Of a DNA stretch of 64,000 nucleotides, positions 1-64,000 are shown piece by piece. The notes under the pieces are model-generated. The model saw only the letters and a program-made list of their open reading frames with translations. It was not told the origin of the DNA and searched no databases. The number at the start of each line of letters is the position of its first letter. The stretch's first letter is position 1. A program made the position numbers and the translations under genes. This DNA is from Herbiconiux sp. L3-i23 (GTDB lineage: Bacteria > Actinomycetota > Actinomycetes > Actinomycetales > Microbacteriaceae), in assembly GCF_023734115.1 (NCBI RefSeq), contig NZ_AP025737.1:2666001-2730000 (forward strand), in the 5' to 3' direction.

Positions 1-1
1 G

Positions 2-328
2 ATCCAGGCCTCCGGCGTCGTCATCGACGAGGCCAGCTACTCGGCGAAGGTGCACGGTCGTCCCCTCGATCTCACCTTCAAGGAGTTCGAGCTGCTGCGC
101 TTCTTCGCAACGCACCCCTCGCGCGTCTTCACCCGCGAGCAGCTCCTCAGCGAGGTGTGGGGCTACGACTACTTCGGCGGTACCCGCACCGTCGACGTGC
201 ACGTGCGGCGCCTGCGGGCGAAGCTCGGCGACCTCGAATCGCTCATCGGCACGGTGCGCAACGTGGGGTACCGCTTCAACGTCTACGAGGACGACCCCGA
301 GCCTCGCGTTCCGGCCGCAGCGACCTGA
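2..328 (+). CDS. OmpR/PhoB-family response regulator, C-terminal part (5'-truncated by window)
   Basis: Only the winged-helix DNA-binding domain is inside the window; the receiver domain lies upstream. The reading frame is open from base 2. The domain is clear: LTFKEFELL, the recognition-helix region [17 protein letters not shown], then [14 protein letters not shown] and the C-terminal hairpin VRNVGYRF. This is the DNA-binding half of a two-component regulator of the PhoB/RegX3/MtrA type. It sits directly before ppk and pstSCAB, both preceded by PHO-box-like repeats, so a PhoP/RegX3-type phosphate regulator is a reasonable inference, but the sensor kinase and receiver domain are not visible. 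Only about 95 bp separate it from ppk. Confidence 0.9.
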
Positions 329-382
329 TCCCCGCGCGGGTCCGGTCTTCCACAGGACGTGCGCGGCGGACGCCACAAATCC

Positions 383-404
383 TGTAACTCTTTGTTCACC
401 GACG
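383..404 (+). promoter_or_regulatory. candidate PHO box upstream of ppk
   Basis: Two 11-bp units, TGTAACTCTTT and GTTCACCGACG, lie end to end 18 bp before the ppk start. The second matches the actinobacterial PhoP half-site (G-T-T-C-A-C-C followed by four less conserved bases) and the first is a weak copy. Position and the clear PHO box at pstS support the call; the degenerate first half lowers confidence. Confidence 0.45.
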
Positions 405-422
405 CAATGACATCATTGTCGA

Positions 423-2591
423 ATGGACAGCGAGACGCTGCTGGGTGATGCCGCTCTGGCGGCCGACGTGATCGACGAATTCGACGAGCCTTCGGTCGTC
501 GACGACGGGACTCTGCCCCCCGATCGCTACCTCGACCGCGAGCTCAGCTGGCTCGCCTTCAACCAGCGGGTGCTCGAGCTCGCCGAAGACCCGAAGGTGC
601 CGCTGCTCGAGCGCACCAACTTCCTCGCCATCTTCGCGAGCAACCTCGACGAGTTCTTCATGGTGCGCGTCGCCGGCCTCCAGCGCCGCATCGCGACCGG
701 GATCGCCGTGCCGACGAACGTCGGCCGAGCCCCGATCGACGTGCTCGCCGACATCAGCGCGAAGGCGCACGAGCTGCAGGCCCGCCACGCCGCCGCCTTC
801 CAGAACCTGATCAAGCCGGCGCTCGACGAGGCCGACATCCACATCGAGGTGTGGAGCGACCTCAACGAAGAGGACCGCGCCCGAGTCCGCGAGCTCTTCG
901 TCAGCCGCATCTTCCCGGTGCTGATGCCCCTCGCGGTCGACCCCGCGCACCCGTTCCCCTATATCTCCGGCCTGTCGCTGAACCTGTCGGTGCGCGTGCG
1001 CAACCCGAAGACCGAGAAGGTCGAGTTCGCCCGCGTGAAGGTGCCGCCGCTGCTTTCGCGCTTCGTGCAGCTCCCCGACGACGGCAGCGGACGTCTGCGG
1101 TTCATCCCGCTCGAGGACCTCATCTCGAACCACCTCGAGCACCTCTTCCCGGGCATGGAGATCCTCGAGCACCACGAGTTCCGCCTCACCCGCAACGAAG
1201 ACGTCAATATCGACGAGGACGAGTCCGAGAACCTCATCCAGGCGCTCGAGAAGGAGCTGCTGCGTCGCCGTTTCGGCCCGCCGATCCGTCTCGAGATCAC
1301 GGACGACATGGACCCGGTGACCCTCGACCTGCTCGTGCGCGAGCTCGGCATCACCGAGCAGGAGGTCTACCGGCTGCCCGCGCCGCTCGACCTCGCCGGA
1401 CTGTTCGAGCTCGGCAAGATCGACCGCCCCGCGCTCAAGTACCCGACGCACCTGCCGACCACGTCGGCTCGGCTGCTGCCGAGCGAGCCGAACCAGACCC
1501 CCGACATCTTCGCGTCGATCAACCGGGGCGACGTGCTGCTGCACCACCCGTACGAGTCGTTCGCGACGAGCGTCCAGGCGTTCCTCGAGCAGGCGGCGGC
1601 CGACCCGCAGGTGCTCGCCATCAAGCAGACCCTCTACCGCACCTCCGGCGACAGCCCCATCATCGAGGCGCTCATCGACGCCGCGCAGGCCGGCAAGGCC
1701 GTGCTCGCTCTCGTCGAGGTGAAGGCGCGCTTCGACGAGGAGGCGAACATCTCCTGGGCGCGCAAGCTCGAGAAGGCGGGCGTGCACGTCGTCTACGGCC
1801 TCGTCGGCCTCAAGACCCACTGCAAGCTCGCGCTCGTGGTGCGTCAGGAGAAGGACGGGTCGCTGCGCCACTACACGCACATCGGCACCGGCAACTACAA
1901 CCCCAAGACCAGCCGTATCTACGAGGACTTCGGTCTGCTGACCGCCGACGCCCAGGTCGGCAAGGAGGTCACCCGGCTCTTCAACGAGTTGTCGGGATAC
2001 GCGATCGAGAAGAAGTTCGACCGTCTGCTGGTCGCCCCCCGCTACCTCCGCAAGGGCCTGCTGCGTCGCATCGACGCCGAGACCCGGAACGCGCTGGCGG
2101 GCAAGCCGTCGGGCATCCGCATCAAGGTCAACTCGATCGTGGACGAGGCCGTGATCGACGCGCTCTACCGCGCCAGCAACGCCGGGGTCCCCGTCGAGGT
2201 GTGGGTGCGCGGCATCTGCGGCATCATGCCCGGCGTCCCCGGACTCAGCGAGAACATCACGGTGCGCTCCGTGCTCGGCCGTTTCCTCGAGCACTCGCGC
2301 ATCTTCTGGTTCGCGAACGAGGACGACCCGCAGGTCTACATCGGCAGCGCCGACATGATGCACCGCAACCTCGACCGCCGCGTCGAGGTGCTCGTCCGCC
2401 TCACCGACCGCACCCATCTGCGCGAGATCGGCAAGCTGTTCGACACCGCCATGGCCGACACCACCCAGTCGTGGCACCTCACCGGAGAAGGCGAGTGGAT
2501 CCGTCATTCGGTGTCCGACAAGGGCACCGCACTCGTCGACCTGCAGGCGAAGACCATCCGCGACACGGCCGTGCGCCGGAGAGGCCGTTGA
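423..2591 (+). CDS. ppk: polyphosphate kinase (Ppk1)
   Basis: Reversibly makes inorganic polyphosphate from the gamma-phosphate of ATP. The 722-residue length fits the Ppk1 family. The N-terminal domain is recognisable ([18 protein letters not shown], then FFMVRVAGL) and the two phospholipase-D-like C-terminal domains are intact. [11 protein letters not shown] contains His466, the expected autophosphorylated histidine, followed by HIGTGNYN. The ATG at 423 gives the usual N-terminus; there is no good ribosome-binding site, so a very short leader is possible. The stop overlaps the TTG of the next gene, so ppk and the MutT1-like gene are probably co-transcribed, as is common for ppk in actinobacteria. 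Confidence 0.96.
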
Positions 2592-3541
2592 GCACCAGCG
2601 TCACCACTCCCGTCCTCGCCGCCGGAGCCGTGTGCTGGCGCGAGGGAAGGAACGGCGTCGAGGTGCTGCTCATCGGCCGCAGTCGGCGCGGTGACGTGAG
2701 CCTGCCGAAGGGCAAGGTCGACCCCGGTGAGAGCTTCCCCGTCACCGCGGTGCGCGAGGTCAAGGAGGAGACCGGCTTCAGCGTTGCGCTCGGACTCCCC
2801 CTCGGCACCACCGAGTACTCGTTGCCCGGCGGCCGGGACAAGATCGTCTACTACTGGGCGGCCGAGGTCACCCGCGAGCAGCTGCTGCGCGGACGGTTCC
2901 GGCCGAACGACGAGGTCGACTCCGTCGACTGGGTGCCGATCGCCAAGGCCCGCAAGAAGCTGACCTACTCCCGCGACGTCGACCTGGTCGACCGCTTCGC
3001 CGAACTCGTCGATCGCGGAGAGCACAGGACGTTCGCGCTCATCGCCCTGCGTCACGCGAAGGCCGAGAGCGACTCCCCCGACGGCACCGATGCCGCCCGG
3101 CCACTCGCGCCGCGCGGCAAGCGGCAGGCCCAGGACGTCGGCAGGACCCTGCCGGCGTGGGCGCCCACCGCGATCCTCAGCAGCCCGGCGACCCGCTGCA
3201 TGGACACCGTCGCCCCGCTCGCGAAGAACACCGGGCTCACTGTGAAGCCGAAGCGCTCGCTGAGCCAAGACCTGTGGGAGAGCGACCCGACCGCCGCCCC
3301 TCGCCTGCGCGAGCACCTGCAGCGCCGCATCGACCGCCGCAGCACCGTCGTCCTCTGCACCCACTCACCGGTGCTGCCACCGCTGATCGACGGAATCGCC
3401 GACATCGTCGGCGGCGAACGCGACGGTCGACTGACCCGCGCCGCGATCCTCACCACCGCCGAGTTCACGCTCGTGCACCTCTCGTCGGCCGACCCCGCAC
3501 GCGGCATCCTCGCGCTCGAGTCGCACCAGCCCGTCGACTGA
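2588..3541 (+). CDS. mutT1: MutT1-like Nudix hydrolase fused to histidine phosphatase domain
   Basis: A two-domain protein of about 317 residues. The N-terminal Nudix domain has the box G-K-V-D-P-G-E-S...REVKEETGF (near residues 40-65). The C-terminal domain starts with the phosphohistidine signature RHAKAESDS and has the later CTHSPVLP segment. This matches mycobacterial MutT1, which cleans 8-oxo-GTP and diadenosine polyphosphates. The start is a TTG that overlaps the ppk stop codon (TTGA), the only start that keeps the whole Nudix domain ([19 protein letters not shown]). Translation is therefore probably coupled to ppk. The exact substrate is inferred from family membership. Confidence 0.9.
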
Positions 3542-3634
3542 CCGGTCGGTCTTCCGCCCTCGGCGACCGCGTTCCGTTAACGCAGTCTTACCCACTGATA
3601 TCGATCCGGTCACGGGGCCGCTGAAAACGCGCTC

Positions 3635-3689
3635 GTTCACCTCCCGTTCACCCCTCGGCGTCACGCTCGTCACCATCGGGACTTAGCGT
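3635..3689 (+). promoter_or_regulatory. PHO box and -10 element of the pst operon
   Basis: Two adjacent 11-bp direct repeats, GTTCACCTCCC (3635-3645) and GTTCACCCCTC (3646-3656), match the PhoP box of actinobacteria. They are followed at normal distance by TAGCGT (3684-3689), a plausible -10, so the PHO box lies just upstream of or over the -35 position, as expected for an activator. The leader to the pstS TTG would be about 75 nt. This is the best regulatory site in the phosphate block. Confidence 0.75.
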
Positions 3690-3770
3690 GCTCCAGGCGC
3701 TACGGTCCAGCGCGCACCACGCGGACGACCGGACTGCGTCACTCCTGCATTCACTACGAAGGGAAACCCC

Positions 3771-4868
3771 TTGATCTCGAAGCGTTACGCGGGCCTCGTC
3801 GGCCTGGCGGTCGTCGGCGCACTCGCGCTGTCCTCCTGTGCTGCGAACGAAGGCGGCACCCCCGCCGAGACCGACGGCGCCACCGAAGGCCTCTCCGGCA
3901 CCCTCGTCGGCGCCGGCGCCTCCAGCCAGGGCAGCGCCCAGGAAGCCTGGATCGCCGCGTTCCAGACCGAGAACCCCGACGTCACCGTCACCTACGACCC
4001 CAGCGGTTCGGGTGCGGGCCGCGAGGCCTTCCTCGAGGGCGGCGTGAACTTCGCCGGCTCCGACCGCGCGTTCAACGATGAGGAGCTCGCCGCCGGCGGC
4101 TGGGCCGCCTGCGCCCCCGACACCGGCATCATCGAGCTGCCGCTCTACGTCTCGCCGATCGCGGTCATCTTCAACCTCGAGGGCGTCGACTCGCTGAACA
4201 TGGACGCGGCCACCATCGCGGGCATCTTCCTCGGCACCATCACCAACTGGAACGACCCGGCGATCGCCGCGCTCAACGAGGGCGTCACCCTGCCCGACCT
4301 GGCGATCACCCCCGTCCACCGTTCGGACGACTCGGGCACCACCGAGAACTTCACCGAGTACCTCAACGCCGTCGCTCCCGACGTGTGGACCGCTGAGCCC
4401 GACGGCGTCTGGCCGATCGACTCCGGCGAGGCCGCCCAGGGCACCACCGGCCTGGTCGACGCCGTCACCGGCGGAAACGGAACCATCGGCTACGCCGACG
4501 CCTCGCGCGCCGGTGACCTCGGCACCGTTGCGCTCCAGGTCGGCGACGAGTTCGTCGAGTACTCGCCCGAGGCCGCTGCGGCCATCGTCGACGCCTCGCC
4601 CGAGGCCGAGGGTCGCGAGGACGGCGACATCGCCATCGAGATCGACCGCACCTCGACCGAGGCCGGCGTCTACCCGCTCGTCCTCATCAGCTACCTGATC
4701 GGCTGCGCCGAGTACCAGGACGCCGAGGTCGGCTCGCTCGTCAAGGGCTACTTCTCCTACCTCGCGAGCACCGAGGGCCAGGACGAGGCCGCTGCTGAGG
4801 CCGGCTCCGCCCCCATCTCGGACACGCTCCGCGGTGAGGTCGAGGCTGCCATCGAGCTCATCAAGTAA
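3771..4868 (+). CDS. pstS: phosphate ABC transporter, substrate-binding lipoprotein PstS
   Basis: Binds phosphate outside the membrane and delivers it to PstCA. The 365-residue product starts with a lipoprotein signal: basic residues, a hydrophobic core and the lipobox LSSC with Cys23 as lipidation site. The mature part has the PstS hallmarks: GAGASSQGSAQEAWI, TYDPSGSGAGREAF, and HRSDDSGTTENFTEYL, which supply phosphate-contacting Ser, Asp and Thr residues. The start is TTG at 3771 with GAAGGGAAA as ribosome-binding site. It is first in pstSCAB, behind the PHO box, and is followed by a strong hairpin that could make its transcript more abundant than pstCAB. Confidence 0.97.
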   Translation: MISKRYAGLVGLAVVGALALSSCAANEGGTPAETDGATEGLSGTLVGAGASSQGSAQEAWIAAFQTENPDVTVTYDPSGSGAGREAFLEGGVNFAGSDRAFNDEELAAGGWAACAPDTGIIELPLYVSPIAVIFNLEGVDSLNMDAATIAGIFLGTITNWNDPAIAALNEGVTLPDLAITPVHRSDDSGTTENFTEYLNAVAPDVWTAEPDGVWPIDSGEAAQGTTGLVDAVTGGNGTIGYADASRAGDLGTVALQVGDEFVEYSPEAAAAIVDASPEAEGREDGDIAIEIDRTSTEAGVYPLVLISYLIGCAEYQDAEVGSLVKGYFSYLASTEGQDEAAAEAGSAPISDTLRGEVEAAIELIK

Positions 4869-4890
4869 TAACAACTGAACAAATCGGACT

Positions 4891-4918
4891 GGCCGCTCGC
4901 GCACTCGCGCGAGCGGCC
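4891..4918 (+). terminator. hairpin between pstS and pstC (attenuator or 3' stabiliser)
   Basis: A perfect 12-bp stem, GGCCGCTCGCGC / GCGCGAGCGGCC, with the four-base loop ACTC. No T-tract follows, so it is more likely a partial terminator or an RNA-stabilising structure for pstS than a full stop; pstC follows in the same direction without an obvious new promoter. Confidence 0.6.
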
Positions 4919-4999
4919 AGACTGAGCAGGAGAGCGGATCCCTCGCCGGATCCGAGCCCCCGCTGAGTCTCGTTCCGCGAGAGAGGACTTCCCCCCGAA

Positions 5000-5950
5000 A
5001 TGACCACCGCGTCAGCACAGCCCACCCCCATCAAGGCGAAGCAGCGACCCGGCGATCGTGCCTTCAGCGGCGGCGCCCTCTTCGCGGGGTCGCTGATCCT
5101 CGTCATCCTCGCCGCGGTCACGATCTTCCTCATCGCACAGGGCATCCCCGCGCTCACCGCGAACCCCGAGGACGTCACCATCCTCGGCGGCAAGAACTTC
5201 TGGGAGTACGTTGGCCCGCTGGTCTTCGGAACCCTCTGGGCGGCGTTCCTGGCACTGCTGATCGCCACGCCCATCTCCATCGGCATCGCGCTGTTCATCT
5301 CGCACTACGCGCCCCGCCGCCTGGCGCAGGGCCTCGGCTACATCGTCGACCTCCTCGCCGCGGTCCCCTCGGTCGTCTACGGCCTGTGGGGAGGCCTCGT
5401 GCTCGCCCGCCTCGTGCAGCCGGTGTACGCCTGGCTCGCCGAGTACCTCGGCTGGTTCCCGCTGTTCGCCTCGCCCGCGTCGGCGACCGGCCGCACCATC
5501 CTCACCGCATCGCTGGTGCTCGCCGTCATGATCCTGCCGATCATGACCGCCATCTGCCGCGAGATCTTCCTGCAGGCGCCTCGCCTGCACGAGGAGGCCG
5601 CGCTCGCGCTCGGCTCGACCCGCTGGGAGATGATCCGGATGGCGGTGCTGCCCTTCGGTCGCTCCGGCATCGTGTCCGCGATGATGCTCGGCCTCGGCCG
5701 CGCCCTCGGGGAGACGATGGCCGTCGCCATGGTGCTCTCCCCCGCCGCGGTCGTCACCTTCGCCGTGCTGCAGTCGACCAACCCGAACACCATCGCCGCG
5801 AACATCGCGCTGAGCTTCCCCGAGTCGTACGGGCTCGGCGTGAACACACTCATCGCGACCGGCCTCGTACTCTTCGTGATCACGTTCCTCGTGAACGCGC
5901 TCGCGCGCTACATCGTCAACCGTCGCAAGGACTTCTCGGGAGCCAACTGA
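5000..5950 (+). CDS. pstC: phosphate ABC transporter permease PstC
   Basis: One of the two membrane subunits of the high-affinity phosphate importer. The 316-residue product has about six hydrophobic segments and the permease coupling (EAA) loop near EEAALALGSTRWEMIRMAVLP, which contacts PstB. LLAAVPSVVYGLWG and GLGRALGETMAVAMV are typical PstC segments. ATG at 5000 is preceded by GAGAGGA at about 10 nt. Its TGA overlaps the pstA ATG, so the pair is translationally coupled. Confidence 0.96.
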   Translation: MTTASAQPTPIKAKQRPGDRAFSGGALFAGSLILVILAAVTIFLIAQGIPALTANPEDVTILGGKNFWEYVGPLVFGTLWAAFLALLIATPISIGIALFISHYAPRRLAQGLGYIVDLLAAVPSVVYGLWGGLVLARLVQPVYAWLAEYLGWFPLFASPASATGRTILTASLVLAVMILPIMTAICREIFLQAPRLHEEAALALGSTRWEMIRMAVLPFGRSGIVSAMMLGLGRALGETMAVAMVLSPAAVVTFAVLQSTNPNTIAANIALSFPESYGLGVNTLIATGLVLFVITFLVNALARYIVNRRKDFSGAN

Positions 5951-7032
5951 TGACCGAAGCGATCTCCGCCCCCGCCGGCGGCAATGCCCTCACCCACGGT
6001 CGGCTCCCCAAGCCGACCCCCTGGGTGCTGCTCGGAGCCTCGATGGTCGTCTCCGCGGCGATCTTCCTGCTCGTCCTCCTCGCCGGCGGCACCGCCGACT
6101 TCAACATCGCCGGCACGGTGATCGTCGGCGCCATCCTCTACGTGATCGCCATCACGGTCTTCGCGACGATCGTCGAGGGGCGCCGTCAGGCGGTCGACCG
6201 TTTCGTCACCGCGCTCGTCGTCGGCGCGTTCGTGATCGCGCTGCTGCCGCTGTTCTCGCTGATCTTCACGGTCGTCTCGAACGGCCTGGCCCGCTTCGAC
6301 GTGGCCTTCTTCACCCAGTCGCAGCGCAACATCGTCGGCGCCGGTGGCGGCGCCCTGCACGCGATCGTCGGAACGCTCGAGATCACCGCGGTCGCCGCCC
6401 TCATCTCGGTGCCGATCGGACTCATGACCGCCATCTACCTCGTCGAGTACGGCCGTGGCGCCCTGGCCCGCGGAATCACCTTCCTCGTCGACGTCATGAC
6501 CGGCATCCCCTCGATCGTCGCCGGCCTGTTCGCCTACTCGCTGTTCGCGATCTTCTTCGGCCCCGGCGTGCGCATGGGCTTCGCCGGCTCCGTCGCCCTG
6601 TCGGTGCTGATGATCCCCGTCGTCGTCCGCTCCTGCGAGGAGCTGCTGCGCATCGTGCCGAACGAACTCCGCGAGGCCTCGTATGCGCTCGGTGTGCCCA
6701 AGTGGCTCACCATCACGAAGGTGGTCCTGCCCACCTCGATCGCCGGCATCACGACGGGTGTCATGCTCGCCATCGCCCGTGTCATCGGTGAGACCGCGCC
6801 GCTGCTGCTCGTCGCCGGATTCGCGACCAGCATGAACTACGACCTCTTCGGCGACCGCATGCAGAGCCTGCCGGTGTTCGTCTACGACTCGTACGCGAAC
6901 CAGGGCACCGACGGCGCCGCCGACATCCAGCGCGCCTGGACCGGTGCCCTCACCCTGATCCTCATCGTCATGGCGCTCAACCTCATCGCGCGCCTCATCG
7001 CCCGCTTCTTCGCCCCCAAGACCGGCCGCTGA
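5950..7032 (+). CDS. pstA: phosphate ABC transporter permease PstA
   Basis: Second membrane subunit of the Pst importer. The 360-residue product shows the EAA loop [17 protein letters not shown], the segment [15 protein letters not shown] and [15 protein letters not shown], all typical of PstA. It has an N-terminal extension with two extra hydrophobic segments (about residues 25-85) before the conserved permease domain, a form seen in other Micrococcales. The ATG shares its A with the pstC stop (TGATG), which fixes the start. Confidence 0.95.
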
Positions 7033-7058
7033 CCGGCGCCCACCGAGAAGGAACCCAC

Positions 7059-7838
7059 GTGTCAAAGCGAATCGTCGTCAACGACCTCGACGTCTACTAC
7101 GGCAAGTTCAAGGCCGTCGAGGGCGTCTCCCTCACGATCGAGCCCCGCACCGTCACCGCATTCATCGGTCCGTCCGGCTGCGGCAAGTCGACCTTCCTGC
7201 GCACCCTCAATCGCATGCACGAGGTCATCCCGGGGGCCCACGTCGACGGCGAGGTCCTGATCGACGGCAACAACCTGTACGGCCCCGGCGTCGACCCGGT
7301 GCTCGTGCGCCGCCAGGTGGGCATGGTCTTCCAGCGGCCGAACCCCTTCCCGACGATGAGCATCCGCGACAACGTGCTCGCCGGCGTAAAGCTCAACAAC
7401 CGCCGCATGGCGAAGTCCGAGGCCGACGACCTTGTCGAGAAGTCGCTGCGCGGCGCGAACCTCTGGAACGAGGTCAAGGACCGCCTGAACCTCCCCGGCT
7501 CGGGCCTCTCGGGTGGTCAGCAGCAGCGTCTGTGCATCGCCCGCGCGATCGCCGTGCAGCCCGACGTGGTCCTCATGGACGAGCCCTGCTCGGCTCTCGA
7601 CCCGATCTCGACGCTCGCGATCGAGGACCTCATCGAGGAGCTCAAGCAGGAGTACACGATCGTGATCGTGACCCACAACATGCAGCAGGCGAGCCGCGTC
7701 TCGGACAAGACCGCGTTCTTCAACATCGCGGGCACCGGCAAGCCCGGCAAGCTCATCGAGTACGACGAGACGTCGACGATGTTCTCGAACCCGTCCGTGC
7801 AGGCGACCGAGGACTACGTCTCCGGAAAGTTCGGTTGA
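7059..7838 (+). CDS. pstB: phosphate ABC transporter ATP-binding protein PstB
   Basis: Cytoplasmic ATPase that powers PstCA. The 259-residue product has Walker [10 protein letters not shown] (residues 37-45), a Q-loop in [10 protein letters not shown], the signature LSGGQQQR near residue 150 and Walker B with [12 protein letters not shown] near residue 170. The switch histidine is in VTHNMQQ. All catalytic elements are present. GTG at 7059 is preceded by GAGAAGGA at suitable distance. It is last in pstSCAB; phoU does not follow, and the next gene is on the other strand. Confidence 0.97.
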
Positions 7839-7860
7839 TCCGTCAGCCCACGTGAACGCC

Positions 7861-7892
7861 CGAGCCCGGTGACCTCGTTGTCGCCGGGCTCG
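7861..7892 (+). terminator. terminator-like hairpin after pstB
   Basis: A 13-bp stem (one G-U pair), CGAGCCCGGTGAC / GTCGCCGGGCTCG, with a six-base loop, starts 22 bp after the pstB stop. It has only a weak T-rich tail. It lies between convergent genes and could act on both strands. Confidence 0.6.
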
Positions 7893-7999
7893 AGTGTTCT
7901 CGGGCGAGGGTGCAACTCGCGTTGGCGATGCTAGCCCGCCTGCTGCGCTCTCGACGGGATGGAGACCGAACCGAGACCTTCCGCGCCGCGGGGCCCGGC

Positions 8000-8902
8000 T
8001 CACACAGCGGCGTCGGGCGCCGCGGAGGCGAAGACGAGCGGATCGGTGGTGGGCTGCGGGGATCCGCCGTCGGGTTCGCGGGTGATCGCGACGACATCGT
8101 CGGCGCCGTACTCGCCGTCGAGCATGCGGTAGTACTCCCCCGCGCCATCGAAGTCGAGCAGCCCGGCGCTGATCGCAGCACCGTCGCGCACGTACCAGGC
8201 CTGATACGTCTCATCGTCGGGGAGAGCCGCCGCGTCGTCGAGGACGATGGCCGAGGCGGCCAGTTCGGTGGACGCCACCAGCGACGCGCGCCCTCCTGCA
8301 GGGAGCTCGATCGAGATGCGCTGCACGTCGTCCGCCGCGCTGAGGGCTGCGAACTCGGCGCTGCGATCGTCGCCCACCGTGCCGATCACCCCGCCGACCA
8401 GGATGCCGCCGGTGAACACCGCGATTCCCGCCGCTGCGGCGGCCATGCCCGTGACGATGCGACGTCGGAGGGACCGCCGGCGACGGCTCACCACATGGGT
8501 GCCGGGCGGGAGGGGCGACGTCACGACAGGGACGACGGGAGGCGCAGCGACGGCGGACGCGGCGCCTTCTCGCTCACCCGAGACTTCATCTCCAGTCGCG
8601 GGGGCGTCGGCGGGGAGCTGCGGCACGGAGTCGAGCATCGCCATGATGTCGGCCTTCAACCGTGGGGGCGGCGCGACCGGCTCGGCCGTCGCCGCGAGTT
8701 CCACGGCGGTGTCTTCGAATCCGGCGACCTCTGCTCGGAGTTCTTCCGACTCGGCCAACCGCTCGCGGAACGCCGTCTCCTCGCTCGCCGACAGGGCGCC
8801 GAGCGCGTAGGCACCGCTGTCCGCCCCCGGGGTGCCCGGCTCGGCGGTCGGCTCGCCTGCGTCAGTGGGATCGTGGGGGTTGAGCGGGGTCGTGTCGTTC
8901 AT
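8000..8902 (-). CDS. RskA-family anti-sigma factor, second copy
   Basis: Membrane anti-sigma factor of about 300 residues. A cytosolic N-terminal domain (GAYALGALSASEETAFRERL) is followed by a single membrane segment (around MAAAAAGIAVFTGGILVGGV, residues 150-175) and an extracytoplasmic RskA domain with ELPAGGRASLVAS, LPDDETYQAWYVRDG and EPDGGSPQPTTDP. It is a paralogue of the gene just upstream, with the same domain order and the same motif series, but it lacks the repetitive C-terminal tail. The 92-bp gap and same orientation suggest co-transcription with sigK and rskA1. Which sigma factor it binds is unknown; it could hold the same SigK or another sigma factor. Confidence 0.85.
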   Translation of the reverse strand: MNDTTPLNPHDPTDAGEPTAEPGTPGADSGAYALGALSASEETAFRERLAESEELRAEVAGFEDTAVELAATAEPVAPPPRLKADIMAMLDSVPQLPADAPATGDEVSGEREGAASAVAAPPVVPVVTSPLPPGTHVVSRRRRSLRRRIVTGMAAAAAGIAVFTGGILVGGVIGTVGDDRSAEFAALSAADDVQRISIELPAGGRASLVASTELAASAIVLDDAAALPDDETYQAWYVRDGAAISAGLLDFDGAGEYYRMLDGEYGADDVVAITREPDGGSPQPTTDPLVFASAAPDAAV

Positions 8903-8994
8903 GCGGATTCCGTGGCGATGCGAGGAGGCATCGGGCTACCCGGAGGATACCGCTGTTGCGCACGCTCGTGGCGCGCGGAGAGGTCGGAGAGAGA

Positions 8995-10185
8995 TCAGTC
9001 TGCGCCGAGCAGACCGTCGACGGCACCGAGGGTTCCGTCCACGGTCCGGCCGACGCCGTCGAGGGTTCCGTCGACCGCTCCGAGCGTGTCGTCGACGACC
9101 TCACCGGTGCCGTCGGAGAGGGTCTCCACTCCGGAGACGACGCCCTCGGTCACGTCGGGCAGCCGCAACGCATCGGGCAGCGCCGCCACCCCGTCGGCGA
9201 GATCGGCGACCGCTCCCCCAAGAGATTCACCCGAACGGCTGTCCGTCGGAGAAACGGGAACGGGCGCCCCGATGCCGTGCCCGACATCGGTCGCGCCCGC
9301 GGGAGACGTGCGGTCGGCTTGGTCGGGCGGTGTCGCGGGAGCCGCGATCGACGGGGCGTCACCCGCCGCGGCGGCGGGTGACCCGGCGAAGACGATCGGG
9401 TCGGTCGTCGGCTGGGCGGATCCGCCGGCCGGCTCCACGGTGAGGGCGACGACCGCGTCGGCGTCGTAGTCGCCGTCGAGGATGCGATATCCGTCGGACG
9501 CGGCGGCGACGAGGCCCGCGCTGACCGGGCCGTCCTCGCGCACGAACCAGGCCTGGTAGACCTCGTCGTCGGGCAGCGACGCGACGTCGTGCATCACCAC
9601 GGCGGAGAGCTCGAGGTCGGCGGACGCGAGCAGCGATGCGCTTCCGCCCGCGGGCAGGTCGACATCGATGCGGCGCATGTCGGAGGCCGCGCTGATCGAT
9701 GCGAGCTGTTCCGCCTCGTTCGGCGCGGTGGTCGTCGCGCCGAGCGCGATGCCGCCGACGAAGAGCGCAACGGCGGCCGCTGCCGACGTCACGGCGAACA
9801 TCAGGCGACCGCGGGGCCGGCGACGACGCCGCGAGGCGAGGTCGGTGACCGTCGCATCGCTCGTCGTCTCGGGGCCACGCGAGTCAGTGCGCACCGGTTC
9901 TGCCACCGCCCCGACCAGCATCGGGGAGGCGTCGTCGGCGGGGAGCTGCAGCGTGGAATCCAGGCGGTCGAGCAGTGCGCTCTTCAGGCCGACCGGCGGG
10001 GCGACCGGCGCGGTGGCCGCGGCGAGGAGCGCTGCCGTGTCGACGAAGCCGGCGACCTCGGCGCGGAGCTCCTCGGATCCGCGGAGCTGCTCTTCGAACG
10101 CCAGCCGTTCGAGTTCGGAGAGGGCATCGAGGGCGTAGGCGCCGCTGAGGTTCTCGTGAGCGTGCGAGCCGAAGCGCGTGGTCAT
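8995..10185 (-). CDS. rskA: RskA-family anti-sigma-K factor with repetitive C-terminal tail
   Basis: Anti-sigma factor of 396 residues that should sequester the SigK-type factor encoded just upstream; its ATG overlaps the sigK stop (ATGA). Seen: N-terminal anti-sigma domain (SGAYALDALSELERLAFEEQL), one membrane segment near FAVTSAAAAVALFVGGIALG, an RskA domain (LPAGGSASLLAS, LPDDEVYQAWFVREDG), then about 130 extra residues. The tail is Ser/Pro/Ala-rich and ends in VDGTL/GAVDG/LLG units. The last of these, GAVDGLLG (residues 387-394), occurs identically in the secreted protein at 18.7 kb. RskA release normally needs stepwise proteolysis; that part is inferred from the family. Confidence 0.88.
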   Translation of the reverse strand: MTTRFGSHAHENLSGAYALDALSELERLAFEEQLRGSEELRAEVAGFVDTAALLAAATAPVAPPVGLKSALLDRLDSTLQLPADDASPMLVGAVAEPVRTDSRGPETTSDATVTDLASRRRRRPRGRLMFAVTSAAAAVALFVGGIALGATTTAPNEAEQLASISAASDMRRIDVDLPAGGSASLLASADLELSAVVMHDVASLPDDEVYQAWFVREDGPVSAGLVAAASDGYRILDGDYDADAVVALTVEPAGGSAQPTTDPIVFAGSPAAAAGDAPSIAAPATPPDQADRTSPAGATDVGHGIGAPVPVSPTDSRSGESLGGAVADLADGVAALPDALRLPDVTEGVVSGVETLSDGTGEVVDDTLGAVDGTLDGVGRTVDGTLGAVDGLLGAD

Positions 10186-10775
10186 GACGTCACCCCCATT
10201 GCGTCGCGCAGACGGATCATGCCGTCGCGGAGGCGCGTCTTCACGGTTCCGATCGGAATGTGCAGGATCTCGGCGACCTCGCTGTGGGTGTGGCCGCCGT
10301 AGTAGGCGAGAGTGATGGCTTCACGCTGCAGGTCGGTGAGCTGTCGCATCGCCTGACGGACGCGTTCACCCTCGAGCGTGACCTCGACGTGCTCGGAGAC
10401 GGAGTCGAATTCGCGCTCGTAGTCGCGGATGCCGATCTTCATGTCCCGGTCGCGGCCGGACTGCGAGGCGCGGATGCGGTCGACGGCGCGACGGTGGGTC
10501 ATGGTGAGGATCCACGTCATCGCGGAGCCCTTGTCGGCGGAGTACCGCGAGGCGGTCTGCCAGATCTCGAGGAAGATCTCCTGCGTGACCTCTTCCGACT
10601 GGGCGTCGTCGATGAGGATGCGGCGGACGAGTCCGAAGACGCGGGCGGCGACCTGATCGTAAAGGTCCGCGAACGCGGCGCGATCGCCCGTTCCGATCCG
10701 GGTCAAGAGATCTTCGCGGGCGACGACGGCATCAGGTGTCGAGCCTTCGTCGCGTTCGGTCACGAGCATCAGCAT
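10182..10775 (-). CDS. sigK: ECF RNA polymerase sigma factor, SigK type
   Basis: Group-IV sigma factor of 197 residues. Region 2 is at about residues 30-95 (FADLYDQVAARVFGLVRRIL, EEVTQEIFLEIWQTA, MTWILTMTHRRAVDRIR) and region 4 at about 140-195 (LTDLQREAITLAYYGGHTHS, IPIGTVKTRLRDGMIRL). Sequence and linkage to RskA match SigK of mycobacteria. The ATG at 10775 has AGGTGG nine bases upstream; a second ATG two codons later is possible. A candidate promoter resembling the SigK consensus lies upstream, suggesting autoregulation. Confidence 0.92.
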   Translation of the reverse strand: MLMLVTERDEGSTPDAVVAREDLLTRIGTGDRAAFADLYDQVAARVFGLVRRILIDDAQSEEVTQEIFLEIWQTASRYSADKGSAMTWILTMTHRRAVDRIRASQSGRDRDMKIGIRDYEREFDSVSEHVEVTLEGERVRQAMRQLTDLQREAITLAYYGGHTHSEVAEILHIPIGTVKTRLRDGMIRLRDAMGVTS

Positions 10776-10837
10776 TACAGATCACCACCTGACTTCTCCT
10801 GAGAGGCGCCCCGTCGGGAAGCGCCTTCTGACAGGTG

Positions 10838-10865
10838 GTTCGGTCTCGCCATTACTTCGGATTGG
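10838..10865 (-). promoter_or_regulatory. candidate autoregulated sigK promoter
   Basis: On the minus strand CCAATCC is followed after 15 bp by CCGAAC, about 60 bp before the sigK start. This resembles the two-part element recalled for mycobacterial SigK (CCATCC, spacer 16-17, CCGAAT). The spacing and the -35 are not perfect, so this is a candidate only. Confidence 0.35.
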
Positions 10866-11081
10866 AGCGCGCGACGGCGGCGGCGGCGACGACGACGACG
10901 AGCGCATCGACATCGGTCGCCGAATGGCTGACGAGCATCCTTTGAGAGAGGCCGGAACAGGCCACCGCTGAGAAGGATGGCGCCGGACCGCAGTTAACGC
11001 CTCTCGGCGCGAGGCCGCTCGGAGCGGCGAATATTGGAGCCCGGGGTTACTGCGGCCCGGCATGGCTCCGAAGAGCCGCGA

Positions 11082-11711
11082 CTAGTCTAAGCCGCCCGAG
11101 CGCCACAGTGTGGAGGAGGCACTCAGGTCGGCCGCGATCTCGGTGAGCCTCAGGGCGCGGGCCGTCAGGGCGGTGGATCGTTCCGGCTCGGTGCCTTCGA
11201 GGTCGTCGGCCACAGACGTCGAACCGGCGGCGGAGACGCGACAGAACGCGGCGGCCCGATCGAGCGCGATCGCCAGGTCGCCCGAGAAGACACCGCGGAG
11301 GATCTGGTCGGCCAGGTCGAGCACCTCATCGGGTCCCGCAGGGTCGGGCGCGCCGGCCACGACCGGGTCGATGGTCCGCGAGACCTCGATGCCGCGCTGG
11401 AAGTAGAGGCTGCCGGACACGGCATCCGCCCGGATCATGGTGCGCAGCAGGTAAATGCGCCACAGAGTGCCGGGCAGGCTGCGGGCGGTGGCGCGCGACC
11501 ATAGTTCGGCGATCGCGTCGATGCCGTTCTCGTCGGTGAAGCGCACGAGCCGGTCGACGATCTCGGGGTCGGGTTCGGCGCGCACGCGGGCGAGGAGCGC
11601 GTTCGCCGTCTCGTGGGCGAGGCGCGAGATGGCGGCCGGATCTTGTCCGCCCTGCATTGCCTCGAACTGGTAGCCGGCGAACTTCACGGGTCGCGGGTGC
11701 CGATCGGTCAT
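11082..11711 (-). CDS. conserved actinobacterial hypothetical protein
   Basis: A 209-residue, mostly helical soluble protein with no signal peptide or membrane segment. It begins RHPRPVKFAGYQFEAMQGGQ and contains PGTLWRIYLLRTMI and DLADQILRGVFSGDLAIALDRAA. I recognise this as a type found widely in actinobacteria without a known role, but cannot name a reaction. The start is well supported: on the minus strand TAGCCT lies six bases before the ATG, the leaderless arrangement seen repeatedly in this window. The roughly 300 bp between it and sigK hold the sigK promoter candidate and nothing else recognisable. Confidence 0.7.
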   Translation of the reverse strand: MTDRHPRPVKFAGYQFEAMQGGQDPAAISRLAHETANALLARVRAEPDPEIVDRLVRFTDENGIDAIAELWSRATARSLPGTLWRIYLLRTMIRADAVSGSLYFQRGIEVSRTIDPVVAGAPDPAGPDEVLDLADQILRGVFSGDLAIALDRAAAFCRVSAAGSTSVADDLEGTEPERSTALTARALRLTEIAADLSASSTLWRSGGLD

Positions 11712-11806
11712 CGATCAAGGCTACGCCGCGCCGCGGTGTCCCCCACTGTCTGACGTTTTGCCGACAATCAGGCTTCGCCCATGTTGCTCACAGTTACGGT
11801 TGTGGT

Positions 11807-11974
11807 GTGGGTCTACTAGTTGCATTGCTCGTGGTGTGGGTCGCCCTCGCGATCCTCGGACTGCTGATCGACGCCATCAAGTGGCTGCTGTGGATCGCGA
11901 TCATCCTGATCGTGATCACACTGGCGGTCGGCGCCGTCAGACGGTTCGGCAAGGGGCGCTCTTCGCGGTCCTGA
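11807..11974 (+). CDS. small hydrophobic membrane protein
   Basis: A 55-residue peptide dominated by two hydrophobic stretches, LLVALLVVWVALAILGLLI and LLWIAIILIVITLAVGAV, ending in a basic tail (RRFGKGRSSRS). It should be a double- or re-entrant-spanning membrane peptide. The GTG at 11807 has no ribosome-binding site, but TACGGT (11795-11800) sits six bases before it, which fits a leaderless mRNA. It is followed 41 bp later by a related small membrane peptide. No function can be assigned. Confidence 0.65.
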   Translation: MGLLVALLVVWVALAILGLLIDAIKWLLWIAIILIVITLAVGAVRRFGKGRSSRS

Positions 11975-12015
11975 CTCCATCGTTTCGAGCTCTGCACGAT
12001 GAAAGGAATGTGTCA

Positions 12016-12180
12016 ATGAACCTCGTCTTCATCATCATCGTCGTCGTCGCCATCGTTCTCGCGATCGTCGGCGGATTGAACACCGCGCTCAACTGGCTGC
12101 TCTGGGTCGGCATCATCATCGCCGTTCTCGCGCTCATCGCCTTCCTGCTGCGCACGATCAGCGGTCGCAAGCGGGTCTGA
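12016..12180 (+). CDS. small hydrophobic membrane protein, related to the preceding one
   Basis: A 54-residue peptide with two hydrophobic stretches (FIIIVVVAIVLAIVGG and LLWVGIIIAVLALIAFLL) and a basic end (GRKRV). It shares the N-x-LLW-[IV]-x-I-I-I core with the upstream peptide, so the two may be diverged duplicates. Start chosen from GAAAGGA at 12001-12007, eight bases before the ATG. The tRNA-Lys gene follows in the same direction. Function unknown; such tiny membrane peptides are easily missed in annotation. Confidence 0.65.
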   Translation: MNLVFIIIVVVAIVLAIVGGLNTALNWLLWVGIIIAVLALIAFLLRTISGRKRV

Positions 12181-12236
12181 CCCGCTGACCCCTAGAGGCC
12201 CGTCACACCGGAGCGTTCACGCTAATCTGGTGCGGC

Positions 12237-12309
12237 GGGCCTCTAGCTCAGTTGGCAGAGCAGCGGACTTTTAATCCGCGGGTCGTGGGTTCGAGCCCCA
12301 CGGGGCCCA
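12237..12309 (+). tRNA. tRNA-Lys (anticodon TTT)
   Basis: A complete 73-nt cloverleaf. Acceptor arms GGGCCTC / GGGGCCC pair with one G-U; the D-arm contains TAGCTCAGTTGG; the anticodon loop ACTTTTAAT places TTT as anticodon; the T-arm is GTGGG-TTCGAGC-CCCAC. The 3' CCA is not encoded. The 3' half and the following terminator are partly repeated 148 bp downstream. Confidence 0.96.
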
Positions 12310-12914
12310 CAAGAAAGATGGCGGCCCCAGGCCGCCATTTTGCTTGTGGGCCCCGTGTAGAAGAACTCACTCCTGTGGTGGGCCCCTGCCGCCGGTACCG
12401 GCGCGACGCGAAGCGGCGTGACGGCCGAGCGGGAGGGATCGAGCCACACGGGGCCCACAAGAAAGATGGCGGCCCCAGGCCGCCACTTCACTTGGGGGCA
12501 GGCCGCCACTTTACTTGGGGGCCACGTGTAGAAGAACGCGCTCCCGTCGCGGTGCTCCGAGTCAGCCCCGATGCTGTCGCGAACCATGATCACGACCACT
12601 GCGGCAGCCGCGGCGACAGCGATCGCCCCGGCCACGATGTAGAACAGACGCTCCCCCGCCGCTGCCGTCATCGGGAGCGAAACTCGCCGCGCTCGCCCCT
12701 TCCGCACTGGTTGAGGGGTGCTCAGAGACGGTGGGGCCGAGACGGAGGGAGCCTGTCCGGTCTGATAGATCCGTCGTGCTTCTCGACGTTGATCCGCGTC
12801 GACCAGTTCTGGTTCAGCAGTCACGATGCCTGCATTCCGGGGTCGGCGATCGGCCCCCGTCGACAGACCGAGTTCGCAGCCCACCGGCATCGACCGAGTA
12901 GCCGATTCATCCAA
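12243..12914 (-). CDS. doubtful membrane protein ORF running antisense into tRNA-Lys
   Basis: An open frame of 223 codons. The first 125 residues could be a real protein: a polar N-terminus, a basic stretch (RKGRARRVSLP) and one strong membrane helix (LFYIVAGAIAVAAAAAVVVIMV). From about residue 125 the frame merely reads through the antisense of the tRNA-terminator repeats and ends inside the tRNA, so the C-terminal part is not credible. The ATG has no ribosome-binding site. Either a small membrane protein lost its end when the tRNA duplication arose, or the whole frame is chance. Confidence 0.25.
   Translation of the reverse strand: MDESATRSMPVGCELGLSTGADRRPRNAGIVTAEPELVDADQRREARRIYQTGQAPSVSAPPSLSTPQPVRKGRARRVSLPMTAAAGERLFYIVAGAIAVAAAAAVVVIMVRDSIGADSEHRDGSAFFYTWPPSKVAACPQVKWRPGAAIFLVGPVWLDPSRSAVTPLRVAPVPAAGAHHRSEFFYTGPTSKMAAWGRHLSCGPRGARTHDPRIKSPLLCQLS
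12318..12341 (+). terminator. intrinsic terminator of tRNA-Lys
   Basis: A perfect 9-bp stem ATGGCGGCC / GGCCGCCAT with loop CCA, followed by TTTTG, nine bases after the tRNA. A second copy of the stem without the T-tract is at about 12466-12485. Confidence 0.8.
12439..12540 (+). repeat. partial duplication of the tRNA-Lys 3' end and terminator
   Basis: Bases 12439-12485 repeat 12291-12337 (T-loop, 3' acceptor strand and terminator stem) with one mismatch, at a fixed offset of 148 bp. After that the copy diverges, contains a small internal repeat (AGGCCGCCACTT-N-ACTTGGGGG, twice) and then a second copy of CGTGTAGAAGAAC, which also follows the true terminator at 12354. It looks like a tandem duplication or the scar of an integration at the tRNA; no integrase is present. 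Confidence 0.7.
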
Positions 12915-12996
12915 GGAGCAGCGTGTTTGATCCCGCTCTGTTCGAGAAAGGTATCCACCGATTCGCGGGGTGTCGAATGAACAGCAGCTGTGACAC

Positions 12997-13464
12997 TCAG
13001 TCCTCGTGCCGGGGATCCACCGCGAAGTCCGGCCCCGAGAGTGATTGGAACACCGCGAGCGGCATGTGATCGGGCCCGATCATGCGGGCACTGATCGAGT
13101 GTCCGGCGGACGGCTCCTCCTTGTCGAGCCTCTCCGCTCCACCTTCTTCGAGCGCGGCGATGGTGGACTTCACATCCTGGGTCTGGAACACCAGCCGCAC
13201 CTTCGGTGCCGGAGGATCGGACAACGCCCCGCTTCCATCCAGTTCGGGGTGGACGAGCTCGATCGTCGCTCGTCCGACATCGAGCACGAGCTGCGCTCCA
13301 TTCGCGTTCCGGTAGCCCATGAGCTGATCGAGCCCCAGCGCGTCACGGTAGAACGCGGTTGCGGCGTCGAAATCGGGAGCCTCGATCACGACCCTCAGCT
13401 GCGAGACGTGCGGCGCATCGCTCTGATCGTTCGATTCGATGGGTCGTTGGGAGGTTTCTGTCAT
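12997..13464 (-). CDS. VOC-family (glyoxalase/bleomycin-resistance fold) protein
   Basis: A 155-residue single-domain protein of the vicinal-oxygen-chelate superfamily. Paired beta-alpha-beta modules are visible: VSQLRVVIEAPDFDAATAFY...LGLDQ, then IELVHPELDG, KVRLVFQTQDVKSTIAALEEGG and MPLAVFQSL. Family members bind a metal or sequester small molecules; the substrate cannot be read from sequence. The start is supported by TACGGT on the minus strand exactly six bases before the ATG (leaderless type). Confidence 0.8.
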   Translation of the reverse strand: MTETSQRPIESNDQSDAPHVSQLRVVIEAPDFDAATAFYRDALGLDQLMGYRNANGAQLVLDVGRATIELVHPELDGSGALSDPPAPKVRLVFQTQDVKSTIAALEEGGAERLDKEEPSAGHSISARMIGPDHMPLAVFQSLSGPDFAVDPRHED

Positions 13465-13795
13465 CGCGTCACCGTATCCGCCGGGACCATGGGGAACCGG
13501 GGCTTCGGGCGGATTGACAGCGAGGAATACTCAATAACCCGCCGAGGTCACTTTACGATGGGCGGCGCGACGCCGAGCCGGAGGCCGACGCAGTGCGGTG
13601 CCGATCACCCGGTGCGACTGTCCCCCAAGGCGCCGACACGGCGCGTCCCGCGAACGGGCACTGTCAGGGAGAAGCGTCCGACGTTCAAATATCCATAGCT
13701 CGGGATTCACTCTTCCCGGCTCGGACCGCCCATCAGGCGCGCTCGAAACTCAGGGCACGCCACACGCGAGCCCGTGTCGCATCGAAAGCTGCACC
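13465..13795 (+). other. intergenic stretch without recognisable gene
   Basis: About 330 bp between divergent genes. It contains the leaderless promoter of the VOC gene (13471-13476, minus strand) and an isolated TTGACA at 13514-13519, but no -10 at the right distance. I see no RNA gene, repeat or coding signal here. Confidence 0.5.
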
Positions 13796-14353
13796 GTGCC
13801 CGACCGTCTCAACGAAGTCTCGGATCTCACCGACCTGATCGGATCGTGGGTGCTCCACGCTTCGACCAGTGAGTTCTTCGCCGCCCATCCGCGAGTCACC
13901 CAAGGCCGCGTCACCTACGAGTCCAGCGAGCGTGAGCGCGTCGCGTTCCGAGTCGAGCTCATGATCCGGAATCGCACGCTGCGCATTCGAGGACGAGCTC
14001 GAAGCAGTCAAGTGGGGAAGGCGCACAACGGGCGCGGTCACGGTGCGCGCTTCATCGCGTCGCGGATGCAGTGGCGAATCCTCATGAGCGCCGACGGGCG
14101 GATCCTTTCAACGGGAAGCGCGGCCTCGATGATGACGAACGCAGGCACTCTGATCATGGCTCGCGACGGCGTCAGTCGAGCCGAGGTCCTCGACCACATC
14201 CATCGCCGCTACGCCGAACACGGACTCTCACAGCCCGACCTCCGCGACATGCATTGGCGGGAGCCGAGTGATCATACGACCCCCCTTCCGCCCGCCGCGC
14301 GGACGTGGCGGGGGAACCGGCTTGCGAGACACCGACCGGTGATAGATAGTTAG
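13796..14353 (+). CDS. hypothetical protein
   Basis: A 185-residue frame with protein-like composition, using GTG at 13796 (GAAAG seven bases upstream); the longer in-frame extension upstream is rich in Arg/Pro/Ser and looks like shadow coding. The product begins VPDRLNEVSDLTDLIGSWVL and has a strand-rich middle (QGRVTYESSERERVAFRVEL, RMQWRILMSADGRIL), giving it a lipocalin-like or beta-barrel look. No motif allows a function. Codon use is somewhat less GC-biased than its neighbours, which fits recent acquisition or weak selection. Confidence 0.5.
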   Translation: MPDRLNEVSDLTDLIGSWVLHASTSEFFAAHPRVTQGRVTYESSERERVAFRVELMIRNRTLRIRGRARSSQVGKAHNGRGHGARFIASRMQWRILMSADGRILSTGSAASMMTNAGTLIMARDGVSRAEVLDHIHRRYAEHGLSQPDLRDMHWREPSDHTTPLPPAARTWRGNRLARHRPVIDS

Positions 14354-14376
14354 AACGTCTAGCGAAAGGTCGGCTC

Positions 14377-14553
14377 ATGAATCTCTCTCCCGCCCCCCGC
14401 CCGCTCAGGGGCCAATACACCGGAGACTCGCGTCAGGGCAGCGTGATCGCCGGCTGGTTCCGCGGCGGAGAGGTGCGAGGACCGCGACGCACTCGGAAGG
14501 GCTCGCCGGTTCCGACTTCCACCTCGGGGCATGTGACAGGCCGCGCAGCCTGA
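14377..14553 (+). CDS. possible small protein
   Basis: A 58-codon frame starting MNLSPAPRPLRGQYTGDSR, with GAAAGG seven bases before the ATG. A promoter-like pair, TTGCGA and GATAGT with 17-bp spacing, lies just upstream. These signals support a real small gene; its Arg/Gly/Pro-rich composition and lack of a known family argue against. The roughly 265 bp that follow contain only a GCCCCC-GTTC-GGGGGC hairpin (14667-14682) and a GTCAACCC box at 14656. Confidence 0.35.
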   Translation: MNLSPAPRPLRGQYTGDSRQGSVIAGWFRGGEVRGPRRTRKGSPVPTSTSGHVTGRAA

Positions 14554-14818
14554 CCTCGACGGCAACCTCGACTCGCAGCCAGCGGCGTGCAGCTTCCCGA
14601 CTCGATTCGCGTCCCGCCTGCCGGCCTCGGGCCGTGCATCTAGGTCTCCATGACTGTCAACCCTTAGCCCCCGTTCGGGGGCGGCCGTAGCCTCGACGCA
14701 GCGGTGAGAGACCACGCACCCGGGTATCGAAGACGAATCGGCGACTTGTCGATGCTCGTACTCGGGCTGCTCCCGCTCGACACCGGAGAAGTCCGACCTC
14801 CGAGATTGCGCGCGCCCC

Positions 14819-15100
14819 GTGACCACTGTCAGCTACCTCCGCGCGACCGTCAACGGCCGCCCCGTCGATCGCCGATTCACGCTCGCATCGCAGCTGCCCT
14901 TCACTGCGACGACCCCGGTCCTCGCCAAGGATGCGGTCGACTCCGTGTCGGAAACGCCCCTCTCTCCGACCAGCTCGCGCGCACGCCGCAGCACATACCA
15001 TCGACCTCGGAAGCTGTTCGGTTTTCTGTTCTACTCGGTCACGAGTTCTGTGATCGCCGCGTCGACCATCGGCATCGTCGCCATCCTGACAGACCTGTGA
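14819..15100 (+). CDS. small protein with C-terminal membrane helix
   Basis: A 93-residue product starting at GTG 14819 (MTTVSYLRATVNGRPVDR). The polar N-terminal 60 residues are followed by a basic patch (SRARRSTYHRPRK) and one membrane helix (LFGFLFYSVTSSVIAASTIGIVAIL), so it would be tail-anchored with the N-terminus in the cytoplasm. No ribosome-binding site is evident. Function unknown. It is in a stretch of small genes that shows no shared metabolic theme. Confidence 0.4.
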   Translation: MTTVSYLRATVNGRPVDRRFTLASQLPFTATTPVLAKDAVDSVSETPLSPTSSRARRSTYHRPRKLFGFLFYSVTSSVIAASTIGIVAILTDL

Positions 15101-15122
15101 CGGCAGCGGTCATCGGGGCGAA

Positions 15123-15398
15123 TCAGTCGTCGAGCCCTTGATCGAGACAACGCACTCTGATGGCGCGCAGCGCGATGGGAAACTCGCTGTAGATGTTCCA
15201 GCCGCGCCCGCCGGCGAGCCAGGTGACCCGATAGCACTCGCGTCGAGCTTCGATGAAGGCGAGCAGACGCATCGCGTCCGACGGGTCCCGCCGGGAGTCG
15301 CAGACGGTCCACGAATGGTCGTCCAACTTCGTGACTTCGAGCAGTTCCCCGGCCGGGCTCACCCGGCGCGGACGACGTGCGTGATCGACCGTCCCCAT
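15123..15398 (-). CDS. small conserved hypothetical protein
   Basis: A 91-residue soluble protein with a compact core, DDHSWTVCDSRRDPSDAMRL, LAFIEARRECYRVTWLAGG. Similar small W-x-V-x-D proteins seem common in Microbacteriaceae, but I know no function. GGTGG lies four bases before the ATG. About 45 bp upstream on the same strand is GTCAACCCC, a box also present before the 14.8-kb gene. Confidence 0.6.
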   Translation of the reverse strand: MGTVDHARRPRRVSPAGELLEVTKLDDHSWTVCDSRRDPSDAMRLLAFIEARRECYRVTWLAGGRGWNIYSEFPIALRAIRVRCLDQGLDD

Positions 15399-15485
15399 GG
15401 ATCCACCGAAACACTCTGCACACGGCGCGGAAAGGGGTTGACTACTCAGCGTGCCGAGACCCCGCGCGGGGGCTCGTCCCGTTGA

Positions 15486-16280
15486 TCACTGCGGCTGGCA
15501 GTGCGGGCACCACCAGGTGCGTCGCTGCTCCGGATCTCCGGCCACCTCGGCTTTCGCGCGGATAGGGGTTCCGCACCGCAAGCACGGCCGTCCGGCGCGA
15601 CCGACTACCCAATGCCGCTCCCCGCGTCGGGTGTTGCCGGTGGTGGTCTGGAACATCCCCGACACGGTGACCGAGGAGCGCAGACCGCGCGCCGCCGTCA
15701 TCACCAGACCAGGTACGTCCACGTCGCCGATCGGCCGCCACGGCCACAGCCCACGGAGGAAGCAGACCTCGTTCGCCCACAGGTTGCCGAGCCCCGCGAG
15801 AAGACGCTGATCGAGTAACGCGGCGACCACCGGTCGGGAGCCATCCGCACTGAGACGGGCGACCGCGGCCCTCTCGTCCCAGTCGCCGCGCAACGGATCG
15901 GGGCCGAGATGCCCGACAACCGTCCTCTCGTCCGGGGTGCGCACCAGATCCACGACCGGCATCTCGATACCCCAGACGGTGCGGCCGTCCTGGAGGCGCA
16001 TGCGGATACGCACCAACTCCTGACGCGACCGCGGCAGGGTCCTGCCGTTCGCGGTGATCGTCCACGAGCCCTGCATCAACAGGTGCGTGTGCAGGGTCCA
16101 CCCGGTGTCGAAGCGTGTGAGCAGATGCTTGCCGTGCGTGTCGTAGTCGTCAATCCGCGCGCCACCGAGGGATGCCCCCGCCGCGGGCCCCGATCGGACC
16201 TCGCCCGAGGCGACCTCGGCGCCGAGGGCAGCCGCACGCAGTCGTGCCGCGAGGCGGTAGACGCTGTCACCCTCGGGCAT
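15486..16280 (-). CDS. nei2: Fpg/Nei-family DNA glycosylase (Nei2 / endonuclease VIII type)
   Basis: Removes oxidised bases and cuts the abasic site (base-excision repair). The 264-residue product begins MPEGDSVYR: after Met removal Pro2 is the Schiff-base nucleophile and Glu3 the general acid, both present. The helix-two-turn-helix is near LLDQRLLAGLGNLWANEVCF, and the C-terminal zinc finger has CLRCGTPI...WWCPHC. MPEGDSV rather than MPELPEV points to the Nei2 branch of actinobacteria. TAGGGT lies six bases before the ATG on the minus strand, so the mRNA is probably leaderless. Confidence 0.93.
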   Translation of the reverse strand: MPEGDSVYRLAARLRAAALGAEVASGEVRSGPAAGASLGGARIDDYDTHGKHLLTRFDTGWTLHTHLLMQGSWTITANGRTLPRSRQELVRIRMRLQDGRTVWGIEMPVVDLVRTPDERTVVGHLGPDPLRGDWDERAAVARLSADGSRPVVAALLDQRLLAGLGNLWANEVCFLRGLWPWRPIGDVDVPGLVMTAARGLRSSVTVSGMFQTTTGNTRRGERHWVVGRAGRPCLRCGTPIRAKAEVAGDPEQRRTWWCPHCQPQ

Positions 16281-16406
16281 CGCGCCACCCTAGCCTCTCC
16301 GAGCCGAGCGACGCCCAGCGTTCTGGGGCCGGAACCCCAGACGCCGCCTCTACGGTGTCCCCGAGCCGGCCTCCCGAGTCGGACCCCACCCCGGAAGGAC
16401 CTCCGC

Positions 16407-17243
16407 ATGGCCGAGATCACCGCGCACCACGGCATCGTCAAGGACACCAATCTGCACGTCGACGACACCGGCGGCAGCGGCCGTCCCCTCGTCCTCATCC
16501 ACGGCTGGCCGCTCTCGGGGGCGTCGTGGAGCGAACAGGTTCCCGCGTTCGAGGCCGCCGGCTACCGCGTGATCACCTACGACCGCCGCGGCTTCGGTCA
16601 CAGCGACAAGCCGCTCACCGGATACGGCTACGACGCCCTGACCGAAGACCTGCACACCCTCCTCGAGGCCCTCGACCTGACCGACGTCACGCTCGTCGGC
16701 TTCTCGATGGGCGGCGGCGAGGTCGCCCGGTACTTCTCCGAGTACGGTGCCGAGCGGATCCGCAGCGTCGTCTTCGCGTCGGCGGTGCCACCGTTCCTGC
16801 TGCACACCCCCGGCAACCCCGAGGGACCGCTGACCGCCGGTCAGGCCGCGAAGATGGCCGCTCAGCTCACCGCGAACCAGGAGAAGTTCTACGACGGCTT
16901 CGTCACCGACTTCTTCTCGGCCAACGGAGCACTCGTCGTCACCGAGGAGCAGCGCCAGCGGGCCCTCGCGCTCACGACGCTCGCGAAGAAGGAGGCGGCC
17001 CTCGCGACCATGACCTCGTTCGGGTCGACCGACTTCCGCGACGACCTCCCGAAGGTCTCGGTTCCGACGCTCGTCATCCACGGCGACGCGGACGCCACGG
17101 TGCCCTTCGAAGGCTCCGGCAAGCGGATCCACGAGGCCATCCCCGGCAGCGAACTCCACGTGGTCGCCGGCGGGCCGCACGGCGTCAATGTGAGCCACGC
17201 GGAAGAATGGAACCGCGTCGTGCTCAACTTCGTCAGCCGCTGA
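16407..17243 (+). CDS. alpha/beta hydrolase (non-haem chloroperoxidase/arylesterase type)
   Basis: A 278-residue alpha/beta-hydrolase-fold enzyme. Oxyanion motif HGWP (after VLIH), nucleophile elbow GFSMGG with the catalytic Ser, the acid in VIHGDADATVPFE and the catalytic His in GGPHGVNVSH are all present. DRRGFGHSDKP and GFSMGGGEV are typical of the cofactor-free haloperoxidase/arylesterase group, which act as esterases or perhydrolases in vitro; the natural substrate is unknown. ATG at 16407 follows GGAAGGAC. It diverges from nei2 and ends in a strong hairpin. Confidence 0.88.
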   Translation: MAEITAHHGIVKDTNLHVDDTGGSGRPLVLIHGWPLSGASWSEQVPAFEAAGYRVITYDRRGFGHSDKPLTGYGYDALTEDLHTLLEALDLTDVTLVGFSMGGGEVARYFSEYGAERIRSVVFASAVPPFLLHTPGNPEGPLTAGQAAKMAAQLTANQEKFYDGFVTDFFSANGALVVTEEQRQRALALTTLAKKEAALATMTSFGSTDFRDDLPKVSVPTLVIHGDADATVPFEGSGKRIHEAIPGSELHVVAGGPHGVNVSHAEEWNRVVLNFVSR

Positions 17244-17248
17244 GCGAC

Positions 17249-17280
17249 CGAGAGGGGTTGGGAGCCCCCGGCCCCTCTCG
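17249..17280 (+). terminator. hairpin terminator after the alpha/beta hydrolase gene
   Basis: CGAGAGGGG / CCCCTCTCG stem starting six bases after the stop codon, with a 14-base loop that can itself pair. A short T-poor tail follows. Confidence 0.65.
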
Positions 17281-17373
17281 ATCATCCGAGATCGGATCGC
17301 CCGGTCCGATGCCCTGGGAATCCCGAAGCAACTGTGAGGCGGGTTCCCAGACTCCGTCGCGTAAGTTCGTACC

Positions 17374-17475
17374 GCAAGACAGGAGGGAGCCCCGGTCGAC
17401 TAGCTCCCGGGGATCCCGTACCTCCTGATCGCCCGTCGAGGAGCCCCCAATGCAGGGGGCTCCTGTCGGTTAACG
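17374..17475 (+). ncRNA. candidate structured small RNA
   Basis: Between the hydrolase terminator and the convergent galM lies a compact set of helices: CAGGAGG (17380-17386) pairs with CCTCCTG (17421-17427), enclosing CCCCGG / CCGGGG (17390-17395 with 17407-17412), and a perfect 10-bp terminator stem AGGAGCCCCC-AATGCA-GGGGGCTCCT follows at 17439-17464. TAAGTT at 17362-17367 could be the -10. No ORF fits. The final hairpin could equally be the terminator of galM on the other strand, so an independent RNA is only a hypothesis. Confidence 0.3.
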
Positions 17476-17510
17476 ACGAGGCGGCGAGAAGGCGCGTCAG
17501 GGGACGCCGA

Positions 17511-18431
17511 TCAGTTCAGCCGGCGGATTCCCCAGGTCGCGAGCCACTCCTCGCCGGGCTCGAGGAAGCGCAGGCCCTCCCCCGTGTTGAGCGCGTTCGC
17601 GGGCGCCGTCATCGGCTCGATCGCGACAGCGAGTTCCTCGCCGTCGGGGCCCGGGAAACCGGGGCGGGTGAACACCTGGGTGTACGCGAAGTCCTCCTCC
17701 GCCCACAGCTCGGTGGTCACACCGTCGGGCGCTGCGAGGCGGTGCCGGTAGCGGCCGTCGATGAGCGCGAGGTCGGTGAGGCAGACGTCGATCGCGAGGT
17801 CGCCGGCGCGCGCTCCCGACCGGAGGTCCACGTCGGTTCCGTCGACGGGGCGGGTGACGGTGGGGATGTGGCGCTCGTCCATCTCGAAGCGGGTGTCGGC
17901 CGCGACGACGATCTGCAGGTCGTCGACCGACGAGGCACCGGCCCGCAGGTAGGGGTGCGCGCCGATCGCGACCGGCGCCCGCCCGTCGCCGGCGTTGACG
18001 ATGCCGTGCGTGACGGTGAGCCCCTCGTCGTCGAGCTCGTACCGCACCGACGTCTGCAGGAGGAACGGGTAGCCGTGCTGCGGGAACACCGTCGCCGACA
18101 GGGTGATCGCATGCTCTTCACGGTCGGTCACCGAGTATCCGGTGTTGCGGAGCAGACCGTGCGAGGCGTTGCCGGTCGCCGGCTCCGTCACGTCGAGGCG
18201 CTGGGTCGCGCCGTCGAGGGTCCAGGTCGCGTCGGCCACGCGATTGGGCCAGGGCACCAGCACGATCCCGGCGGCGTACGGCGCGATCCGGTCGTCGGGG
18301 TAGCGCTGCACGAGGTCGGGCCCGCCGACGCTCAATGACCGCAACCCGGCGGCCAGTTCGGCGACGACCGCCTTCACCTCGCCGAGGGCGCCGTCACGAC
18401 GGAGGAGGTGCTGTTCACCGGTGGGAAGCAT
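17511..18431 (-). CDS. galM: aldose 1-epimerase family protein
   Basis: Interconverts alpha and beta anomers of free hexoses (mutarotase). The 306-residue product has the family landmarks: GIVLVPWPNRVADATW (substrate Arg), HGLLRNTGY with the catalytic His, ATVFPQHGYPF, GAHPYLRAG with the second His and, near the end, AVAIEPMTAPANAL containing the catalytic Glu. It is 3 kb from galTK on the opposite strand; together these give galactose use by the Leloir route. TAGGCT lies six bases before the ATG on the minus strand (leaderless type). Confidence 0.9.
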   Translation of the reverse strand: MLPTGEQHLLRRDGALGEVKAVVAELAAGLRSLSVGGPDLVQRYPDDRIAPYAAGIVLVPWPNRVADATWTLDGATQRLDVTEPATGNASHGLLRNTGYSVTDREEHAITLSATVFPQHGYPFLLQTSVRYELDDEGLTVTHGIVNAGDGRAPVAIGAHPYLRAGASSVDDLQIVVAADTRFEMDERHIPTVTRPVDGTDVDLRSGARAGDLAIDVCLTDLALIDGRYRHRLAAPDGVTTELWAEEDFAYTQVFTRPGFPGPDGEELAVAIEPMTAPANALNTGEGLRFLEPGEEWLATWGIRRLN

Positions 18432-18567
18432 GCCGCCAGCCTATGACTCGACCGGTTTCGTCGGCCTCGCCCGCCCGTCGAGGCGGCAGGACGAACCGGA
18501 TCGTCGTACCCCGCGCGACCCGCCGACGCAGCGGATGAAGTCCCCATTTCTTCGGACCGGATGTCGT

Positions 18568-18647
18568 TTTCGGGGGACATCGCGCTTGGAGAATCCTGGC
18601 TTTGTCCCCCGAAAGGGTTGACTCCGTGAAAAAAGCGGGCGTAGCGT
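18568..18647 (+). promoter_or_regulatory. inverted-repeat operator and promoter of the surface-protein locus
   Basis: A perfect 12-bp inverted repeat, TTTCGGGGGACA (18568-18579) and TGTCCCCCGAAA (18603-18614), separated by 23 bp, ends three bases before TTGACT (18618-18623). TAGCGT (18642-18647) follows with an 18-bp spacer. This is a sigma-70-type promoter with a large dyad immediately upstream, the right place for an activator or a repressor. The region also lies between divergent transcription units, but galM has its own -10 next to its start. Confidence 0.6.
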
Positions 18648-18699
18648 GCTCTGCACCAACGCGCGGGGGCGCGGTGATCACCGGGGAGGGGTGAGCACG

Positions 18700-19566
18700 A
18701 TGGACGAATCCGTCAAGACGTCGATCCCATCGTGGTTGCGCGCCGCTCTCGCGGGCACCGGTCTCGCCATCGCCGCCGTCGGTCTCGGAGTCCTGGTCGG
18801 CGGCTCTCCCGCCCAAGCGGACGACGCCTCGCTGTCCGGCGTCGTCGGCGGACTCGCCGACACCGTACAGGGCACGACCGGCGCGGTCGACGGACTCCTG
18901 GGCCAGGAGATCGTCGCTCAGACGCTCACCCCGGTCTCGAGCACGGTAGACCAGCTCGTCGGCTCGACCGTCGCGGCCGTCCCCGTACTCGGCGACGACC
19001 TTTCCGCTGCTACCGACGGGCTCGTCGGCGACATCCTGGTCCCTGTGTCGGAGTCCGCCGACTCGCTGCTCGGTGCCAGTGGCGATGTGGTCTCGTCATC
19101 CGGCGGAGTGGTCGGCGGCCTGCTCGACAGGACCGGCGGCGCGATCGACGGGGTCCTCGACTCGGTCGACCCGGCTCACGCCCTGCCGACGACTCCCGCG
19201 ATCCCGGTTCCGGGTCCGGCGACGCCGCAGGCAGCCGCGGCGGCGAGCGCCTCGACCTCTCCCACCGCGCCTGCCACCGAGACGCTCTCCGACGGGATCT
19301 CGACGACCGCGCCATCGAGCGTCCTCTTCGCATCTCGCCCGGACTTGGTCATCGACGTCCCGGGGCGACCGGACGGGCGCAGCGGGCCAAGCCAGGACGG
19401 CCTCGGAACGGTGGCGCCGGCCGCCTCCGCCGCGTCAGCCCCGGCCGGCAGCGATGTGGCCGCGTACTCCGCGCTGCCCTTCCTCGACCGCGCGCTGCGC
19501 GGGCCGGGCGGGAGCTCCGTGCTGCCCGGCTCCGTCACCCACGACACCGACGCCTCGCCCGACTGA
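18700..19566 (+). CDS. secreted low-complexity surface protein
   Basis: A 288-residue exported protein of unknown function. Signal peptide: polar/basic start, hydrophobic core (ALAGTGLAIAAVGLGVLVGG) and likely cleavage after Ala40 (AQA|DD). Residues 45-150 are a run of imperfect V-x-G-L-x units (GGLADTVQGTTGAVDGLLG, STVDQLVGSTVAAVPVLG, GGVVGGLLDRTGGAIDGVLD), predicted amphipathic helices; the rest is Pro/Ala/Ser-rich. No anchor is seen. ATG at 18700 follows GGGGAGGGG. It shares GAVDGLLG (61-68) with the anti-sigma factor tail at 9.0 kb and is followed by the chaplin-like gene, suggesting a cell-surface role. Confidence 0.7.
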   Translation: MDESVKTSIPSWLRAALAGTGLAIAAVGLGVLVGGSPAQADDASLSGVVGGLADTVQGTTGAVDGLLGQEIVAQTLTPVSSTVDQLVGSTVAAVPVLGDDLSAATDGLVGDILVPVSESADSLLGASGDVVSSSGGVVGGLLDRTGGAIDGVLDSVDPAHALPTTPAIPVPGPATPQAAAAASASTSPTAPATETLSDGISTTAPSSVLFASRPDLVIDVPGRPDGRSGPSQDGLGTVAPAASAASAPAGSDVAAYSALPFLDRALRGPGGSSVLPGSVTHDTDASPD

Positions 19567-19667
19567 GTGGATCGCGGCCGTCCTTTCGAGGCGGCCATCT
19601 GCATCCTGCGCCATCGGCGCACCTTTTCCACTCACGTAATCAAGCGAATCAAGGAGATGTGTTCGTC

Positions 19668-20966
19668 ATGTCACGAATCACCACGCGAGTGCTCTACGGA
19701 GTGCTCTTCGCCGGCGGCATCACGCTGCTCGGCGCGACGGCCGCCAATGCGGCCGAGACCAGCGGCGAGGACTCGATCCTCGGCGGCACGCAGGCGGTGC
19801 CCGTCATCACCGCACCCATTCAGGTCGACGGGCTCTCGCTGAGCCTGTTCGGCGACAGCGCGACCTCGGGTTCGGGGGCTACGGCCCCGGTCGAGGCGCC
19901 GGTATCGGCACCGGTGACCGGCGGAGCCGACGGCATCGCCTCCGGCAGCCAGGTCGCTCCCGTCGTCACCGTACCGGTCGACATCAGCGATGTCGCCGTC
20001 TCGGTGTTCGGCGACAGCAGCGCCTCGTCGACCGGAGCGTCGAGTACTTCCGGTGAGGCCGCATCGTCGGCCCCCACCACGGAAGGCACCGATTCGGTCG
20101 CCGGGGGCACGCAGGTCGCGCCCGTGGTGACCGCTCCGATCGACGTCAGCGGCGTGGCCGTGTCGCTTCTCGGCGACAGCAGCACCACGTCGGTCGGGAA
20201 CGCCGGAGCGGTGAACGCTCCGGTCGGGGGCGCCGCGACCGCACCGTCCACCACCGGGAACGACTCGGTGGCGGGCGGATCGCAGATCGGCGGTGCCGTC
20301 ACCGCCCCGATCTCGGTCGGCGGCGTCGCGCTGGCTCCGTTCGGCGACGCGACGACCACCGGCTCGACCGGCTCGGGCGCCGCGCTTCCGAGCGGCGGCT
20401 CTGCGGGTGGGGCGACCACCGAGGGTGAGGACTCTCTCGGAGGCGGCACGCAGGTCGTCCCCGTCATCACCGCACCGATCGATCTCGGCGGCATCGCCGT
20501 CTCCCTCACCGGCGACAGCGAGGTGACCGGCGGCGGCTCCGATGGCGCCACGGTTCCCGTCACCGGCGGGTCCGAGGCCACGACTTCCGGGAATGACGGC
20601 ATCCTCGGCGGCACCCAGATCGCACCCATCGTGACTCTGCCGATCTCGATCGGCGACATCGCGATCAGCGTGACCGGAGACAGTGAAACCGGCACCCCGG
20701 GAGGCGGCAGCACCGACCCGGGCACCGATCCGGGTACCGAGGGTCCTGGAACGGGCGAGCAGCCCGACGACACCGTCGCTCCGGGCGCGACCGCGGTCGC
20801 CTCGGGGATCAGCCTCGCGGTCCTCGACACCCGTCCCGTCGCCGGCTCGCAGCTGGCCTGGACGGGAGCCGACGTCTCCGGCCTCCTGGCGGCAGCGGGA
20901 ATGGTGCTGCTGCTCGGAGCGGCGCTGCTCGTCTCGAGGCGGCTCGCGCGGAACTCGCGAGGCTGA
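19668..20966 (+). CDS. chaplin-like six-repeat surface protein with LAXTG sortase signal
   Basis: A 432-residue wall protein. Signal peptide ends near ANA|AET (residue 28-29). Six 31-residue repeats lie at 34-64, 87-117, 141-171, 198-228, 254-284 and 309-339; a typical one reads GGTQVAPVVTAPIDVSGVAV followed by S-L-L-G-D-S. They resemble the chaplin pattern (G-x-x-V-Q-V-P-V...N-V-x-G-x-x-V-x-V-x-G) but have no cysteines. Linkers are Gly/Ser/Thr/Ala-rich. The C-terminus has LAWTG (396-400), a hydrophobic helix and SRRLARNSRG: a class-E (LAXTG) sortase signal. AAGGAG lies 11 bases before the ATG. Probably an anchored hydrophobic coat or adhesion protein; that function is inferred. Confidence 0.8.
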   Translation: MSRITTRVLYGVLFAGGITLLGATAANAAETSGEDSILGGTQAVPVITAPIQVDGLSLSLFGDSATSGSGATAPVEAPVSAPVTGGADGIASGSQVAPVVTVPVDISDVAVSVFGDSSASSTGASSTSGEAASSAPTTEGTDSVAGGTQVAPVVTAPIDVSGVAVSLLGDSSTTSVGNAGAVNAPVGGAATAPSTTGNDSVAGGSQIGGAVTAPISVGGVALAPFGDATTTGSTGSGAALPSGGSAGGATTEGEDSLGGGTQVVPVITAPIDLGGIAVSLTGDSEVTGGGSDGATVPVTGGSEATTSGNDGILGGTQIAPIVTLPISIGDIAISVTGDSETGTPGGGSTDPGTDPGTEGPGTGEQPDDTVAPGATAVASGISLAVLDTRPVAGSQLAWTGADVSGLLAAAGMVLLLGAALLVSRRLARNSRG

Positions 20967-20987
20967 CCTTCGAGCTGACCGAGTAGG

Positions 20988-21031
20988 GACGCCGTCCCTC
21001 TGCCCGTCGCACCGGGTGGAGGGACGGCGTC
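20988..21031 (+). terminator. terminator after the chaplin-like gene
   Basis: Perfect 13-bp stem GACGCCGTCCCTC (20988-21000) / GAGGGACGGCGTC (21019-21031) with an 18-base loop. No long T-tract, but position and strength suit the end of the surface locus. Confidence 0.7.
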
Positions 21032-21077
21032 ATGCCCGCGATGAGCGGACTCCTCCACTCACTAGGCTTGGGGCGCG

Positions 21078-22190
21078 ATGGAACTGACATCAGGCATCAC
21101 GGCGCACCGAAGCACCATGGCGGACGGGCGCGAGCTGATCTACTACGACGACGCCGACACGACCCTCGGCAGCGAGCGCGCCGCCGACGCCCGCGATCTG
21201 CCGCCCCGACCGCCGACCGCCTCGATGCGCCAGGACGTGCTCACCGGCGAGTGGATCTCGGTTGCCGCCGCCCGGCAGAATCGCGCGTTCCTGCCGCCCG
21301 CCGAACTCGACCCGCTGTCGCCGCAGACGCCGACGAACCCGTCCGAGGTCCCGAGCCTCTATGACGTCGTCGTCTTCGAGAACCGTTCGCCGTCATTCGG
21401 CCCGCTGCTCGAAGACGAGAACGCCCCGCGCGGCCTCGCCGACCTTGCCGAGATCGGGTTCGGCCGCACCCGGACCTCGGTGGGTCGCTGCGAGGTGGTC
21501 TGCTTCTCCCCCGAACACGAGGGTTCGTTCAGCGGCCTCAGCCGCGCGCGGGCGCGCACGGTCATCGAGGCGTGGGCGCATCGCACCGCCGAACTGTCGG
21601 CGCTTCCCGGCGTCGAGCAGGTCTTCCCGTTCGAGAACCGCGGCCAGGACATCGGCGTCACCCTGCATCACCCGCACGGGCAGATCTACTCCTATCCCTA
21701 CGTCACCCCGCGCACCGGCCGCCTGATCCAGTCGATCGAGACCTACGGCCCCGGCCTCTTCGAGGGCATCCTCGAGACCGAGCTCGCCTCCGATCGGGTA
21801 CTGCTGCGCGGCGAGCACTGGAGCGCGTTCGTGCCGTTCGCGGCGCGCTGGCCGATCGAGGTGCACATGCTCCCCCACCGTCACGTGCCCGACTTCGCCG
21901 AGACCACGGTCGAGGAGCGCGACGAGCTCTCGCACCTCTACCTGCGGCTCCTCAAGGGCATCGACGCGCTCTACCCCACCCCCACGCCGTACATCGCGGC
22001 ATGGCACCAGGCGCCCGTGCACACGCATCGCGACGAGATCCGGCTCATGCTGCAGCTGACCTCACCGCGGCGCGCGGAGTCGAAACTCAAATACCTCGCC
22101 GGATCGGAGGCTGCCATGGGCGCCTGGATCGGCGACGTCCCGCCCGAGACTTCCGCGGCGATGATCAGAGAGGCGCTCGAGCGCGTATGA
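21078..22190 (+). CDS. galT: galactose-1-phosphate uridylyltransferase
   Basis: Second step of the Leloir pathway: galactose-1-phosphate + UDP-glucose to UDP-galactose + glucose-1-phosphate. The 370-residue product has the catalytic HPHGQIYSYPYVTPR with the nucleophilic His, FENRGQDIGVTLHHPHG and LMLQLTSPRRAESKLKYLAG. Length and motifs are normal. There is no ribosome-binding site; TAGGCT (21063-21068) lies nine bases before the ATG, so the transcript is leaderless or nearly so. The stop overlaps the galK start. Confidence 0.95.
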   Translation: MELTSGITAHRSTMADGRELIYYDDADTTLGSERAADARDLPPRPPTASMRQDVLTGEWISVAAARQNRAFLPPAELDPLSPQTPTNPSEVPSLYDVVVFENRSPSFGPLLEDENAPRGLADLAEIGFGRTRTSVGRCEVVCFSPEHEGSFSGLSRARARTVIEAWAHRTAELSALPGVEQVFPFENRGQDIGVTLHHPHGQIYSYPYVTPRTGRLIQSIETYGPGLFEGILETELASDRVLLRGEHWSAFVPFAARWPIEVHMLPHRHVPDFAETTVEERDELSHLYLRLLKGIDALYPTPTPYIAAWHQAPVHTHRDEIRLMLQLTSPRRAESKLKYLAGSEAAMGAWIGDVPPETSAAMIREALERV

Positions 22191-23347
22191 CCGACGTCCG
22201 TTCCGACACGCTGTCCGGCTTCGCCGAGCGGTACGGCCACACCGCCCTGTCGCTCTGGTCGGGGCCCGGTCGGGTCAACCTGATCGGCGAGCACACCGAC
22301 TACAACGAGGGCTTCGTCTTACCCTTCGCGATCGACCGTCGCACCTTCGTGGCGATGCGTCCGCGCCAGGACTCCCTCGCCCGCGTCGGCTCGTCCTTCG
22401 CCCCCGAGACCGTTGAGATCGACCTCGCCGACCTCCGCGCCGAGAACGTGGACGGCTGGTCCGCCTACCCGCTGGGCGTCGCCTGGGCCATCGGTCAGTT
22501 CACCGGCGGCAGTGTTCCGACGCGCGGCTTCGACCTGTACGTACACTCCGACGTCCCGGTCGGGGCCGGTCTCTCGTCATCCGCGGCGATCGAGAGCGCG
22601 ACGGCCCTCGCGCTGAACGACCTGTGGGAGACCGATCTCGACCGCCGGACGCTCGCTCGCGTGGGACAGCTCGCCGAGAACAAGGCCGTCGGGGCCCCCA
22701 CCGGGATCATGGACCAGTCGGCGTCGCTGCTCGGCGAGACCGACGCGGGAGTCTTCCTCGACTGCCGCTCGCTCGACGCCGAGGTCATCGGCCTCGGCTT
22801 CGAGCCGGCCGGCCTCGCCGTCGTGGTCATCGACACCCGCGTCTCGCACGCGCACGCCACCGGCGGATACGCCTCGCGTCGCGCGTCCTGCGAGGCCGGA
22901 GCCCGCACCCTCGGAGTGGAAGCCCTGCGCGATGTCGGCATCGCGAGGCTCGACGAGGCGCGCGAAATGCTCGACGACGAGACCTTCCGTCGCGTCCGCC
23001 ACGTCGTCACCGAAGACCAGCGCGTGCTCGACACGGTGCGGACCCTGCGCGAGAAGGGGGCCGACGCCATCGGCGAGCTGCTCGTCGCCTCGCATGTGTC
23101 GATGCGCGACGACTTCGAGATCTCGGTGCCCGAGCTCGACCTCGCCGTGGAGTCGGCGCTGGGTGCCGGCGCGATGGGCGCCCGCATGACCGGCGGCGGC
23201 TTCGGCGGCGCCGCGATCGCGCTGACCCCGATCGACCGGGTCGAAGCGGTGCGCGCGGCCGCGACGCGCGCGTTCGCCGACGCCTCGTTCCGCGAGCCGA
23301 TCAGCTTCACCGTCGTCCCCTCGGCCGGCGCCCGTCGCGAGGACTGA
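22187..23347 (+). CDS. galK: galactokinase
   Basis: First Leloir step: ATP-dependent phosphorylation of galactose (GHMP kinase family). The 386-residue product has the substrate motif GPGRVNLIGEHTDYNEGFVL, the ATP-binding GAGLSSSAAIE and the third motif RMTGGGFGGAAI. GIMDQSASLLGE carries the catalytic Asp. The ATG overlaps the galT stop (ATGA), which fixes the start and couples translation. GalE is not in the window. Confidence 0.95.
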   Translation: MTDVRSDTLSGFAERYGHTALSLWSGPGRVNLIGEHTDYNEGFVLPFAIDRRTFVAMRPRQDSLARVGSSFAPETVEIDLADLRAENVDGWSAYPLGVAWAIGQFTGGSVPTRGFDLYVHSDVPVGAGLSSSAAIESATALALNDLWETDLDRRTLARVGQLAENKAVGAPTGIMDQSASLLGETDAGVFLDCRSLDAEVIGLGFEPAGLAVVVIDTRVSHAHATGGYASRRASCEAGARTLGVEALRDVGIARLDEAREMLDDETFRRVRHVVTEDQRVLDTVRTLREKGADAIGELLVASHVSMRDDFEISVPELDLAVESALGAGAMGARMTGGGFGGAAIALTPIDRVEAVRAAATRAFADASFREPISFTVVPSAGARRED

Positions 23348-23362
23348 CCAGGAGCACGCCCG

Positions 23363-24100
23363 ATGCCGCGCGTCGACCTCAACTGCGATCTCGGTGAGGA
23401 GGTCGGCGACGACGCGGCCCTGTTCGCGGTGGTGACGAGCGCGAACGTCGCCTGCGGGTTCCACGCCGGCGACGCGGAGACGATGCGTCGTTCGTGCGAG
23501 CTCGCCGCCCGCCATGGCGTGGTGGTCGGGGCGCATCCGTCGTACCGCGACCGTGAGGGCTTCGGCCGCCGTGAGGTCGAGATCGACGCCGCTTCCCTCA
23601 CCGACGAGGTGGTCGAGCAGACGACGGCGCTGCGCTCCGCCGCCCACGGCACCGACGTCGAGGTGCGTTACCTGAAGCCGCACGGGGCGCTCTACAACCG
23701 CATCGTGCACGACGAGCGTCAGGCCACCGCCGTCGCGCGGGCGGCGGCTCAGTTGGGGCTTCCGTTGCTCGGCCTCGCGGGGTCCGCGATCGAGGCGGCC
23801 GCCGCCCACACGGATGTGCCCTTCTTCCGTGAAGCCTTCGCCGACCGCGGCTACCTCCCCTCCGGCGCGCTCGCACCGCGCGGGACGCCGGGGTCACTGC
23901 TCACCGACCCGGATGTCGTGGCCGCGCGAGTGGTCCGGATGGTGACCGACGGCACCGTCCTCGCGGTCGACGGGTCGACGATCCGCGTCGAGGTCGACTC
24001 GGTCTGCCTGCATGGCGACACGCCCTCTGCTGCCGCGATGGCGGAATCCGTGCGACGCGCGCTCACTGCGCACGACGTCGAGCTGACGGCATTCCGATGA
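23363..24100 (+). CDS. pxpA: 5-oxoprolinase subunit A (LamB/YcsF family)
   Basis: Subunit of the ATP-dependent 5-oxoprolinase PxpABC that opens pyroglutamate to glutamate. The 245-residue product begins with the family signature RVDLNCDLGEEVGDD and has VACGFHAGD, GAHPSYRDREGFGRR and RYLKPHGALYN, all typical of LamB/YcsF proteins. AGGAG sits nine bases before the ATG. It is 15 bp after galK and first of three overlapping genes in the order pxpA-pxpB-pxpC. Confidence 0.93.
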   Translation: MPRVDLNCDLGEEVGDDAALFAVVTSANVACGFHAGDAETMRRSCELAARHGVVVGAHPSYRDREGFGRREVEIDAASLTDEVVEQTTALRSAAHGTDVEVRYLKPHGALYNRIVHDERQATAVARAAAQLGLPLLGLAGSAIEAAAAHTDVPFFREAFADRGYLPSGALAPRGTPGSLLTDPDVVAARVVRMVTDGTVLAVDGSTIRVEVDSVCLHGDTPSAAAMAESVRRALTAHDVELTAFR

Positions 24101-24708
24101 GACTCCTGCCGTTCGGCGACGCCGCCCTCCTCGTCGAGTTCGACGGGCTCGAGCAGACCCTCGCCGCCTATCGCGGTCTCGTCGTCGATCGCATCGACGG
24201 GGTCGAGGCGCTCGTCCCCGCCGCCAGGACGGTGCTCGTCCGCATCGACACCAGCGTCCTCTCCCTCACGGGGGCCGAGCGTTGGATCCGCGGCTCGTCC
24301 CCGCGCGCAGCCGATGACGGGACGGGTTCGCTGGTGCGCATCCCCGTTCGATACGACGGCGCCGACCTCGCCGACACCGCGCGACACCTCGGCCTCTCGG
24401 TCGCGGACCTCATCGCGCGGCACACCGGCCATGAATGGGTCTGCGCCTTCATCGGCTTCGCCCCCGGATTCGGCTACCTCACGAGCGACGCCGGGCTGAA
24501 CGTGCCGCGCCTCGAGACCTCGCGTCCGGTCGTCCCCGCGGGCGCGGTCGGTCTCGCCGGCGAGTTCAGCGGTGTCTACCCGCGGTCCTCGCCCGGCGGC
24601 TGGCGACTCATCGGAACGACCGACGCGCGCCTGTGGGATCCGGACCGGCCCGAGCCGTCGCTGCTCGCGCCGGGAACGCGGGTGCGTTTCGAGGAGGTCC
24701 GGTCGTGA
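24097..24708 (+). CDS. pxpB: 5-oxoprolinase subunit B (KipI-like)
   Basis: A 203-residue protein of the allophanate-hydrolase-subunit-1/KipI family. Landmarks: LLPFGDAALLVEF at the start, VRIPVRYDGADLADTA, then HEWVCAFIGFAPGFGYLTSD and PRLETSRPVVPAGAVGLAG, which hold the conserved cyclophilin-like active-site residues. It overlaps pxpA by ATGA and pxpC by GTGA. With PxpC it forms the complex that works on the phosphorylated 5-oxoproline intermediate; that assignment rests on family and gene order. Confidence 0.92.
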   Translation: MRLLPFGDAALLVEFDGLEQTLAAYRGLVVDRIDGVEALVPAARTVLVRIDTSVLSLTGAERWIRGSSPRAADDGTGSLVRIPVRYDGADLADTARHLGLSVADLIARHTGHEWVCAFIGFAPGFGYLTSDAGLNVPRLETSRPVVPAGAVGLAGEFSGVYPRSSPGGWRLIGTTDARLWDPDRPEPSLLAPGTRVRFEEVRS

Positions 24709-25577
24709 ATCGGCTGACCGTTCTCGAGCCCGGCGCCCTCCTCGTGGTGCAGGACGTCGGTCGCCCCGGCCTCGCCCATCTCGGCGTCGGTACGTCGGGC
24801 GCGTTCGACCGCGCCGCGCACGCACTCGGCAACCGTCTCGTCGGCAACGCCGCCGACGCGGCGTCGCTGGAGTCGCTGCTCGGCGGGGCGGCTCTGGTCT
24901 TCGACGAGCCGACCTGGGTGGCGATCACCGGGGCCTGGGGCGAGATCACCGCGGGCGGGATGCCGGTCGAACCGCACACGGCGACGCTCATCCCCGCCCG
25001 CACTCCTCTGTCGATCGCAACGGTCGGTCAGGGCATCCGGTACACGATCGCGGTCCGCGGCGGCGTCGACGTCGCCCCGGTGCTCGGCTCGCGCTCATGG
25101 GATTCGCTCGCACAGCTCGGGCCGGCGCCTCTGGTCGCTGGACAGTCGGTTCCCGTGGGCGCAGAGCCGGCGATCCCGGTGCCGGCGGCGGACCTCATCC
25201 CGATCGACCCGCCCGGCGACGGCACCATCGAGCTCGAGCTGCGTCCGGGTCCGCGACGCGAGTGGTTCGATGACGCAGCGTGGTCGCTGCTCACTTCCGA
25301 CACCTGGGAGGTGTCGCCACGATCGGATCGCACCGGCATCCGGTTGATCGGTGCGACGCTCGAACGCCGCCGGCTCGGTGAGCTGCCGAGCGAGGGCATG
25401 GTTCCCGGCGCGATCCAGGTCTCCCCCGACGGTGCGCCGACGATACTCGGTGTCGACGCTCCGGTGACCGGCGGCTACCCGGTGATCGCGGTCGTCACGG
25501 ACGCGACGCTCGACCGCCTCGCTCAGCTGCGCCCGGGTCAGCGGGTTCGATTCCGCGTGGCGACGGGCCACAGCTGA
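24705..25577 (+). CDS. pxpC: 5-oxoprolinase subunit C (KipA-like)
   Basis: A 290-residue biotin-dependent-carboxylase-like (allophanate hydrolase subunit 2/KipA) protein. Recognised from LEPGALLVVQDVGRPGLAHLG, SGAFDRAAHALGNRLVGN, ESLLGGAAL, YTIAVRGGVDVAPVLGSRS and the C-terminal EGMVPGAIQVSPDG. The GTG start overlaps the pxpB stop by GTGA, giving translational coupling. It ends 16 bp before the convergent folD stop. Confidence 0.92.
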   Translation: MNRLTVLEPGALLVVQDVGRPGLAHLGVGTSGAFDRAAHALGNRLVGNAADAASLESLLGGAALVFDEPTWVAITGAWGEITAGGMPVEPHTATLIPARTPLSIATVGQGIRYTIAVRGGVDVAPVLGSRSWDSLAQLGPAPLVAGQSVPVGAEPAIPVPAADLIPIDPPGDGTIELELRPGPRREWFDDAAWSLLTSDTWEVSPRSDRTGIRLIGATLERRRLGELPSEGMVPGAIQVSPDGAPTILGVDAPVTGGYPVIAVVTDATLDRLAQLRPGQRVRFRVATGHS

Positions 25578-25593
25578 GCGCTGGGTTGAGCGA

Positions 25594-26472
25594 TCAGAGC
25601 GCGCGCTCGGCGGCCTCCACGACGTTCTGCACGAGCAGCGCGCGAGTCATCGGTCCGACTCCCCCGGGGTTCGGCGAGAGCCACCCGGCCACCTCGTCGA
25701 CGCCCGGCGCGATGTCGCCCGTGAGCTTCGCCTTGCCGGTCTCGTGGTCGACGACCCGGGTCACTCCGACATCGAGTACGGCGGCACCCGGCTTCACCCA
25801 GTCGGGCTGGACCAGGTGCGGCACGCCGACCGCGGCGATGACGACGTCGGCCCGGCGCACCTCGGCGGCGAGATCGGGCGTGCGCGAGTGAGTCAACGTG
25901 ACCGTCGCGTCGATGCCCTTGCGAGTCAGCAGCAGGCCGACGGGACGACCGACGGTGAGCCCTCGGCCGATCACGGTGACGTGCTTGCCGGGCAGCTCGT
26001 ATCCTGCGCGGTGCAGCAGTTCGACGATGCCCGCGGGCGTGCAGGGCAGCGGCGAGTCGAGGTCGCCGTCGACGCCGAGCACGAGCCGACCGAGGTTGGT
26101 CGGGTGCAGACCGTCGGCGTCCTTCGCCGGGTCGATGAGCTCGAGCGCGGCGTTCTCGTCCATGTGCGCGGGCAGCGGCAGCTGCACGATGTACCCGGTG
26201 ACGGTCGGGTCGGCGTTGAGGGCACGGATCGCGTCGTGCACGTGCTCCTCGGTGGCGTCCTCGGGCAGGTCGACGCGGATCGACTCGACTCCGACCTCGG
26301 CGCAATCGCGGTGCTTGCCCGCGACGTACGCGCGCGACGCCGGGTCGTCACCGACGAGGAGCGTGCCGAGTCCCGGCACGATCCCCTTCTCGCGGAGCAC
26401 GGTCACCCGGTCGCGCAGCTCGGCCTTGATCGCCGCCGCGGTCGCGGTGCCGTCGAGACGGACCGCGCTCAC
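25594..26472 (-). CDS. folD: bifunctional methylenetetrahydrofolate dehydrogenase/cyclohydrolase
   Basis: Interconverts 5,10-methylene-THF and 10-formyl-THF with NADP. The 292-residue product has the FolD signatures: [19 protein letters not shown] with the catalytic Lys in [21 protein letters not shown], the Rossmann motif [16 protein letters not shown] and PGGVGPMT near the C-terminus. The start is the GTG at 26472 that overlaps the glyA stop (GTGA). It is second in the glyA-folD operon, under the ZTP riboswitch upstream of glyA, so both one-carbon enzymes should respond to ZMP/ZTP. Confidence 0.95.
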
Positions 26473-27824
26473 GCGCCGGCCGAGATCGACGAGGGCAGCT
26501 CGGTCTGCTCGAGGGGCTGACCGCTCGGACCGAGTCCCGCGTACAGCGGGAACCGATCGGCGAGCACCGTGACGCGTTCGCGCAGCGCCGGGATGTCGGC
26601 TCCGGGCGTCAGGGCGAGGGCGATGATGTCGGACACCTCGGTGAACTCGGTGTCGCCGAAGCCGCGGGTCGCGAGTGCCGGCGTGCCGATGCGGACACCC
26701 GAGGTGACCATCGGCGGGCGCGGATCGAAGGGCACCGAGTTGCGGTTCACGGTGATGCCCGCCTGGTGCAGCAGGTCTTCGGCCTGCTTGCCGTCGATCT
26801 CGGAGTTGCGGAGGTCGGTGAGCACGAGGTGCACGTCGGTACCGCCGGTCAGCACGTCGAGTCCGGCCGCCTTCGAGTCGGCGGAGGTGAGGCGCTCGGC
26901 GAGGATGCGCGCGCCGCTCAGGGTGCGCGCCTGGCGGTCGACGAACTCGGGCTCCCCGGCCAGCTTGAACGCGGTCGCCTTCGCGGCGATGACGTGCATG
27001 AGCGGGCCGCCCTGCTGTCCCGGGAAGACGGCGGAGTTGAGCTTCTTCGCGAGGTCGGCGTCGTTGGTGAGGATGAAGCCGGAACGCGGTCCGCCGATGG
27101 TCTTGTGCACAGTGCTCGACACGACGTGCGCGTGCGGCATCGGCGAGGGGTGCAGGCCCGCCGCGACGAGTCCGGCGAAGTGCGCCATGTCGACCCACAG
27201 CTTGGCGCCGACCTCGTCGGCGATCGCGCGGAACGCGGCGAAGTCGAGCTGACGGGCGTACGCGGACCATCCGGCGATGATGACGGCGGGGCGGTGCTCG
27301 AGAGCCTTCTCGCGGACGACGTCCATGTCGACGCGGAAGGTCTCGGGGTCGACACCGTAGGCGACGGCGTTGTAGAGGCGGCCTGAGAAGTTGAGCTTCA
27401 TGCCGTGGGTGAGGTGACCGCCGTGGGCGAGCTCGAGACCGAGGATGGTGTCGCCGGGAGTCGCGATGGCGTGCAGCACGGCGGCGTTCGCAGAGGCTCC
27501 CGAGTGGGGCTGGACGTTCGCGAACTCGGCGCCGAACAGCTTCTTGGCGCGGGCGATGGCGAGCTCTTCCGCGATGTCCACGAACTCGCAGCCGCCGTAG
27601 TAGCGGCGTCCCGGGTAGCCCTCGGCGTACTTGTTGGTGAGCACGGAGCCCTGCGCTTCGAGGATCGCGCGGGGCACGAAGTTCTCGCTCGCGATCATCT
27701 CGAGCGTCGACTGCTGGCGGCCGAGCTCCTTCGCGAGGACGTCGGCGATCTCGGGGTCGACGACCGAGAGCGACTCGAGGAAGGTCGAGGGCATCGACGA
27801 CTGGGGGGTTGCTTGGTTGGGCAC
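26469..27824 (-). CDS. glyA: serine hydroxymethyltransferase
   Basis: Converts serine + THF to glycine + 5,10-methylene-THF. The 451-residue PLP enzyme shows [32 protein letters not shown], the Asp-containing [12 protein letters not shown] and the PLP lysine in [13 protein letters not shown]. The annotated start is GTG at 27824 with AAGGAG five bases upstream. The N-terminal 20 residues ([20 protein letters not shown]) are longer than in E. coli GlyA, and an ATG at residue 11 is a weaker option. The 5' leader holds a ZTP riboswitch. Confidence 0.96.
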
Positions 27825-27859
27825 GAGGTCTCCTTCAACTGACGGCCTGGATCGACGAG

Positions 27860-27958
27860 GGGCCCAGGCGTACGGCCCCGTCGGTGTCAGTCGTTCCCCG
27901 GTGGTGCACCACCCTGGAGAGGCTTATGGAGCCTCCGCCACGCCAGTCGCGACGCCGG
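27860..27958 (-). promoter_or_regulatory. ZTP (pfl-type) riboswitch in the glyA-folD leader
   Basis: Read on the minus strand, the glyA leader contains GTCGCGACTGGCGTGG, then CCACCGGGGAACGACTGACA, a linker, and GTACGCCTGGGC, the 5' and 3' conserved parts of the pfl/ZTP aptamer. ZTP riboswitches sense ZMP/ZTP (AICAR nucleotides that build up when 10-formyl-THF is short) and typically control glyA, folD or purH in actinobacteria. TAAGCT at 27961-27966 (minus strand) would be the -10, so transcription starts at the aptamer's 5' edge. An overlapping terminator or start-site-masking helix was not resolved. Confidence 0.85.
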
Positions 27959-28117
27959 TCAGCTTAGCAAAGCGAGCCGGGAGGGGAAGCCCTCGGGCGC
28001 GTCCCTCGCGACGCTTCGACCCGGTCCCGAACTTCGCTTCAAGTATTGGTCGAAGGTTGGGCTGATCAGGGTCTCTTGCGGCCTGGCGATGTCGGTGGCT
28101 GCTGGAAGAGTTCAGTC

Positions 28118-29533
28118 ATGGGAACGGACATGATGGCACCGCTGGCCGAGCAGGCCGCGCTGCTGTCCGCCCGCTCCCAAACCCTCAGCGCCGGTGACCC
28201 GTCCACGCTCGTCGAGTCGTTGATGGGGTCGACCGATACCGATCTGCTCGCGTTCGCCGAGCACGCCGCGCGCGTGGTGCGCCTGGCGGAGGCAGCGTTC
28301 ATCGCGGCCGCCGGTGAGGTGGCTCGGCGCAGTGAGCGCTCCGTTCCCGATCCGCTGTCACGCCGGCTGGGTGAGAAGAGCGCGGCGGCGCTGCTGGCCA
28401 AGCGCACCGGTGCTGCGGAGGCCGACGTGGCGGTGCAGGCGCGGCTCGGGTTGGCCTTGTCGCCGCGGGAAGGGCTGACCGGGGAGATCCTCCCGTCCTA
28501 CTACCCCGCAGTGGCTCAGGCACTGGCCGACGGCGAGTTATCGGCCCGATCGGCGGCGGTGATCGTGCGGACACTGGTCGCCATCGCCCCGAACGCCTCC
28601 CTCGATCAGCTCGAGGGTGTCGAGGGTTTCCTCGTAGAGGGCGCGTTGAACGAGTGGGACGCGGTCATGCTCGCCGATGTCTGCCGGGCGTTGCCGGGCC
28701 GTTTCGACCCCGACGGCGTCGAACCACGCGAGGCAGCCCGCCGGGCGCGCCGGTTCTGGCGGGAGCGGGAACTCGAGGACGGCAGCGTCCGGTTCACTGG
28801 CGAAGCGCCGCCCGAGCAGGCCGCGTTCGTGCGCGCCGCGCTCGATGCGCGCACCGCGCCGCGAAGGCAGGTCCGTTTCACCGAGGCGGGTGAGGAGGAG
28901 GGCGACCTCGAGAACGCGCCCGAGTACGACTCCCGCAGCTGGGAGCAGAAACGGCTCGACGCGTTCGTCGACATCATGCGCGAAAGTCTCAGCGCCGATG
29001 ACGGCGAGATGGGCGGGGTGGACACCACCCTCGTCCTGCACATGACCGGTGAGGCGTATTCGACCGGGGTCGGCGAGGCGTGGGTCGAGGGCGTCGACGG
29101 TCTGATCTCCGCCCGCACCGGCCAGCACCTGGGCTCCACCGCGAACGTCGTCACCGTGGCCCTCGACTGCGAGGGCCAGCCGTTGCGGCTCGGGACCACC
29201 CGCCGGTTTTTCACGAGGGCGCAGCGGCGGGCGTTGGCCGCCCGGGACGGCGGCTGCCAATGGCCCGGCTGCACCGCCCCGCCCCGCTGGTGCGACGCCG
29301 CCCACATCATCCCCTGGTCGCACGGTGGGCGCACCGACATCGAGAACGGCATCCTGCTCTGCCATTTCCACCACCGACGCTTCGATGAAGACGGGTGGAC
29401 GCTCAGCATGAAGAATGGCGTCCCGTGGTTCACCCCACCTCGACACCTCGACGCCTCCCGCACACCCCGACGCGGCGGACGATCACGACCACCGGCCGAC
29501 CTCGTGGCGCGGGGCTCGTCAGGCGCGGGCTGA
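28118..29533 (+). CDS. DUF222 / HNH endonuclease domain protein
   Basis: A 471-residue protein of a family found in many copies in Micrococcales. The N-terminal two thirds is the helical DUF222 domain (LARLAEAAFIAAAGEVARRS-like segments, SPREGLTGEILPSYYPAV). The C-terminal HNH nuclease domain, from about residue 380, has CQWPGCTAPPRWCDAAHIIP, WSHGGRTDIENGILLC and HFHHRRFDEDGW, with the Cys pairs and His/Asn residues intact, so it should be active. ATG at 28118 follows GGAAGAG. Family members are suspected mobile or nuclease elements; no role is proven. It overlaps the convergent tgpA-like gene by 15 bp. Confidence 0.85.
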   Translation: MGTDMMAPLAEQAALLSARSQTLSAGDPSTLVESLMGSTDTDLLAFAEHAARVVRLAEAAFIAAAGEVARRSERSVPDPLSRRLGEKSAAALLAKRTGAAEADVAVQARLGLALSPREGLTGEILPSYYPAVAQALADGELSARSAAVIVRTLVAIAPNASLDQLEGVEGFLVEGALNEWDAVMLADVCRALPGRFDPDGVEPREAARRARRFWRERELEDGSVRFTGEAPPEQAAFVRAALDARTAPRRQVRFTEAGEEEGDLENAPEYDSRSWEQKRLDAFVDIMRESLSADDGEMGGVDTTLVLHMTGEAYSTGVGEAWVEGVDGLISARTGQHLGSTANVVTVALDCEGQPLRLGTTRRFFTRAQRRALAARDGGCQWPGCTAPPRWCDAAHIIPWSHGGRTDIENGILLCHFHHRRFDEDGWTLSMKNGVPWFTPPRHLDASRTPRRGGRSRPPADLVARGSSGAG

Positions 29534-31747
29534 GGTACCGACGCGTCCGATGCGGATGGTCGGCACGAGCGAGCGCGGCGCCACTCGGGCGACCACGCGC
29601 GTGAACCGGGTGCGGCTGCGCCGCAGGGCGCGCAGGATCGACGTCGCTTCCGCTCGGGTGACGCCCGCGTCGACCGTCGCGTCTCGAGCGAATCGGGCGC
29701 GCTCCGTCGCAGCACGCCAGCGCACCAACGCGGCCGCCGCATCGGCGTCCAGGACGACGTTCGACGACACCAGCTCCGCGAGCATCCGCGGGGTCAGGCC
29801 CGATGTGGCGAGTCCGAGATCGACTGCGGTGTCGTGCAACTCGTCCCAGCCCGCTGAGGGCGAACCCCGGCCGAGGAGAACGAGTCGTCGACGCGTGCGC
29901 AGCAGCCGGACCACCGCCGGCACCGCGAGAAGCGCGACGACGCCCACCGGGATCAGCACCCCGAGTCCCATTCCCACGCCGGTGTCCGTGCCGGGAGTCG
30001 CGCCCGAATCCAGGTTCTCATCCCGAGCGGCGGCCGTCGACGTGGAGGTCGGAGCGGGAGAGGGCGCTGCCTCCTCCTCGGTCTGCGGCCGGGTGTTCGA
30101 GGTGTAAGCGGGGACGTCGCCACGGCCGGGAGTCGGCTCGAACCGGGTCCAGCCTGCACCCTCGAAGTAGAGCTCGGGCCACGCATGCAGGTCGTGCGAG
30201 GTCACCTCGAACGTCGTCGGGTCGTCGATCTGACGCTCGCCCGGCTGGTAACCGACCGCGATGCGCGCCGGGATACCGAGCTCTCGCGCCATCACCGTCA
30301 TCGCCGAGGCGAAGTGGACGCAGTATCCGCTCTTGTCGGTGAGGAAGGTCGAGATGACGTCGAAACTGTCGCCGTCCCCGTCGGCCTCCTCGGGAGTGTC
30401 CTCGTCGTAGCGGAACTCGCTCGAACGCAGGTAGCGCTGCAGCGCGAGCGCACGGTCGTAGTCGGTGGACAGCCCCTCCGTGACCGCGACGGCCGTTTCG
30501 CCGATGATCGCGGGCACATCGTCGGGCAGCTGCAGGTAGCGTTCCAACCCCGAGGAGGGCGGGGCGCTCCTCAGTTGATCGGCGGTCGGCACCAGCTCGA
30601 GGCTGGTCACTTCGAACTCGCCGGTGCGTCGGGGGTCGCCGATCGTCCCGGCCGCGAGGCTCTGCGGATCCCAGGCCCACTCGCCCTCGTCACCGAGGTC
30701 CGTCACACCGACGGCCGGGTAAGGCAGCGGCAGCCAGCGCCGCTCCGCGAACGAGTCGTCGATCTGCGTCACCACTTCGGTGCGCTCCACCTCGTCGGCG
30801 AGCCCCGGCGGTGCGGGGAACGACGCGAGCGGCCGGTCGCCGGGCAGTGTCTCTTCCAGCGGGGTCGTGCGCCACTCCTCCCCCGTGAGATCGTCGATCA
30901 CCACGACGCGCAGGTAGATCGGATCGCTCGCGGACGTCGTGTAGCGCAGCGCCGTCACGTCGGCGCCGCGACGCAGATGATCGCCGAGCCGCACGAGCGG
31001 CTCGGCACCCGATGCGAAGACCGGCCGCAACGTCGTCCCGGACGCCGTGCTCTCCTCGAACGCGGGCGCCAGCGCCTGCCCGACCACTCCACCGGTCACC
31101 GCGAGAGCGGTGACGGCGAGCGCCGCGACCACCGGAGGCCGTGCCGCGAGCCGCTGCCGGTCGAGCCAGATCATCAGCAGCACCGCGGCGATCGTCACCG
31201 TGATGCCGAACAACTCCGGCTCCTCGGAGGCCGCCCTGCCCGGCACGATGGCGAGCACCAGCAACGGGATACCGGCGAGCAGCGGCCTGCGCGCGGACAC
31301 GGCGATCGTCTCGACGAGGATCGCGACGGCGACGATGCCCGCCACCAGCACCAGGTCGAGTCCGTCGTTCTGCACTGCCGGCATGCTCTCGGCCGCGATG
31401 TGGGCGACCGCTTCGCCGACCAGCTGCCGAAGTCGTTCGATCGTGTCGCCGGTCGGGATCACGCCGAACGCGAGGGTACTGGGTGCGAAGAGAACGACGA
31501 TCGTCAGTCCGCTCGCCACCACGGCCGCGGCCAGCGGCACCAGCCAGAAGCGGAGGCGTCGACGCACGAGGGCGGCGGCGGCGAGTCCCACCGCTCCGGC
31601 GAGCGCCGAGAGCCACCACCACGACGAGCCCGATGCGACGGCGCCCAGGTTGCCCGCGCCCGCGAGCGTCGCGACCAGGGCGGCCGCCGTCACCCCCGCT
31701 CCGGGAGTCGGCGTGGCCCGGCGAGTGTCGTGGTTGCGCTCAGACAC
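29519..31747 (-). CDS. TgpA-type membrane transglutaminase-like protein
   Basis: A 742-residue membrane enzyme. The N-terminal 210 residues hold about seven hydrophobic segments; a long extracytoplasmic region follows with a transglutaminase-like core (SGYCVHFASAM with Cys476, SHDLHAWPELYF with His521, GWTRFEPTPG), then a Ser/Thr-rich linker, one more membrane helix (GLGVLIPVGVVALLAVPAVV) and a DUF4129-like tail. GTG at 31747 overlaps the end of the DUF58 gene by eight bases, so translation is coupled. In the MoxR/DUF58/TgpA cluster it probably acts on extracytoplasmic peptides or peptidoglycan-linked substrates; the real substrate is unknown. Confidence 0.85.
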   Translation of the reverse strand: MSERNHDTRRATPTPGAGVTAAALVATLAGAGNLGAVASGSSWWWLSALAGAVGLAAAALVRRRLRFWLVPLAAAVVASGLTIVVLFAPSTLAFGVIPTGDTIERLRQLVGEAVAHIAAESMPAVQNDGLDLVLVAGIVAVAILVETIAVSARRPLLAGIPLLVLAIVPGRAASEEPELFGITVTIAAVLLMIWLDRQRLAARPPVVAALAVTALAVTGGVVGQALAPAFEESTASGTTLRPVFASGAEPLVRLGDHLRRGADVTALRYTTSASDPIYLRVVVIDDLTGEEWRTTPLEETLPGDRPLASFPAPPGLADEVERTEVVTQIDDSFAERRWLPLPYPAVGVTDLGDEGEWAWDPQSLAAGTIGDPRRTGEFEVTSLELVPTADQLRSAPPSSGLERYLQLPDDVPAIIGETAVAVTEGLSTDYDRALALQRYLRSSEFRYDEDTPEEADGDGDSFDVISTFLTDKSGYCVHFASAMTVMARELGIPARIAVGYQPGERQIDDPTTFEVTSHDLHAWPELYFEGAGWTRFEPTPGRGDVPAYTSNTRPQTEEEAAPSPAPTSTSTAAARDENLDSGATPGTDTGVGMGLGVLIPVGVVALLAVPAVVRLLRTRRRLVLLGRGSPSAGWDELHDTAVDLGLATSGLTPRMLAELVSSNVVLDADAAAALVRWRAATERARFARDATVDAGVTRAEATSILRALRRSRTRFTRVVARVAPRSLVPTIRIGRVGTSARA

Positions 31748-32990
31748 GGGATGCTCCCGTCGACGCCGAACGCCACACCGCCGCCATGTCCGCACCCGGA
31801 TCGCCGACGGCCACGCAACGCCACCCGGCGGCCCACAACAGCTCCGGCGCTTCCGCGGCGTCGACGATGATGGCCGCTCCGTGACTGTGCGGCGCGCGAT
31901 GAATCGCGAGCTCGCGCCACTCGGCCTCGTCCATCGAGCCGGTGATCACGAAGAGGGGCGATGGCCCATCGGTCTGCAGCTCGGCGACCCGGAGGTGGTA
32001 GTCGAGCGCCGACGTCGCCGCCGACCGGCGCCCGATCGTCGCGAGCCGCAGCAGGGCCTCCCTCGCGGATCCGTCAGACACCGCCCCCATCTCGTGCGCG
32101 GCGCCATCGTGATCGGGCACCGTCGTGACGAGCGCGACTCCTGTGCCCTCGGCCGACAGGTGGTTGATGATCGACGCGGCGAAGCTCACCGCCCACTCGA
32201 ACGCTCCGGCGCTGCGCCAGTGCTCGCGGCGGTTGTCGAGGATCAGCACGGCACGGGCGTCGTCGTGCCGCTGCTCCTGCCGCACCATCAGCTCGCCGCG
32301 GTGCGCGGTCGCGCGCCAGTGCACGTGCCGCAGCGCGTCGCCCGGCCGGTAGTCGCGGGCGATCACGTCGTCCTGTCCGCGCCCCATCATGGCCGCCCGG
32401 ATGGTGGCGTCGGAGAGGGCGACGGGCGCGGCGAGCGCTCCTTCGAGCGTGAGGATGCGGGGCAGCACGATAAGTTCGTCGACGCCGCCGGTCGCTCGTT
32501 CGAGAAGGCAGAGGCCGAACGCATCGGAGCCGCGCACCGAGAGAGGCCCGATCGTGAAACGTCCACGCTGCTGCGCGACGGCGCGATAGACGACGGTGGA
32601 CGAGTCGCCGCTCCAGCCGCGCCCCGACAGGGCCGGAAGCTCGCGGAAGTCGTGGCTCACCGAGAAGGGCACCTCGTCGCGCCAGCTGGCGGGCGGGCTC
32701 GGAATGAGGCTCTCGTTGCGGATCGTGACCGAGACGGTGGCGACCTGACCGACGCTCAGCGCATCGGGCGCCACCTGGCGCTGCACGGTGAGGAACACCC
32801 CGCGGGTCCCGACGAAGAGCAGGGAGGCGAGCACCAGGACGAGCAGCACCAGCCCGACGTAGAGCAGGGCCCGCCAGCCCGTGGCATAGGCGACGATGAC
32901 GCCGACGGACCCGAGCGCGAGCGCGGCCCATCCGCGCACGGTCAGGGCAGGGAGACCTGCCGTGCGATGCGGACGCGCGCCGTCGGTCAT
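31740..32990 (-). CDS. DUF58 domain protein with two N-terminal membrane helices
   Basis: A 416-residue protein. Two hydrophobic segments near residues 20-60 (LALGSVGVIVAYATGW, LLYVGLVLLVLVLASLLFV) are followed by a beta-rich region and the DUF58/von Willebrand A-like domain, marked by ARDYRPGDALRHVHWRATAH (the conserved R-x-Y-x-P-G-D...I-x-W) and AVLILDN, a partial MIDAS-like strand. ATG at 32990 is two bases after the moxR stop. DUF58 proteins are always near MoxR ATPases; MoxR is thought to remodel them in a metal-insertion or chaperone-like way. Role here inferred from context. Confidence 0.85.
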   Translation of the reverse strand: MTDGARPHRTAGLPALTVRGWAALALGSVGVIVAYATGWRALLYVGLVLLVLVLASLLFVGTRGVFLTVQRQVAPDALSVGQVATVSVTIRNESLIPSPPASWRDEVPFSVSHDFRELPALSGRGWSGDSSTVVYRAVAQQRGRFTIGPLSVRGSDAFGLCLLERATGGVDELIVLPRILTLEGALAAPVALSDATIRAAMMGRGQDDVIARDYRPGDALRHVHWRATAHRGELMVRQEQRHDDARAVLILDNRREHWRSAGAFEWAVSFAASIINHLSAEGTGVALVTTVPDHDGAAHEMGAVSDGSAREALLRLATIGRRSAATSALDYHLRVAELQTDGPSPLFVITGSMDEAEWRELAIHRAPHSHGAAIIVDAAEAPELLWAAGWRCVAVGDPGADMAAVWRSASTGASRV

Positions 32991-32992
32991 GG

Positions 32993-33955
32993 TCAGCCTC
33001 GAGGCATCGGGACCGACGCGAGGACCGACTCGATGATCTCGGTCGCCGTGCGCGCCTCGCCGAGCCCCTGCCCGAGCGACTGCCGAGTGGGCAGCACGCG
33101 ATGCGCGAGAACGGGCACGGCGAGTGCGGCGACGTCGTCGGGCAGCACGAAGTCGCGTCCGTCGATCAACGCCCGAGCGCGGGCGGCGCGAGCGAGTTGC
33201 AGGGTCGCGCGCGGACTCGCACCCAACCGAAGCGACGGGTGCGTCCGCGTCCTGCGGATCAGCTCCAAGAGGAACGCCTCGACCGGTGGCGACAGGTACA
33301 CCGCGCGGGCGGCGGCGATCAGCGCGCGGACGCCCTCGGTGTCGAGCACCGGCTGCAACGAGTCGATCGGGCTGTGCCGTTCTCGTGAGCGCAGCATCGC
33401 GAGCTCCGCGGCCTCGTCGGGGTAGCCCATCGAGATGGTGGCCATGAAGCGGTCGCGCTGCGCCTCGGGCAGCGCGTAGGTGCCGTCCATCTCGATCGGG
33501 TTCTGCGTGGCGACCACCATGAACGGCGACGGCAGCGGCCACGTGCGACCATCGACCGACACCTGGCGCTCCTCCATGCTCTCGAGCAGCGCGGACTGGG
33601 TCTTGGGCGAGGCGCGGTTGATCTCGTCGCCGATGACGATGTTCGCGAACACGGCGCCCGGCTTGAACTCGAACGCGCGGGAGCCCTGGTCGTAGATGGA
33701 GACGCCGGTGACGTCGGAGGGCAGCAGGTCGGGGGTGAACTGGATGCGGCTCACCGATCCGCCCATCGTCCGGGCGACGGCGCGCGCCAGCATGGTCTTG
33801 CCGACGCCGGGGACGTCCTCGATCAGCAGGTGGCCTTCGGCGATGAGCACGGTCAGCGCCATGCGCGCGGCGTCGGGCTTGCCGTCGATCACCGTCTCGA
33901 CCGCGGCGAGAGCGTCGGAGGCGGTGCTCGGCCGGTTCACCTCGGTGTCGGTCAC
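32993..33955 (-). CDS. moxR: MoxR-family AAA+ ATPase
   Basis: A 320-residue AAA+ ATPase. Walker A is EDVPGVGKTMLARA (about residues 41-54); Walker B region NIVIGDEINRASPKTQSALL; sensor 1 in VVATQNPIEMDGTYALPEAQ; arginine finger region EAQRDRFMA. The lid domain follows. The GTG at 33955 overlaps the stop of the upstream membrane-protein gene (GTGA). MoxR proteins work as chaperones for their neighbouring DUF58/VWA proteins; here it is the second gene of a four-gene operon with DUF58 and a transglutaminase. Confidence 0.92.
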   Translation of the reverse strand: MTDTEVNRPSTASDALAAVETVIDGKPDAARMALTVLIAEGHLLIEDVPGVGKTMLARAVARTMGGSVSRIQFTPDLLPSDVTGVSIYDQGSRAFEFKPGAVFANIVIGDEINRASPKTQSALLESMEERQVSVDGRTWPLPSPFMVVATQNPIEMDGTYALPEAQRDRFMATISMGYPDEAAELAMLRSRERHSPIDSLQPVLDTEGVRALIAAARAVYLSPPVEAFLLELIRRTRTHPSLRLGASPRATLQLARAARARALIDGRDFVLPDDVAALAVPVLAHRVLPTRQSLGQGLGEARTATEIIESVLASVPMPRG

Positions 33956-34419
33956 GCGCGTGCCTTCCGGTTGCGTGCCTTGTAGCCCGCGAACACGATG
34001 CAGCCGAGCCCGAACACGAAGGACCACGGCCCCGCGCCGTAGACGAATTGCTGCAGGCTCCAAAGCCAATCGATCCCGCCATTGAAGGCAGTCGCAAAGT
34101 TGATGCTCTGCTGAATGAATCCGACGATCGCGAGGGCGGCGAGCGACCCCACTGCGAGGCCGATCCCCCAGTTGCGCACGAAGCGGATCGCCTCCGGATT
34201 GACTTCTGCCGGATCCGTGCTCTCCGAGACCTGCGGCGGCTGGTCCTGCGCCGAGCCGTCGGAGTCGAGCTCGGCGGCGATCTCGTCGAGACCGGCGAGC
34301 GCCCACGGATCGGAAGGCGGCCGGGATTCGGCTCTGGCAGGCGTTACGGGCTCGCCTCCTCGTTGGAAGGAGCTGCTGTAACGGGGATCGAAGGAACGGC
34401 CGGACTCGAGAGTTCCCAT
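33952..34419 (-). CDS. hypothetical membrane protein heading the MoxR operon
   Basis: A 155-residue protein with a polar, acidic N-terminal half (residues 1-75; ALAGLDEIAAELDSDGSAQD) and two membrane helices in the second half (WGIGLAVGSLAALAIVGFI and FVFGLGCIVFAGY), ending in a basic tail. GAGGAAG lies just before the ATG at 34419. It overlaps moxR by GTGA and so belongs to the same operon; it may be a membrane partner of that system. I do not recognise the family. Confidence 0.65.
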   Translation of the reverse strand: MGTLESGRSFDPRYSSSFQRGGEPVTPARAESRPPSDPWALAGLDEIAAELDSDGSAQDQPPQVSESTDPAEVNPEAIRFVRNWGIGLAVGSLAALAIVGFIQQSINFATAFNGGIDWLWSLQQFVYGAGPWSFVFGLGCIVFAGYKARNRKARA

Positions 34420-34426
34420 GGCTTCC

Positions 34427-35677
34427 TCACAGCGACGTCGGGTGGGTGGCGTTCACCCTAGTCGACCGGCCTTGTCGCTTGGCTGAACGGGTCAGCGTCG
34501 GACGTGTGAGGCGATGAAGGACGATGACCGCGACGATGCCGAGCAGCATCACACCGGCGGCCGCGTACGGCAGTGCGAGCAGGCCGGCGGACTCGAGCAG
34601 GCCGGCGCCGACGAGCGCGCCGCCGCCGATGCCGATGTTGAACGAGGTGGTCATCCATGCAGAGGCGAGGTCCCGGATCCGCGGTGACGCGATCTGCATC
34701 ATCCGCGTCTGGAAGAGGGGCGCGAGCGAGCCCTGCACCAGGCCCCAGAGGACGAGCAGGACGACCACGATCCACGGCACGTCGGCGGTGAGCGCGAGCA
34801 GCACCAGGGCGAGCGCCGAGACGCCGACGGCGGTGACGATCGCCTGCACCGGGTACTTGCCGGCCACCATCCCCGACACCACGAGACCGATGGCGCCGGC
34901 GCCGCCGTAGAGGAACAGGAGAGGGCTGACCCAGGTCGGGTCGAAGCCGACCGGGCCGATGATGAACGGCGCCACGTAGGTGTAGAAGATGTTCTGGCCG
35001 CCGACCGCGAGCACGATCAGCACGCAGGTGCCGAGCACGACCACCAGCGTCGGGTCGCGTCTCGTGGGAAGCGGGATCTCGCCCGTCGCGAGCGAGACGC
35101 GGTGGTCGACGGGAGGCAGGAAGAACAGCAGCAGCGCCGCGAGCACCAGCATCGCGGCGGCGATCGCGGTGAAGGCGAGACGCCAGCCGAGCGCGTGACC
35201 GAGCGCCGTGCCGAGCGGGACACCGAGCACGAACGCGGCCGATCCTCCCGCCGCCGTGATGGCGACCGCGCGGGGCAGGAGGTGTTTCGGCACGAGGTGC
35301 GCGGAGTAGGAGCCCACGATGGCCCAGAACAGACCGTGGGCGAGCCCGCCGACGATGCGCGCACCGATGAGCAGCTCGTAGCTCGGCGCGATCGCGGCAC
35401 CGATCGTGGCGAGAGCGTTCAACCCGAGCACCACGACGACGAGCCGTTTGCGCGAGTAGTTGCGGGTGAGGGCCGCGAGCGGCGCGGTCGCGACGACGAC
35501 GGTCGCGGCGAACACGGAGACGAGCAGCCCGATCTGCGCCTCGGACACGCCGAGGTCGCGCGCCATGTCGGGGAGGAGACCGGTGGGCAGGAATTCTCCG
35601 GTCACCGAGACGAAGATGGCACCGGCGAGGACCGCGAGGCCGACGGTGGGGAAACGGGTCGGCGCGGAGGTCTGCAT
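34427..35677 (-). CDS. MFS transporter, DHA1 type (AraJ-like efflux)
   Basis: A 416-residue, 12-helix major-facilitator protein. The N-terminal half has FLPTGLLPDMARDLGVSEAQ and the A-loop R-N-Y-S-R-K-R between helices 2 and 3, features of the DHA1 sugar/drug efflux group (AraJ, PbuE). Substrate unknown. The ATG at 35677 is preferred to one four codons upstream: GAGG is six bases before it, and TAAAAT on the minus strand ends ten bases before it, overlapping the upstream ATG. It diverges from purU across only 39 bp. Confidence 0.85.
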   Translation of the reverse strand: MQTSAPTRFPTVGLAVLAGAIFVSVTGEFLPTGLLPDMARDLGVSEAQIGLLVSVFAATVVVATAPLAALTRNYSRKRLVVVVLGLNALATIGAAIAPSYELLIGARIVGGLAHGLFWAIVGSYSAHLVPKHLLPRAVAITAAGGSAAFVLGVPLGTALGHALGWRLAFTAIAAAMLVLAALLLFFLPPVDHRVSLATGEIPLPTRRDPTLVVVLGTCVLIVLAVGGQNIFYTYVAPFIIGPVGFDPTWVSPLLFLYGGAGAIGLVVSGMVAGKYPVQAIVTAVGVSALALVLLALTADVPWIVVVLLVLWGLVQGSLAPLFQTRMMQIASPRIRDLASAWMTTSFNIGIGGGALVGAGLLESAGLLALPYAAAGVMLLGIVAVIVLHRLTRPTLTRSAKRQGRSTRVNATHPTSL

Positions 35678-35686
35678 GTCGAACCT

Positions 35687-35708
35687 CATTTTAGTCGGCC
35701 ACTACGCT
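35687..35708. promoter_or_regulatory. overlapping divergent -10 elements for the MFS gene and purU
   Basis: TAAAAT on the minus strand (about 35687-35692) serves the MFS gene; TACGCT on the plus strand (35703-35708) lies eight bases before the purU GTG. The two start codons are only 39 bp apart, so the -35 regions must lie inside or over the opposite gene's 5' end and polymerases would compete. Confidence 0.5.
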
Positions 35709-35716
35709 TGACCCTC

Positions 35717-36604
35717 GTGACCACGAGCCTCCTCGCCCCCGAGACCGCGCACACGGGTGCGGGCAACTGGGTGCTCACCCTCGTCTGCCGCGACCAGCCC
35801 GGCATCGTGCACGCGGTGAGCGGCGCGATCGTGGAGGCGCGGGGCAACATCCTCGAGTCGCAGCAGTTCTCGAGCCACGACACGGGCCGCTTCTTCATGC
35901 GCCTGCAGCTCGAGACGGACGCGACCCGGGACGAGGTCGCCGCCGCGCTCGAGCCGGTGATCGCCCGATTCGGCATGGCATGGCAGCTCGACCGTGCCGG
36001 CCGCCCGAAGCGCACCCTGGTTCTCGTCTCGACGGCGGCGCACTGCCTCAACGACTTGCTGTTCCGTCAGCGCTCCGGTCAGATGCCGATCGACATCCCG
36101 CTGGTCCTGAGCAACCACGGCACTCTGCGCTCGCTCGCCGAATTCAACGGTGTGCCGTTCGAGTCGCTGCCCGTCGTCGACGCCGACAGCAAGGCGGCGT
36201 TCGAGCAGCGGGTGCTCGACGCGGTCGACGAGCACGACATCGAACTCGTGGTGCTGGCCCGCTACATGCAGATCCTCTCCCCCGAGCTGTGCGAGAAGCT
36301 GCGCGGCCGGGTCATCAACATCCACCACTCGTTCCTGCCCGGCTTCAAGGGGGCGAATCCGTACCGCCAGGCGCACGCCCGCGGGGTGAAGCTGATCGGT
36401 GCGACCGCGCACTTCGTCACGAGCGATCTCGACGAGGGCCCGATCATCGAGCAGAACGTGGTGCGGGTCGACCATTCCCGTACCCCCGAGGAGCTCGTCT
36501 CGATCGGTCAGGACGAGGAGAGCCGCACTCTGCGCCAGGCCGTCACCTGGTTCGCCGAGGACCGCGTCCTCCTCGACGGCGCCCGCACCATCATCTTCCG
36601 CTGA
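35717..36604 (+). CDS. purU: formyltetrahydrofolate deformylase
   Basis: Hydrolyses 10-formyl-THF to THF + formate, feeding formate and balancing one-carbon pools. The 295-residue product has an N-terminal ACT domain (WVLTLVCRDQPGIVHAVSGA) that senses Met/Gly in characterised members, then the formyltransferase fold with VLSNHGTLRSLAE, NIHHSFLPGFKGANPY and the catalytic Asp in TSDLDEGPIIEQ. GTG at 35717 is eight bases after TACGCT, suggesting a leaderless mRNA. It links functionally to glyA-folD and purHN in this window. Confidence 0.95.
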   Translation: MTTSLLAPETAHTGAGNWVLTLVCRDQPGIVHAVSGAIVEARGNILESQQFSSHDTGRFFMRLQLETDATRDEVAAALEPVIARFGMAWQLDRAGRPKRTLVLVSTAAHCLNDLLFRQRSGQMPIDIPLVLSNHGTLRSLAEFNGVPFESLPVVDADSKAAFEQRVLDAVDEHDIELVVLARYMQILSPELCEKLRGRVINIHHSFLPGFKGANPYRQAHARGVKLIGATAHFVTSDLDEGPIIEQNVVRVDHSRTPEELVSIGQDEESRTLRQAVTWFAEDRVLLDGARTIIFR

Positions 36605-36629
36605 CCCCGGTAGGGCGTTCCGGGCGAGC

Positions 36630-36739
36630 GCGCACGTTTCGGCGGGCCGCGTGCGCCGCAACGCACTCGCACCATCGGATATTGCGGGGATTAACGCACG
36701 TTTCGGCGGGCGCACAAGCCCGGAACGTGCGTTCTCGCG
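36630..36739. repeat. intergenic repeat unit, copy 1 (with a partial second unit)
   Basis: 36674-36739 reads ATCGGATATTGCGGG, then AACGCACGTTTCGGCGGG, a short loop, and CCCGGAACGTGCGTT followed by CTCGC. AACGCACGTT (36693-36702) pairs with AACGTGCGTT (36724-36733). A partial unit, GCGCACGTTTCGGCGGG, precedes it at about 36631-36647. A closely similar 66-bp copy lies at 61535-61600, 25 kb away, so this is a dispersed palindromic element. Confidence 0.75.
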
Positions 36740-36784
36740 GGGTCACCCCAGCGTCCGGTCGCCCCTCGTCGATAGCGTGGAGCG

Positions 36785-38104
36785 ATGAGCTCCTTCGATC
36801 CGCGCGCATTGCCCCTCGACAAGACCTCCGAATCGCGGCTGCGACAGGCGGGACTGACCTACCGTCTGGTCGACACGTCGGACGCCGACTGGTTCGGGAC
36901 GTGGTTGCGTTCGGACGCTCGAGGCTTCCACGACGTCGACCCCGAGGACGCGGTGCTCGCGGATACCCGCGCCGCACTCGCCTACCGCCGCACCACCGAG
37001 GTCGTCGACCCGACTTCGTCGACCCCCGACGCCGCGATCGCGACCGTCAGCTCGTGGCCGGCCGAACTCACCGTCTCTCCGGGGCGGCTCGTCGAGGCGT
37101 GGGCGATCAGCGCCGTGACCGTGAGTCCCACCCATTCCGGCCGGGGCGTTGCCCGCGCACTCCTCGAAAGCGAGCTGCGCACCGCGGCGGCGGCCGGCCT
37201 GCCGCTCGCGGCGCTCACCGTGTCGGAGTCGACCCTCTACGGCCGTTACGGTTTCGCGCCGGCCGCGATGACGGCCGACTGGCGGATTCGCACCGCCCGC
37301 GCGAAGTGGACCGGGCCGATCCCGGACGGGATCGTCGAACTCATCAGCCGACACGAGTGGCGCGATCAGATCGACGACCTGTACGAGCGGGTCCGACTTC
37401 AGAACCCGGGACACATCGACGCGTGGGCGCGTCGCTTCGATCAAAAGGCGGGCCTCACCGGCGAGAGCCCCGAGCACGAGTCGCGCCGCCTCCGCGCCGC
37501 CCGGTACCTCGATGAGACCGGCGAGGTGCGCGGCCTGATGCTCTACCGGGTCTCGGCCGCCGACGACGCCGAGTTCACCGACCATAAGCTCACCGTCGAC
37601 TCGCTGATCACCGAGACCGACGACGCCGAGACGGCCCTCTGGCGGCTCGCTCTCACAACGCCTCTGGTCAGCGAGGTGATCGCGCCGCTTCGCCGCCTCG
37701 ACGAACCCGTGCGCTGGCAGATCGCCGACTGGCGGGCGGCGCTGGTGTCGCCGCGCGACAACCTGTGGCTGCGGATCCTCGATGTCCCCGCGACGCTGAC
37801 CTCGCGTCGGTACGACTCCCCGGGCGCGGTGACCCTGCAGGTCTCCGATCCCCTCGGTCATGCCGAGGGCACCTGGATCCTTGGCGTCGGCTCCGACGGC
37901 AGGGCGACGGTCGAACCTGCCAGTGGCGCCGATGCCGCCACGATCTCGCTCGACATCGCCACGCTCTCGGCGATCTTCCTCGGCGCGGTGTCCGTCGACA
38001 CTCTCGCTCGCGCGGGCCGGATCACCGGCGACGCGGAGTCGATCCGCCGAGCCGATGCGCTCTTCCACACCGCGACCGAGCCGTGGTTGCCCTTCTGGTT
38101 CTGA
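36785..38104 (+). CDS. Eis-family GNAT N-acetyltransferase
   Basis: A 439-residue member of the Eis family (two GNAT domains plus an SCP2-like C-terminal domain). Acetyl-CoA motif VSPTHSGRGVARALLESEL near residues 115-135, then LTVSESTLYGRYGFAPA, the second strand/helix set, and a C-terminus ending in WLPFWF; Eis proteins use the terminal carboxylate as part of the active site. Eis enzymes acetylate aminoglycosides and other amines, but the natural substrate here is unknown. TAGCGT sits six bases before the ATG (leaderless type). Confidence 0.85.
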   Translation: MSSFDPRALPLDKTSESRLRQAGLTYRLVDTSDADWFGTWLRSDARGFHDVDPEDAVLADTRAALAYRRTTEVVDPTSSTPDAAIATVSSWPAELTVSPGRLVEAWAISAVTVSPTHSGRGVARALLESELRTAAAAGLPLAALTVSESTLYGRYGFAPAAMTADWRIRTARAKWTGPIPDGIVELISRHEWRDQIDDLYERVRLQNPGHIDAWARRFDQKAGLTGESPEHESRRLRAARYLDETGEVRGLMLYRVSAADDAEFTDHKLTVDSLITETDDAETALWRLALTTPLVSEVIAPLRRLDEPVRWQIADWRAALVSPRDNLWLRILDVPATLTSRRYDSPGAVTLQVSDPLGHAEGTWILGVGSDGRATVEPASGADAATISLDIATLSAIFLGAVSVDTLARAGRITGDAESIRRADALFHTATEPWLPFWF

Positions 38105-38141
38105 CGCAGATCCTGCGTTCGCGGACGGCGATCGAGAGGGG

Positions 38142-38168
38142 CTGGCACTCGGCATACGAGAGTGCTAA
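38142..38168 (+). promoter_or_regulatory. CIRCE element (HrcA operator) upstream of hsp20
   Basis: CTGGCACTC-N9-GAGTGCTAA matches the CIRCE consensus TTAGCACTC-N9-GAGTGCTAA: the right half is perfect and the left half differs at two positions. It lies 67 bp before the hsp20 start. CIRCE is the binding site of the heat-shock repressor HrcA. Confidence 0.85.
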
Positions 38169-38183
38169 TTTCTGTTTCTAGAA

Positions 38184-38204
38184 GTTGAGTCACCCCGACT
38201 CAAC
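38184..38204 (+). promoter_or_regulatory. HAIR element (HspR operator) upstream of hsp20
   Basis: GTTGAGT-N7-ACTCAAC closely matches the HAIR consensus CTTGAGT-N7-ACTCAAG recognised by HspR; only the outermost pair differs and it stays complementary. It lies 15 bp downstream of the CIRCE element and 30 bp before the start codon, where binding would block transcription. Confidence 0.8.
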
Positions 38205-38234
38205 TCGACTACTTCGACAGAAAGGAACATTCCG

Positions 38235-38660
38235 ATGGCTATGAACTTCGACCCGTTCCGCGAGCTCGACCGCGTCGCCGGTTCGCTGCTCGACAACCGG
38301 AGCCCTCGCGTGATGCCGATGGATCTGTACCGCGACGGCGACACCTACGTGCTCTCCGCCGACATGCCGGGCATCGACCCCGGCTCGGTCGACATCGACG
38401 TCGACGGTCAGCTGCTGACCATCCGCGCCGAGCGCACCCTCACCAGCGGTGAGGGCGTCAAGTGGATCGCCCGCGAGCGCCAGTCCGGCTCGTTCCTGCG
38501 CCAGCTGAACCTCGGCCAGGGCGTCGACACCGAGCGCATCGCCGCCTCCTACGAGAACGGCGTGCTCTCGGTCACCATCCCGGTGAGCGAGAAGGCGAAG
38601 CCGCGCAAGATCGAGGTCGCGACCTCCGCTCAGGTCCTCGAGACCCACCCCGCCGCCTGA
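38235..38660 (+). CDS. hsp20: Hsp20/alpha-crystallin small heat-shock protein
   Basis: ATP-independent holdase chaperone of 141 residues. The alpha-crystallin domain spans about residues 30-130: MPMDLYRDGDTYVLSADMPG, LTIRAERT, and the end motif SYENGVLSVTIPVSEKAKPR with the conserved G-V-L. The N-terminus FDPFRELDR is typical. AAAGGAA lies eight bases before the ATG. The promoter region carries both a CIRCE and a HAIR operator, so heat-shock control by both HrcA and HspR is likely. Confidence 0.95.
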   Translation: MAMNFDPFRELDRVAGSLLDNRSPRVMPMDLYRDGDTYVLSADMPGIDPGSVDIDVDGQLLTIRAERTLTSGEGVKWIARERQSGSFLRQLNLGQGVDTERIAASYENGVLSVTIPVSEKAKPRKIEVATSAQVLETHPAA

Positions 38661-38675
38661 CCTCAGGCCGCACGA

Positions 38676-38716
38676 GAAGAAGGGCCCCTCCCGGAAATCG
38701 GAAGGGGCCCTTCTTC
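38676..38716. terminator. bidirectional terminator between hsp20 and icd
   Basis: A 14-bp perfect stem GAAGAAGGGCCCCT / AGGGGCCCTTCTTC with a 13-base loop, centred between the convergent hsp20 and icd genes. Purine-rich and pyrimidine-rich flanks provide a short T-rich tail on either strand. Confidence 0.85.
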
Positions 38717-38732
38717 GTGTCGAGCGAGAGAC

Positions 38733-39947
38733 TCAGCCGAGGCGCGCCTTCAGGTTCTCGGCGAGCGCGTCGAGGAACTCGTCGGTCGTCTGGAACGGCT
38801 GCTCGGGTCCGACGAGCAGCGCCAGGTCCTTCGTCATCTTGCCGCTTTCGACGGTCTTGATGACGACGTCCTCGAGCTCGTGGGTGAAGTCGATGAGCTC
38901 CTGGTTGCCGTCGAGCTTGCCGCGGTGCGCGAGACCGCGCGTCCAGGCGTAGATCGAGGCGATCGGGTTCGTCGAGGTGGGCTTGCCGGCCTGGTACTGG
39001 CGGTAGTGGCGGGTCACGGTGCCGTGCGCCGCCTCGGCCTCGACGATCTTGCCGTCGGGAGTGGTGAGCACGCTGGTCATGAGGCCGAGCGAGCCGAAGC
39101 CCTGCGCGACGGTGTCGGACTGCACATCACCGTCGTAGTTCTTCGCGGCCCACACGTAGCCGCCCTCCCACTTGAGCGCCGCGGCGACCATGTCGTCGAT
39201 GAGGCGGTGCTCGTAGGTGAGGCCGGCCTCGGCGAACCTGTCGGCGAATTCGGCGTCGAAGACCTCCTGGAAGAGATCCTTGAAGCGGCCGTCGTAGGCC
39301 TTGAGGATGGTGTTCTTCGTCGAGAGGTACACCGGGTAGTTGCGGGCGAGACCGTAGTTGAGGCTCGCGCGGGCGAAGTCGCGGATGGAGTCGTCGAGGT
39401 TGTACATCGCCATGGCGACACCGCTCGACGGAGCTTCGAAGACCTCGAACGACTGCGCTTCGGAGCCGTCGGCGGGCTGGAAGCTGACGCTCAGAGTGCC
39501 GGGGCCGTCGAAGCGGAAGTCGGTCGCCTTGTACTGGTCGCCGAACGCGTGGCGGCCGACGATGATCGGCTTGTTCCAGCCGGGCACGAGGCGCGGGATG
39601 TTCGAGATGATGATCGGCTCGCGGAAGATGACGCCGCCGAGGATGTTGCGGATGGTGCCGTTCGGGCTGCGCCACATCTTCTTCAGGCCGAACTCCTCGA
39701 CGCGCGCCTCGTCGGGGGTGATGGTCGCGCACTTCACGCCGACGCCGTGCTTCTGGATGGCGTGCGCCGCATCGACGGTGACCTGGTCGTCGGTCGCGTC
39801 GCGGTTCTCCATACCGAGGTCGTAGTACTCGAGGTCCACGTCGAGATACGGGTGGATCAGCGTGTCCTTGATGCGCTGCCAGATGATGCGGGTCATCTCG
39901 TCGCCGTCGAGTTCGACGACCGTTCCCTCGACCTTGATCTTCGCCAC
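38733..39947 (-). CDS. icd: NADP-dependent isocitrate dehydrogenase
   Basis: TCA-cycle enzyme converting isocitrate to 2-oxoglutarate. The 404-residue product belongs to the homodimeric eukaryote-like class: [51 protein letters not shown], and [16 protein letters not shown] near the C-terminus. I use the GTG at 39947 (MAKIKVEG), which is ten bases after AAGGAG and gives the standard family N-terminus; the ATG three codons upstream has only one base between it and the same ribosome-binding site, though it remains possible. Confidence 0.95.
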
Positions 39948-40105
39948 GTGCGTCATGCTCCTTCGCTTGTGCGCGCCCGTCCGGGGCACCGCCGACGAGT
40001 TTACCCGCCGGGCCGGATATCTCGACATCGAGATACTTCCGCCTCGACGGATGCGGCGCCGTCGTGTCCGATTTCCGCTAGGTCGACGGCCCGAGGGCGA
40101 CGAGG

Positions 40106-41584
40106 ATGGACGGCATGCAGTTCGACGAGCGCTACCGGGCCATCCAGTCCCGGGACAGTCGCTTCGACGGCCAGTTCTTCACCGCGGTGCACTCGACCGG
40201 GATCTACTGCCGCCCCTCCTGCCCGGCCCGCACCCCGAAACCGGCGAACGTCACCTTCTTCAGCACCAGCGCCGCTGCGCACGAAGCGGGATTCCGTGCG
40301 TGCAAGCGCTGCCTGCCCGAAGCGACGCCCGGCACCCCTCAGTGGAACCTGCGCGACGACCTTTCCGCCCGCGCCATGCGTCTCATCGGCGACGGCGTCG
40401 TCGAGCGCGAAGGCGTGCCCGGTCTCGCGAGCCGCCTCGGTTACTCCAGCCGGCATCTCACCCGCGTGCTCACCGACGAACTCGGCGCAGGTCCCCTCGC
40501 CCTCAGCCGCGCGCACCGCGCCCAGACCGCGCGGACACTGCTCACCTCGACCGATCTCCCCGTGGGCGAGGTCGCGTACGCGTCGGGCTTCGCCAGCGTG
40601 CGCGCCTTCAACGACACGATCGCCGAGGTGTTCGCGCTCACCCCGCGCGAGATCCGCGCCCGCCGCACCGCCTCGATGCCTGCGCCCGGCACGATCGACC
40701 TGACCTTGCCCGTACGCGCGCCGTTCGACCCGACGGGCACCTTCCTGTGGCTCGCCGCCCGCGCGGTGACGGGCGTGGAGGTGGCGACCTCGTCGTCGTA
40801 CAGCCGCACCCTCGCCCTCGCCGGCGGCCCCGCCTGGTTCACGGTCACCCCGGCACCGGGCGGCGTGCGACTCGTCGCGAGTCTCGCCGAGCTGCGCGAC
40901 CTCCCCTCACTGGTCACCCGGGTCCGGCGCCTGTTCGATCTCGACGCCGACCCGGTCGGCATCGACGCCGCCCTCCGAACCGATCCGCTCATCGCCCCTC
41001 TCGTCGACGCGAGTCCCGGCATCCGCCTGCCCGGCACGGTCGATCCCGACGAGATGGTGTTCCGCGCGATCATCGGCCAGCAGATCACGGTCGCCGCGGC
41101 CCGCACCCAGCTCGGCCGGCTCGCCGCGACGGCGGGCACCCCGATCGCCGACGCCCCGGACGGCCTCACCACCCTCTTCCCCGCTCCGGCGCAGATCGCC
41201 CTCCGCGGACGTGAGGCGATGGTCGGCCCTCGGGCGAAGATCGATACCGTCATGACGGTCGCGGCAGCGCTCGCCGAGGGCAGCCTCTCGATCGGTTTCG
41301 GCGACGACCGCGCCGCGCTCCACTCTCGATTCACCGCCGTGCGCGGCATCGGCGACTGGACCGCCGGCTACCTCGCGATGCGCGTACTCGGCAACCCGGA
41401 CGTGCTGCTCACCGGCGACGTCGCCCTGCGCGCCGGCGCCCGTCGCCTGGGCTTCGCGGACACGGTCCCCGAACTGGTCGCCCGCTCGGCGCCCCTGTCC
41501 CCCTGGCGCTCGTACCTCTCGCTGCATCTCTGGGCGGCGAGCGCCGCCCCCACTCCCCCACCGACGAGGAAGGACCCATCATGA
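40106..41584 (+). CDS. alkA: Ada-type regulator / AlkA DNA-3-methyladenine glycosylase fusion
   Basis: A 492-residue fusion for alkylation damage. Residues 1-75 are the Ada zinc domain with Cys35, Cys39, Cys66 and Cys69 (one Cys accepts methyl from phosphotriesters). An AraC-type helix-turn-helix follows ([34 protein letters not shown]). The C-terminal half is Alk[21 protein letters not shown], the helix-hairpin-helix region [17 protein letters not shown] and the catalytic Asp in LLTGDVAL. It can thus sense damage, activate genes and excise bases. ATG 40106 and ATG 40115 both have upstream GAGG. The stop overlaps ogt. Confidence 0.94.
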
Positions 41585-42132
41585 CGACGCAGACGACGCA
41601 GACGACGAGCGAAGTCGTAGAGAACGCAGTCGCGAAGAGCGCGGTCGTGGAGATCATCGACACCCCCGACGGCCCGTTCGGCATCATCGAGGGCGAGCGC
41701 GGTGTGCTCGCGTCGGGGTGGACGTCCGATGTCGACGCACTGCTCGCCCGGATCCCCGTCGCGCTGCGGCCCGACGACGTCGCGACGGGCACGACTCGCG
41801 CGGCCGCCGCGGCGCTCGCCTACTACGACGGCGATCTCGCCGCCATCGACACCGTCCCGGTCGAGCAGCTCGGCGGAGTCTTCCGCACGGCGGCGTGGCA
41901 GGCCCTTCGCCGAATCGCTCCCGGGGCTCCGCTCACCTACACCGCTTTCGCCGAGCTGACGGGCTCCCCCCGCGCGGTGCGCGCTGCGGCGAGCGCCTGC
42001 GCGACGAACGCGCCCGCGCTCTTCGTCCCCTGCCACCGAGTGCTGCGCACCGATGGCAGCATGGGCGGTTTCGCGTGGGGAGTCGATGTCAAACGCTCAC
42101 TGCTCGTCCGCGAGGAGCGCCGAACGGCGTGA
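41581..42132 (+). CDS. ogt: methylated-DNA--protein-cysteine methyltransferase
   Basis: Suicide repair protein that takes methyl from O6-methylguanine. The 183-residue product has the active site [20 protein letters not shown] with Cys151, preceded by the recognition helix [11 protein letters not shown]. The ATG overlaps the stop of the Ada/AlkA gene. The first ten codons contain a 9-bp direct repeat (ACGACGCAG twice, then a variant), giving the unusual N-terminus [10 protein letters not shown]; slippage there would add or remove three residues without a frameshift. Confidence 0.94.
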
Positions 42133-42201
42133 AGGCCGGGATCGGCTGAGATCGATCGGGCGGATGATGCCGCCGTCGCGGCGGGGCAGTAGCCTGTGCG
42201 C

Positions 42202-42654
42202 ATGGCTGACCTGCGCTTGGAAGAACTGAACGCCGGCAACATCGTGGCCGCGAACACCCTGACTCTGAAGCCCGGTCAGGAGCAGTTCGTCGCCCCTGTG
42301 TCGCATTCGATCGCGGAGGCGTACGTCAATCCCACGACCGCTTGGCCGCGCGTCGTGCTCGACGGCGACGAGGTCGTCGGCTTCATCATGGGCAACTTCG
42401 ACCCCGACGCCGACCAGCCCGAGTTCCGCAGCTGCATCTGGCGCATCAACGTCGCCGCCGACGCCCAGGGGCGCGGCGTCGGAACCTTCGGGGTGAAGGC
42501 GCTCGCCGCCGAGGCGCGCACCCGCGGTTTCCACCGCCTCACGGTCATCTGGGAGTCGGGCGAGGCGGGGCCCGAGGAGTTCTTCCTGCACGTCGGCTTC
42601 GTCCCGATCGGCGAGACCCAGTACGGCGAGGTCATCGGCGCCCTCGAGATCTGA
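42202..42654 (+). CDS. GNAT-family N-acetyltransferase
   Basis: A 150-residue single-domain acetyltransferase with the acetyl-CoA loop VAADAQGRGVGTFGVKALAA (Q-G-R-G-V-G) near residues 85-105, and a spermidine-acetyltransferase-like start (LRLEELNAGNIVAANTLTL). The substrate is unknown; similar proteins acetylate polyamines or antibiotics. TAGCCT (42190-42195) is six bases before the ATG, so this has its own leaderless promoter although it lies between two alkyl-DNA repair genes. A GTG two codons earlier touches the -10 and is unlikely to be used. Confidence 0.82.
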   Translation: MADLRLEELNAGNIVAANTLTLKPGQEQFVAPVSHSIAEAYVNPTTAWPRVVLDGDEVVGFIMGNFDPDADQPEFRSCIWRINVAADAQGRGVGTFGVKALAAEARTRGFHRLTVIWESGEAGPEEFFLHVGFVPIGETQYGEVIGALEI

Positions 42655-42657
42655 CGC

Positions 42658-42984
42658 GTGGCGGTCTTCGAACGCTCGGGCGAGTACACCGAGCAGGTGC
42701 TGGACCTCGTCGCGCAGATCCCGCCCGGTCGGGTGATGACCTACGGCGATGTCGCGTGGGCGTTCGGTCGTCCCGGTGCGCGGGCGGTCGGGATGGTCAT
42801 GCGCTACCACGGTTCCGGGGTCGCCTGGTGGCGGGTGCTCCGCGCGGGCGGCCACCCGCCGACCGGTCACGAGGACAGCGCCAGGGCCCACTACGAGGAG
42901 GAGGGCACTCCCGTCGTTCCCGCCGACACTCCCGCCGGGTACCGCGTCGACCTCGGGCGGGCGGCCTGGTCGCCCGACGACTGA
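42658..42984 (+). CDS. alkyltransferase-like protein (ATL)
   Basis: A 108-residue MGMT-like protein without methyltransferase activity. It keeps the DNA-binding fold (YTEQVLDLVAQIPPGRVMTYG, ARAVGMVMR) but the active-site P-C-H-R-V is replaced by A-W-W-R-V (residues 56-60), with Trp at the acceptor-Cys position, the hallmark of ATLs. ATLs bind O6-alkylguanine and hand it to nucleotide-excision repair. The GTG start is three bases after the previous stop. It complements Ogt and Ada/AlkA in this cluster. Confidence 0.88.
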   Translation: MAVFERSGEYTEQVLDLVAQIPPGRVMTYGDVAWAFGRPGARAVGMVMRYHGSGVAWWRVLRAGGHPPTGHEDSARAHYEEEGTPVVPADTPAGYRVDLGRAAWSPDD

Positions 42985-42990
42985 CGTCCG

Positions 42991-43035
42991 GCGATCCTGG
43001 GGCCCCGTCCGAAGACGGAGCCCCAGAAAGATCGC
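42991..43035. terminator. bidirectional terminator between ATL and ABC transporter genes
   Basis: Nested perfect pairing: GCGATC / GATCGC outside, CTGGGGC / GCCCCAG (42997-43003 with 43020-43026) and CCGTC-CGAA-GACGG inside. It lies directly between two convergent genes. Confidence 0.85.
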
Positions 43036-44838
43036 TCAGACCAGCGAGTCCCGCCAGGCGGCGTGCAGCGAGGCGAACTTGCCGGTGCCGGCGATCAGCG
43101 CGTCGGGGCTGCCGTCCTCGATGATCCGCCCGTGCTCCATGACGAGCACGCGGTCGGCGATGGCGACGGTCGACAGTCGGTGGGCGATGATGACCGCGGT
43201 GCGGTCGGACAGCAGGGTCTGCAGCGCCTCCTGCACCGCACGTTCGCTCGGGATGTCGAGCGACGCGGTCGCCTCGTCGAGGATCAGCACCGCCGGGTCG
43301 GCGATGAACGCCCGCGCGAACGACAGCAGCTGACGCTGCCCCGCCGACACCCGGCCGCCGCGCTTGTTGACGTCGGTGTCGTACCCGTCGGGCAGCGCCT
43401 CGATGAACGCGTGGGCGCCGACCGCGGTCGCCGCGCGCACGATCTCCTCACGGGTCGCGTCGGGCTTGCCGAGTGCGATGTTGTCGGCGACGCTGCCCGA
43501 GAAGAGGTACGCCTCTTGCGTGACCATGACGATCGCCCGACGCAGATCGGCGGGCGCGAGGGCGCGCAGATCGACGCCGTCGAGGTCGATCTCGCCTTCC
43601 GACGGGTCGTAGAACCGCGACAGCAGCTTCGCGAGCGTCGACTTGCCCGCACCGGTCGATCCTACGAGCGCGATGGTCTGACCGGCGGGGACGTCGAGGT
43701 CGAAGCGCGGCAGGATCACGGGTCCCACGCCGTAGCCGAACTGCACGTCGTCGAAGCGGACGTGTCCGCGCGGCGCGACGAGCGCGACGGGTCGAGCCGG
43801 ATCGGGAACGGTGGGAGCCTCGTCGAGCACCCCCGAGATCTTCTCCAGCGCGGCCGAGGCCGACTGGTAGCCGTTGTAGAACATCGCGAGTTCCTCGAGC
43901 GGGTCGAAGAACCGGCGCACGTAGAGCACGACGGCGAGCAGGACGCCGATCGCGAGGAACCCGTCAGCGACCCGGAACCCGCCGACCAGCAGCACGACGG
44001 CGACGGTGATGTTGCCGATCAGCACCAGACCCGGGTCGAAGGTGCCGAACAGCCGGAACACGCTCGCGTTCGCCTCGCGGTTGTCCTCGACGAGTTCACC
44101 GAACCGTTCCGCCCCTCTCCGCTCCTTGCGGAAAGCCTTCACCGCGCGGATTCCCGTCATCGTCTCGACGAACTGCACGATGAGCCTCGCCGAGGTGACG
44201 CGGGTGCGGCGGAACAGCCGCTGAGACCGCTTCTGGAACCACCTCGTGAGGAACCACAGCGGGATCAGCGCGCCCGCGAGCACGAGACCGCTCAGCGGAT
44301 CGAGCCAGATGAGGGCGATGGCGGTGAACAGCGTGTAGAAGACACCCGAGACGAGATTGCTGAGCCCCTCGTCGAGGAGCTCGCGGATCGAATCGAGGTC
44401 GCTCGTCTGACGCGAGATGATGCGACCCGACGTGTACGACTCGTGGAACTCGAGGCTGAGCCGCTGCGTCTGCCGGAACACGCGACGGCGCAGTTCGAAC
44501 AGGATCTCCTGCCCGATCCGCGCCTGCAGCACCCGGTACCAGCCGATCAGCAGGCCGCCGGCGATGCTCGCCAGCACGAACCCGCCGCCGGCGAGCACGA
44601 GCGGGGTCGCGTCGCCTTCGGCGAGCGCCGGCACCCCGCTGTCGATGCCGATGGCGACGAGGGCGGGACCGGCGACCTGCAGCGCGGTGCTGACGATGAC
44701 GACGGCGAGGGTCAGCGCGATCTGCCGGCGCAACGGCGTGAGGAGCGAGCCGAGCAGCCGGACCGAGCGCCGGCGCAGCGCCTGCGATTCGGCGCGGTCG
44801 AGGTCGTCGCGGTCCTCCTCGTGCACGCTGGTGCTCAT
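43036..44838 (-). CDS. ABC exporter half-transporter (second of pair)
   Basis: A 600-residue half-transporter with an N-terminal six-helix exporter domain ([20 protein letters not shown] onwards) and a C-terminal ATPase. Walker A is GSTGAGKST near residue 390, the signature is V-S-A-G-Q-R-Q-L (not LSGGQ) and Walker B is [13 protein letters not shown], so the catalytic Glu is present. The ATG overlaps the stop of the partner gene by ATGA. It should pair with the upstream gene as a heterodimer exporting a lipid, drug or peptide; substrate unknown. Confidence 0.9.
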
Positions 44839-46715
44839 CGGGCCACCTCCTCGGTGAGGTCGTCGACGTCGGGTTCGCCGACGTCGGACTCGTCGGGATC
44901 CTCGCCCACCGGGTTCTGGGGGGCGGAGTCGATGTCTCCCATCGACGCGTCGGGGCGCTCGTCGGAGTCGAGGCTGGAGATCACGTAGCGGTACCGCTCG
45001 CTGGTCGCGAGCAGCTCGGAGTGCGTTCCGACCGCGATCACGCGCCCATGGTCGAGCAGCGCGACGCGGTCGGCGAGCATCACCGTCGACGGACGGTGCG
45101 CGACGATCAGCGCCGTCACGTCGCTGAGCACGCGCCGGAGGCCCGCTTCGACCCGCGCCTCGGTCTCGACGTCGAGGGCCGACAGCGGGTCGTCGAGCAC
45201 CAGCACCCGCGGCCTGGCCGCGACGGCTCGAGCGAGGGCGAGACGTTGACGTTGACCGCCCGACAGGCTGAGTCCCTCTTCGCCGATGACGGTGTCGACC
45301 CCGTCGGGGAGCGCCGCGACGAAGTCGGCTTGGGCGACCTCCAGCGCTTCGGCGAGCGCCGCATCGGTCGCCTCCGACGCGCCGAGGAGCACGTTCGCGC
45401 GCACCGTGTCGGAGAACAGGGTGGCGTCCTCGAACGCCATGGCGACGTGGCGGCGCAGCTCGTCGAGGCGGAGCGAGCGGATGTCGACGCCGTCGAGGAG
45501 GATCGCGCCGTCGGTCACGTCGTAGAGGCGCGGCACGAGCGAGGTCATCGTCGACTTGCCCGACCCGGTGATGCCGACGAGCGCCATAGTCTCCCCCGGC
45601 TCGATCACGAGATCGATGCCGTCGAGCAGCGGCGCCGCCGTGGGCGGCGCGTCCGGGTAGCGGAACACGGTGCCGACGAACTCGAGCCGGCCGCGCGGCA
45701 CGGCGATGGTCTCCGGGTGCTCGGGGTCGGCGATGGAGACCGGCTCGTCGAGCACCTCGAAGTACCGATCGGTGGCGTTGCGGGTGTCGAGGGTGAAGCC
45801 GAGCAGGAAGCCGATCGACTCCAACGGGAAGCGCAGCACCGTCGCAGTGGCGAAGAAGGCGACGAGCGACCCGGCGGTGAGCGCGCCGTTCGCGGCGAGG
45901 ACCACCCCTCCGATCAGGCACACCGCGAGGGTGCCGTCGGGGATGAGGGTCAGCCAGCGCCAGATGAACGCCTCGGCGCGCGCCTTCTCCATCTCGGTGC
46001 CGTAGAGCTCCTCGGCCTGGCGTTCGAACTTCTCCTGCGCGAAGCCGCCGCGACCGAACGCCTTCAGCACCCGGATGCCGTGCACCGACTCCTCGACCGC
46101 GGTCGCGAGGTCGCCGGCCTGGTCCTGGCTGCGCCTCGCGACCACCGAGTAGTCCTTCTCGAACCGCACGCCGATGAACCACACCGGGATCGACCCGATG
46201 AGGAAGATGAGGCCGAGCAGCGGCTGGATGCTGAACAGCAGCACCGCGCCGACGACGATGGTCACGGTGTTCACGACGAGGAGCACGACCCCGAAGGCGA
46301 GCCAGCGGCGGATCAAGCTGAGGTCGCTCACCGCACGGGAGAGCAACTGCCCGCTCGGCCAGCGGTCGTGGAACGCGACGGGCAGCACCTGCAGGCGTTC
46401 GTACAGCGCGCGCCGCATCGCCGCCTCGACCTTGGTGTTCGGGGTGAGGATCAGCGAGCGCCGCACGAAGATCGCGGCGGCCTCGACGATGCCGAGCGCG
46501 ACGATGACGAGCACCGCGGGCAGCACCGCGTCGCGGGCGCCCTCCCCGAGCGCCGAGTCGACGAGCACCTCCAGCACCTGCGGGATCGCGAGGGCGACGA
46601 GGCCGGCGACGACGCCGGCGACCATGCCGACGGCGATGCGGGGTAACGCCGGGCGCACGAACGGCGACAGGCGGCGAAGAGCGGGAATCAGAGGAAGCCG
46701 AGGAGCGGCGGACAT
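44835..46715 (-). CDS. ABC exporter half-transporter (first of pair)
   Basis: A 626-residue half-transporter: exporter membrane domain ([20 protein letters not shown], then [20 protein letters not shown] and further helices) followed by an ATPase with Walker [10 protein letters not shown], canonical signature LSGGQRQR and Walker [13 protein letters not shown]. Here the residue after Walker B Asp is Asp rather than Glu, so this half carries a degenerate catalytic site while the partner keeps the Glu; this asymmetry is typical of heterodimeric exporters. A 40-residue acidic tail ([14 protein letters not shown]) follows. AAGGGA lies six bases before the ATG. Confidence 0.9.
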
Positions 46716-46947
46716 GCGTGTCCCTTGGGAATTGCGAAGCGATGTGCGAGCTCTGGGCTCGCGGAATCAGGAGGGGAAGGGCTCGGGAGGAGGACTCAAC
46801 CGAGCGGCGAGGACGTGCGGGTCGTCCGCCCGCGGAAGATGACTGAGCGATACATCTCGTCCTCCGATCGCCGCCTGCATGTTCGGGGATGCCCCGAGGC
46901 AGCTTTGTAGCCTAGCCACGCCGTCGCGCGACACGCAAGAGGAGGAG

Positions 46948-48156
46948 TCAGGCGATCCGGACGGAGAGGCAGGTGACTCCGGCCTCGAGCTTGGTGAACT
47001 CGGAGATCGGCACCGCGATGACGCGGTAGCCGAGCGAGCGGATCAGGTCCGCGGAGGCCGGGGCCGCATCGGAGATCAGGACGACGTCGTCGCCGAGCAC
47101 CACGATCTGGGACCCTTCCGCCTCGGGCACGGGGAGGTAGTGGGGGAAGAGCGACGAGTCGACGAAGTCGCCGTGGCCGAGCACCGTTCCGTCGGGCAGA
47201 GCGGTCACGACCGACTTCAGATGCAGTGCACCCGAGACCGGAACCGCGACGACCTGGCGCCCGGTGGGGCGCAGCAGATCCCGCAGCTGACGGATGCCGT
47301 CGGCGTTCGTGCGTCCGCCGCGACCGACGTAGACGGTGTCGCCGACCTGCAGCACGTCGCCGCCGTCGAGGGTGGCCGGTTCGGTGATGCGCGCGATGCT
47401 GAGGCCGAGCCGCCGCACGGTCGCCTCGACGTCGTCGACCTCGTCGCGACGGTGCTCGGCGCCCGAGCGGGCGAGGATGGCGAGGTCGCCGACGATGACG
47501 ACCGCGTCCTCGACGAAGACGGAATCGGCGAGGCCGTCGGCGAGCGGCACCTCGACGATCGACCAGCCCTCGCCACGAAGCGCATCGACGTAGGCGGCCC
47601 ACTGGTCGTCGGCGACCTCGGTGTCCACCTCGGACCGTTCGATGTTCGTCACGGCACCGGCCGCGAGGGTGCGGCTCGGCAGACGCACCAGTGCGATCTT
47701 GCCGGATCGCACGCGTGAGGGCCGCGACGACAGCCACAGGTCGTAGCCTCGCGGCGCGAGCGCGAGGGTCGACACGAGCGCCGCGACCTCGAAGCTCAGG
47801 TTGACGCCGCCGAGACTCGCGAGGACCCCGCTGCCGAGGTCGCCGCCGAACGGCGATCCGGCGAGCACGGCGCCGAGGAAGGTGCCGAGGAACGCGCCGA
47901 CCACCGCGGCGAGCACTCCGACGAGGAGCGTGAGGTACCAGCGCGAGAATTCGGTGAGGTAGGCGCCCGCCGCGACGAGCACGAAGACGAAGAGCGAGGA
48001 GAAGCCGAAGAACCCGTTCGCGACGCCGATCACCGACGCGTCGAAGCCGTTGCCCACGAAGAACACGAACAGCGTCGCCAGGTGCGTGACGAGCGCGGTC
48101 GCGCCTCCCGCGATCAGCGAGGCGGCGAGACGGCGTGTGGCGGGAACGGTGATCAT
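46948..48156 (-). CDS. membrane-anchored dimethylargininase/amidinotransferase-fold protein
   Basis: A 402-residue fusion. Residues 1-150 hold about four membrane helices (SLIAGGATALVTHLATLFVF, GFFGFSSLFVFVLVAAGAYL, LTLLVGVLAAVVGAFLGTFL). From about residue 165 there is a complete pentein domain of the dimethylargininase type: ARSGAEHRRDEVDDV, TLDGGDVLQVGDTVYVGR, GALHLKSVVTALPDGTVL with the catalytic His, and the nucleophile Cys396 in GVTCLSVRI. Such enzymes hydrolyse methylarginine or arginine derivatives. The membrane fusion is unusual for DDAH. TAGGGT is seven bases before the ATG (leaderless). Confidence 0.8.
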   Translation of the reverse strand: MITVPATRRLAASLIAGGATALVTHLATLFVFFVGNGFDASVIGVANGFFGFSSLFVFVLVAAGAYLTEFSRWYLTLLVGVLAAVVGAFLGTFLGAVLAGSPFGGDLGSGVLASLGGVNLSFEVAALVSTLALAPRGYDLWLSSRPSRVRSGKIALVRLPSRTLAAGAVTNIERSEVDTEVADDQWAAYVDALRGEGWSIVEVPLADGLADSVFVEDAVVIVGDLAILARSGAEHRRDEVDDVEATVRRLGLSIARITEPATLDGGDVLQVGDTVYVGRGGRTNADGIRQLRDLLRPTGRQVVAVPVSGALHLKSVVTALPDGTVLGHGDFVDSSLFPHYLPVPEAEGSQIVVLGDDVVLISDAAPASADLIRSLGYRVIAVPISEFTKLEAGVTCLSVRIA

Positions 48157-48244
48157 CCGCTCCACCCTAGCCGCGAGGCCGTGGGCGCGGTCGCAGCAGA
48201 CCAAGAGCCGCCTATGGGCCGCGGCCGCGGCTCGGCGGAACGGC

Positions 48245-49893
<1,649 letters not shown>

Positions 49894-49897
<4 letters not shown>

Positions 49898-50484
49898 GAG
49901 TTGAACTCCTCGAGTCTGATGGTTCCGGTCGCGATGTCGCGGACCGTGTCGGCGAGCAGTCGGCGTTCGACGAGCTTGATGCGATCGTGCAGCTCGTCCT
50001 CGTCGATGCCGGGCGGGATCGGGATGCGCTCGCGAGCGAGGACCGGACCGCTGTCGACGCCGGTGTCGACGACGATGACGCTCGCGCCCGTCTGGTCGGC
50101 CCCCGCGGCGATCGCGTCGCGGACCGCGTGCGCGCCGGGGAACTCGGGCAGATACGCCGGGTGGGTGTTGATGATGCGCGGCGCGTACGCCTCGACCACC
50201 CGGGCGGGGAGGAGGCGCATGAGACCGCTCAGCACCACGAGGTCGGGCTGCCACTCGTGCAGGTGCTCGAGCAGAGCGTCGCCCCACTGCTCCCGTGTCT
50301 CGTACGAGGTGAACGGCACGGTGAAGGTCGGAACCCGGAAGTCCTGAGCGTGGAAGAGCCCGAGTGCGTCGCGGTCGGCGCCGACGGCGACGATGCGTGC
50401 CGGGTAGTCCGGATGCTCCGCCTCGTCGAGCAGAGCACGCAGGTTCGATCCCCCGCCGGAGATGAGCACGACGACGGAGAGCAC
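49894..50484 (-). CDS. purN: phosphoribosylglycinamide formyltransferase
   Basis: Third step of purine synthesis, using 10-formyl-THF. The 196-residue product has [20 protein letters not shown] at the start and the catalytic segment [20 protein letters not shown] (Asn-x-His), with the Asp in [17 protein letters not shown] at 50484 is six bases after TAGGCT (50491-50496, minus strand), so the purN-purH mRNA is probably leaderless. It overlaps purH by ATGA. Confidence 0.95.
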
Positions 50485-50493
50485 GCGACCAGC

Positions 50494-51753
50494 CTACCGG
50501 CGGGCGTCCACCCCATCGATCTCGGATCCGACGTCCGCGCCCGCTCGCCGACTGCGTCCCGCGAGGAGCCCCAGCACGATCGCGATCGTCAGCAGGACGC
50601 CGCCGGCGAGCGCGACTGCGACCGGCGATGCGCCGACGTCCTGCAGTCGTCCGGGCCCGGCGGACCCCGACGCCATCCACGTCAGCAGGCCGAGGACGAG
50701 GCCCGCGAAGACGCCGGCACCCACGCCGATGCCGACGAGACGACCGACACCCGGGCGGCCTCCGAACTCGTCATCGACTCGACCGCGCGAGATCGCCGCG
50801 GCGACGAAGCCCACGACCACCGGCACCGCCAGACCGACGAACGCGAACGGCATGTCCCCCGTCGGCAGCGCGCCGAGCACCGGCAGTGACGGGACGGGGC
50901 CGAGCGAGGTCTCGAGCGGCGACACCGACGACCCGGTGCCGATCGAGAAGCCGGGTCCGGTGAGCCACGCCACCGCCCAGATCACGAGGTTCGGCAGCAC
51001 GGCGAGCTGCGCCAGGGTCAACGCGAGGCCGCCCAGCACTCCCGCCTGCAACGACTCGTAGATGGTGATCACCGTCGTGTATCCGGTGACGATGAGCACC
51101 GCGACGAGGATTGCGGCGACGGCGACGAGTCCCGCGGTGGCCATGCCGCCGAGGCGGAGGGCGCAGGCGATGGAGGTGGCCGTGTCGGGCGGGATCCGGT
51201 CGACCGCGGCCTCCCATGCTCGGGAGACAGGGCCCCTCCGGGAGGAGACGGGGCGTCGAGCGCCCGGTCCGGGCAGCACGGCGCCGAGCAGGACGCCGAG
51301 GCAGAAGGCGAGGGTCGGCAGCAGCACGCCCTGCCACCGGGAGGGCTGCGCCTCGGGAGCACCCGCGGTGAGCACGAGTCCCGCGGCGAGGGCGACGAAG
51401 GTGACGATCGACGCGCCGAGTGCGACGACGGGGTGGTCGGTCTCGAGCAGCCGTCGTCCGGCCCGGACGCCGAGCAGGACGGTGAGAAGCGCGAACCCGA
51501 GTGCCGCGGCGGTGACGACGAACGGCTCGGCGGCCGACGTCGCGCCGGGGAAGGTCAGCGCGAAACGCACATCGACGCCGTGACCGAGGAGCCAGACGTC
51601 GACTGCGGCGCGGTAGAACACGGCCCAGTCGATCTGGAGGTCGTACTGGAACGCCCAGAGCGCCGTCAACGGCGCCAACGCGAGCCCCACCCCGATGCCC
51701 ACGACGAGCACCGCTTCGAGAGCAGCGAAGAGCGCGGTGAGGGGGCGGTTCAT
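50494..51753 (-). CDS. DUF6350 integral membrane protein
   Basis: A 419-residue polytopic membrane protein with about nine to ten hydrophobic segments ([49 protein letters not shown] and others) and Ala/Gly/Val-rich composition. It is of the type annotated DUF6350, which sits between sucCD and purNH in many actinobacteria. No catalytic motif. TAGGCT lies nine bases before the ATG. Its stop is ten bases from the purN start, inside the purN promoter, so transcription may interfere with or feed purN. Confidence 0.8.
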
Positions 51754-51869
51754 GGCCTCGGAAGCCTAACCGTCGGCTTCGGCCCGCTCAGGAGGGCGCG
51801 CCCGGATGCGGCGCTCGCCCAGGTCGGTTGGGGCGCCGACGACGGACCGAGCGCCAGTGGCCGAGAGCG

Positions 51870-52400
51870 CTAGTGGACGAGGTAGTCGAGCAGCACGATC
51901 ATGAGACCGAGCAGCACCGCTCCGATGGTGCCGAGCACGGCGCTCCACCATGGGGCGCGACGCACGATGAACGCGACGGCGCTCGTCACGGCGAGCACGG
52001 CGAGGCCGGTGAGGATGGACCAGTCGGTGGCGTCGTCGACATCGAGCACGCCCGCGACCGACAGCGCGAGCGGGATGCCGGGGAGGACGACCGCTCCGAG
52101 CAGTCCGAGGTGATGCCGCGCGGCCGTGCGGATGGGGTGCCGGACCTCTCGATGGAGCGCGTAGCCCGCGAGGGTCGCCGCGTAGACGTGCGCGATCCAG
52201 AAGACGACCATCGTGACGACGCCCCACGTCAGCGCGTCGGCGGCCGAGGTGTCCTCCTCGTCGGAGGTGGCCATGACGAGCGCCATGAAGACGATGGTGC
52301 CGTAGACCAGCTCGGCGCTGAGAAGACGTTCGAGGCCGAGCCGACGCGAGGATCCCGGGCGCACGACGCCCGTCTCGCCCGGCCCGGCCTCGGTGCTCAC
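51870..52400 (-). CDS. hypothetical four- to five-helix membrane protein
   Basis: A 176-residue protein with a polar N-terminus and hydrophobic segments at about 30-45, 60-80, 95-120, 125-145 and 150-172 ([75 protein letters not shown]). The GTG overlaps the sucD stop (GTGA), so it is translated with sucCD. I do not recognise a function. Confidence 0.7.
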
Positions 52401-53284
52401 GCGGAGGCGAAGACCTCGCGCATGAGCGCGGCGGTCTCACTCGGGGTCTTGCCGACCTTGACGCCGGCGGCCTCGAGGGCCTCCTTCTTCGCCTGGGCGG
52501 TACCCGACGAGCCGGACACGATGGCGCCCGCGTGACCCATGGTCTTGCCCTCGGGGGCGGTGAAGCCCGCGACGTAGGCGACGACCGGCTTGGTGACGTT
52601 CGCCTTGATGAACTCGGCCGCGCGCTCTTCGGCGTCGCCGCCGATCTCGCCGATCATCACGATCGCCGTCGTCTCGGGGTCGGCCTCGAACGCGGCGAGC
52701 GCGTCGATGTGGGTGGTGCCGATGATCGGGTCGCCGCCGATGCCGACCGCGGTCGAGATGCCGATGTCGCGCAGCTCGAACATCATCTGGTACGTCAGGG
52801 TGCCCGACTTCGACACGAGCCCGATCGGGCCGGGGCCGGTGATCGTGGCGGGGATGATGCCGGCGTTGGACTTGCCGGGGCTGATCACGCCGGGGCAGTT
52901 CGGCCCGATGATGCGGGTACGGCCGCCCTTGGTCTTGGCGTGCGACCAGAACTCGGCCGAGTCCTTCACCGGGATGCCCTCGGTGATGACGACGGCGAGC
53001 GGGATCTCGGCGTCGACGGCCTCGACGACCGCGGCCTTCGCGAACGCCGGCGGGACGAAGATGACCGAGACGTTCGCGCCGGTGCGGGCGATCGCCTCGT
53101 TGACGGAGCCGAAGATCGGCAGCGTCACGCCCTCGATCTCGACCTCGGTGCCCGCCTTGCGCGGGTTCACGCCGCCGACGATCTGTGCGCCCGACTTGAG
53201 CATGCGCCCGGCGTGCTTGGTGCCCTCGGAGCCGGTCAGGCCCTGGACGATGATCTTGGAGTTCTCATCGAGAAGGATCGACAT
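52397..53284 (-). CDS. sucD: succinyl-CoA synthetase alpha subunit
   Basis: Substrate-level phosphorylation step of the TCA cycle. The 295-residue product has the CoA-binding Rossmann start ([20 protein letters not shown]), [48 protein letters not shown] and the phospho-histidine site [13 protein letters not shown]. Motifs and length are normal. It is 41 bp after sucC and followed by an overlapping membrane-protein gene. Confidence 0.97.
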
Positions 53285-53325
53285 GTCGTTTTCTTTTCCT
53301 TAGTTCTCTTCGCTTCTCGGGACGC

Positions 53326-54489
53326 TCAGGCCGCGGCCAGCTCGGCGGCCTTGTCGGCGGCGTCATCCATGGTGTCGACGACGGTGACGAGCGGGTGCGC
53401 CGCGTCGGCGAGGATCTGACGCCCCTCCTCGACGTTGTTGCCGTCGAGACGCACGACGAGCGGCTTGGTCGCGGAGTCGCCCAGCTTGCCGAGGGCACCG
53501 ACGATGCCGTTCGCGACGGCGTCGCACGCGGTGATGCCGCCGAAGACGTTGACGAAGACGCTCTTCACCTGCGGGTCGCCGAGGATCACGTCGAGACCCG
53601 CGGCCATCACCTCGGCGGAGGCGCCGCCGCCGATGTCGAGGAAGTTGGCGGGCTTCACGCCGCCGTGCTTCTCACCGGCGTAGGAGACGACGTCGAGGGT
53701 CGACATGACGAGCCCTGCCCCGTTTCCGATGATGCCGACCTCGCCGTCGAGCTTCACGTAGTTGAGGTCGCTCTCCTTGGCCTTCGCCTCGAGCGGGTCG
53801 ATGTCGCCGGCCTCGGCGAGCGCGGCGTGGTTCTCGTGACGGAACTCGGCGTTCTCGTCGAGGGTGATCTTGCCGTCGAGCGCGATGATCTCGCCCGATT
53901 CGGTGAGCACGAGCGGGTTGACCTCGACGAGCGTGGCGTCCTCGTCGCGATAGACCCACCAGAGACGCTCGATGACCGGCGAAACGCGGTCGAGGAGGTC
54001 CTCGGGGAAGCCGGCGGCGGTCGCGATCTCGCGGGCCTTCTCGGCGTCGATACCGGCCACCGGGTCGATCTCGATGCGGGCGAGGGCTTCGGGCTTCTCC
54101 ACGGCGAGCTGCTCGATCTCCATGCCGCCCTCGACGCTCGCGAGCGAGAGGTAGGAGCGGTTGGCGCGGTCGAGCAGCACCGAGAAGTAGAACTCCTGGG
54201 CGATGCGGGCGCCGGCGGCGACCATCACGCGGCGCACGATGTGGCCCTTGATGTCGAGGCCGAGGATCGCTTCGGCGGCCTGCGCGGCATCGGTCGGGTT
54301 GTGGGCGACCTTCACGCCGCCGGCCTTGCCGCGGCCACCGGTCTTGACCTGCGCCTTGACGACGACCGTCCCGCCGAGCTTCTCAGCGGCCGCGCGGACC
54401 TCGTCGGGGTTGTCGGCGACGATGCCGGGGAGTACGGGAACCCCGTAACTCTCGAACATGTCACGGGCCTGGTACTCGTAAAGATCCAC
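53326..54489 (-). CDS. sucC: succinyl-CoA synthetase beta subunit
   Basis: ATP-grasp subunit that binds nucleotide and succinate. The 387-residue product begins [20 protein letters not shown] and has [40 protein letters not shown], and the C-terminal [17 protein letters not shown] and [14 protein letters not shown]. The GTG at 54489 gives the standard M-D-L-Y-E-Y N-terminus and has AGAGG three to four bases upstream; the open frame extends further but without conserved sequence. Confidence 0.96.
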
Positions 54490-54754
54490 GATCCTCTTCC
54501 GGGTTCTTGCTGGCTCGGCGTCGAGTGATCTTCGGCCGAGAAACGGGCAATCGCATCCTACTCCGCGCGGCTCCGGGCCCGTTGCCAGCCCGATGGGCGG
54601 CCCGCACACCGTCCTGCGACGCCTTCGTCCGAAAATGCGAAATCATGAATTGTCAATGGGTGATGACACTAATTCGCTTTTCCTACCGCCGCCGCACTAC
54701 TGTTTTGCGAAGCGCATTTCTCTTGCGCGGCGAATACAGGAAGGCTCAACAGTC

Positions 54755-55102
54755 ATGGCTCAGAAAGTGACAGTTCAGGTCATCGACGATCTCGACGGTG
54801 CCGTCATCACCGACGGAACGGGCGGAACCATCGGTTTCACGATCGAGGGCAAGTCCTACGAGATCGACCTGTCCGGCGAGAACACCGAAAAGCTCTATGC
54901 GGCTCTCGAGCCGTACATCGAGAAAGCACGTTCCGTGCATTCCGCTCCGCGTCCCCGTGTGCGCTCCAGCTCATCGTCGTCGAACAGCCGCGACAAGCTG
55001 CAGGACATCCGCGAATGGGCGAAGGCGCACGGACACGACGTCGCCACCCGCGGCCGCATCTCCAAGGAGATCCAAGAGGCGTACGCCCGCGCGAACGGCT
55101 GA
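54755..55102 (+). CDS. lsr2: Lsr2-type nucleoid-associated protein
   Basis: A 115-residue H-NS-like protein that binds and bridges AT-rich DNA and silences genes. The N-terminal dimerisation domain begins AQKVTVQVIDDLDG and has IGFTIEGKSYEIDL; the C-terminal DNA-binding domain has IREWAKAHGHDVATRGRISK, with the R-G-R AT-hook-like loop, and ends EIQEAYARANG. ATG at 54755 follows AGGAAGG. The 120 bp upstream are clearly AT-rich for this genome, which fits autoregulation by Lsr2. Confidence 0.95.
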   Translation: MAQKVTVQVIDDLDGAVITDGTGGTIGFTIEGKSYEIDLSGENTEKLYAALEPYIEKARSVHSAPRPRVRSSSSSSNSRDKLQDIREWAKAHGHDVATRGRISKEIQEAYARANG

Positions 55103-55124
55103 CCAGGTCAGTCGTCCGGCCGGC

Positions 55125-55553
55125 TCAGTCGTCGACGAGTCGGCGTCCGAGCGACGCCGACGCGTCGGCCGTGTAGCCGAGACGCGACCAGAATTCGGCC
55201 GCGGCGACATTTCCGTCGCGGACGAGGATGTTGATCTTCGGGCAGCCGAGCGCGAGTAATTTCGCCTCCGCGTCGAAGACCAAGGCGCGACCTATTCCGC
55301 GACCGCTCGCGTCGGGCTTCACCGCCACGTAATAGAGCCAGCCGCGGTGGCCGTCGTATCCCGCCATCGCGGTGCCGACGAGCCGGTCGCCCTCGACCGC
55401 CACGAGGAAGAGCTCGGGTTGCACCGACGCCTTGCGTGCGATGTCCTTTCGCGGATCGTTCCACGGGCGCACCAGGCCGCACTCGGTCCACAGCGCGACG
55501 ACCTCGTCGGTCTCGGCCGCCCGGAACGGCCTGATCTCGACGGTCGACGCCAT
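55125..55553 (-). CDS. GNAT-family N-acetyltransferase (YpeA-like)
   Basis: A 142-residue acetyltransferase: TVEIRPFRAAETDEVVALWT at the start, WNDPRKDIARKASVQPELFL, and the acetyl-CoA motif VAVKPDASGRGIGRALVFDA at about residues 80-100, then CPKINILVRDGNVAAAEFWS and LGY. This pattern is that of the YpeA/RimI-like acetyltransferases; substrate unknown. Its ATG shares a base with the pcrA stop (TGATG), so it is co-translated with the helicase. Confidence 0.85.
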   Translation of the reverse strand: MASTVEIRPFRAAETDEVVALWTECGLVRPWNDPRKDIARKASVQPELFLVAVEGDRLVGTAMAGYDGHRGWLYYVAVKPDASGRGIGRALVFDAEAKLLALGCPKINILVRDGNVAAAEFWSRLGYTADASASLGRRLVDD

Positions 55554-57883
55554 CAGACCTTCTCGATGGGCGCGACCTTGATCAGCAGACGCTTGCGTCC
55601 CGCCGTGTCGAACTGCACCTCTGCGATGCGCTTCGCCCCTTCGCCGGTGACGGCGAGCACGTTGCCGTCGCCGAAGTCGACGTGCCGGATGCGGTCGCCG
55701 GCCGCCAGCTCCAGCGACGAGTTGTCGCGCATCTGACCGGTGACCCGGTTGGCCCACTCGGTCTTCGGCTTGTCGCGCTGCGTTCCCCGCGACGCCGGCA
55801 CGCTGTACGAGCCGCCGTACCCGTCGCGTCTCGCGTTGAGCGCGCGCGGCTGGGTGCCGCCACGGCTCGTCGCCATGCCGGGCGACTGCTTCCAATCGAT
55901 CAGCTCGGCGGGGATCTCCTGGAGGTACCGACTCGGCAGCGCCACCGACACGTCGCCGTATTGTGCACGCGTCATGGCCAGCGAGATGAACAAGCGCTTG
56001 CGGGCGCGGGTGATGCCGACGTAGAAGAGTCGCCGCTCCTCGGCGGGACCGCCCGGCTCCCCCGCGGACATGCGGTGCGGCAGCAGGTCCTCTTCAACGC
56101 CGGTCAGGAAGACGGCGTCGAACTCGAGGCCCTTCGCGGTATGCAGCGTCATCAGCGAGACGGAGCCGGAGTTGTCGTCGAGCTCGTCGGCGGCGGCGAC
56201 GAGGGAGACCTCGGTCAGGAAGTCGAGCAGGGTGCCCTCGGGGTTGCTCCGCTGGAACTCCTTCGTCACGGCGATGAGCTCTTCGATGTTCTCGGCGCGC
56301 GCCTCGTCCTGCGGGTCGCGCGAGGCCCGGAGAGCGTCGATGTAGCCGCTCTTCGTGAGCAGCAGCCCCAGCACCTCGGGCACCCCCGATCCGTCGGCGC
56401 GGGTCTCGGAGAGCACGGTCGCCTCGTCGAGGAGGTCGGACAGCTCGGCGATCGATCCCCGCACCTTCGGGCCGAGACCCAGCTCGGTCGCGTACCGCAG
56501 CGCCTCGCGGAAGGTCATTCCGTTGTTCTCGGCGAAGGTCGCGATGGAGGTCTCGGTGGCGGGGCCGATGCCGCGCTTCGGGGTGTTGAGGATGCGGCGC
56601 ACGGCGAGGGTGTCGGCGGGGTTCGCGACCGAGACGAGGTACGCCATGGCGTCCTTGATCTCGGCGCGCTCGTAGAACTTCGTGCCGCCGACGACGCGGT
56701 AGGGGATGGCGGAGCGGATGAAGATTTCTTCGAGCGCACGGGTCTGCGAATTGGTGCGGTAGAAGACGGCCATGTCCTGGTAGGCGGTTCCGCCTTCGCG
56801 CAGACGCTGGATCTCGTCGGCCACGAATTGCGCCTCGTCGTGCCCCGTGTATCCGGTGTAGCCGACGATCTTCTCGCCGTCGCCGACGGCGGTCCACAGA
56901 TTCTTGGCCTTGCGATCGAAATTGTTCGAGATGACCGCGTTGGCCGCACTGAGGATGTTCTGGGTCGACCGGTAGTTCTGCTCGAGCAGCACCACTCGGG
57001 CCCCCGGGAAATCGCGTTCGAATTCGACGATGTTGCGGATGTCGGCGCCGCGGAAGGCGTAGATCGACTGGTCGGAGTCGCCGACGACCGTCAGCGACGC
57101 GCCCTCGGTCGAGGCGAACAGACCGGCGTCGACGTCCTGCGGCGGTTTCGTGAGTTCGCGGATCAGGGAGTACTGGGCGTGGTTGGTGTCCTGGTACTCG
57201 TCGACGAGGATGTGCCGGAACCGCTTCTGGTATTCGGCCGCCACGTGGGGGAAGGCGCGGAACAGGAACACCGTCTGCGCGATCAGGTCGTCGAAGTCGA
57301 AGGCGTTCGCCGCCGAGAGCTCCCGCGCGTAGTCGCGGAAGATCTGCACGAACATGACCTCGTTGGGGTCGTTGAAGTTCGCCTGCCGCGAGTAGCTGTC
57401 GGCGTCGGCGAGCTCGTTCTTGAGCTTCGAGATCTTCGCCGCGGTCGACGGAACGGTGAAGCCGAGGACATCGGCTTCGCGCTGCTTGATGATGCGCTTC
57501 AGCAGGGCCCGCGAGTCGCCCGAGTCGTAGATGGTGAAGTTCTTGCTGTAGCCGAACTGCTCGGCTTCGCGGCGGAGGATGCGCACGCACGCGGAGTGGA
57601 AGGTCGAGATCCACATGCCGTCGGCGGCCCGGCCGACGAGGTGCTTCACGCGCTCGCGCATCTCGGCGGCGGCCTTGTTGGTGAAGGTGATGGCGAGGAT
57701 CTGGCTCGGATACGCCTCACGACTCTCGAGCAGTCCGGCGACCCGACGGGTGAGCACACTCGTCTTGCCGGACCCGGCACCCGCGACGATCAGCAACGCC
57801 TGGCCCCGGTAGAGCACGGCCTCGCGCTGCTGCGGATTGAGTCCGTCGAGGAGGGGGGAATCGGTCTCGACAGTGTTGCTCAT
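55553..57883 (-). CDS. pcrA: ATP-dependent DNA helicase PcrA/UvrD
   Basis: A 776-residue SF1A helicase for repair and replication. Motif I is AGAGSGKT (residues 34-41), motif Ia ITFTNKAAAEM, motif II LVDEYQDTN, motif III VVGDSDQSIYAFRGA, motif IV VLLEQNYRST, motif V VSLMTLHTAKGLEFDAVF and motif VI YVGITRARKRL, all intact. The C-terminal PcrA tail (ELAAGDRIRHVDFGDGNVLA) binds RNA polymerase in homologues. The ATG at 57883 is chosen because TAGACT lies ten bases before it and the family N-terminus (LLDGLNPQQREAV) follows; an upstream ATG adds 11 unconserved residues. Confidence 0.97.
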   Translation of the reverse strand: MSNTVETDSPLLDGLNPQQREAVLYRGQALLIVAGAGSGKTSVLTRRVAGLLESREAYPSQILAITFTNKAAAEMRERVKHLVGRAADGMWISTFHSACVRILRREAEQFGYSKNFTIYDSGDSRALLKRIIKQREADVLGFTVPSTAAKISKLKNELADADSYSRQANFNDPNEVMFVQIFRDYARELSAANAFDFDDLIAQTVFLFRAFPHVAAEYQKRFRHILVDEYQDTNHAQYSLIRELTKPPQDVDAGLFASTEGASLTVVGDSDQSIYAFRGADIRNIVEFERDFPGARVVLLEQNYRSTQNILSAANAVISNNFDRKAKNLWTAVGDGEKIVGYTGYTGHDEAQFVADEIQRLREGGTAYQDMAVFYRTNSQTRALEEIFIRSAIPYRVVGGTKFYERAEIKDAMAYLVSVANPADTLAVRRILNTPKRGIGPATETSIATFAENNGMTFREALRYATELGLGPKVRGSIAELSDLLDEATVLSETRADGSGVPEVLGLLLTKSGYIDALRASRDPQDEARAENIEELIAVTKEFQRSNPEGTLLDFLTEVSLVAAADELDDNSGSVSLMTLHTAKGLEFDAVFLTGVEEDLLPHRMSAGEPGGPAEERRLFYVGITRARKRLFISLAMTRAQYGDVSVALPSRYLQEIPAELIDWKQSPGMATSRGGTQPRALNARRDGYGGSYSVPASRGTQRDKPKTEWANRVTGQMRDNSSLELAAGDRIRHVDFGDGNVLAVTGEGAKRIAEVQFDTAGRKRLLIKVAPIEKV

Positions 57884-57949
57884 GAGGGGTACGAGTCTAA
57901 GACGAACCTCGGACATCGGCCCCGTGCGCGGGCCGGATACGGTGATCGG

Positions 57950-58465
57950 GTGACACCTCCCCCGCCGCCGGTCTGGCGCGAGCCGACGCTCCGCCTCCCG
58001 CTGCGCTGGGGCGGCTACCGGTCACGACTCGTCGCGGGCGGGATCCTGCTCGCGGTCGGTGCGCTGCTCATCGTGCAGACCACGGCCTACACGACGACGC
58101 TCGGATGGCTCGGCGCGGTCGTCCACTTCTCGGGTTGGGTGATCCTCCCCGCCCGCGGCGGTCGGCGGAGCATCGCCGCACCCGCGAGCCTGCTGTCGTT
58201 CGTGCTGATGCTCATCGGCCCGCCACTGGTGTGGCTGACCGCGATCCCTCTCGCCCTCTGGTTGCTCGTCCGCGAGCGGCCCGGCATCACCTACGTCCTC
58301 GTGCCGCTGCCTGCCCTCTGCACCGCCGTCGCCCTCGTCCTGTTCGGCGCCTTCGTGCCCAAACTCGGGTTGTTCATCGGCGTCTTCGCGGTCGCCGTGC
58401 TCTGCGCGTGGGCGGCGCGGTCTATCGCTCTGAGAGAACGCAGCAGCTCGGAGCCGGTGTCATAG
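57950..58465 (+). CDS. hypothetical membrane protein
   Basis: A 171-residue protein with a Pro-rich N-terminus (TPPPPPVWREP) and about five membrane segments (LVAGGILLAVGALLIVQTTA, WLGAVVHFSGWVILP, LLSFVLMLIGPPLVWLTAIP, LVPLPALCTAVALVLFGAF, LFIGVFAVAVLCAWAA). No known motif. GTG at 57950 is six bases after TACGGT (57938-57943), the leaderless pattern of this genome. It diverges from pcrA. Confidence 0.7.
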   Translation: MTPPPPPVWREPTLRLPLRWGGYRSRLVAGGILLAVGALLIVQTTAYTTTLGWLGAVVHFSGWVILPARGGRRSIAAPASLLSFVLMLIGPPLVWLTAIPLALWLLVRERPGITYVLVPLPALCTAVALVLFGAFVPKLGLFIGVFAVAVLCAWAARSIALRERSSSEPVS

Positions 58466-58549
58466 CCAAATACAAGCTGGATATCGCTAAATTGGAACCG
58501 TTGTCATTCTCGCTCGGCGGGAGAGTCCCGCGAGAGAATAAGAGGAGTC

Positions 58550-59347
58550 ATGGCCCTGTCCAACCCGGCATTCGCCAACAGCCCCGCCTTCAACGGCCGC
58601 GGCGTCGACGGAGCGGTGAACGCGTCGGCGCAGGAGCTCGACGAGCTCTATGCGCGCCCGTCGGCCACCCCCGACCAGACCGACCGCATGAGCTACGAGG
58701 ACACGATCGTCAAGACGGTCGGCCTCTTCGCCGTCCTGCTCGTCACCGCCGCCGTCGGCTGGTTCATCCCCGCCCTGATGATCCTCGGCCTCATCGGCGG
58801 ACTCGTCCTCGGCCTGGTGAACAGCTTCAAGAAGCAGCCGTCGGCCGGCCTGATCTTCGCTTACGCGGCCTTCGAGGGTCTCTTCGTCGGAGGCATCTCG
58901 GCGATGTTCGATCTCATCTGGCCGGGCGTCGTCGTCCAGGCCGTGATCGCGACCCTCGTCACCGTGGGCGTCGTGCTCGCTCTGTTCGCGAGCGGCAAGG
59001 TCCGCGCCTCGGCGAAGGCGACGAAGATCTTCCTCGTCGCGATCGTCGCCTATGGCGCCTTCTCGCTGATCAACCTCGGCATGATGCTCTTCAACGCGCC
59101 CATCGCGGGCGGCCCCTTCGGCATCCTCTCGAACGAAGTGTTCGGCATCCCGTTGGGCGTCATCATCGGTGCTCTCGCGGTGCTGCTCGCCTCCTACTCG
59201 CTGGTCCTCGACTTCGATTTCGTGAAGCGCGGCGTCGAGTCGGGCGCCCCTCGCAAGTTCGGCTGGCAGGCGGGCTTCGGCATCATGGTCACCGTCGTGT
59301 GGCTGTATGTCGAGTTCCTGCGCATCTTCGCCCTCACGCGCGAGTGA
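58550..59347 (+). CDS. Bax inhibitor-1/YccA family membrane protein
   Basis: A 265-residue, about seven-helix membrane protein. After a polar N-terminus (SNPAFANSPAFNGRGVDG, a typical start of the actinobacterial group) come helices such as TVGLFAVLLVTAAVGWFI, FAYAAFEGLFVGGISAMFD and VFGIPLGVIIGALAVLLASY, with the conserved acidic residues in the last helix region (LVLDFDFVKRGVESGAPRK). Family members are proton-sensitive calcium leak channels; that role is inferred. AGGAG lies five bases before the ATG and a strong terminator follows. Confidence 0.9.
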   Translation: MALSNPAFANSPAFNGRGVDGAVNASAQELDELYARPSATPDQTDRMSYEDTIVKTVGLFAVLLVTAAVGWFIPALMILGLIGGLVLGLVNSFKKQPSAGLIFAYAAFEGLFVGGISAMFDLIWPGVVVQAVIATLVTVGVVLALFASGKVRASAKATKIFLVAIVAYGAFSLINLGMMLFNAPIAGGPFGILSNEVFGIPLGVIIGALAVLLASYSLVLDFDFVKRGVESGAPRKFGWQAGFGIMVTVVWLYVEFLRIFALTRE

Positions 59348-59360
59348 GCGCGGAGTGAGA

Positions 59361-59392
59361 GAAGGGGCGGCCCTCGGGCCGCCCCTTCTTTT
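59361..59392 (+). terminator. intrinsic terminator after the Bax-inhibitor-like gene
   Basis: Perfect 12-bp stem GAAGGGGCGGCC / GGCCGCCCCTTC with loop CTCG, followed by TTTT: a textbook rho-independent terminator, 13 bp after the stop. Confidence 0.92.
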
Positions 59393-59482
59393 CGCGTCCT
59401 GACCCCTTTTCCGCGTCATACCGCGCGTTCGGCGCGACCGCGGCGGCGAACCGAGCCGCGACACGCGCAGTGGAGTCCCGTC

Positions 59483-59515
59483 GTTCACCGACCGTATCGG
59501 TCTCATTCACACCAT
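59483..59515 (+). promoter_or_regulatory. candidate PHO box upstream of the alkaline phosphatase gene
   Basis: GTTCACCGACC at 59483 and ATTCACACCAT at 59505 are exactly 22 bp (two 11-bp turns) apart, with a degenerate unit between. The half-sites match those before pstS, and the downstream gene is a phosphatase. A small hairpin CACCCA-CTCAC-TGGGTG follows at 59545-59561 in the leader. Confidence 0.5.
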
Positions 59516-59590
59516 TGCGCGGCACGAGGGCGTTGGCTGGGGATCACCCACTCACTGGGTGGGGCCCCCCAAACCGAAGGACTTCCTTTC

Positions 59591-61474
59591 ATGAAGCACT
59601 CCATCAAGCTCGCTGCTGCGGGCGCGGGTGTGGCGATCCTGTTCTCAGGAATCACCGCGCCGGCCGCCTTCGCCGCCCCCGACGAGGTCGGCGGGTCGAC
59701 CCGTCACGACGAGTCGCAGGCCGAGCAGCTACTCCTCGACTCCATCCAGACCGGCCCGGCCAAGAACGTCATCCTCCTGATCGGCGACGGCATGGGCGAC
59801 TCCGAGATCACCATCGCCCGCAACTACCAGTACGGCGCGGGCGGCGAGCTGCCCGGCATCGACGCGCTGCCGCTGACCGGCCAGTACACGACGTACTCCC
59901 TCTACCGCGACGGCACCCCGAATGCCGGCAAGGCCGACTACGTGCCCGACTCCGCGGCAACGGGCACGGGCTGGGCGACCGGCACGAAGACGTTCGACAA
60001 CGCAGTGGGTGTCGACATCCGCAACGCCGCACGCGACAACATCGTCGAGATCGCCAAGGCCAACGGGATGCGCACCGGCAACGTGACGACCTCGGAGATC
60101 CAGGACGCCACCCCCGCGGTGATGGGTGCACACGTCGCGGCCCGCTCCTGCTACGGACCCGACAGCACCTCCTGCGGCAGCGACGCGCTCGAGGCCGGCG
60201 GTCTGGGCTCGATCAGCGAGCAGCTGCTCGACACCCGCGCCGACCTGACGATGGGTGGCGGCGCCGCGTCGTTCGCCCAGCTTGCCAAGGCCGGTCCGTG
60301 GCAGGGCGACTCGTTGCTCGACCAGGCGGCCGACCGGGGCTTCCAGGTCGTGGACGACGCGGCCGGGCTCGCCGCCGTGACGACCGCCAGCCAGGATCAG
60401 CCGGTGCTCGGCCTGTTCGCCGATGGCAACTTCCCGACCCGTTTCGCGTCGACCACCGCGACCGTGGGCGGCGCGGACACGCCGACCACATGCTCGCCCA
60501 ACCCTGACGCGCTCAGCTCGGACCTCAACCTCGCGAACCTCACGACCAAGGCCATCGATCTTCTCGACGACCCGGCATCCGAGAACGGCTTCTTCCTTCA
60601 GGTCGAAGGCGCGAGCATCGACAAGCGCGACCACGGCGCCGACGCGTGCGGCCAGATCGGTGAGACCCTCGACCTGGACGAGGCGGTTCAGGCCGCCCTC
60701 GACTTCGCGCAGGCCGACGGCGAGACCCTCGTCATCGTGACCGCCGACCACTCGCACACGAGCCAGATCGTCGACTCGACGCCTCCCGGACTGTCGACCG
60801 CGCTGACCACCGTCGGCGACGGCACCGTCATGAAGATCTCGTACGGCACCGCGGCACCCGGCGGATCGCAGCAGCACACCGGATCCCAGCTGCGCATCGC
60901 CGGATACGGGCCGGGCGCGGCGAACATCGTCGGGCTCACCGACCAGACGGACAACTTCTTCACGATCACCGGGGCCCTCGAGCTCAACCGCGACGTCGCC
61001 GCCCTGAGCGCCGCCGCGTCCGGCACGCTCGTCGGGAACAGCGGTGACAGTTCACCGACCGTGCTCGCCCCGGGCGAGGCGTTCGAGATCGACGCCGCAG
61101 GATTCGCCGGAGACCGTCAGCTGAGCCCGACGACCAGCACCGGAGGAACCGTCGCCCCGGCGAAGGCGGACCTGATCTACGGGACGACGACGCTGACCGG
61201 CACCGCGCCGACGACGCCCGGCGACTACACCGTCACTCTCACCCCCAACCGCACAGGCAAGGTCATCACGGTCGCCTACTCCGTGACGGCCGACGGCGCT
61301 CCCGTCTCGGGCGGCACCATCCCGACCGGCAACGGCTCGCCCACCGGTAGCGGTTCGCCGGCGTCGGACATCGCCAGCACCGGGCTTGCGGCGCTGCCCT
61401 ACCTCGCCATCGCGCTCGTGCTGATGGCTGCGGGAGCCGCGGCGGTCATCGTGCGCCGCCGCCAGCACGCCTAA
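59591..61474 (+). CDS. phoA: secreted alkaline phosphatase with C-terminal wall-anchor-like tail
   Basis: A 627-residue exported phosphomonoesterase. Signal peptide to about residue 28 (AFA|AP). The catalytic domain has [20 protein letters not shown] (metal-binding Asp), the nucleophile Ser121 in [27 protein letters not shown] and [10 protein letters not shown] (metal-binding Asp/His). After about residue 470 come a Thr/Gly-rich region, a small beta domain and the end [10 protein letters not shown], a membrane helix ([18 protein letters not shown]) and RRRQHA, resembling a degenerate LAXTG sortase signal. It would release phosphate for the Pst importer at the other end of the window. Confidence 0.93.
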
Positions 61475-61488
61475 GCGGTCACAGAACG

Positions 61489-61518
61489 GAAGGGGCGGTT
61501 CGCCAGAACCGCCCCTTC
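61489..61518 (+). terminator. terminator after phoA
   Basis: Perfect 13-bp stem GAAGGGGCGGTTC / GAACCGCCCCTTC with loop GCCA, 14 bp after the stop, followed by a pyrimidine-rich tail. Confidence 0.85.
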
Positions 61519-61534
61519 TCCTTCCCAGTCCGAG

Positions 61535-61600
61535 ATCGGATATTGCGGGCAGGAACGCACGTTGCGGCGGGACCACATGCCCGGAACGCACGTTCTCGCC
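61535..61600. repeat. intergenic repeat unit, copy 2
   Basis: ATCGGATATTGCGGG, then GAACGCACGTTGCGGCGGG, a short spacer and CCCGGAACGCACGTTCTCGC. It aligns over its whole 66 bp with 36674-36739, differing at scattered positions; the second arm here reads AACGCACGTT rather than AACGTGCGTT, so pairing rests on the near-palindromic AACG-CA-CGTT core. It lies between convergent phoA and the DUF1905 gene. Confidence 0.75.
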
Positions 61601-61608
61601 CGAACGGC

Positions 61609-61917
61609 TCAGTTCGCCAGGTCGATGCGCAGATTGACGACATCGCCGAGTTCGAGACCCTCGGCCGTGCGGATGGCCTTCTTCACAGGCAACACATAGC
61701 AGGCGCGACCCGAGTCGGGGAAGACTGAGGTCGACCACGTGTGCGCGCCGAGACCGACAACGACCTTCACCGACCCGAAACCGCCCTTGACCACCGCCGC
61801 CGCGTCGATCTCATCGGAGACCTGCTGAGGCAACGCGGCGAACACCCATGCCGTGTGGGTCGCATCCCATGGAACGAGTTCCGCACGGCAATCCCAGGAC
61901 CGCGGGGGTGAGGTCAT
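61609..61917 (-). CDS. DUF1905 domain protein
   Basis: A 102-residue soluble protein. Recognisable DUF1905 pattern: WDCRAELVPWDATHTAWVFA, GGFGSVKVVVGLGAHTWSTS, then VFPDSGRACYVLPVKKAIRT and EGLELGDVVNLRIDL. The family has a small beta-barrel fold and no established function. It starts ten bases after the guaA stop, so it is probably the last gene of the DUF3817-guaA operon. Confidence 0.8.
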   Translation of the reverse strand: MTSPPRSWDCRAELVPWDATHTAWVFAALPQQVSDEIDAAAVVKGGFGSVKVVVGLGAHTWSTSVFPDSGRACYVLPVKKAIRTAEGLELGDVVNLRIDLAN

Positions 61918-61927
61918 CGGGAGCGGA

Positions 61928-63478
61928 TCACTCCCACTCGATGGTTCCCGGCGGCTTCGACGTCACGTCGAGCACGACGCGGTTGACGCCCGACACCTCG
62001 TTCGTGATGCGGTTCGAGACCTTCGCCAACACGTCGTAGGGCAGACGGGTCCAATCGGCGGTCATGGCGTCCTCGCTCGACACCGGACGCAGCACGATCG
62101 GGTGGCCGTAGGTGCGACCGTCGCCCTGCACGCCCACACTGCGCACATCGGCGAGCAGCACGACGGGGCACTGCCAGATCTCGGTGTCGAGCCCCGCCGC
62201 GGTGAGCTCCTCACGGGCGATGGCGTCGGCGTCGCGCAGCAGGTCGAGACGCTCGCGCGTCACCTCGCCGACGATGCGGATGCCGAGACCGGGGCCTGGG
62301 AACGGCTGGCGGGCGACGATGACCTCGGGCAGACCGAGCTCGCGTCCGATCGCGCGGACCTCGTCCTTGAACAGGGTGCGCAGCGGCTCGACGAGCTCGA
62401 ACATGAGGTCGTCGGGGAGCCCGCCCACGTTGTGGTGGCTCTTGATGTTCGCCGTGCCGGTGCCGCCGCCCGACTCGACCACGTCCGGGTAGAGGGTGCC
62501 CTGCACGAGGAACTTGATGCTCTCGCCCTCGGACTTCGCCTCGAGCACGAGCGCTTCGGCCGCGTTCTCGAACGTGCGGATGAACTCGCGTCCGATGATC
62601 TTGCGCTTCTGCTCCGGGTCGGAGACTCCGGCGAGCGCATCGAGGAACTGGTCGGCGGCGTCGACGGTGACGAGCCGGACACCGGTCGCGGCGACGTAGT
62701 CCTCTTCGACCTGACGCGCCTCGTCCTTGCGGAGCAGGCCGTGGTCGACGAAGACGCAGGTGAGCTGGTCGCCGACGGCGCGCTGCACGAGCGCGGCCGC
62801 GACGGCGGAGTCGACTCCGCCCGAAAGTCCGCAGATGACCTTCGCATCGCCGATCTGGGCGCGGATGCGCTCGACCTGCTCGGCGATGACGTTGCCCGGG
62901 TTCCAGTCGTCGGGGATGCCTGCGGCGCGGTGCAGGAAGTTCTCGAGCACCTGCTGTCCGAAGGACGAGTGCTTCACCTCGGGGTGCCACTGCACGCCGT
63001 AGAGCTTGCGCTCGTCGCTCGCGAACGCCGCGACGGGGGTCGATCCGCTGCTCGCGAGCACGTCGAAACCGGCGGGGGCCTTCGCGACCGAATCGCCGTG
63101 GCTCATCCACACGGTCTGCTCGGCCGGCTGCCCGTCGAGGAGCACTCCGCCGGCGCCGCTCACCGTGAGGTCGGTGGAGCCGTACTCGCGCTTGCCGGTG
63201 TGGGCGACCTCGCCGCCGAGCTGCTGCGCCATGACCTGGAAGCCGTAGCAGATGCCGAGCACCGGTACTCCGAGTTCGAGGATGCCGGGGTCGAGGTTCG
63301 GCGATCCCTCTTCGTAGACGGAGGAGGGGCCGCCGCTCAGCACGATGCCGACCGGGTTCTTCGCCGCGATCTCGGCGGCGGTGACGCTGTGCGGCACGAT
63401 CTCGGAGTACACGTTCGCCTCGCGGACACGGCGCGCGATGAGCTGCGCGTACTGGGCGCCGAAGTCGACGACGAGCAC
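61928..63478 (-). CDS. guaA: GMP synthase (glutamine-hydrolysing)
   Basis: Converts XMP to GMP. The N-terminal glutaminase domain has [33 protein letters not shown] and the nucleophile Cys in [13 protein letters not shown]; the ATP-pyrophosphatase domain has the P-loop [16 protein letters not shown], and the C-terminal dimerisation domain ends [15 protein letters not shown]. The only canonical start, GTG 63478, gives an abrupt N-terminus and has no ribosome-binding site. The frame stays open upstream and an ATC at 63571, six bases after GGAGG, would add 31 residues, like the N-terminal extension of other actinobacterial GuaA proteins. The stop is certain, the start is not. Confidence 0.95.
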
Positions 63479-63563
63479 CGGGCGGGCATCGGTGCCGGAG
63501 GCCGCACTCTCGGTGGGGGCGAGATCCGCCGCCGAGTCGTTCGTCGAGATGCCGTCGCTGGGA

Positions 63564-64000
63564 TTACTGATGGGATGCCTCCGAAGCCGTGGGGACAGAA
63601 GATGCCGACGCCGGGCCGGCCTCGCGCGCGGCGAGGTAGCCCTTCACCTCGCGGTGCACGCGACGCTCGACGAAGAACGACAGCAGCGGCACGACGCCGC
63701 CGAGCGCGATGACGATGAAGCGGGTGATCGGCCAGCGCATGAAGGTGATCAGCACGAAGTCGCTCACGAGGTACGCCAGGTACAGGTAGCCGTGGGTGAT
63801 CTGGATGATGAGGCTCGCATTGACCGCGTTCGCCGTGTCGATCGACCCCGCGGGCACGAAGGACAGGAACGCTCCTCCCCCGCCCTGCAGCTCGAGCCCG
63901 TAGATGTACTTGAGGACGATCTCGACGACGAGGACGAGGAGGAAGACACCGGTCGCATAGGCGAGGACCCGGTAGACGGCGAGCGTTCCGCGGATCTTCG
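63564..64000 (-). CDS. DUF3817 membrane protein (5' end outside window)
   Basis: The visible 145 codons start before the window end. Hydrophobic segments [20 protein letters not shown], then [39 protein letters not shown] and [19 protein letters not shown] are the pattern of DUF3817, a three-helix membrane family usually next to guaA in actinobacteria. The tail is Ser/Ala-rich and cytoplasmic. Its TAA overlaps the possible ATC start of guaA, so the two genes are an operon. Function unknown. Confidence 0.85.

Follow-up and report, generated by a model that had tools for sequence, protein, structure and literature searches.

The window analysed here, a stretch of 64,000 nucleotides from the 3.18-Mb genome of Herbiconiux sp. 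L3-i23 (Microbacteriaceae), carries on its forward strand a gene (19668-20966) for a predicted wall-anchored protein with Cys-free, chaplin-like repeats. The reading frame opens with an ATG at 19668, closes with a stop at 20966 and encodes 432 aa without any cysteine, as the first-pass annotation had claimed for the repeats. The N-terminus, MSRITTRVLYGVLFAGGITLLGATAANA, contains a signal peptide (residues 1-28, positions 19668-19751) that is recognisable in the sequence and kept in relatives. It is followed by six repeats, all in register, at 19764-19860, 19923-20019, 20085-20181, 20256-20352, 20424-20520 and 20589-20685. Each copy spans 97 nt (about 33 aa), the start-to-start distances are 159, 162, 171, 168 and 165 nt (53-57 aa), and repeats 2-6 share 61-73% DNA identity with repeat 1. 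The annotated number of copies and their spacing of about 55 residues therefore hold, but the annotated repeat length of 31 residues does not. A Gly/Thr/Pro linker leads from the repeats to an LAWTG sorting motif (20853-20867), which is followed by a membrane helix and, after this hydrophobic stretch, by the basic tail RRLARNSRG (the whole anchor region covering 20853-20963), and the LAXTG-type anchor proposed earlier is thus present. The NCBIfam model Microco_LAVTG scores 18.8 bits on residues 396-425, under its cut-off of 27. The hydrophobic periodicity of the repeat core is beta-like (160-180 degrees), at up to 1.61 times the shuffled level.

When nine repeat proteins of the family were scored with an HMM built from the six window repeats alone, they reached 51.7-270.1 bits; 30 column-permuted versions of this HMM gave at most 5.0 bits on the same nine proteins. 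In its own genome, the repeat profile matches only the six repeats of this gene, which is also the sole match there to an LAXTG-type DNA pattern that is ill-suited to the purpose. A sequence search of the PDB with the repeat protein returned one meaningless match (E 0.13), and relatives sought through window-specific peptides amounted to 237 stretches, with 0 confirmed.

Directly upstream, on the same strand, lies a companion gene (18700-19566) that the first-pass annotation did not mention. It encodes a predicted secreted protein of 288 aa with a signal peptide at approximately residues 1-40 and, again, 0 Cys. The window companion has no match in Pfam or NCBIfam; among 17 companions, the best Pfam match stands at 0.08 and one protein matches an NCBIfam phasin model at 0.0019. 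AlphaFold2 places helices at residues 6-26, 29-53, 61-86 and 97-115, followed by a stretch without regular structure. The model has a mean pLDDT of 63.3 and a pTM of 0.35, with confidence rising slightly in the last 18 residues, and is therefore read as a hint of secondary structure and not as a fold. In the first 170 mature residues of 48 companions, the hydrophobic period is 95-100 degrees, as in alpha helices, at 1.97 times the shuffled level. Together, model and periodicity delimit a predicted amphipathic helical region at mature residues 6-115 (18835-19164).

The body of the companion is of low complexity, and relatives are only 20-32% identical to the window protein. A long Pro/Ser/Ala linker precedes a conserved C-terminal tail of the pattern ...LPxSPxFxTDxSPD-COOH, which in the window reads GSSVLPGSVTHDTDASPD (19510-19563) and in which neither an LPXTG-type signal nor a membrane anchor is seen. 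The tail table of 76 loci yields the consensus xDDxLPxSPVxDTDxSPD, and the tail profile has a single match in the genome of the window (E 5.4e-4). The final residue is D in all 76 script-found loci; the pattern used for upstream ORFs, P[DE], fixed the penultimate P and left the last residue free as D or E.

The two genes are separated by a spacer of 101 nt (19567-19667). In Microbacteriaceae and one Janibacter, this spacer measures 78-134 nt with a median of 96 (69 cases). In the window and 67 named loci (n=68), the folding energy of the spacer against dinucleotide shuffles has a mean z of -2.64, with 60% of the values below -2, compared with a mean z of -0.51 and 12% below -2 in the coding DNA of the companions taken as control (n=68). 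A bulged hairpin, whose arms pair despite differing sequences, occurs in 25/68 spacers against a mean of 5.2 in shuffles, although the motif is also raised in the coding control (13/68). The strong folding is a property of the relatives; the window spacer itself is weak (z -1.13) and the hairpin motif is absent from it. A search for known RNA families in 17400-21200 gave one chance match under its gathering score, RNAalifold on a MAFFT alignment of the spacers retained 3 pairs only in the consensus, and with a crude hairpin finder, real and shuffled spacers were almost alike (8.9 vs 8.0 pairs).

The order of companion and repeat gene was followed in named loci; of 157 confirmed ones, the best 80 were used, which had been chosen for carrying the repeat. 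In 76 of them, an ORF with the terminal residues P[DE], in each case PD, was located upstream by script. The companions of three more (L086, L118 and L159) were found on inspection, and the last locus, L089, is cut at the contig start, so that the companion precedes the repeat gene in 79/79 testable named loci. An ORF with the same tail also lies upstream in the window and in all 20 loci fetched from the genus and the family, four of which (G281, G127, G060 and G146) are counted among the 80 as well; companion homologues occupy the same place in the genomes G002 and G008. Two other families of the order, f4 and f2, have an ORF at this place in 11/11 loci, recognised there from its tail and position. 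These companions end in DPGSSPD, DPGSRPD or similar, with PD in 10 and PG in one; f4 contains Janibacter, and the Janibacter contig is one of the 80 named loci. Among 447 ORFs of at least 100 aa in 26 Streptomyces-type chaplin loci, regions of only about 3 kb each, a single one ends in [STA]PD.

Across 299 genomes of the family, the tail is found in 62 (once in each), the repeat in 93 and both in 57 (Fisher p = 2e-30, a value that ignores relatedness), leaving 36 repeat genomes without a tail match. The short tail profile misses G002, G004 and G005, although their companions are plain by eye, and 57/93 is therefore a lower bound. Five genomes have the tail only. In the four inspected (L163, L164, L165 and L166, from G061, G130, G220 and G230), the downstream protein has a similar signal peptide and Asp-rich repeats of the type GDGxLVEGGxVGD, with LAxTG visible in three and the fourth cut. 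As the companion is kept in these genomes next to other repeats, the pair seems to persist when the repeat type changes.

The pair in the window also has galactose genes as neighbours (17511-23347). The same order, galM - companion - repeat - galT - galK, is found in G002, and galM - companion - repeat, near a contig end, in G008. These were the only 2 of 20 loci searched in which gal genes adjoin the pair, the other 18 being without them, and the gal operon was therefore rejected as part of the module.

Of the 299 genomes of the family, 93 match the repeat profile, which was built from 71 units, and so do 30 of 85 genera. In the order, this profile matches 41/297 genomes, of which 28 belong to other families; some of the matches reach only about E = 1e-3. 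Cysteine is absent from 65 of the 71 named relatives with an excisable mature part, which makes Cys-free repeats the rule here, and these 71 proteins have 2-10 repeats each (median 7). The motif LAx[TS]G was located by script at the C-terminus of 73/80 named relatives, three of the seven misses being cut by contig ends. A typical repeat gene of this kind also occurs in a metagenome bin labelled Fulvimarina (L089), perhaps through a binning error.

Class E sortases recognise LAXTG and attach the long chaplins of Streptomyces, according to the accessible part of the literature (PMC5148588). The genome of the window encodes three sortases, one of which is a clear class E enzyme (234.7 bits, cut-off 160), in line with what the first-pass annotation had expected. 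The presence of this enzyme is nevertheless unspecific and weak evidence, as class E sortases exceed the cut-off in 89/100 genomes of the family; it permits anchoring of the repeat protein but provides no argument for chaplins. The other two sortases, at C1:1980698-1981111 (L002) and 2078597-2079013 (L003), are closest to class F, under the cut-off of that class. In G005, from the genus of the window, repeats are present and the class E model has no match; the repeat locus is partly masked in this genome, and masking elsewhere in it may lie behind the missing match.

Compared directly with the chaplin domain (PF03777), the window repeats do not stand out from chance. The window repeat protein matches 0 Pfam families up to E = 1, and its six repeats reach 5.3% in hhalign against Streptomyces-type chaplins, the same value as the best of 60 column-permuted controls, the number used in each comparison with chaplins. 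The reference consisted of 26 canonical two-Cys domains from eight genomes of a single genus, each of which matches PF03777 6-15 times, and the label "Streptomyces-type" is inferred from this. On these grounds, the direct match was rejected as stand-alone evidence. The first-pass annotation had likened the repeats to the chaplin core and had named the lack of a significant profile match as a reason to give up the likeness; the direct comparison is by itself such a result, and only intermediates rescue the claim.

These intermediates are the repeats of relatives. Against the same chaplins, 99 repeats from loci picked by PF03777 reached 96.4% (best permuted control 22.1%). Because this set had been selected for chaplin likeness, a second test was made with sets not picked by PF03777. 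In it, a set of 34 repeats, drawn from four genomes of the family that PF03777 does not match, scored 93.6% (best permuted control 5.3%). Another set comprised nine repeats from G004 and G005, which belong to the genus of the window and had been found with the window protein and not by PF03777; it scored 82.0% (best permuted control 28.8%). Window and genus repeats combined gave 42.3% (best permuted 4.7%). The window repeats, in turn, match the four-genome set at 99.2%, the G004/G005 set at 98.4% and the PF03777-picked set at 99.1%, although the repeats of every set were excised with HMMs built on this repeat and this first leg of the bridge, from window to relatives, is therefore not blind. 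The six-repeat HMM also matches 19 of the 20 loci fetched from genus and family, with E from 4.9e-83 to 9e-15, 16 of these 20 loci having been picked by PF03777. In the alignment, the core runs in register and without gaps (GVLSGN.V..PV.VPVNVCGNTVNVIG against SILGGTQ.VPVITAPIQVDGLSLSLFG). Thus, the proposed relationship stands by way of relatives, at 98.4-99.2% and then 82.0-96.4%, each over the permuted controls, and fails as a direct match. On these alignments, the repeat core is judged homologous to the chaplin domain, solely via intermediates.

PF03777 itself is above its cut-off in 65/299 family genomes and 25/85 genera, and matches 14 of the 17 members of the relatives' set A2, 14 of which had been picked by PF03777 in the first place. 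The genome of the window has no PF03777 match anywhere, and hence no short secreted chaplin beside the repeat protein. The GN motif of chaplins is kept in 4/5 repeats of G004, in 2/4 of the partly masked G005, in 29/34 repeats of the four family genomes without a PF03777 match and in 91/99 repeats of 15 other family loci. It is found in none of the six repeats of the window, of G002 or of G008 (0/18 together), which is most simply explained as a loss within that subclade. Judged from these comparisons, the subclade of the window has lost the GN motif as well as the cysteines, and its repeat is related to the chaplin domain by common descent but lacks the marks that define chaplins. In another family (genome G628), the locus L187 encodes a protein with numerous chaplin-like GN repeats, one or more of which contain Cys (VNVGCNDITLIGNSASDC); this protein is a possible intermediate toward classical chaplins.

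The reading preferred here, which we hold with slightly better than even confidence, is a two-gene surface module formed by a chaplin-related repeat protein and a secreted partner, and acting as a putative coat. By their sequences, both products are predicted to be secreted, the downstream one with six chaplin-like beta repeats and a sorting signal of the class E type. The order of the two genes is conserved across Microbacteriaceae and, judged by the tail of the companion, in two other families, and the repeat protein shares its ancestry with the chaplin domain while lacking the Cys pair, the end of the domain and, in this subclade, GN. In the proposed mechanism, both proteins would be exported by Sec, and the class E sortase would cut the repeat protein at LAWT/G and fix it to the peptidoglycan, where its beta-patterned repeats could form or seed a hydrophobic or adhesive layer. 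The companion would remain unlinked, adsorb via its amphipathic helices and dock by its C-terminal tail on the repeat protein or the wall, and may thus be a soluble partner, surfactant or helper of the coat. The missing cysteines need not prevent assembly: fibrils are formed in vitro by ChpE and by short chaplins in the reduced state, according to the part of the report available (PMC3079736). The lack of a PF03777 match in the genome, and therefore of a short chaplin, the known coat subunit, argues against a coat.

Alternatively, the companion could be a dedicated chaperone or escort that shields the aggregation-prone beta repeats during and after export, its free C-terminal tail marking or releasing the complex at the wall or the sortase. 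The constant pairing with the companion first, its C-terminus free of LPXTG-type signal and membrane anchor, the predicted helices and the possible change of partner repeats while the companion stays would all suit an escort, but the protein matches no chaperone family and the long Pro/Ser/Ala linker ahead of the tail seems, in our judgement, unusual for a chaperone. We consider this role unlikely, though it ranks next after the coat module. Slightly less probable still is a simple adhesin or stalk role for the repeat protein, which would bind sugar or wall, its repeats folding singly and neither assembling nor building a hydrophobic coat. Beta repeats and Pro/Thr stalks are common to many LPXTG-type adhesins and, in the genus of the window, a position flanked by galM and galT-galK might indicate surface polymers that contain galactose; this arrangement recurs in G002 and in part in G008. 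However, the rarity of gal genes beside the pair (2/20 loci) and the kinship of the repeats with a self-assembling domain speak against a mere adhesin.

The chaplin likeness might also be convergence, reflecting the short Val/Gly/Ala/Pro beta patterns of any such surface repeat. The chance-level result of the window repeats alone, the missing Pfam match and the selection of the 99-repeat set for likeness would be expected from convergence, but the sets not chosen by PF03777 score well over their controls (93.6% vs 5.3% and 82.0% vs 28.8%) in the same ungapped register, and 65/299 family genomes exceed the cut-off of PF03777 itself. By these sequence comparisons, convergence is largely refuted at the family level, and we regard it as improbable overall. 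The coat module, the escort, the adhesin and convergence are ranked in this order; the readings overlap, and their probabilities do not sum to one. A bolder form of the preferred coat module, to which we give somewhat less than an even chance, extends it to a two-component coat system of the order Micrococcales. Here, a protein with interchangeable beta repeats, mostly Cys-free and chaplin-related, would be anchored by the class E sortase and would need a dedicated partner, secreted and with amphipathic helices, whose free SPD peptide would be a new recognition signal.

Chaplins make up the amyloid coat by which Streptomyces grows into the air, and the Microbacteriaceae are mostly plain rods. 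A Cys-free chaplin relative in this family allows the role of a chaplin domain in the absence of aerial growth to be tested directly, in bacteria that are easy to grow. The recurrence of the gene pair in many Microbacteriaceae, as well as in some of their relatives, is a hint that a surface coat of two parts exists beyond Streptomyces. The conserved C-terminus of the partner offers a concrete handle: it would be a new peptide for docking or else a new signal for export or assembly. If the two-component system is real, chaplins would represent a single branch of a more ancient system of surface proteins whose origin did not lie in aerial hyphae. Where a chaplin-like gene of Arthrobacter chlorophenolicus is mentioned in the literature, it is suggested that surface attachment might predate aerial growth (PMC4255298).

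No description of chaplin-type proteins from Microbacteriaceae or of the companion was found in the literature searched, which covers subscription journals thinly and leaves such an absence unproven. As far as these searches go, the new elements are the repeat architecture as a Cys-free branch related to chaplins and the SPD-tailed partner at every testable sampled locus. Cys-free chaplin domains as such are already known from ChpE; cysteine is also absent from one ChpB domain, according to the portions available of the two reports concerned (PMC3079736, PMC13251363). Like the window protein, ChpE has no Cys, and it forms fibrils in vitro according to the available text (PMC3079736), but it is short, single-domain and unanchored. 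Outside Streptomyces, CwpA and CwpB of Actinoplanes missouriensis are SrtE-anchored hydrophobic surface proteins, which in the available part of that account are described by their authors as lacking a chaplin domain (PMC13251363), a description that sets them apart from the window protein. A chaplin-like gene has also been reported in the non-sporulating rod-coccus Arthrobacter chlorophenolicus, in a single sentence of the accessible text that does not describe repeats, anchor or companion (PMC4255298).

Also among the nearest known counterparts are the long chaplins ChpA-C of Streptomyces. These have two chaplin domains, compared with six repeats in the window protein and a median of seven in the 71 named relatives. 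In contrast to these long chaplins, the window protein has no Cys and a shorter repeat without the third strand and the third GN; its subclade lacks GN altogether and its genome any PF03777 match. The companion, in turn, was not seen upstream in the 26 Streptomyces-type chaplin loci, within about 3 kb each. Common to both systems are the signal peptide, a chaplin-type beta domain, an LAXTG-type signal and a class E sortase, and the core of the relatives' repeats aligns without gaps to that of the long chaplins.
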